Of a stretch of DNA of 20,175 nucleotides, positions 1 through 20,175 are shown piece by piece (position 1 is the stretch's first letter; every line of letters starts with the position of its first letter). The position numbers and the translations under genes are program-made. Source of the stretch: Blastocladiella britannica (Eukaryota > Blastocladiomycota > Blastocladiomycetes > Blastocladiales > Blastocladiaceae). The DNA lies in NCBI GenBank assembly GCA_025349905.2, contig MU624858.1, positions 1 through 20,175 of the forward strand. The letters run 5' to 3'. The notes under the pieces were generated by a model. That model did not search any database and was not told the DNA's origin. It saw only the letters and a list, made by a program, of their open reading frames with translations.

Positions 1-79
1 CTGCTTGTATTCCTGCTGCACATTTAAAAAAACTATGCGTAAGCGACATGAATTCTGTTAAGCGGAGCATTCAGCTCGC

Positions 80-238
80 ATGATTGCTCAAGGGAATTGG
101 GTGCATTTGATCTGGAGACTGGGCCTGATCGCTGCATCCACAGTGGTCGCCGGCCTTGTCGTGCAGGTCCACTGCAATAAGGGAGCCATCTCGGTCACAA
201 ACATGGGAATCACTGACCTCACTAATCCCTCAACATAA
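80..238 (+). CDS. Possible small membrane ORF or terminal exon of an upstream gene
   Basis: A 52-codon ATG-to-TAA frame begins at 80, with an in-frame TAA shortly before it. The product has a hydrophobic stretch (LGLIAASTVVAGLVVQVHC, about residues 14-32) that could be one membrane helix, followed by a short polar tail ending in NPST. An AG lies just before it (ATTCAG, about 69-74), so this could equally be the last exon of a gene entering from the left. No family is recognised. The rest of positions 1-297 shows only AT-rich sequence, probably the 3' flank of the kinase gene on the other strand. Short length makes a chance ORF quite possible. Confidence 0.2.
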   Translation: MIAQGNWVHLIWRLGLIAASTVVAGLVVQVHCNKGAISVTNMGITDLTNPST

Positions 239-297
239 AGTGCGAAAATACATATATTTGCCAAAAATCAAAGTCAAGTAAATCAAAGACGTATAAA

Positions 298-1828
298 TTA
301 ACGAGGGAAAGCGGCACGAGCGGGTGTTGCCGTGATCCGGCTGAGCAACTTCATATCATTCCGAGGCGTGTCTAGGCTGAATGCCAAGTCCTTGAGCGAT
401 GATTCAAAGAACACAATGAATGGGTCGAGCGACTTGTTCTCGCAGCGGAGCGTGGACTGGATCAGCCGCACCAGGCTGGATGGAATGTACACCCGCTGCG
501 AGTTGAGCTTTTGTGTTGCCCGGTCGGCCACGCGGTACGTCTGGTACTCGTCGTCAATATCCTCGTCGCGGTCGTCCAGCGAGTACAGCAAGTCGTTGGT
601 GAAGAGCTCTGTCACCGTGACGGCATAGGCGACAATGTCCACCGACTTGTCGTAATTGTCAAGGTGCATTTGATCTGTCGATTTCGACATATATGAGCAA
701 AAGTGGTGTTGTCAGCTGGAAAATAGCAGAAAATAGCAGAAAATCGCGTACCGCGCGGCATATAGCCCATGGTGCCAGCGGACTTGGTCTTGCGGCTGGA
801 GCGCTCCGTCGTCACCAAGCCAAAGTCGGTCACCTTGATGATAGGGTAATGATCCAGCTGTTGTCGTGCGCAAACGTGAGATTCAACTTCTCAAAACAAC
901 TGAAGCCAAAATATTGTCGTACGAAATAGCGAACAGCCTGGTCAGGCTTGATCGTTCCCAAAGGAAGGTTAACAAGGACGTTCGAGGGTTTCAAATCCTT
1001 TTGAAGAGTTGGGCATGAAATAAGAACATTCAAGTGACGACCAAAAAAAAATCGCAAAAGTACCCGGAAAATGAACCCAGACGCGTGAATGCCGCGCAAA
1101 AAGTACGCAATTTGCAGTGCCGCGAGCTGCTTGGCCGCGTTTCCGATCGGTGTCGGCTGCTTCAAAATTGCGCCCTCCAGATCGCCAGGAAGCCGCTCAT
1201 ACACCCACCCCTGGTGCTCCTGCTGTGGTGGGCCATTCTCGTACCATCCCATGTCAATGTCCTGCTGGCGCAAGTCGCGCTCAAATTCGGCCAGCTGGGA
1301 CTTGAGCACGCGCGTCTCTCCCAGCAGCCGCACCGCGTAGTTGCTCATGGCCATCGACCGCATCGCAGAGACTTCGTGCGCGGATGGCGGCTTGTAAAAC
1401 ACCTTGACGATGAGCGGCGAGTTTTCGTCGACCACCAGCCGCGCCAGAAACACCGAGCCCTGCCCACCGGTAGCAATCAGTCGCAGCAGTTTCACCGCGC
1501 CCATCGGGCCAAGATGGCCCTGGGAGCCCGAAACCATACCCGATGGAGCCGACATGCCGTGGCCCATAGGCCCAGCCAGCGGCGTGTGTACCTGGCCGCC
1601 AAAGTGGCGTGCAGGCAAGTTGGACTGCGCTGGCGTGAGCGGCGGCACAGCACCGGCAGCGGCGGCGCGGCCAAAGGGTGTGTATGCGGGCTGAGCGAGG
1701 GGCCGCTGTTGCTGGGTCGAAAAGTGGTGTGGGGGCTCAGCTTTGACGGACATGCCGCCAATGTCGTGGCGAATGGCGTCGACTTCGGCCGGCGGCGGAG
1801 GCGGCTTGGTTGGCGCGGTGATCACCAT
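298..1828 (-). CDS. Divergent protein kinase, 4 exons
   Basis: Exons by inspection: 1828-1064, 997-923, 857-752, 674-298 (stop TAA 298-300); introns of 66, 65 and 77 nt; 440 residues. Splicing restores a continuous kinase core: a glycine loop IATGGQGSVF (about 118-127), a candidate ATP-binding Lys142 in IVKVF, catalytic loop FRDLKPSNVLVN (254-265), DFG at 291-293 and activation segment GTMGYMPRDQ. The usual HRD is FRD, the first glycine-loop Gly is Ala, APE reads PRD, and subdomain IX (DIVAYAVTVTEL) has lost its usual Gly. The C-lobe is short and ends in a low-complexity tail. The first 110 residues are Pro/Gly/His-rich and look disordered. ATG 1828 is chosen because upstream codons have no in-frame ATG. 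Catalytic Lys, Asp and DFG are present, so activity is possible; substrate and subfamily are not assignable. It lies 29 bp downstream of the next gene's stop. Confidence 0.75.
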
Positions 1829-1857
1829 GCGTTCGGCGGTGCGGTACTGCGATGCGA

Positions 1858-2550
1858 TCACTGTATATGAGGTTTTTTCTTGGTTGGTTCCTTCATTTTG
1901 ACCCAATAAGTAAATAAATGAGAATGTATACCAGTGCGCTTGCTCGCGGCAGTGCGAGAGCGCGTGATCGGGCCGCGGTTTTCGGCCGCATCATCGTCAT
2001 CGTCGTCGTGGCTGTCGTCCTCACTCCCGGACGAATCCAGGACAATCGGGCCGGACGAATTCGAAACGGTGACCGAGGTGCGCGTGGTGGAGGTGGTGGT
2101 ATTGGCGGCGTCGTCCGACGTGGCCATGTAGCTGCCGTCGTCTTCCTTTTCCTCGTCGTCCTCGTCGTCGTCCACCTGCGTGACTGGGCGCAAGTACGCC
2201 TGCAACGCGCGGTCAAACATGGTGAACCGGACCTCGCCGTGTCCGCGGGCCGGCTGCGGGTACGTCTTGTACGGGACGTTGCGCACGCCGACCTCCTTCT
2301 TGTAGGTGCGAAACACCGGGAACCAGTCGGCGGCCGACGCCGGGTTCGGGAGCGACCCGATGCGGTTGCGGGCGGCGTCGCGGGCAATGGCCTCCCAGTG
2401 CTCTTTGCGCCAGCCACTGGCCGACAGCGTTTTGTACGGCACCACCTGGTCGGGCCGTTTCTCGATCACAAACTTGGCGTACGCGAGCAGGTCGTCAAAG
2501 TACGGCTTGAGGCCGGCGCGCATGAGTATTTCCGCGGATGAGGATGCCAT
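1858..2550 (-). CDS. Unrecognised acidic, probably nuclear protein
   Basis: A single-exon frame of 230 residues from ATG 2550 to TGA 1858. The N-terminal half (about 1-120) looks folded, with aromatic and charged residues (GWRKEHWEAIARDAARN, ADWFPVFRTYKKEVG). The second half is low complexity: an acidic run VDDDEDDEEKEDD, a Ser/Thr-rich stretch, a second acidic run SEDDSHDDDDDD, then a basic segment RSRTAASKRTG that could act as a nuclear localisation signal. I recognise no family. The last 25 codons (HSHLFTYWVKMKEP onward) are AT-rich and run almost to the kinase start, so the true C-terminus could differ if a small intron lies there. It sits in a minus-strand tandem series, 113 bp downstream of OXA1. 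Confidence 0.6.
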   Translation of the reverse strand: MASSSAEILMRAGLKPYFDDLLAYAKFVIEKRPDQVVPYKTLSASGWRKEHWEAIARDAARNRIGSLPNPASAADWFPVFRTYKKEVGVRNVPYKTYPQPARGHGEVRFTMFDRALQAYLRPVTQVDDDEDDEEKEDDGSYMATSDDAANTTTSTTRTSVTVSNSSGPIVLDSSGSEDDSHDDDDDDAAENRGPITRSRTAASKRTGIHSHLFTYWVKMKEPTKKKPHIQ

Positions 2551-2663
2551 CCTTTTATATAATTTTGTTACTGGTTGGTCCTTGTTGAAGAGCAGCAAGC
2601 GAATGCAGCGAGTGAGATTCAAGAAAAGATACACTAACAGTTTTTGGCCAAAATAAAAACAGA

Positions 2664-3893
2664 TCATTGCTTTTTCTTGCCCGCAGCCGCCGCAGCTACC
2701 TCCCGCGCCGCCGTCTCCTTGAGCTGGCGCTCGTTCTCCTCGCGACCGGCCTTGAACGCCGTCCGGAACCCCTCAATGAACCCCATTTCCTTGGGCACGC
2801 CTCCCGGCGGCGTCGGCGGCGGCGCGTGCTTGATGAGCGGCGGCACGTTAAAGTAGGCGCGAACCGACGCGTTCTTGAGCGCGAGGGCCTGGCCCAGCGT
2901 GTAGGCGGTGGAGGTGATCCAGTACACAAAGACACCCTACGCATCCACCACAAACAAATGTTAGTCTCAATTGCAAATCAACCAAAAAGAAAGTTAAGGC
3001 CAACATACCGCAGGCATGGCAGCCGTGATAGGAATCGCCGCAATCGTCACAATGCGGAAAATGGACAGGTACTTTTCAGTCTGCGGGTTCGACACGCCCG
3101 TCTCGGCGTTCATCTCGATGGTAGCCAGGAACCCCGCCGAGGCAATAATGGGCAGCGCGTAGGTCGGGTCGGCCAGCGTCAGGTCCGGGAACCACAGCAT
3201 TCCGCCGTCCTTGAGTCCGGGCACGCCCGCCTCGCCCATCTTGCGGATAGCCATGAAGAACGAGATCATGATGGGCGCCTGGATCATGGGCATGGCCACC
3301 AGCTTGAGCGGATTGATGTCGTGCTTGGCGTATAGCTGCTGCATCTGGCCCGTGGCCCGGTGCAGCGCGGCCGTGTCCTGGGTAGCCTTTGCCGCGTTCA
3401 TTTCGGCCATGATGCGCTCGGTCTCGGGCCGCAGGTTTGCCATCTTGGCCGAGTTCCGCTGAAGCTTGATGAACAGCGGCGTCAGGCCCGCGCGAAGCAC
3501 CAGCGTGCAGGCAATGATGGACGCCCACCACGGCAGCCCGCCGGCCACGTGCAGCGCCTCCAGGCCCTGTTGAATCCATCCGACGGGCGTCCACGACGAG
3601 GCCAGGCCCATGGCCTTGAGGTCGCCAATGGCGTGCGCCGACTGTGCAATGAACTCGGACACGCTCGAAACGTCCGGCATGGCCACATCTGTCGGGGTCG
3701 CGCCGCTAATCACGGTGTTGACGGCTTCTGTTGGTGTCGTGGTTGTCGAGAGGACCGGCGCGGCGGCCGCCACGGGGGCCGAGGAAGCCCAGCGAGGACG
3801 CGTCAATGTCAGTGCCGGACGCGATGCCAGCAGCACCTGGGTCGTGGTGGCCCGCAGCACCAAGGGTCGGGACAGCAAGGCAGCGCGCAGCAT
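2664..3893 (-). CDS. OXA1: Mitochondrial inner-membrane insertase Oxa1 (YidC/Oxa1/Alb3 family)
   Basis: Exons 3893-3009 and 2936-2664 (stop TGA 2664-2666) with a 72-nt intron (gtatgt...tag); 385 residues. Oxa1 inserts mitochondrially and nuclear-encoded proteins into the inner membrane from the matrix side. The N-terminus (MLRAALLSRPLVLRATT and about 20 more residues) is an Arg-rich, acid-free presequence. Family hallmarks follow: GGLPWWASIIACTLVLRAGLTPLFIKLQRNSAKM (split here by helix boundaries), a charged matrix loop with ERIMAEMNAAKATQD, then PMIQAPIMISFFMAIRKM and LPIIASAGFLATIEMNAE, and across the splice AMPAGVFVYWITSTAYTLGQ. The C-terminal matrix tail is short (KAGREENERQLKETA, ending AAGKKKQ), basic and helical, as expected for ribosome contact but shorter than in yeast Oxa1. 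The start was chosen as the ATG preceding the targeting peptide. It is 59 bp downstream of the eRF3 stop on the same strand. Confidence 0.92.
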
Positions 3894-3952
3894 GTTTATT
3901 ACAAAATTTCGATTTATAAAATCAACAACAAAAAAATCGCTAAAAAATAAAC

Positions 3953-5814
3953 TTACTCGGCCACAACGCTGCTCGCATCGGCATCGCACAGCTTGGTCAC
4001 CTTGCCCATAGCAATTGTGGTGCCCTCGCACCGGACCGTGAACCGGCCCAGCTGCGGGTTGTTCTTGAACGTGTCCAGCACCACCGGCTTGGCGCAGATA
4101 ATGCGGGCAATGCACATGGACCCCTTCTTGACAAACTGTGGCGGCTTCTTGGTGCGCTTGCCGGTCTTGCGGTCGACCGTGTGCAGCAGCGCGTCGAGCG
4201 TCATCTCCTCGGTGGCATTGTGCACGTGCAGCACCGCGTCGTAACCGGCCGCAATCAGGGTCTTGGTCTCGACAATGACCAGGTGCGCCTCAAATACGGT
4301 GGCCGCCCGCACCGGTTGAATGACGCTGCACAGCACCGCGCCATTGACCACATCCTCCTCCTCGATCCCGCGGACCTTGATGTCGACATTGTCACCCGCC
4401 TGCGCCGCAGTGACCTCCGTCTCTTCGACCGAGATCGAAATCACCTCGCCGCGGACATTGTTGGGCACCAGCAGCACCGACTGCCCACGGACCACGCGGC
4501 CGGCCTCGATCTTGCCCATGAGCATCGTGCCCATGTCCTTGTACTTTGCGGCAATTGGCATCAGCAGCGGCGCCATGGCCAGCTTGTGGTCAACGGGCAG
4601 CGCGTCCAGCAGCTCCAGGAGCGACGGGCCCGAGTAGTACGGGCACAGCTGCGGGTCGACGCGGTCCTTGAGGTTAGCGCCCGAGTAGCCCGAGACGGGC
4701 AGGAACTCGAGGTCGGTCTTGGGGTTGTATCCGCACTGCTTGAGGAACGGCAGCAGTTTGCCCTTGCACTCGTCGTACCGTTCCTGGGACCAGGCGACGG
4801 TCGGGTCGTCCATCTTGTTGATGACCACCACCAGCTTCTTGACCCCCGCGGTCTTGACCAGCATCGCGTGCTCGCGGGTCTGGCCTCCGCGCTCGAACCC
4901 CGTCTCGAACTCACCGCGGCGGGCCGAAATCACCAGCACGCCGACGTCGGCCTGGTTGGCGCCGCCAATCATGTTGGGCACGTACGACTTGTGTCCCGGC
5001 GCGTCCAGGATCGTGTACTTGCGGTGGTCGGTCTCAAAGTGCGCGCGGCCCACCTCGACCGTCTTGCCCTTGGCCCGCTCCTCCTTGTTGGTGTCGAGCG
5101 CCCACGACAGGTACCACGACTCGCGCCCCGCCTCCTTAGCCTCACGCTCGTACTTTTCCATGGTACGCTTGTCGACCTGTCCAGTGAGGAACAGCAGATG
5201 ACCGCCCATGGTGGACTTGCCGGCATCTAAATTTTTTTTTTTTCAAAGGTATTTGAGTCGATCCATCCCAGCTCTATTGCGTATATAAACAACATACCGA
5301 CGTGGCCAATAAAGACAATGTTGAGGTGCTCCTTCTGGGTGGCAAAGAACTCTTCTGCAAGCGCCTGGTCCTCGGCACTCAGCTCTGGTGCCGGGATCGG
5401 GGCGGCAGCAATGGGGGTGGGTTCGGATGCCTCTGTTACCATTCATTTTTACAGTGAGTTGGTTTGGTCTTGTCGCTTTCGAGTCAAACAGAGAGACATA
5501 CTCTTGGGTGTGCTCGTCGCCGACGCGGGCTTGGCAGTGGTAGCAGCAGCAGCCGGAGCAGCGGGGGTAGCGATGGGAGTCTCGGCGCGCTTGGGAGACG
5601 GTGCGCGCTTGGGCGACGGAGCACGGGCAGCAGCAGCGGATGCCGCAGGAGCCGGGGTCGGAAGCACTGCCACCACCGGAGCAGGTGCAGGGGCAGCAGG
5701 GGCCGGAGCTTTCATCCACGACGGCACAAAGGCCGGGGCGCCCATGTTGGGCTTGAAGGACGAGGCGCCAACGTTGAGCTTCTTCTTTTCGGGGGCGGGC
5801 GGTGGAGCGCTCAT
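3953..5814 (-). CDS. SUP35: Translation termination factor eRF3 (Sup35/GSPT) GTPase
   Basis: Exons 5814-5502, 5432-5298, 5226-3953 (stop TAA 3953-3955); introns 69 and 71 nt; 573 residues. eRF3 is the GTPase partner of eRF1 in stop-codon recognition and peptide release. Splicing rebuilds the P-loop GHVDAGKST (147-155), with intron 2 inside the Asp codon. Other G motifs: KGKTVEVGRAHFET (switch I), DAPGHKSYVPNMI (switch II; the KSYVPNMI form separates eRF3 from eEF1A) and NKMDD. The N-terminal domain (1-140) is Ala/Pro-rich rather than Gln/Asn-rich, so there is no yeast-type prion domain. It carries overlapping PAM2-like PABP-binding motifs LNVGASSFKP (13-22) and PNMGAPAFVP (22-31), plus a tandem RAPSPK repeat. 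The start MSAPPP was preferred over any upstream codon because upstream sequence is AT/poly-A rich. It diverges from the Mic12-like gene. Confidence 0.95.
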
Positions 5815-5918
5815 ACTGTTGTTGATTTGAATTTGGATTTTTGAGATATTGAAAGAAAAGACCTGGTCGTTGTTGACGCGCGACAAAAAAAAAAAAAAAT
5901 TCAAATTGAAAATTGAAA
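5815..5918. promoter_or_regulatory. Divergent promoter between eRF3 and the Mic12-like gene
   Basis: The 104 bp between the two divergent ATGs must carry 5' leaders and core promoter elements for both genes. It holds a 14-nt A-run (about 5886-5899 on the + strand), likely nucleosome-disfavouring, and AT-rich flanks (TTGTTGATTTGAATTTGG). I see no canonical TATA box at a convincing distance from either start. Confidence 0.5.
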
Positions 5919-6299
5919 ATGGCCGCCGCCCGCCAATTCGCGCTCGGAGCCCTCGGGGGCACGCTCATTGGTGCCACCCAGTTCCAGTTCTCGCGCACAC
6001 AGCTGCACCACGACTTTGCGTACCTGTCGCACCGGGTGTTGGCACTGAGCGCGTCGCTTTCGGCGGCTGATCCTTCCACTACTCATCGTTCCGCCTTGCC
6101 AGTCAGTACCCAGTCCACATCTATATTCTATCCACCATACTCTGATAATAACGGTCGTTTGCAACAGCCCACATCATCATCTACAATGCGCTCGCACACG
6201 GACCGCCTGGCCCCACCGCCATCGCTTTCGGCGTCTTTTGCCGACGCCTGGAACGCGCTGCTGGCGGTGTCGTCGCGATCCCTGACTGGTCGCTACTAG
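5919..6299 (+). CDS. Small mitochondrial membrane protein, possibly MICOS subunit Mic12/Aim5
   Basis: ATG at 5919 (context AAAATGGCC) to TAG 6297-6299. A likely 66-nt intron (6102-6167, gtcagt...caacag) keeps the frame, giving 104 residues spliced or 126 unspliced. The N-terminus ARQFALGALGGTLIGATQF is a short hydrophobic, Gly-rich segment, followed by SRTQLHHDFAYLSHRVLAL, and the C-terminus has SFADAWNALLAV. This layout (N-terminal helix, His/Gln/Leu-rich amphipathic segment, terminal W-N motif) resembles fungal Mic12/Aim5, which acts at cristae junctions. The match rests on pattern only and other small mitochondrial proteins remain possible. It shares a promoter region with eRF3 and converges on PhLP1, with stop codons 28 bp apart, so the two 3' UTRs must overlap or be extremely short. 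Confidence 0.6.
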   Translation: MAAARQFALGALGGTLIGATQFQFSRTQLHHDFAYLSHRVLALSASLSAADPSTTHRSALPVSTQSTSIFYPPYSDNNGRLQQPTSSSTMRSHTDRLAPPPSLSASFADAWNALLAVSSRSLTGRY

Positions 6300-6327
6300 T
6301 GTGAGTGTCAATATATATTTTCTCTTG

Positions 6328-7443
6328 TTAGTCGTCCCCTTCGCTGTCACTGTCGCCGCGCCGCGTCGCTGCCCCTACTGCCTTGAACGCGTATCCGGAT
6401 CCTCCAGATCCTGCTGATGTTGCCGTCTTTCCCGGTGCCCGGTACTCGTCGGTCTTGAGGAGTGCGCCTTGACTGCAATGTATCCATAATCAGTAAGGCA
6501 ATCTCCAGTCAAAAAAAAAAAAACAAGGACGACATACCTCAACAACAAGTGCTCCAGATCCAGCGACGTAATGACCCGCGGCTTGCCCTCGGCCTCCACC
6601 TCCACTTCCAAGTCGTCAATGACCCGCACCATGTTGCTGACCAAGCTGCCGCCGCGGTACACTTGCAACACGGGCAGCGCCACCGGATCCATGTCCGGAT
6701 CAGCCGCCGCAGCACGGATCCGGACAAACTTGGCTCGCGCGTACCGAGAGCTCAGCGGGATCAGCAGGCCGTTGAGGGTGTTGCAGTCCGGGATGGACTT
6801 TATAACATACATAAGTCAGCTATGGCTGGCCATGAGGTATTAAAAACAAGCGTACCGGCTCGTAAATGTGCACAACGACCGCCGTACCCCGCGGCACCTG
6901 CTCAATCTCGCGCACAAATGCCGTGACCCCAATCTCGCGGAACGTGCCGTACACTGGCCTCGCATCGCGCTGCTCGCGCGACATTTGCGCCACTCGTGCC
7001 GTCCGGTACGCGCGCAACGCAGGGCTCTCATTGTCGTCGCCATTCATTTCGGCGTCGAGCTCGGCCAACAACGTGTCTTCGTCGTCTTCATCCTCATCTT
7101 CGTCGCTGTTCTGCCGACTATCCCGCGGCCCCTTATTGCTACGAAGCGCAGCCCGATCCAACGACGCAATGTACGCCGCGCGCTTATCGTCAGCCGCGCG
7201 TGCCGCCGACTGCTGCGTGTACCGGTAGTCGGCCAGAACACCTTTCGGGCCGGTTTGGGGTCCGCCGTGCGCTGCGAGCGGAGCACCGCCACCGCCAAAT
7301 GGTCCTTCGCCCATGACGGCGTCGGGATCGCGGTCGGACTTGTCGGGAGCTTCGCCCATGGCCCGCGGCTCGAGCCCGCCCGAAGTAGGGTCGAGAGACG
7401 CGCGCTGGATGGCCTTGATCAGTCGTTCGTCGAGGTCGGTCAT
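6328..7443 (-). CDS. Phosducin-like protein, PhLP1 type (thioredoxin-fold CCT co-chaperone)
   Basis: Exons 7443-6856, 6797-6538, 6472-6328 (stop TAA); introns 58 nt (gtacgc...aag) and 65 nt (gtatgt...cag); 330 residues. PhLP1 proteins help the CCT chaperonin fold G-protein beta subunits and assemble beta-gamma dimers. The N-terminal half is disordered and Gly/Asp-rich, with an acidic block DEDEDEDDEDTLLAELDAEM and the helix RAYRTARVAQMSREQRD. The thioredoxin-like domain follows: YGTFREIGVTAFVREIEQVP, then VVVHIYEPSIPDCNTLNG created by splicing. The I-P-x-x-x-x-L-N-G pattern, ALPVLQVYRGGSLVSNMVRV and DLEHLLL are typical of PhLP1/phosducin rather than PhLP2/3. The C-terminus ends in GDSDSEGDD, an acidic site of casein-kinase-2 type seen in the family. 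ATG 7443 is the first in-frame ATG; the frame upstream has only non-ATG codons. It starts 67 bp after the haem-fusion stop. Confidence 0.85.
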
Positions 7444-7510
7444 TTTTTGTTTTATAAAGCGATGGGAAGCGATGTGAAAAAAGCAATGGGAAATACGATT
7501 TTGAAAGAGA

Positions 7511-10423
7511 TTAAACGCGAATCTCGGCCAGGATCGCGTCCGCACCCAACGCCAGGAGCTTCTCCGCGGCCTCGACGCCCGACGTGGCCGACGCCGTCAG
7601 GTGGCGCTTGCCATCGACGCTCCAAATGTGCGCCACCACCTTCTCGATCGTGGTCCCACTGGCAATCAGCGACGTGGCCACCGCCACGGGCACCTGGCAC
7701 CCGCCCTGCACGGCGCGCAGGAAAGCGCGCTCGTGGTCGCAAGCCACGCGCGTCGGGCCGTGCTGGGCACCGCGCGCCAGCCGCACCAGGCCCAAGTCCA
7801 CCGCGCGGGTCTGCACGCCAACAGCGCCCTGCGAGACCGCGGGCACCAGCTGCGACTCGGCCACGGGCTCCACGTGCACGCGCGCCAGCAACGACTCGGC
7901 GCCAGGGAGTCGCTTGAGTCCCGCCACCGCCAGCACAATCGCGTCGTACGCCTGGGTTTTCGTGGCAGCGTGCTCGCCCAACAGCTTGGCCAAGCGCGTG
8001 TTGAGGTTACCGCGAATGTCCACAATGTGGATGTCGGGCCGCGCGGCCGCGATCTGAGCGCGGCGGCGGAGCGACGACGACCCAACGGTCGCGCCCTTGG
8101 GCAGCGTCGCCAGCGTGTACTTGTGCCCACTGCGTGACACGAGCGCGTCGCGGCGGTCCTCGCGCGGAAGCACGGACGCGAGCGTCAGGGCCGCGGGGAG
8201 CTCGGTCTCGAGGTCCTTGAGCGAGTGCTGCACGAACGCCACGTCCCCCGCCAGCAGCGACACCTCGAGCTCCTTGGTGAACAGGCCCTTGTCGCCGATC
8301 TTGGCCAGCGCCACGTCCAGGACCTTGTCTCCCTTGGTCGCCACCCCGTCAATGCGGAACCGGTGCGCGGACGACGGCGGTGCCCACCCAGACTGGGCAG
8401 TGGCCACGGCCCGCAGCTTCTCGGCGTGCGGCGCGGTCGCCAGCGCCTTTTCCACCAGCCGCGCCTGCGCCATCGCCAGCGGCGAGTTGCGCGACCCTTG
8501 CACGATGGTCTGCGCCTCCTCCACAAACGCGCCGACCGCGTCCACCGACATGTCGAGCTTGGTCCCGTGGCCCAGGTTGACAATGTACCGGTGCTTGCCG
8601 AACGCGTTGATCATGGCCCGCACTTTGCGCTTGATGTTGTCCACCGGCTCGTACATGACATCGGGCTCCAGGTTGCCCTGCAGCGTCACGTAAGGGCCCG
8701 CGGCCGCGCGTGCCTCGGAGGGAACGCCCGCCCAGTCAACCGAGATGGCGTCGTAGATGGTCTCGCGGGCGATGCGCGCCGTCGCGTAGTTGGCGCCGCG
8801 CGGGAACAGCGTCATGGGCACGTTCGGGTGGCGCAGTTTCACGCCAACGGCAATGTCCTTGAGGTACGGCAGCGCAAACTCGTAGAAATCGTCCGGTCCC
8901 AAGTCGGCCGCGTTCGACTCAAACACCTGCACCACGTCGGCGCCCGCGTCAATCTGCTTGGCCAGGTAGTCGATGGCCACGTCGGCGCATTTGCGCAGCA
9001 GCAAGTGCGCCCATTCCGGGTGCATGTGCAGCCACTTCTTGGCCAGGTCCTTGCCAATCATGTACGCCATGAGCGTCCACGGCCCACCGCAGAACCCGAC
9101 CAGGGCCTTATCACGAGCCAGCTGCGACCGCGTGAGCACCAGCGCGTCATACACGTGCTGCATGATTTCGGGCTGGTACGCCAGCCGCTCGATATCCTCC
9201 AAGGTGCGGATCGGGTGCGGGAAGAACGGGCCCGGCTGCATCTTGAGCTCCATCCCGAGCGCCTGCGGAATCGTCATGATATCCGAGAAGATGATGGCGC
9301 AGTCGACGCTGTACCGCCACACGGGCTGCATGGTGATTTCGGCCGCGATCTTGGGATCCGCGGTCATATCCAAGAAGTTCTTGTCGCCCTTGAGCTTCAG
9401 GTACTCGGGCAAGTACCGCCCGGCCTGCCGGTGCAGCCACACGGGCGCGCGCGGAACACTGCACCCGCGCAGCGCCTGCACAAACAGCGTTTCAATGTAC
9501 GACGGGCGCGGGGTGGCCATGGCCGCCGCCAACGTGCGGGCGCGGCGGGGCACTAGCGCCACGTCCAAGTGCGCGGCCGCAAACCCGGTGGTGCCGTGTG
9601 CTTGGGTTGCCCACGGGGTAGCGGTGGGGAAGCGCGCCGACGGCGGGAGGCACGCGTGCGGGATTCCGGCGCTAGCCAGCGCCAGGGTCGCCTGCGAGCG
9701 CGCCCAAGCCGCCCACTCGGCCTCGTCGGCCGTCAGAGCCACGGGCGCCGGCGCCACTTGGCGGCGCGCGGCGTCCGTGAGCCCCTCCAAGCTGTCGGCA
9801 ATCGAAGCGGCGCGGGTCACGGCCTCGAGCACCACGCGGACCGCCGGGACCACGAACGCGCGCACGACGTCCGCCGATGCCGCCGGCAGCGACTGCAGCA
9901 TAATACCACCAATGCCGCGGTACCGGTCGCCGGTCGCAGACCGGAACGCCTTATCGGCAGCAACCTTGGCGGCCGCGTAGTCGACGTCGGCGGCCAGGCA
10001 CGCGTCGCGCAGCGCCGCGTGCCAGTCGAGCGCGACGTCTTCGTCCAAGAAGCACGGCAGCAGCTCCGCCGCGACCTTGGTGGCCGAGAACGCGATCCGG
10101 GCCGCCGGAACGCGCACGTCCATGGGCCACAGCGCTAAGTGGTACGTGGCGTGGGCCGCGTCGTACGCCAGCACCGCGCGCTCCAGCAACGGACCGTTGG
10201 TACCGGCAGCCGCGACCGCCGTCAGATCAAACACCAGCGGCGCCGAGGACGACGACGCGGGTCCCGCCGCGGACGCCGACGCGACCAGCGCGGCAATGTG
10301 GGCGGCGGTGGATGCCGGCACGGCAGCAGCGGGACCGCCGTGCGTGGCCTCGACAATAGCAGAGGCGATGGTGCGAATGACGTGCATGGCGGTGGTGGCG
10401 GGGGAGGGAGGCGCCGGGGACAT
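7511..10423 (-). CDS. HEM12-HEM3: Haem-synthesis fusion: degenerate CPOX-like + uroporphyrinogen decarboxylase + porphobilinogen deaminase
   Basis: One intronless 970-codon frame, ATG 10423 to the stop at 7511-7513. Residues about 60-260 resemble coproporphyrinogen III oxidase: HATYHLALWPMDV (91-103), AELLPCFLDEDVALDWHAAL (119-138), RYRGIGGIM (167-175) and EAEWAAWARSQ (234-244), in family order. The GGG loop and the R-Y-x-E-F-N...D-R-G-T block are gone, so it is probably inactive. Residues about 303-640 are a complete eukaryotic-type uroporphyrinogen decarboxylase: HRQAGRYLPEY (Arg332, Arg336), FSDIMTIPQALGM (Asp381), Tyr454, FESNAADLGP (Ser503), NLGHG (His619). Residues 641-970 are porphobilinogen deaminase: GSRNSPLAMAQ, KIGDKGLFTKELE, HSLKDLE (catalytic Asp737), GSSSLRRRAQ, IRGNLNTRL, and ERAFLRAVQGGC with dipyrromethane-binding Cys909. 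The step-4 enzyme (uroporphyrinogen III synthase) is absent. The first 60 residues are low-complexity Ala/Ser/Pro. Neighbouring genes have introns; this one has none. Confidence 0.93.
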   Translation of the reverse strand: MSPAPPSPATTAMHVIRTIASAIVEATHGGPAAAVPASTAAHIAALVASASAAGPASSSSAPLVFDLTAVAAAGTNGPLLERAVLAYDAAHATYHLALWPMDVRVPAARIAFSATKVAAELLPCFLDEDVALDWHAALRDACLAADVDYAAAKVAADKAFRSATGDRYRGIGGIMLQSLPAASADVVRAFVVPAVRVVLEAVTRAASIADSLEGLTDAARRQVAPAPVALTADEAEWAAWARSQATLALASAGIPHACLPPSARFPTATPWATQAHGTTGFAAAHLDVALVPRRARTLAAAMATPRPSYIETLFVQALRGCSVPRAPVWLHRQAGRYLPEYLKLKGDKNFLDMTADPKIAAEITMQPVWRYSVDCAIIFSDIMTIPQALGMELKMQPGPFFPHPIRTLEDIERLAYQPEIMQHVYDALVLTRSQLARDKALVGFCGGPWTLMAYMIGKDLAKKWLHMHPEWAHLLLRKCADVAIDYLAKQIDAGADVVQVFESNAADLGPDDFYEFALPYLKDIAVGVKLRHPNVPMTLFPRGANYATARIARETIYDAISVDWAGVPSEARAAAGPYVTLQGNLEPDVMYEPVDNIKRKVRAMINAFGKHRYIVNLGHGTKLDMSVDAVGAFVEEAQTIVQGSRNSPLAMAQARLVEKALATAPHAEKLRAVATAQSGWAPPSSAHRFRIDGVATKGDKVLDVALAKIGDKGLFTKELEVSLLAGDVAFVQHSLKDLETELPAALTLASVLPREDRRDALVSRSGHKYTLATLPKGATVGSSSLRRRAQIAAARPDIHIVDIRGNLNTRLAKLLGEHAATKTQAYDAIVLAVAGLKRLPGAESLLARVHVEPVAESQLVPAVSQGAVGVQTRAVDLGLVRLARGAQHGPTRVACDHERAFLRAVQGGCQVPVAVATSLIASGTTIEKVVAHIWSVDGKRHLTASATSGVEAAEKLLALGADAILAEIRV

Positions 10424-10702
10424 TGCTGTTTTTTATTTCGCAGTTAGATTTTGTATTGGACCGAAAAATAACGCGTGTAGAGCGTACTACTTATTGCGCA
10501 AAGAGTATGTCCGTTCCAAACTGGCAGAGGTCAGTCTTGACGAAAGAGCGAGCGAGGTTGCGTTGTCGCGTTTCTGTTTCTGCATCGGCAATACAGTTCA
10601 GTGGCGAAAAAGTTCATTGAATTTTAATGCCGTAGATCGGCGGCCATGCGTCAGCTTGCCCTGCCGAGCAACTTCCACGATCGTATTGCCACTACCTTCA
10701 AC
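10424..10702. other. Intergenic: haem-fusion 5' region and SH3-gene 3' flank
   Basis: These 279 bp separate two minus-strand genes. The part next to the haem-gene ATG is AT-rich (TTTTTTATTTCGCAG on the + strand) and there is an AT-rich patch near 10610-10630. I see no ORF with conserved features, no tRNA-like sequence and no convincing TATA box. It is the longest spacer in the minus-strand series and presumably holds the haem-gene promoter. Confidence 0.5.
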
Positions 10703-12507
10703 TCATCGTCGCAACTCGCGCGTGGAGAACGGCCGCACCGCCAGATCCACGCCGCCCGCCTGCCCCGCCGCCGCCTCGGCCGTGATCTTGCTCAGCGGAG
10801 CCACCTGCGATCCCTTGGTTGCTGCCTTGTGCGGAGTCTAGATATACCGTGTGTCTGTGAGAAAATTTGGATCCACACCATGAATGAGAGAAACAACGTA
10901 CACTGCCTCCGAACATGGTACCCGCCCCGCACGCCCATAATGCTGCGCATCGCACCAGCGTAGCCCGGCTCTCGGTGGAAGAGGCGGCCCGGGCTGCGTC
11001 TGCTTGGCGAGCAGATGCAGACATGCCTCGCTTGCGCTCCGCGTGCCACTGCGTCGCAAACGACAGCAAGGCTGCCCCGCTATCGAGTGCATCAGTACCA
11101 TCTAGTGGTACCCATGTCAGTGGGACTCTCAATGCTGCTGCTGCCGCGGTCGCAGACCCCGTCGCTGAAGAGTTGCTGGCCACCAGAGCCGATACCACGG
11201 GCACGGCCGCCAGTGGGACCACGGTTCCCGGTGGCAGCTGGGACGCGGCCGCGCGCCACTTGTCGGGTACGTTACTGGTGGCAACGCTAATGGCCGCCAC
11301 TAGGTTCTCCTTCCCGCCCTCCACTTTGCTCCACTTGACCGGTAGCGCATCCATGTGCACTGGGGTCAAGTGGCGCGCGGTGAGCGTGTGCGTGGTTTGC
11401 TTTGCCACCGCAGTGGCCATGGAAAGCATCGCCCACCCGGTTGACAAATCTGGATTCACACATGTTATTCCAATTGGCAATCGTTCTGGGGAAACAGTAG
11501 ACATACATCGTCGGCTGTATCGGTCTCCAGAGGTCGCATGGCGGGCGGGTACTCGGAATGCGTGCACGATTTCAAATACGACGGCGTGCTCTGGCAGCGT
11601 GGATGTAGGTACTGCTACGACCAGCCGGTGTGCGTCGTATTTGCCGCCAGTCCCCACCAATGGCAATGGCTATTACATATAGCTGAGTCAGCGTCTTTAT
11701 CCTGGTCCTTTGCGTATGAAATGAATGCGCACCGTCTCAGTAAACCGCCATGAAGCACTGCCTTGGGTCCCATACGCACGAGCACAATGCACGTTACCAG
11801 TGATTGCGCTGCCCGAGAGCACGCCCACACGCAATGATGTCCCGCAATACGCCGCATCCATTGGTAGATCTTTCATGTCCTTTGGCAGCGGGATATCGGT
11901 GGCCCTGAGAAGCGTGATTTGGACCGACGTCATGGGAGCGCGCACGTGGGGATGAAGGTGGCAATGCGATTCAACAATGCTCGAGAGGCGGCCGGATCCT
12001 GTGATTCCATGGTTTAAGCTCCCCCATATTTGCAAAATAAAATCAAAAGTGAGCCAAACCTCCATGCCCGGCACGCAAAAATGGCCGCGAGGTTGAGTTC
12101 GTGGAAGAGTGCACTTCACTCACTGGCGATGTCGGCGATGCCGGCAATGTCGGTGATCGCGGTCGATCCATACTCGCAAGCTCTCGTGGAATCGCCTGTA
12201 GACTAGCCGTACGCGGCCGATCCAAGGTCGCCAGCGCGGGAGCTGTCGACAAAATGTGGCGGGGGACGTATCCCTCTTCCCCTGAAGCCAGATTGCGAAC
12301 CAGAATCCATACGCCGTCACTGTCGTCGTTCGTTCCTCCATTGCTGTTGCTGCCACGATCTAGTGAAAATTCGGACCTGGCAATGGGAGTCCCATCCTCT
12401 TGGATCGGGAGCAGCGCTGCAAATGCCGCCACGCCCAGCTCGTGTGTGTTGGGACGAGACTCGTACGGCCGAGTTGCCAGCAGAACGACACTAGATTTGG
12501 ATTCCAT
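10703..12507 (-). CDS. SH3-domain protein with a C2/DHR-1-like region, 5 exons
   Basis: Exons 12507-12060, 11998-11733, 11669-11507, 11449-10902, 10837-10703 (stop TGA); introns 61, 63, 57 and 64 nt; 519 residues, all phases consistent. The N-terminal SH3 domain reads ATRPYE (11-16, the ALYDY position), ELGVAAFAALLPIQED, a long Asp/Asn/Gly-rich loop (about 45-65), VWILVRN (66-72) and GEEGYVPRHIL (76-86). A Pro/Ser/Arg linker follows, then a beta-rich region: VQITLLRATDIP, SWRFTET, and HRLVVAVPTSTLPEHAVVFEIVHAF. The latter resembles a C2 or DOCK-type DHR-1 strand pair, but weakly. The Ala-rich C-terminal third is unrecognised and no DHR-2 GEF domain is present. The donors of introns 1 (gtttgg) and 2 (gtgcgc) are weak and were chosen for phase and size; those exon ends are the least certain. 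It is probably a cytoplasmic adaptor. Confidence 0.6.
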
Positions 12508-12657
12508 ATTTGTATGTATATATCTAGAATTGAACGGATCTAACAAGTGCTGCAAGCCTATGACTTTTTTCTATTGGAGGTAGCGGATCTAGAGCGTAAA
12601 AAAGTCGATTAATGGGAAAAGGGAAAGTGAGTGATCCTCTCTTTGACAATCAACAAA
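12508..12657. promoter_or_regulatory. Divergent promoter region with a repeated CGGATCTA motif
   Basis: These 150 bp separate the divergent ATGs of the SH3 gene (minus) and the Trp-repeat gene (plus). The octamer CGGATCTA occurs at 12535-12542 and again at 12584-12591, 49 bp apart and in the same orientation. A TATATA stretch lies near 12516-12521, too close to the SH3-gene ATG to be its TATA box unless the leader is extremely short. Regulatory function of the octamer is a guess. Confidence 0.4.
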
Positions 12658-14553
12658 ATGCTCCCAATTCTCGTAGTAGACAAGATCCTGCGCTTGGCCA
12701 TTAGCGCCCGCATACCTCATGGTGTAATTTATCCCGAGCGCTACCACGCGTGCCTGATGACGTTACCATACACGGCCATTCCGTCCACAACACGTGCAGT
12801 TCTCCGCCAAGTGCCTTCATTTTCGGTCCAAGTCGCATCTCTCGCTGTGCTGCGGGCGTGGGCGGCGGTAGGGGAGAAGCAGGATATGTGCATTCCCGAC
12901 AGCACGCTGGTCATAGCCGCCACGACCGGTGCCACCGAGATCCTCGCCTTTTGGAAACACCATGGACAATTCAGGGCTAACAGCGTCCAGGTCGTCGCTG
13001 CCGCCCAGCATGGACACATTTCGGTACTCGACTGGCTATGGGAAAATGCGCCCGCGCTGTTTACGGGCGAAGACCAGACCGCCGCGATCGACAACGCAGC
13101 GTCCGTCAATGTCCTCAACTGGTTCCTGGCCAAACACCAATCGCATGACGTGGCATTCGCGTTTTGCGATCTGTTGCGCAATGCTCTGCTTGCCGGCCGT
13201 ACTGCCACGTGTCAGTGGTGGGCCGAGCACACGTTACCTGGCCAACCGTTGGCGGCGTGTCGGGTAGCTAAAGTGGACGGAAGTGAGCCAGCGCAACTCG
13301 CATTTCACGACCTGGTGACCATGTCTGCGGGCGGGCACCTCGACACTTTGCGGTGGTGGGCGTCCGCCGTGGACGCGGGTACGGTTCCGTTCTTGTCGCC
13401 CGAGGAACTGGCCCTCGTCGTCGCCGACAAAGACTACTATGTTCACCACTGCAAGGCCGTGCCGTGGCTGCACCCGGGAATCGAGCTGCTCGAGTGGTGG
13501 AGCGACATGCACGCTGCGCGCGGGTTACCGGTGCTGTGCCCGCCCGAAGCGCTGGCGTACACGTCGATGCAGGGCAACGCGGAACAGCTAATCTGGTGGT
13601 CGACGGTTGCAGTTCCGCGGTGCGGGGTGCAGGTGGCCATGCCGCTCTTCATTCCGCTCAAGGACCGGCCGCACGAAGTGGCAGCGTGGTGGATCCAGTT
13701 TTGCGCCGACACCGAGCAGCCAGTCCCACCGTTCGGGTGGTTCGCGGCCCCTGAAGACCCCGTGGTCCTCGACTGGTGGTACGCGCTTCCCACAAGCATC
13801 CGCTCCACCCGAGTGAGCATTGTGCCACCCCGAGTAGAGTCCCTCCCGCGCACTGTGGCAGCGCTGGAGTGGTTCGCGACGCACCCGGTTGATGGCAGCA
13901 GCGTGAGCCCGTCCGATGTGATGCGTTCCGCGGTGGCCCACACCAACCTTGAAGCCCTGGAGTGGGTGCGCGGGCAGTGCGACCTGCTGCTCGATATTCC
14001 GGACCGGTTTTGGCCGTTGTGGTCCCTCAACAAGCCCGAGCACTTGCCGATCCTCGGGTGGATGGCGCGGCACGGAATCGCCCAAAGGGCCGATACCAGC
14101 GGGCTGCTCGGGAACTCGATCAAGGCGCTGGTGGGCGGCGACGGCACTGCGCTTGATCTATCCAAGTTTTGGGCGCGGATCATCCTTACCAAGGCCGACG
14201 CTGCCAATGATCAGGAGCAAGAGGCGTTGGCACCCGCCAAGGCGTTTGAAGCGGCCGTGGCCTCGGTTCTCCAGCACATGGCGTGGCAGCCCATCAACCC
14301 GCTCCCGATCCTCGACTGGCTGTATGCCACGATGACAGAGCACGGGATGGCGTTCTTTGTGTCCACCACGGACCTGTTGTACGTAATGGGGGACGATCCC
14401 ACCGGACCACAAATGGATCTGGTGGTGGAATGGGTGGCCCACAAGCACGTGCACGATGGGTTACCACTGCCGGACTGTCGAGTCCACGATCAGCGGTTGC
14501 ATCAGATGATGGCGACAGCGGTGCGTGGGGCCGGGCTGCTCACGCTGAAATGA
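12658..14553 (+). CDS. Large ankyrin-like repeat protein with Trp-rich repeats
   Basis: A single-exon frame of 631 residues from ATG 12658 (CAAAATGCTCCC) to TGA 14551-14553; the frame is open slightly further upstream but only with non-ATG codons. The N-terminus (MLPILVVDKILRLAIS) looks like the start of an F-box-like or helical cap. Residues about 100-610 carry roughly 14 helical repeats whose second helix has a Trp core: FWKHHG, LDWLWE, LNWFLAKH, CQWWAEH, LRWWASA, LEWWSDMH, IWWSTV, AAWWIQF, LDWWYAL, LEWFATH, LEWVRGQ, LGWMARHG, LDWLYATM, VEWVAHKH. Some units (AAQHGHISVLDWLWEN) are clearly ankyrin-like; others have diverged. Repeat proteins of this kind usually bind partners, and an F-box-like cap would hint at a ubiquitin-ligase adaptor, but neither is shown here. 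No signal peptide or catalytic motif is seen. The stop is 48 bp before the KDM5 start. Confidence 0.82.
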   Translation: MLPILVVDKILRLAISARIPHGVIYPERYHACLMTLPYTAIPSTTRAVLRQVPSFSVQVASLAVLRAWAAVGEKQDMCIPDSTLVIAATTGATEILAFWKHHGQFRANSVQVVAAAQHGHISVLDWLWENAPALFTGEDQTAAIDNAASVNVLNWFLAKHQSHDVAFAFCDLLRNALLAGRTATCQWWAEHTLPGQPLAACRVAKVDGSEPAQLAFHDLVTMSAGGHLDTLRWWASAVDAGTVPFLSPEELALVVADKDYYVHHCKAVPWLHPGIELLEWWSDMHAARGLPVLCPPEALAYTSMQGNAEQLIWWSTVAVPRCGVQVAMPLFIPLKDRPHEVAAWWIQFCADTEQPVPPFGWFAAPEDPVVLDWWYALPTSIRSTRVSIVPPRVESLPRTVAALEWFATHPVDGSSVSPSDVMRSAVAHTNLEALEWVRGQCDLLLDIPDRFWPLWSLNKPEHLPILGWMARHGIAQRADTSGLLGNSIKALVGGDGTALDLSKFWARIILTKADAANDQEQEALAPAKAFEAAVASVLQHMAWQPINPLPILDWLYATMTEHGMAFFVSTTDLLYVMGDDPTGPQMDLVVEWVAHKHVHDGLPLPDCRVHDQRLHQMMATAVRGAGLLTLK

Positions 14554-14601
14554 ATCTTTTTGTTCTCTTTCGGTTGCGACTTCATTTTTCTTTAAATTGC
14601 A

Positions 14602-17600
14602 ATGCGCTCAACCATCGCCCCGCAACCGGCGTCAACCAAGCGGTCAGGCCGACCGGCCGGACCACCGCTTGATATTGCCTCGGCCAGCCGCGATGGCATC
14701 AGCGCACGCCTACCCGATGGGGCCGCGCTCATGGACGGCATCATTCCGCACTGCCCCGTGTACCGCCCGACCGCTGACCAGTGGCGCGACCCGATCGCGT
14801 TTATTGCCACCATCCGCACCGATGCCGAGCGCGCCGGGATCTGCAAAATCATTCCCCCAAAGGACTGGGTGAAGCAGGTTGGCTTTGCGCTGGACACCAC
14901 TGTAAGTACTCTACCTGCAGTACATGGCGATATATGCTCATATATAAAGAATTAGACCTTCCGATTCCCCACCAGGAAACAGCCGCTGGCCGAAATGGAC
15001 GCTGGCGCGCGCGCGTCGCTCAATTTCGTCGAGACCTTGCAAAAGTTCCACGCACTGATGGGCCACCCGCTGACGCACATGCCGGTGCTCCAGCGCAAGC
15101 CGCTCGATCTGCTGGGCCTTCGCCGGGCCGTGCTGGCCCGCGGTGGGTTCGCGGCCGTCACCAATGGCAAGCGGTGGGCCGAAGTATCGCGGTCGCTCTT
15201 TTCCACGCCCTTCGGCCACAACATGCCCACGTACCTTCGCCAGGCGTACGCGCGGTACATTTTGCCGTTTGACGAGTACGTCAAGGGCGCCGAGGAGGGC
15301 GAGGCCGCCGACATTGCCGCCGCCAAGGAAGGGGACAGCGTGCGCCAGACGCGCGAGGCGGTGCGTGCTGCGCGCGAGCGGACCAGCAGCGTCGAGGAGC
15401 GTCTGCGCGATGTGGAGCGCGTGGTGCTGCTCACTGACACTAATGATAGCAGTGACGGTAACGGTGTCGTCAAGGCCCCGCCGTTGGTTGATAGCGGCAG
15501 CGAGTCTGCGACGGCAACAGCCGCATCTGCTCGCACTTCCGCCCGAATGCGAGCCCGTCCATCGAATCGAATCGGTGGTCCTGAGACTGGACTGGGATTG
15601 GTGGATTCAAAGCCATCGATAACGCCGCCACCCCTTTCGCTTCGCCGGTCTTGCCGAGGGTCCCTAGCGCTAACTCCGACGCTGCCGTGCGACTCGGGCC
15701 CGGACGATTCGGGATGTTGTGCCCCCCAGGCAAGGGGACTGCTGCCGTACCTGATCCCCGACATTGCTTTATCCACACCCAAAGCGCCCCTCCCCGCCGA
15801 CTACATTCCCGAACTTGGCGCCGAGCACTGCGACTACTGCGGGCACGGCTTTGCGCGCGACCTGCTGCTCATTTGCAACGATTGTGGACGGGCTGCGCAC
15901 GCCTACTGTCTCACCCCACCGCTTTCAGTGCACCCACGCGACCTGGAGGAATGGTATTGCGAGCAGTGCGTCCGCGATGTGGGCAAAGACTTTGGGTTTG
16001 AGGAAGGGGGCGAGTACGGTTTGGCCGAGTTTGTGCAGCATAGCCGCGCGTTCAAGCGCAGCTGGTTTGCCCGCCATGGTGGAGCCACGACCACCACGTC
16101 TTCCAAATCCGGACCCTCTGCAGCCACCGAAGCCGACGTGGAGCGCGAATTCTGGCGCATCGTCGAGGCACCCACCTATACCGTGGACCCAGTCGATGTC
16201 GAGTACGGCGCCGACCTCCACACCACGGTGCACGGGTCCGCGTTCCCGACCCCCGAGCGCGCGCCCACGCACCCACTGGCGCACCATCCGGCCAACCTCC
16301 ACAATCTCCCGCTCGCCGAGGGATCGCTTCTCCCACACGTTCGCCGCGATATTTCCGGCGTGGTGATTCCGTGGCTGTACATTGGCATGACGTTTAGCAC
16401 TTTTTGCTGGCACGCCGAGGACCACGCATTGTATTCGGTCAACTACCAGCATTTCGGCGACACCAAGACCTGGTACGGGGTACCGGGACACGCGGCGGCC
16501 GCATTCGAGCAAGTCATGCGCGAAACTGGGCCCGAGTTGTTTGAGCGCGATCCGGACCTGCTGTTCCACATCACCACGCTTCTGTCGCCCAAACGGCTGG
16601 TCGAAAACAATGTGCCCGTCACTGGATGCCACCAGCGCGCGGGCGAGCTCGTGGTCACGTTTCCGAACGCGTACCATGGTGGGTTTAATCAGGGAGCCAA
16701 TTGCAATGAGGTATGCACTTTCAAATGTTTTTTTACATTGTTTCTTATATCATTCAAATCTAGGCCGTCAACTTTGCTCCTCCCGACTGGGTACCCTGGG
16801 GCCGCCAGTGCGTCGAAAGGTACGCCGCATTTGGCAAATCGCCGTGCTTTTCGCACGACGAGCTCCTGGCGACCGTGGCGCTGGCGCCTGCCGACCCGCG
16901 GCCGGGACAATCGGACGAAGACGCACTGGCCGAGCGCGCGCAATGGCTGCACCCACACCTGGAGGAACTGCTGGACCGATGCAGCCGCGAGTGGGACGAG
17001 GTATGCATGCGGACCAATCCTGCGGCGCTGGGCCTGGAGGACGTTCTGGACCCGTGGGTGCTCGAGGTGGCCACCGACGCCACCGCCGTGTGCAGCGACC
17101 AGTGCACCGAGTGCGCGGCCTTTTGTTGGTACGTCGCCGTCGAGTGCAGTGCCCATGACGGTGGCGTCCGGTGCTTGAAGCATGCCGAGGTGTGCTGCAC
17201 ATCGGCACATCCCACTCCCACCACGGCAAATCTTGTGATGCCGGCGGAAGCGCCAGAGGCAGAGGATCGAATGGACGTGGATCCGCCGACGGTCGTCAAG
17301 TCCGAGAGTTCTTTTTCCAATGGTGGTAGCACTTTTGCACCGTCCGCCACGAACCACACCAAGCACGCCATTGTGCGTTACAAGCTGCCCGACCTGGCCG
17401 AAATTGTCCGCAACGTTGGTCAACGCGCCAACCAGTGGCAAGTATGGACCGCCCGCGTGCAGGGGTTCTCAGCGACCCATGCCGCGTGCCAGACGCGCCC
17501 GTCCTTGCGCGACTTGAGCGACCTGCTGGTGTACGCAGCGCGCATTCCTCGAGCCCTGGACCCAGCACCGGCCATGTACCACGAGCTGCTGGACCATGTG

Positions 17601-18248
17601 GCGCGCGTGGTCGCGTGGACGGAAGCGGCGGCCAAGTGGCTCAAGGCCCTTGGGCCCGTGCGGAACACCGGGGGCACTGGTAAGCGGCCTCCAACTTCAG
17701 CAGCACCCAATACAATGACAACAGCTGCCGCCACCCCTGCCGCAGTCCGCGTGACGGCCGCCGAAGTACTAGCCATGCGCGACGCCGCTGACGCGCTGTA
17801 TGTGGAAACCACCGAGACCAAGGCCGTGCTCGCGCTCGCCGACACCATCGACGCCCTTGGTGAAACCGGCCGCCAGCTGGTGGCGCGGATCGAGGACCTC
17901 GAAATTGGGATTTCGGTACATTCGGGACCGCCCGCTACCAAAGCCGAGTGCCTGGCGTACCTGGCCGATGCTGCCGCCAAAACCGGGACCAATGGGACGG
18001 GCGTCGCCACGATCCTTGTTCCAGAAGTCGAGCACGTGGAGTCGTTGGTGCCGCTGGTGGACTGGCGCGAGCGCGCACAGCAGCTGCTGGCGGTGAAACA
18101 GGGTGCTCACCAGCAACAGCAGCTGCAGGAGCTGGAGACGTTGATTGCGGAAGCGGACGGCTTGGATTTGCAGACGTTGCTGGATACCGCGCTGGATGGC
18201 GAGTTGAGGGATCGGTTGGAGGAGATCAAGTTGGGTGGGTGTAATTGA
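14602..18248 (+). CDS. KDM5: KDM5/JARID1-type histone H3K4 demethylase (JmjN-ARID-PHD-JmjC-C5HC2-PLU1)
   Basis: Exons 14602-14901, 14956-16710, 16764-18248; introns 54 nt (gtaagt...tag) and 53 nt (gtatgc...tag), both phase 0; 1179 residues. It should remove methyl groups from H3 Lys4 using Fe(II) and 2-oxoglutarate in the nucleus. Order: JmjN (CPVYRPTADQWRDPIAFI, about 51-90) continuing across the splice into TFRFPTRKQPL; ARID (about 120-210); a long Ser/Ala-rich linker; PHD1 with Cys4-His-Cys3 spacing (HCDYCGHGF to WYCEQC, about 392-438); JmjC with iron ligands His586 and Glu588 (CWHAEDH) and His674 (AYHGGFNQG), and 2-oxoglutarate Lys604 (KTWYGVP); a C5HC2 zinc finger (about 795-830); and PLU-1 helices ending in LDTALDGELRDRLEEIK. 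The C-terminal PHD fingers of animal KDM5 are missing and the protein stops soon after PLU-1. All catalytic residues are present. Confidence 0.95.
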
Positions 18249-18639
18249 ATGTTTATATTTATGTGCAGCAATGTATTTGCCGTGACTGACGGGTGGGTGC
18301 ACAATGTCAAAATTGCATGAGAAAAATGGAAAAAAAAAGAGGACATTAGCTTGCCAAATTGGACTTCAAAAAAATGGGTAACTGGACCACAATTGTCTGC
18401 ACCCCTGCAAGTCAGTTCACGATGGCGGATCAGCCGCGCATTGGTTGCGCCAAAGTATTTATCGCATTTTGCTTTACCGCTACATGTGCGCTCTCGGGAT
18501 CCAGGGATCGGTTGAGTTATATAATCGTAAAAAAGGACTGCGTCTCCACCATTGCCGTAAGGGACCAAATCATCCACGAAATCGAGGGCCATTGGCAGCA
18601 CGAATACAAGCATCAACGCAGCAAGCATCCTCACCATTG
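18249..18639. other. Spacer between KDM5 and the ABCA fragment
   Basis: This 391-bp stretch contains the KDM5 3' flank (AT-rich TTTATATTTATGTG near 18251-18265) and, on the minus strand, the hydrophobic ORF listed separately (from 18637). Beyond that I see nothing convincing. A T-run on the minus strand (18368-18374) and several AG dinucleotides are present but define no gene. Confidence 0.4.
18314..18637 (-). CDS. Doubtful ORF with signal-peptide-like N-terminus
   Basis: An ATG at 18637, two bases after the ABCA-fragment stop, opens a frame beginning MVRMLAALMLVFVLPMALDF, which resembles a signal peptide or membrane helix. A soluble stretch follows with two C-x5-C pairs (CSGKAKC and CRGADNC). 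The frame stays open leftwards, past KDM5's stop on the other strand, to 18107, but composition below about 18370 looks like non-coding AT-rich sequence, so the left boundary given here is nominal. It could be a continuation of the ABCA fragment after a frameshift or unrecognised intron, a tiny secreted protein, or chance. No family is recognised. Confidence 0.2.
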
Positions 18640-19161
18640 TTACTGGATAAGCGGCACTGATCCAGTGGAGAAGCCAGCAATGGTGCCCACGGACGCAAAT
18701 GTCGTAAAGCTGACGCCGAAATTAATGGGCCGCTCCTTGACGATTGCGGATCGCCGCGTAACGAGATCCGCTGCCAGCGCGTCGAGAGTCGGGTACGCGA
18801 TCACATCTGGAGCACCCGTCGAAAGGCCAATATCGCTGGCAAGCTGTGCCACGACCGCCGCGTGATACGCATCGTTTGGCGCGTAAAGAATCCGCGGTCG
18901 CTGGCACGCCACTGTGGAGGATCCGGCTGCGCACACAGGATACGCGACCGGCAAGGGCTTTGGATCCGTCATGGACACGCTGGTGGCGGTTCCCGTGAAC
19001 ATGATCTGGTAGCTGTTTGTCATTGCACCCGAGCTCACCACGCTCAGCAGGAGCGCCGCGAGCGGCGAGATCAGGCCCAGGATAAGCTGGAACGGCGATC
19101 GAGACAAGATGAGGGCATATTTGCGCAAAAGAAGGCCCACTTGGACCAGGAGGCGGGCCAT
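18640..19161 (-). pseudogene. N-terminal fragment of an ABCA-type ABC transporter
   Basis: ATG 19161 to TAA 18640-18642, 173 residues. The N-terminus has the ABCA layout: a short basic cytosolic start (MARLLVQVGLLLRKYALILS), a first membrane helix (PFQLILGLISPLAALLLSVV), then an extracellular portion with Pro/Tyr/Cys residues and RPRILYAPNDAYHAAVVAQL. The GAPDVIAYPTLDALAADLV and INFGVSF segments follow the usual pattern of the first extracellular domain. The remaining membrane helices and both nucleotide-binding domains are missing, and only about 390 bp separate the stop from KDM5's end on the other strand, so a full transporter cannot fit. It is either a decayed gene remnant or a short expressed fragment. 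The ABCA assignment rests on pattern and is moderate. It starts about 85 bp downstream of the U6 gene on the same strand. Confidence 0.5.
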
Positions 19162-19240
19162 ATGATTTATTTTATATTGTATGATCGAGGTGTATATTGG
19201 ATGTTTATAAAGGAAAAGGAACAAAACAAAACAAACAAAC

Positions 19241-19249
19241 AAAAAAAAA
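19241..19249 (-). terminator. Pol III oligo-T terminator of U6
   Basis: Nine consecutive A on the + strand read as T9 on the transcribed minus strand, directly after the 3' hairpin of U6. Runs of this type end RNA polymerase III transcription. Confidence 0.85.
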
Positions 19250-19355
19250 TCTGCACCGAAGTGCTACCACTCAGAGACAATGTGTCATCCTTATGCAGGG
19301 ACCATGCTAATCTTCTCTGTATCGTTTCCATTTTGAATATGCCCCGAAGGGCTAC
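19246..19355 (-). ncRNA. U6: U6 spliceosomal snRNA
   Basis: The minus strand carries the conserved U6 core: ACGATACAGAGAAGATTAGC (containing the ACAGAGA box that pairs with the 5' splice site), CATGGTCCCTGCATAAGG and GATGACAC, forming the U4/U6-pairing region and internal stem-loop. A 5' hairpin GCCC-TTCG-GGGC caps the start. Near the 3' end is a second tetraloop hairpin GCAC-TTCG-GTGC, then a run of nine T (19241-19249) as the Pol III terminator. The length of about 110 nt is normal and no internal intron is present, unlike U6 of some fungi. The exact 5' end (taken as the G at 19355) is uncertain by a few bases. U6 is the catalytic core RNA of the spliceosome. Confidence 0.96.
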
Positions 19356-19386
19356 CCCGGAGGGCAATAGATGTGGGACAACTGAC

Positions 19387-19395
19387 ATATATATA
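19387..19395 (-). promoter_or_regulatory. TATA box of the U6 gene
   Basis: An alternating stretch TATATATAT lies about 32 bp upstream of the predicted U6 5' end, in the orientation expected. This is the position of the TATA box that places TFIIIB on fungal U6 genes. No A-box or B-box was convincingly identified. Confidence 0.75.
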
Positions 19396-19533
19396 CCCAT
19401 CTCTTTGACATTTGGTTTGGGATTGTGGGTTCCAGCACTGTCCACGTGCTTCTTATCGTTACGTCACCTTGCCCTGTACTCTTCACTTTGCCAAGGAAGC
19501 CAGACTATATTCACAAAAACAACAACTGCAAGC

Positions 19534-19833
19534 TCACTGGAACAGCGGAGCCTTGATTGCCGACTCGGCATAGTGCAGCACCGCCGGCAGAATCTCTTCG
19601 CCGGTCGGGATGATCTCCTTGGGGCCCAGCACGAATCCTATTTGTGGGTTTTCGCATGTGAGGTCGATCATACACACTAAATCAATGGAATAGCATACCA
19701 GGACCCCACCACTCGGGCGACGGGCGCAGCTCGATCGTAATGCCGTACGGACGCACCATCTTGGCCCCCTCCGGCGCCAGCGCCTTGGTTGCCGGCGCCG
19801 CCGAGTCGATCGGGAACTCCTTGAGGTAGAACC

Positions 19834-19886
<53 letters not shown>

Positions 19887-20175
19887 TGGTTTAGTTACGT
19901 TGTCCTGTAAATGAAAAAGAGCAACACGTACCAGTCGCTCGCAGAACCAGTCGTCGGGTACAGGTCAATCGACTTTTGGCTCACGTAGGTCTTGCCATGG
20001 ATCTGTTCATGAACGAATAAATGAGATGAAGCAATCCCTCAAAAGCGGCAAAATAGCACGCACCTTCTTGATGATCTTGGCCATCTGGTCCGTGACCGCC
20101 TTGTGCTGCTTCTCATGCGGAGCCGGCCGCTTATCCCACCCGATCGGGCGCAAGATCAGCTGCGAGTACGAGTGC
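19534..20175 (-). CDS. M14 zinc metallocarboxypeptidase, C-terminal part (5' end beyond window)
   Basis: Visible exons: 20175-20064, 20002-19932, 19832-19699, 19637-19534 (stop TGA 19534-19536); introns 61, 99 and 61 nt. M14A enzymes remove C-terminal residues from peptides with a single zinc. Conserved elements: HSYSQLIL (third zinc ligand His, equivalent to His196 of bovine carboxypeptidase A), IHGKTYVSQKSIDLYPTTGS with the catalytic Tyr (Tyr248 equivalent), ASDWFYL rebuilt by splicing inside the Trp codon, and YGITIELRPSPEWWGPGFVL with the catalytic Glu (Glu270 equivalent) in ELR. IIPTGEEILPAV is the usual C-terminal helix. The residue aligning with specificity position 255 appears to be Ser, neither the Ile of A-type nor the Asp of B-type enzymes, so preference is unclear. 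The N-terminal region, including any signal or propeptide, lies outside the window. Confidence 0.93.
19834..19885. repeat. (TTG)17 / (AAC)17 microsatellite inside a carboxypeptidase intron
   Basis: Seventeen perfect trinucleotide units occupy about half of the 99-nt intron 19833-19931. On the gene's strand the repeat is AAC and ends directly at the 3' splice site (AACAACAG then exon). The other carboxypeptidase introns are 61 nt, so expansion of the repeat explains the extra length. Confidence 0.95.

Follow-up and report, generated by a model that had tools for sequence, protein, structure and literature searches.

In Blastocladiella britannica, the only uroporphyrinogen decarboxylase (UROD, step 5 of haem synthesis) and the only porphobilinogen deaminase (PBGD, step 3) detected in the genome are fused in one chain, behind a front domain that has the predicted fold of coproporphyrinogen oxidase (CPOX, step 6) and lacks its motifs. 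The product is likely a bifunctional cytosolic enzyme in which the dead domain would act as a scaffold, a reading to which we give a probability of roughly 0.57. The gene lies in a stretch of 20,175 nucleotides (assembly GCA_025349905.2, contig MU624858.1, positions 1 to 20,175), hereafter called the window. Haem synthesis is an essential pathway in which each step usually has its own gene; here, in an early-diverging fungal phylum, two non-consecutive steps are joined, with no separate copy in the genome searched and with a motif-erased domain of a third enzyme. Such a fusion would be a natural test of channelling between haem enzymes, whose intermediates are unstable and phototoxic. Records of the same fusion exist for Blastocladiella emersonii and Allomyces, both long used in laboratories.

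The fusion gene and its two enzymes

The single open frame of 970 codons (970 aa) of the original prediction, which named no strand, lies on the minus strand and runs from an ATG to a TAA with zero internal stops (Table 1). Read on the plus strand, frame 1 of this interval does contain stops. An in-frame TAA 12 bases upstream of the ATG closes the frame, and a second in-frame ATG falls at residue 13. When the stretch was shuffled base by base 300 times, the longest open run never exceeded 364 codons (median 218), against 970 in the real sequence. The coding signal is uniform along the gene, since third-position GC is 0.87 in the front, 0.89 in the middle and 0.90 in the rear domain; across the UROD-PBGD join it is 0.92. 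Assembly or annotation error as the source of the fusion was rejected and is given practically no weight: fusion artefacts of annotation are common in some groups, according to PMC12964723, but in this case the DNA itself shows an open frame, and the same architecture recurs in independently sequenced genomes and forms one group for both enzymes.

Table 1. Features of the fusion gene, in window coordinates.
Feature	Position	Strand	Extent and evidence
Whole fusion gene	7511..10423	-	ATG at 10423, TAA ending at 7511
CPOX-fold domain without the tested CPOX motifs (predicted pseudoenzyme)	9500..10423	-	residues 1-308; sub-threshold Pfam match, hhalign, model plus fold search, motif count
Uroporphyrinogen decarboxylase (step 5), active-site positions intact	8510..9490	-	residues 312-638; Pfam URO-D, E 9.3e-105
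UROD-PBGD join	8489..8515	-	residues 637-645; last UROD helix straight into first PBGD strand
Porphobilinogen deaminase (step 3), cofactor-binding domain match, active-site positions intact	7796..8497	-	residues 643-876; Pfam Porphobil_deam, E 1.4e-62
Porphobilinogen deaminase C-terminal domain, including cofactor cysteine C909	7556..7744	-	residues 894-956; Pfam Porphobil_deamC
PBGD insertion, low model confidence, read as coding	8366..8446	-	residues about 660-686

Both enzymes also pass their NCBIfam equivalog cut-offs, hemE with 336.9 bits (cut-off 302.95) and hemC with 236.5 bits (cut-off 164), and solved UROD and PBGD structures match the chain by sequence as well as by predicted fold. 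Their active-site residues had been described as intact, which the Pfam domains, the alignments to relatives and the position counts corroborate. UROD positions R332, Q333, R336, D381, Y454, S503 and H619 correspond to human R37, Q38, R41, D86, Y164, S219 and H339, and these seven are identical in all 12 eukaryotic rows. In PBGD, where the cofactor cysteine, the catalytic aspartate and the substrate arginines were chosen, C909, K736, D737, R786, R787, R804, R810 and R838 correspond to human C261, K98, D99, R149, R150, R167, R173 and R195, with fusion position 783 matching human S146 by counting on the alignment; twelve PBGD positions are identical in 11 of the 11 rows that have this enzyme. 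The choice of catalytic residues and the human and yeast numbering are those that we take to be standard, the numbers being counted on the alignments except for human PBGD R26, S28 and Q34. Judged from these residues, both UROD and PBGD are likely to be active.

The join between the two enzymes, originally read as almost linker-free, is indeed so in the full-chain model (mean pLDDT 79.9, pTM 0.78), where the last UROD helix (627-638) passes at once into the first PBGD strand (639-645). The UROD motif NL[GS]HG and the PBGD motif G[ST]R are 27 residues apart in all 11 rows, and 33 apart in two further proteins, P0049 and P0050. Because the join is fixed and linker-free, the relative placing of the two enzymes seems to matter. 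These features also bear on the idea that the chain is cut after translation, or that the gene yields separate products, with UROD and PBGD acting as ordinary separate enzymes, which appears quite improbable to us. The parts may exist apart, as suggested by a protein of Allomyces javanicus (P0009) made of front domain and UROD that stops at the join, and an internal start is conceivable at a methionine (M625) placed 18 residues before the PBGD first-strand motif in 11 of 11 rows, with no further methionine intervening ahead of the motif in 10 of them (P0048 has a later one too). However, M625 lies within UROD as one of its own conserved positions, and a cleaved protein would need neither a linker-free join nor a spacing fixed at 27 in every row.

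An in-frame intron at the join or at the PBGD insertion was likewise rejected, on reading the sequence by eye. B. emersonii and Allomyces arbusculus share the insertion, which is about 27 residues long. Around it lies a GT..AG stretch of some 63 bases, but we read the insertion as coding because removal of that stretch would delete a helix kept by the relatives.

The front domain with a predicted CPOX fold

The sequence families identify the front domain far less directly. Whereas URO-D and Porphobil_deam were matched as expected, the Coprogen_oxidas family of Pfam gives only a short, sub-threshold match at residues 119-201 (29.1 bits, cut-off 31.8), and the NCBIfam equivalog for oxygen-dependent CPOX fails (22.4 against 297). 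Among the four matched relatives only that of Paraphysoderma passes the Coprogen_oxidas cut-off, with 91.2 bits, the others scoring 31.3, 26.6 and 21.8. Comparison with hhalign extends a remote CPOX sequence similarity across most of the domain. The 50 matches listed by the full-chain fold search comprised UROD and PBGD only, and the domain was therefore modelled alone; by this prediction and its fold search it is a complete CPOX fold, in a fold group that also holds tetrapyrrole-binding bilin reductases and red chlorophyll catabolite reductase.

As exact patterns, HxNxR, GGGxDLTP, RRGRY, DRGTxFG and RxES each occur in none of the 12 fusion rows, of which four (P0008, P0010, P0011 and P0048) have no detectable CPOX domain and add nothing by their lack of motifs. 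Near forms of RRGRY remain, such as RRGRV in Paraphysoderma. The canonical CPOX set used here consists of the best 120 of 7996 matches to the genome's own CPOX, and was hence chosen to look canonical; no CPOX catalytic residues in print were found in a search of the open-licence literature. The three-part chain of the original prediction stands as far as its three domains and the predicted CPOX fold are concerned, but the front one should not be counted as step 6, since the tested CPOX motifs are lost and the genome has a separate CPOX gene.

Could the domain nevertheless keep a CPOX-related activity by means of altered residues, so that the chain is trifunctional? Where a CPOX domain is detectable (eight rows), the aspartate of GGGxDLTP is aligned to a glutamate (AELLP and similar), and seven of these rows keep RxGG. 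Both facts would suit such an activity, as would the presence of other tetrapyrrole-binding enzymes in the fold group. It is set against the absence of HxNxR, RRGRY (near forms apart), DRGTxFG and RxES as exact patterns from 12 of 12 rows, and against the intact separate CPOX of B. britannica; separate CPOX proteins are also on record for B. emersonii, Catenaria, Allomyces macrogynus and Paraphysoderma. We judge it unlikely that the front domain has CPOX activity, and a trifunctional chain very unlikely indeed.

Most simply, the dead domain would be a scaffold. A serious rival, though the less likely one in our estimate, is that it is a functionless remnant of an earlier CPOX-UROD fusion and that the protein is simply a PBGD/UROD bifunctional enzyme. 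The rival is serious because no other part of the chain changes as fast as the front domain, which is also much shorter in three rows. Its identity to B. emersonii, the closest pair, is 46%, compared with 86% for UROD and 66% for PBGD, and the front parts of P0010, P0011 and P0048 span 142-174 residues without detectable similarity to either the CPOX or the pseudo-CPOX profile (probability 0.1); that of P0008 shows none to CPOX and a weak one to pseudo-CPOX profiles (19 and 46%). Free decay, on the contrary, would hardly keep a full-length CPOX-like profile in eight rows, nor the seven positions (E128, D129, H135, D157, G172, G173 and W237) that are invariant over nine aligned rows.

Relatives and known fusions

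The fusion is not unique to B. britannica. Of 47 matches in the sequence search, 10 (the window protein included) have both the UROD and PBGD families of Pfam, and seven of these also have the CPOX family: the window protein and those of Blastocladiella emersonii (P0002), Allomyces arbusculus (P0003), Sorochytrium milnesiophthora (P0005), Paraphysoderma sedebokerense (P0006) and Coelomomyces lativittatus (P0007), together with a JGI protein (P0004). A profile search with 25 matches added P0048 and the distinct pair P0049 and P0050, for a total of 13 proteins with both enzymes. The search of related fungi thus places the architecture in at least five named Blastocladiomycota genera and in four more divergent proteins. 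The protein P0009 of Allomyces javanicus (601 aa), which ends exactly at the UROD-PBGD join, may be a paralogue that has diverged, the product of a gene fission or a truncated gene model.

The UROD tree (27 rows) unites all 12 eukaryotic rows, among them P0009, in one group with support 100/100, and the PBGD tree (40 rows) does likewise with its 11 eukaryotic fusion rows; P0049 and P0050 fall elsewhere in both. Three proteins were dropped for missing the cutting motif, P0016 and P0060 from the UROD tree and P0015 from the PBGD tree, and several fusion rows of the latter have an unusual composition. The searches were limited to proteins between 0.55 and 1.75 times as long as the query, which leaves the trees with few stand-alone eukaryotic UROD rows and no known stand-alone eukaryotic PBGD; for this reason, and because both are midpoint-rooted, they show one group among the rows examined and not its sister. 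Within the UROD tree, P0011 and P0048 join P0010, P0008 and Paraphysoderma on long branches. From the naming of their EukProt contigs only, a style that agrees with the use of SPAdes and TransDecoder in PMC8371127, we infer that P0011 and P0048 belong to sanchytrids, the sister group of Blastocladiomycota according to that same paper. In this sense the fusion is a candidate for a derived character of Blastocladiomycota and, subject to confirmation, also of their sister group, the sanchytrids.

Fused haem enzymes as such are already known, and what is new here is the combination of partners, unusual for a fused tetrapyrrole enzyme, together with a predicted pseudoenzyme domain. The PBGD-UROS (HemC-HemD) fusions, found in many rows of the homologue search, resemble it in having PBGD joined to an enzyme of the same pathway, but they join the consecutive steps 3 and 4 and sit around an unstable intermediate, whereas here steps 3 and 5 are joined and UROS is separate. 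The UROS-UROD chains (P0021, P0058 and P0060) similarly fuse UROD to a pathway partner, although for the consecutive steps 4 and 5, and lack both PBGD and a CPOX-fold domain. The pair P0049/P0050 has UROD and PBGD in the same order, but without the front domain, with a join six residues longer and with a separate place in both trees; it has a bacterial look and is likely an independent, convergent joining of the same non-consecutive steps, and scanning of genome contigs found no relatives of it. The oxygen-dependent CPOX enzymes (Hem13, HemF) share with the front domain a predicted fold and a remote sequence similarity over most of its length, but not the loss of the CPOX motifs or the fusion to UROD. 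CysG and Met8p, of siroheme synthesis, also carry several tetrapyrrole steps per chain, though with other enzymes and for consecutive steps (PMC7242693). Fusions of consecutive haem steps, PBGD-UROS among others, appear in Table 3 of PMC4921024. The arrangement had been thought undescribed, and in keeping with this, no description of a UROD-PBGD fusion, with or without a dead CPOX domain, was found among the papers listed by searches of the open-licence literature, as distinct from subscription papers and most preprints, nor in the sections consulted of PMC4870792, PMC4921024, PMC4501334, PMC3004389, PMC8219788, PMC8233740, PMC7242693 and PMC8371127.

Proposed working and genomic context

Six-frame searches of the B. 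britannica assembly (15.26 Mb, 624 contigs) match the UROD and PBGD models at the fusion gene only. Separate HEM3 and HEM12 genes, which would have spoken for ordinary separate enzymes, gave no match in this search, and the fusion reading survives. The CPOX model matches the fusion gene weakly (30.6 bits) and the separate gene on contig C5 strongly (383.2 bits). Used as a query of 369 residues, that separate CPOX is 100% identical along its entire length to a protein recorded under the name Blastocladiella britannica, which assigns the window to this species or to a near-identical strain. UROS (step 4) is a separate gene at C562, ferrochelatase lies in two pieces at C455, and a protoporphyrinogen-oxidase-like gene at C127 is also in two pieces, each under the family cut-off.

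The most likely pathway for a bifunctional enzyme of this kind would start with a protein made as one chain in which both UROD and PBGD are active. UROD is a homodimer and PBGD a monomer, and the chain would therefore dimerise through UROD, giving a UROD dimer that bears two PBGDs and two dead CPOX domains. As the fused steps 3 and 5 are non-consecutive, hydroxymethylbilane becomes usable by UROD only after passing through the separate UROS, which would take it from PBGD and return uroporphyrinogen III to the nearby UROD. Finally, the pseudo-CPOX domain would stabilise or orient the assembly, or hold coproporphyrinogen III before the separate CPOX. A gain from the proximity of the enzymes is possible.

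The N-termini offer some hints about location. Four separate CPOX proteins (P0061, P0062, P0064 and P0067) begin in the manner of a mitochondrial presequence, with 6-7 basic and 0 acidic among the first 40 residues, and that of Catenaria (P0063), which starts at the core, has 4 basic and 6 acidic. The fusion proteins are mixed, with 1 basic and 1 acidic residue in the window protein and 9 and 3 in P0010, and a hydrophobicity measure gave no separation between the separate CPOX set and the fusion set. By weak inference from these termini, the fusion chain may be cytosolic. That the chain and the separate CPOX occupy different compartments is only suggested, because the Catenaria CPOX lacks a presequence-like start and the fusions are mixed.

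A bolder and more doubtful version of the scaffold reading is that, since the ancestor of Blastocladiomycota and perhaps of sanchytrids too, the middle part of haem synthesis might have run in the cytosol on a chain of reversed order (dead step 6, step 5, step 3). UROS would dock between PBGD and UROD, and the dead CPOX would be a tetrapyrrole-holding scaffold that passes UROD's coproporphyrinogen III on to a mitochondrial CPOX, the whole forming a metabolon with a pseudoenzyme exit port.

Two further points weigh against the bifunctional chain with its scaffold: the steps that it joins do not follow one another, and the first steps of the pathway are missing from the matches in this assembly. 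Steps 1 and 2 (ALAS and ALAD) were not found in the six-frame search, though PBGD, UROS, UROD, CPOX and ferrochelatase are present, which would reflect either an assembly gap or an incomplete pathway front. Two models for ALAD gave no match in the assembly, and the best ALAS match has 197 bits (cut-off 338.55) and reads like LCB2, a serine palmitoyltransferase subunit.

As for the neighbours in the window, a phosducin-like gene of at least two exons, with Pfam Phosducin in both pieces, lies downstream of the fusion gene at 6375-7545 on the minus strand. The same strand carries a gene of the 60Kd inner membrane protein family, presumably Oxa1-like, and a translational GTPase, presumably eRF3/Hbs1-like, at 2994-4115 and 3953-5209. 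On the plus strand, 14995-18248 holds a gene in at least two frames with ARID, PHD and JmjC domains and weak PLU-1 and C5HC2 matches, which we take to be KDM5-like.
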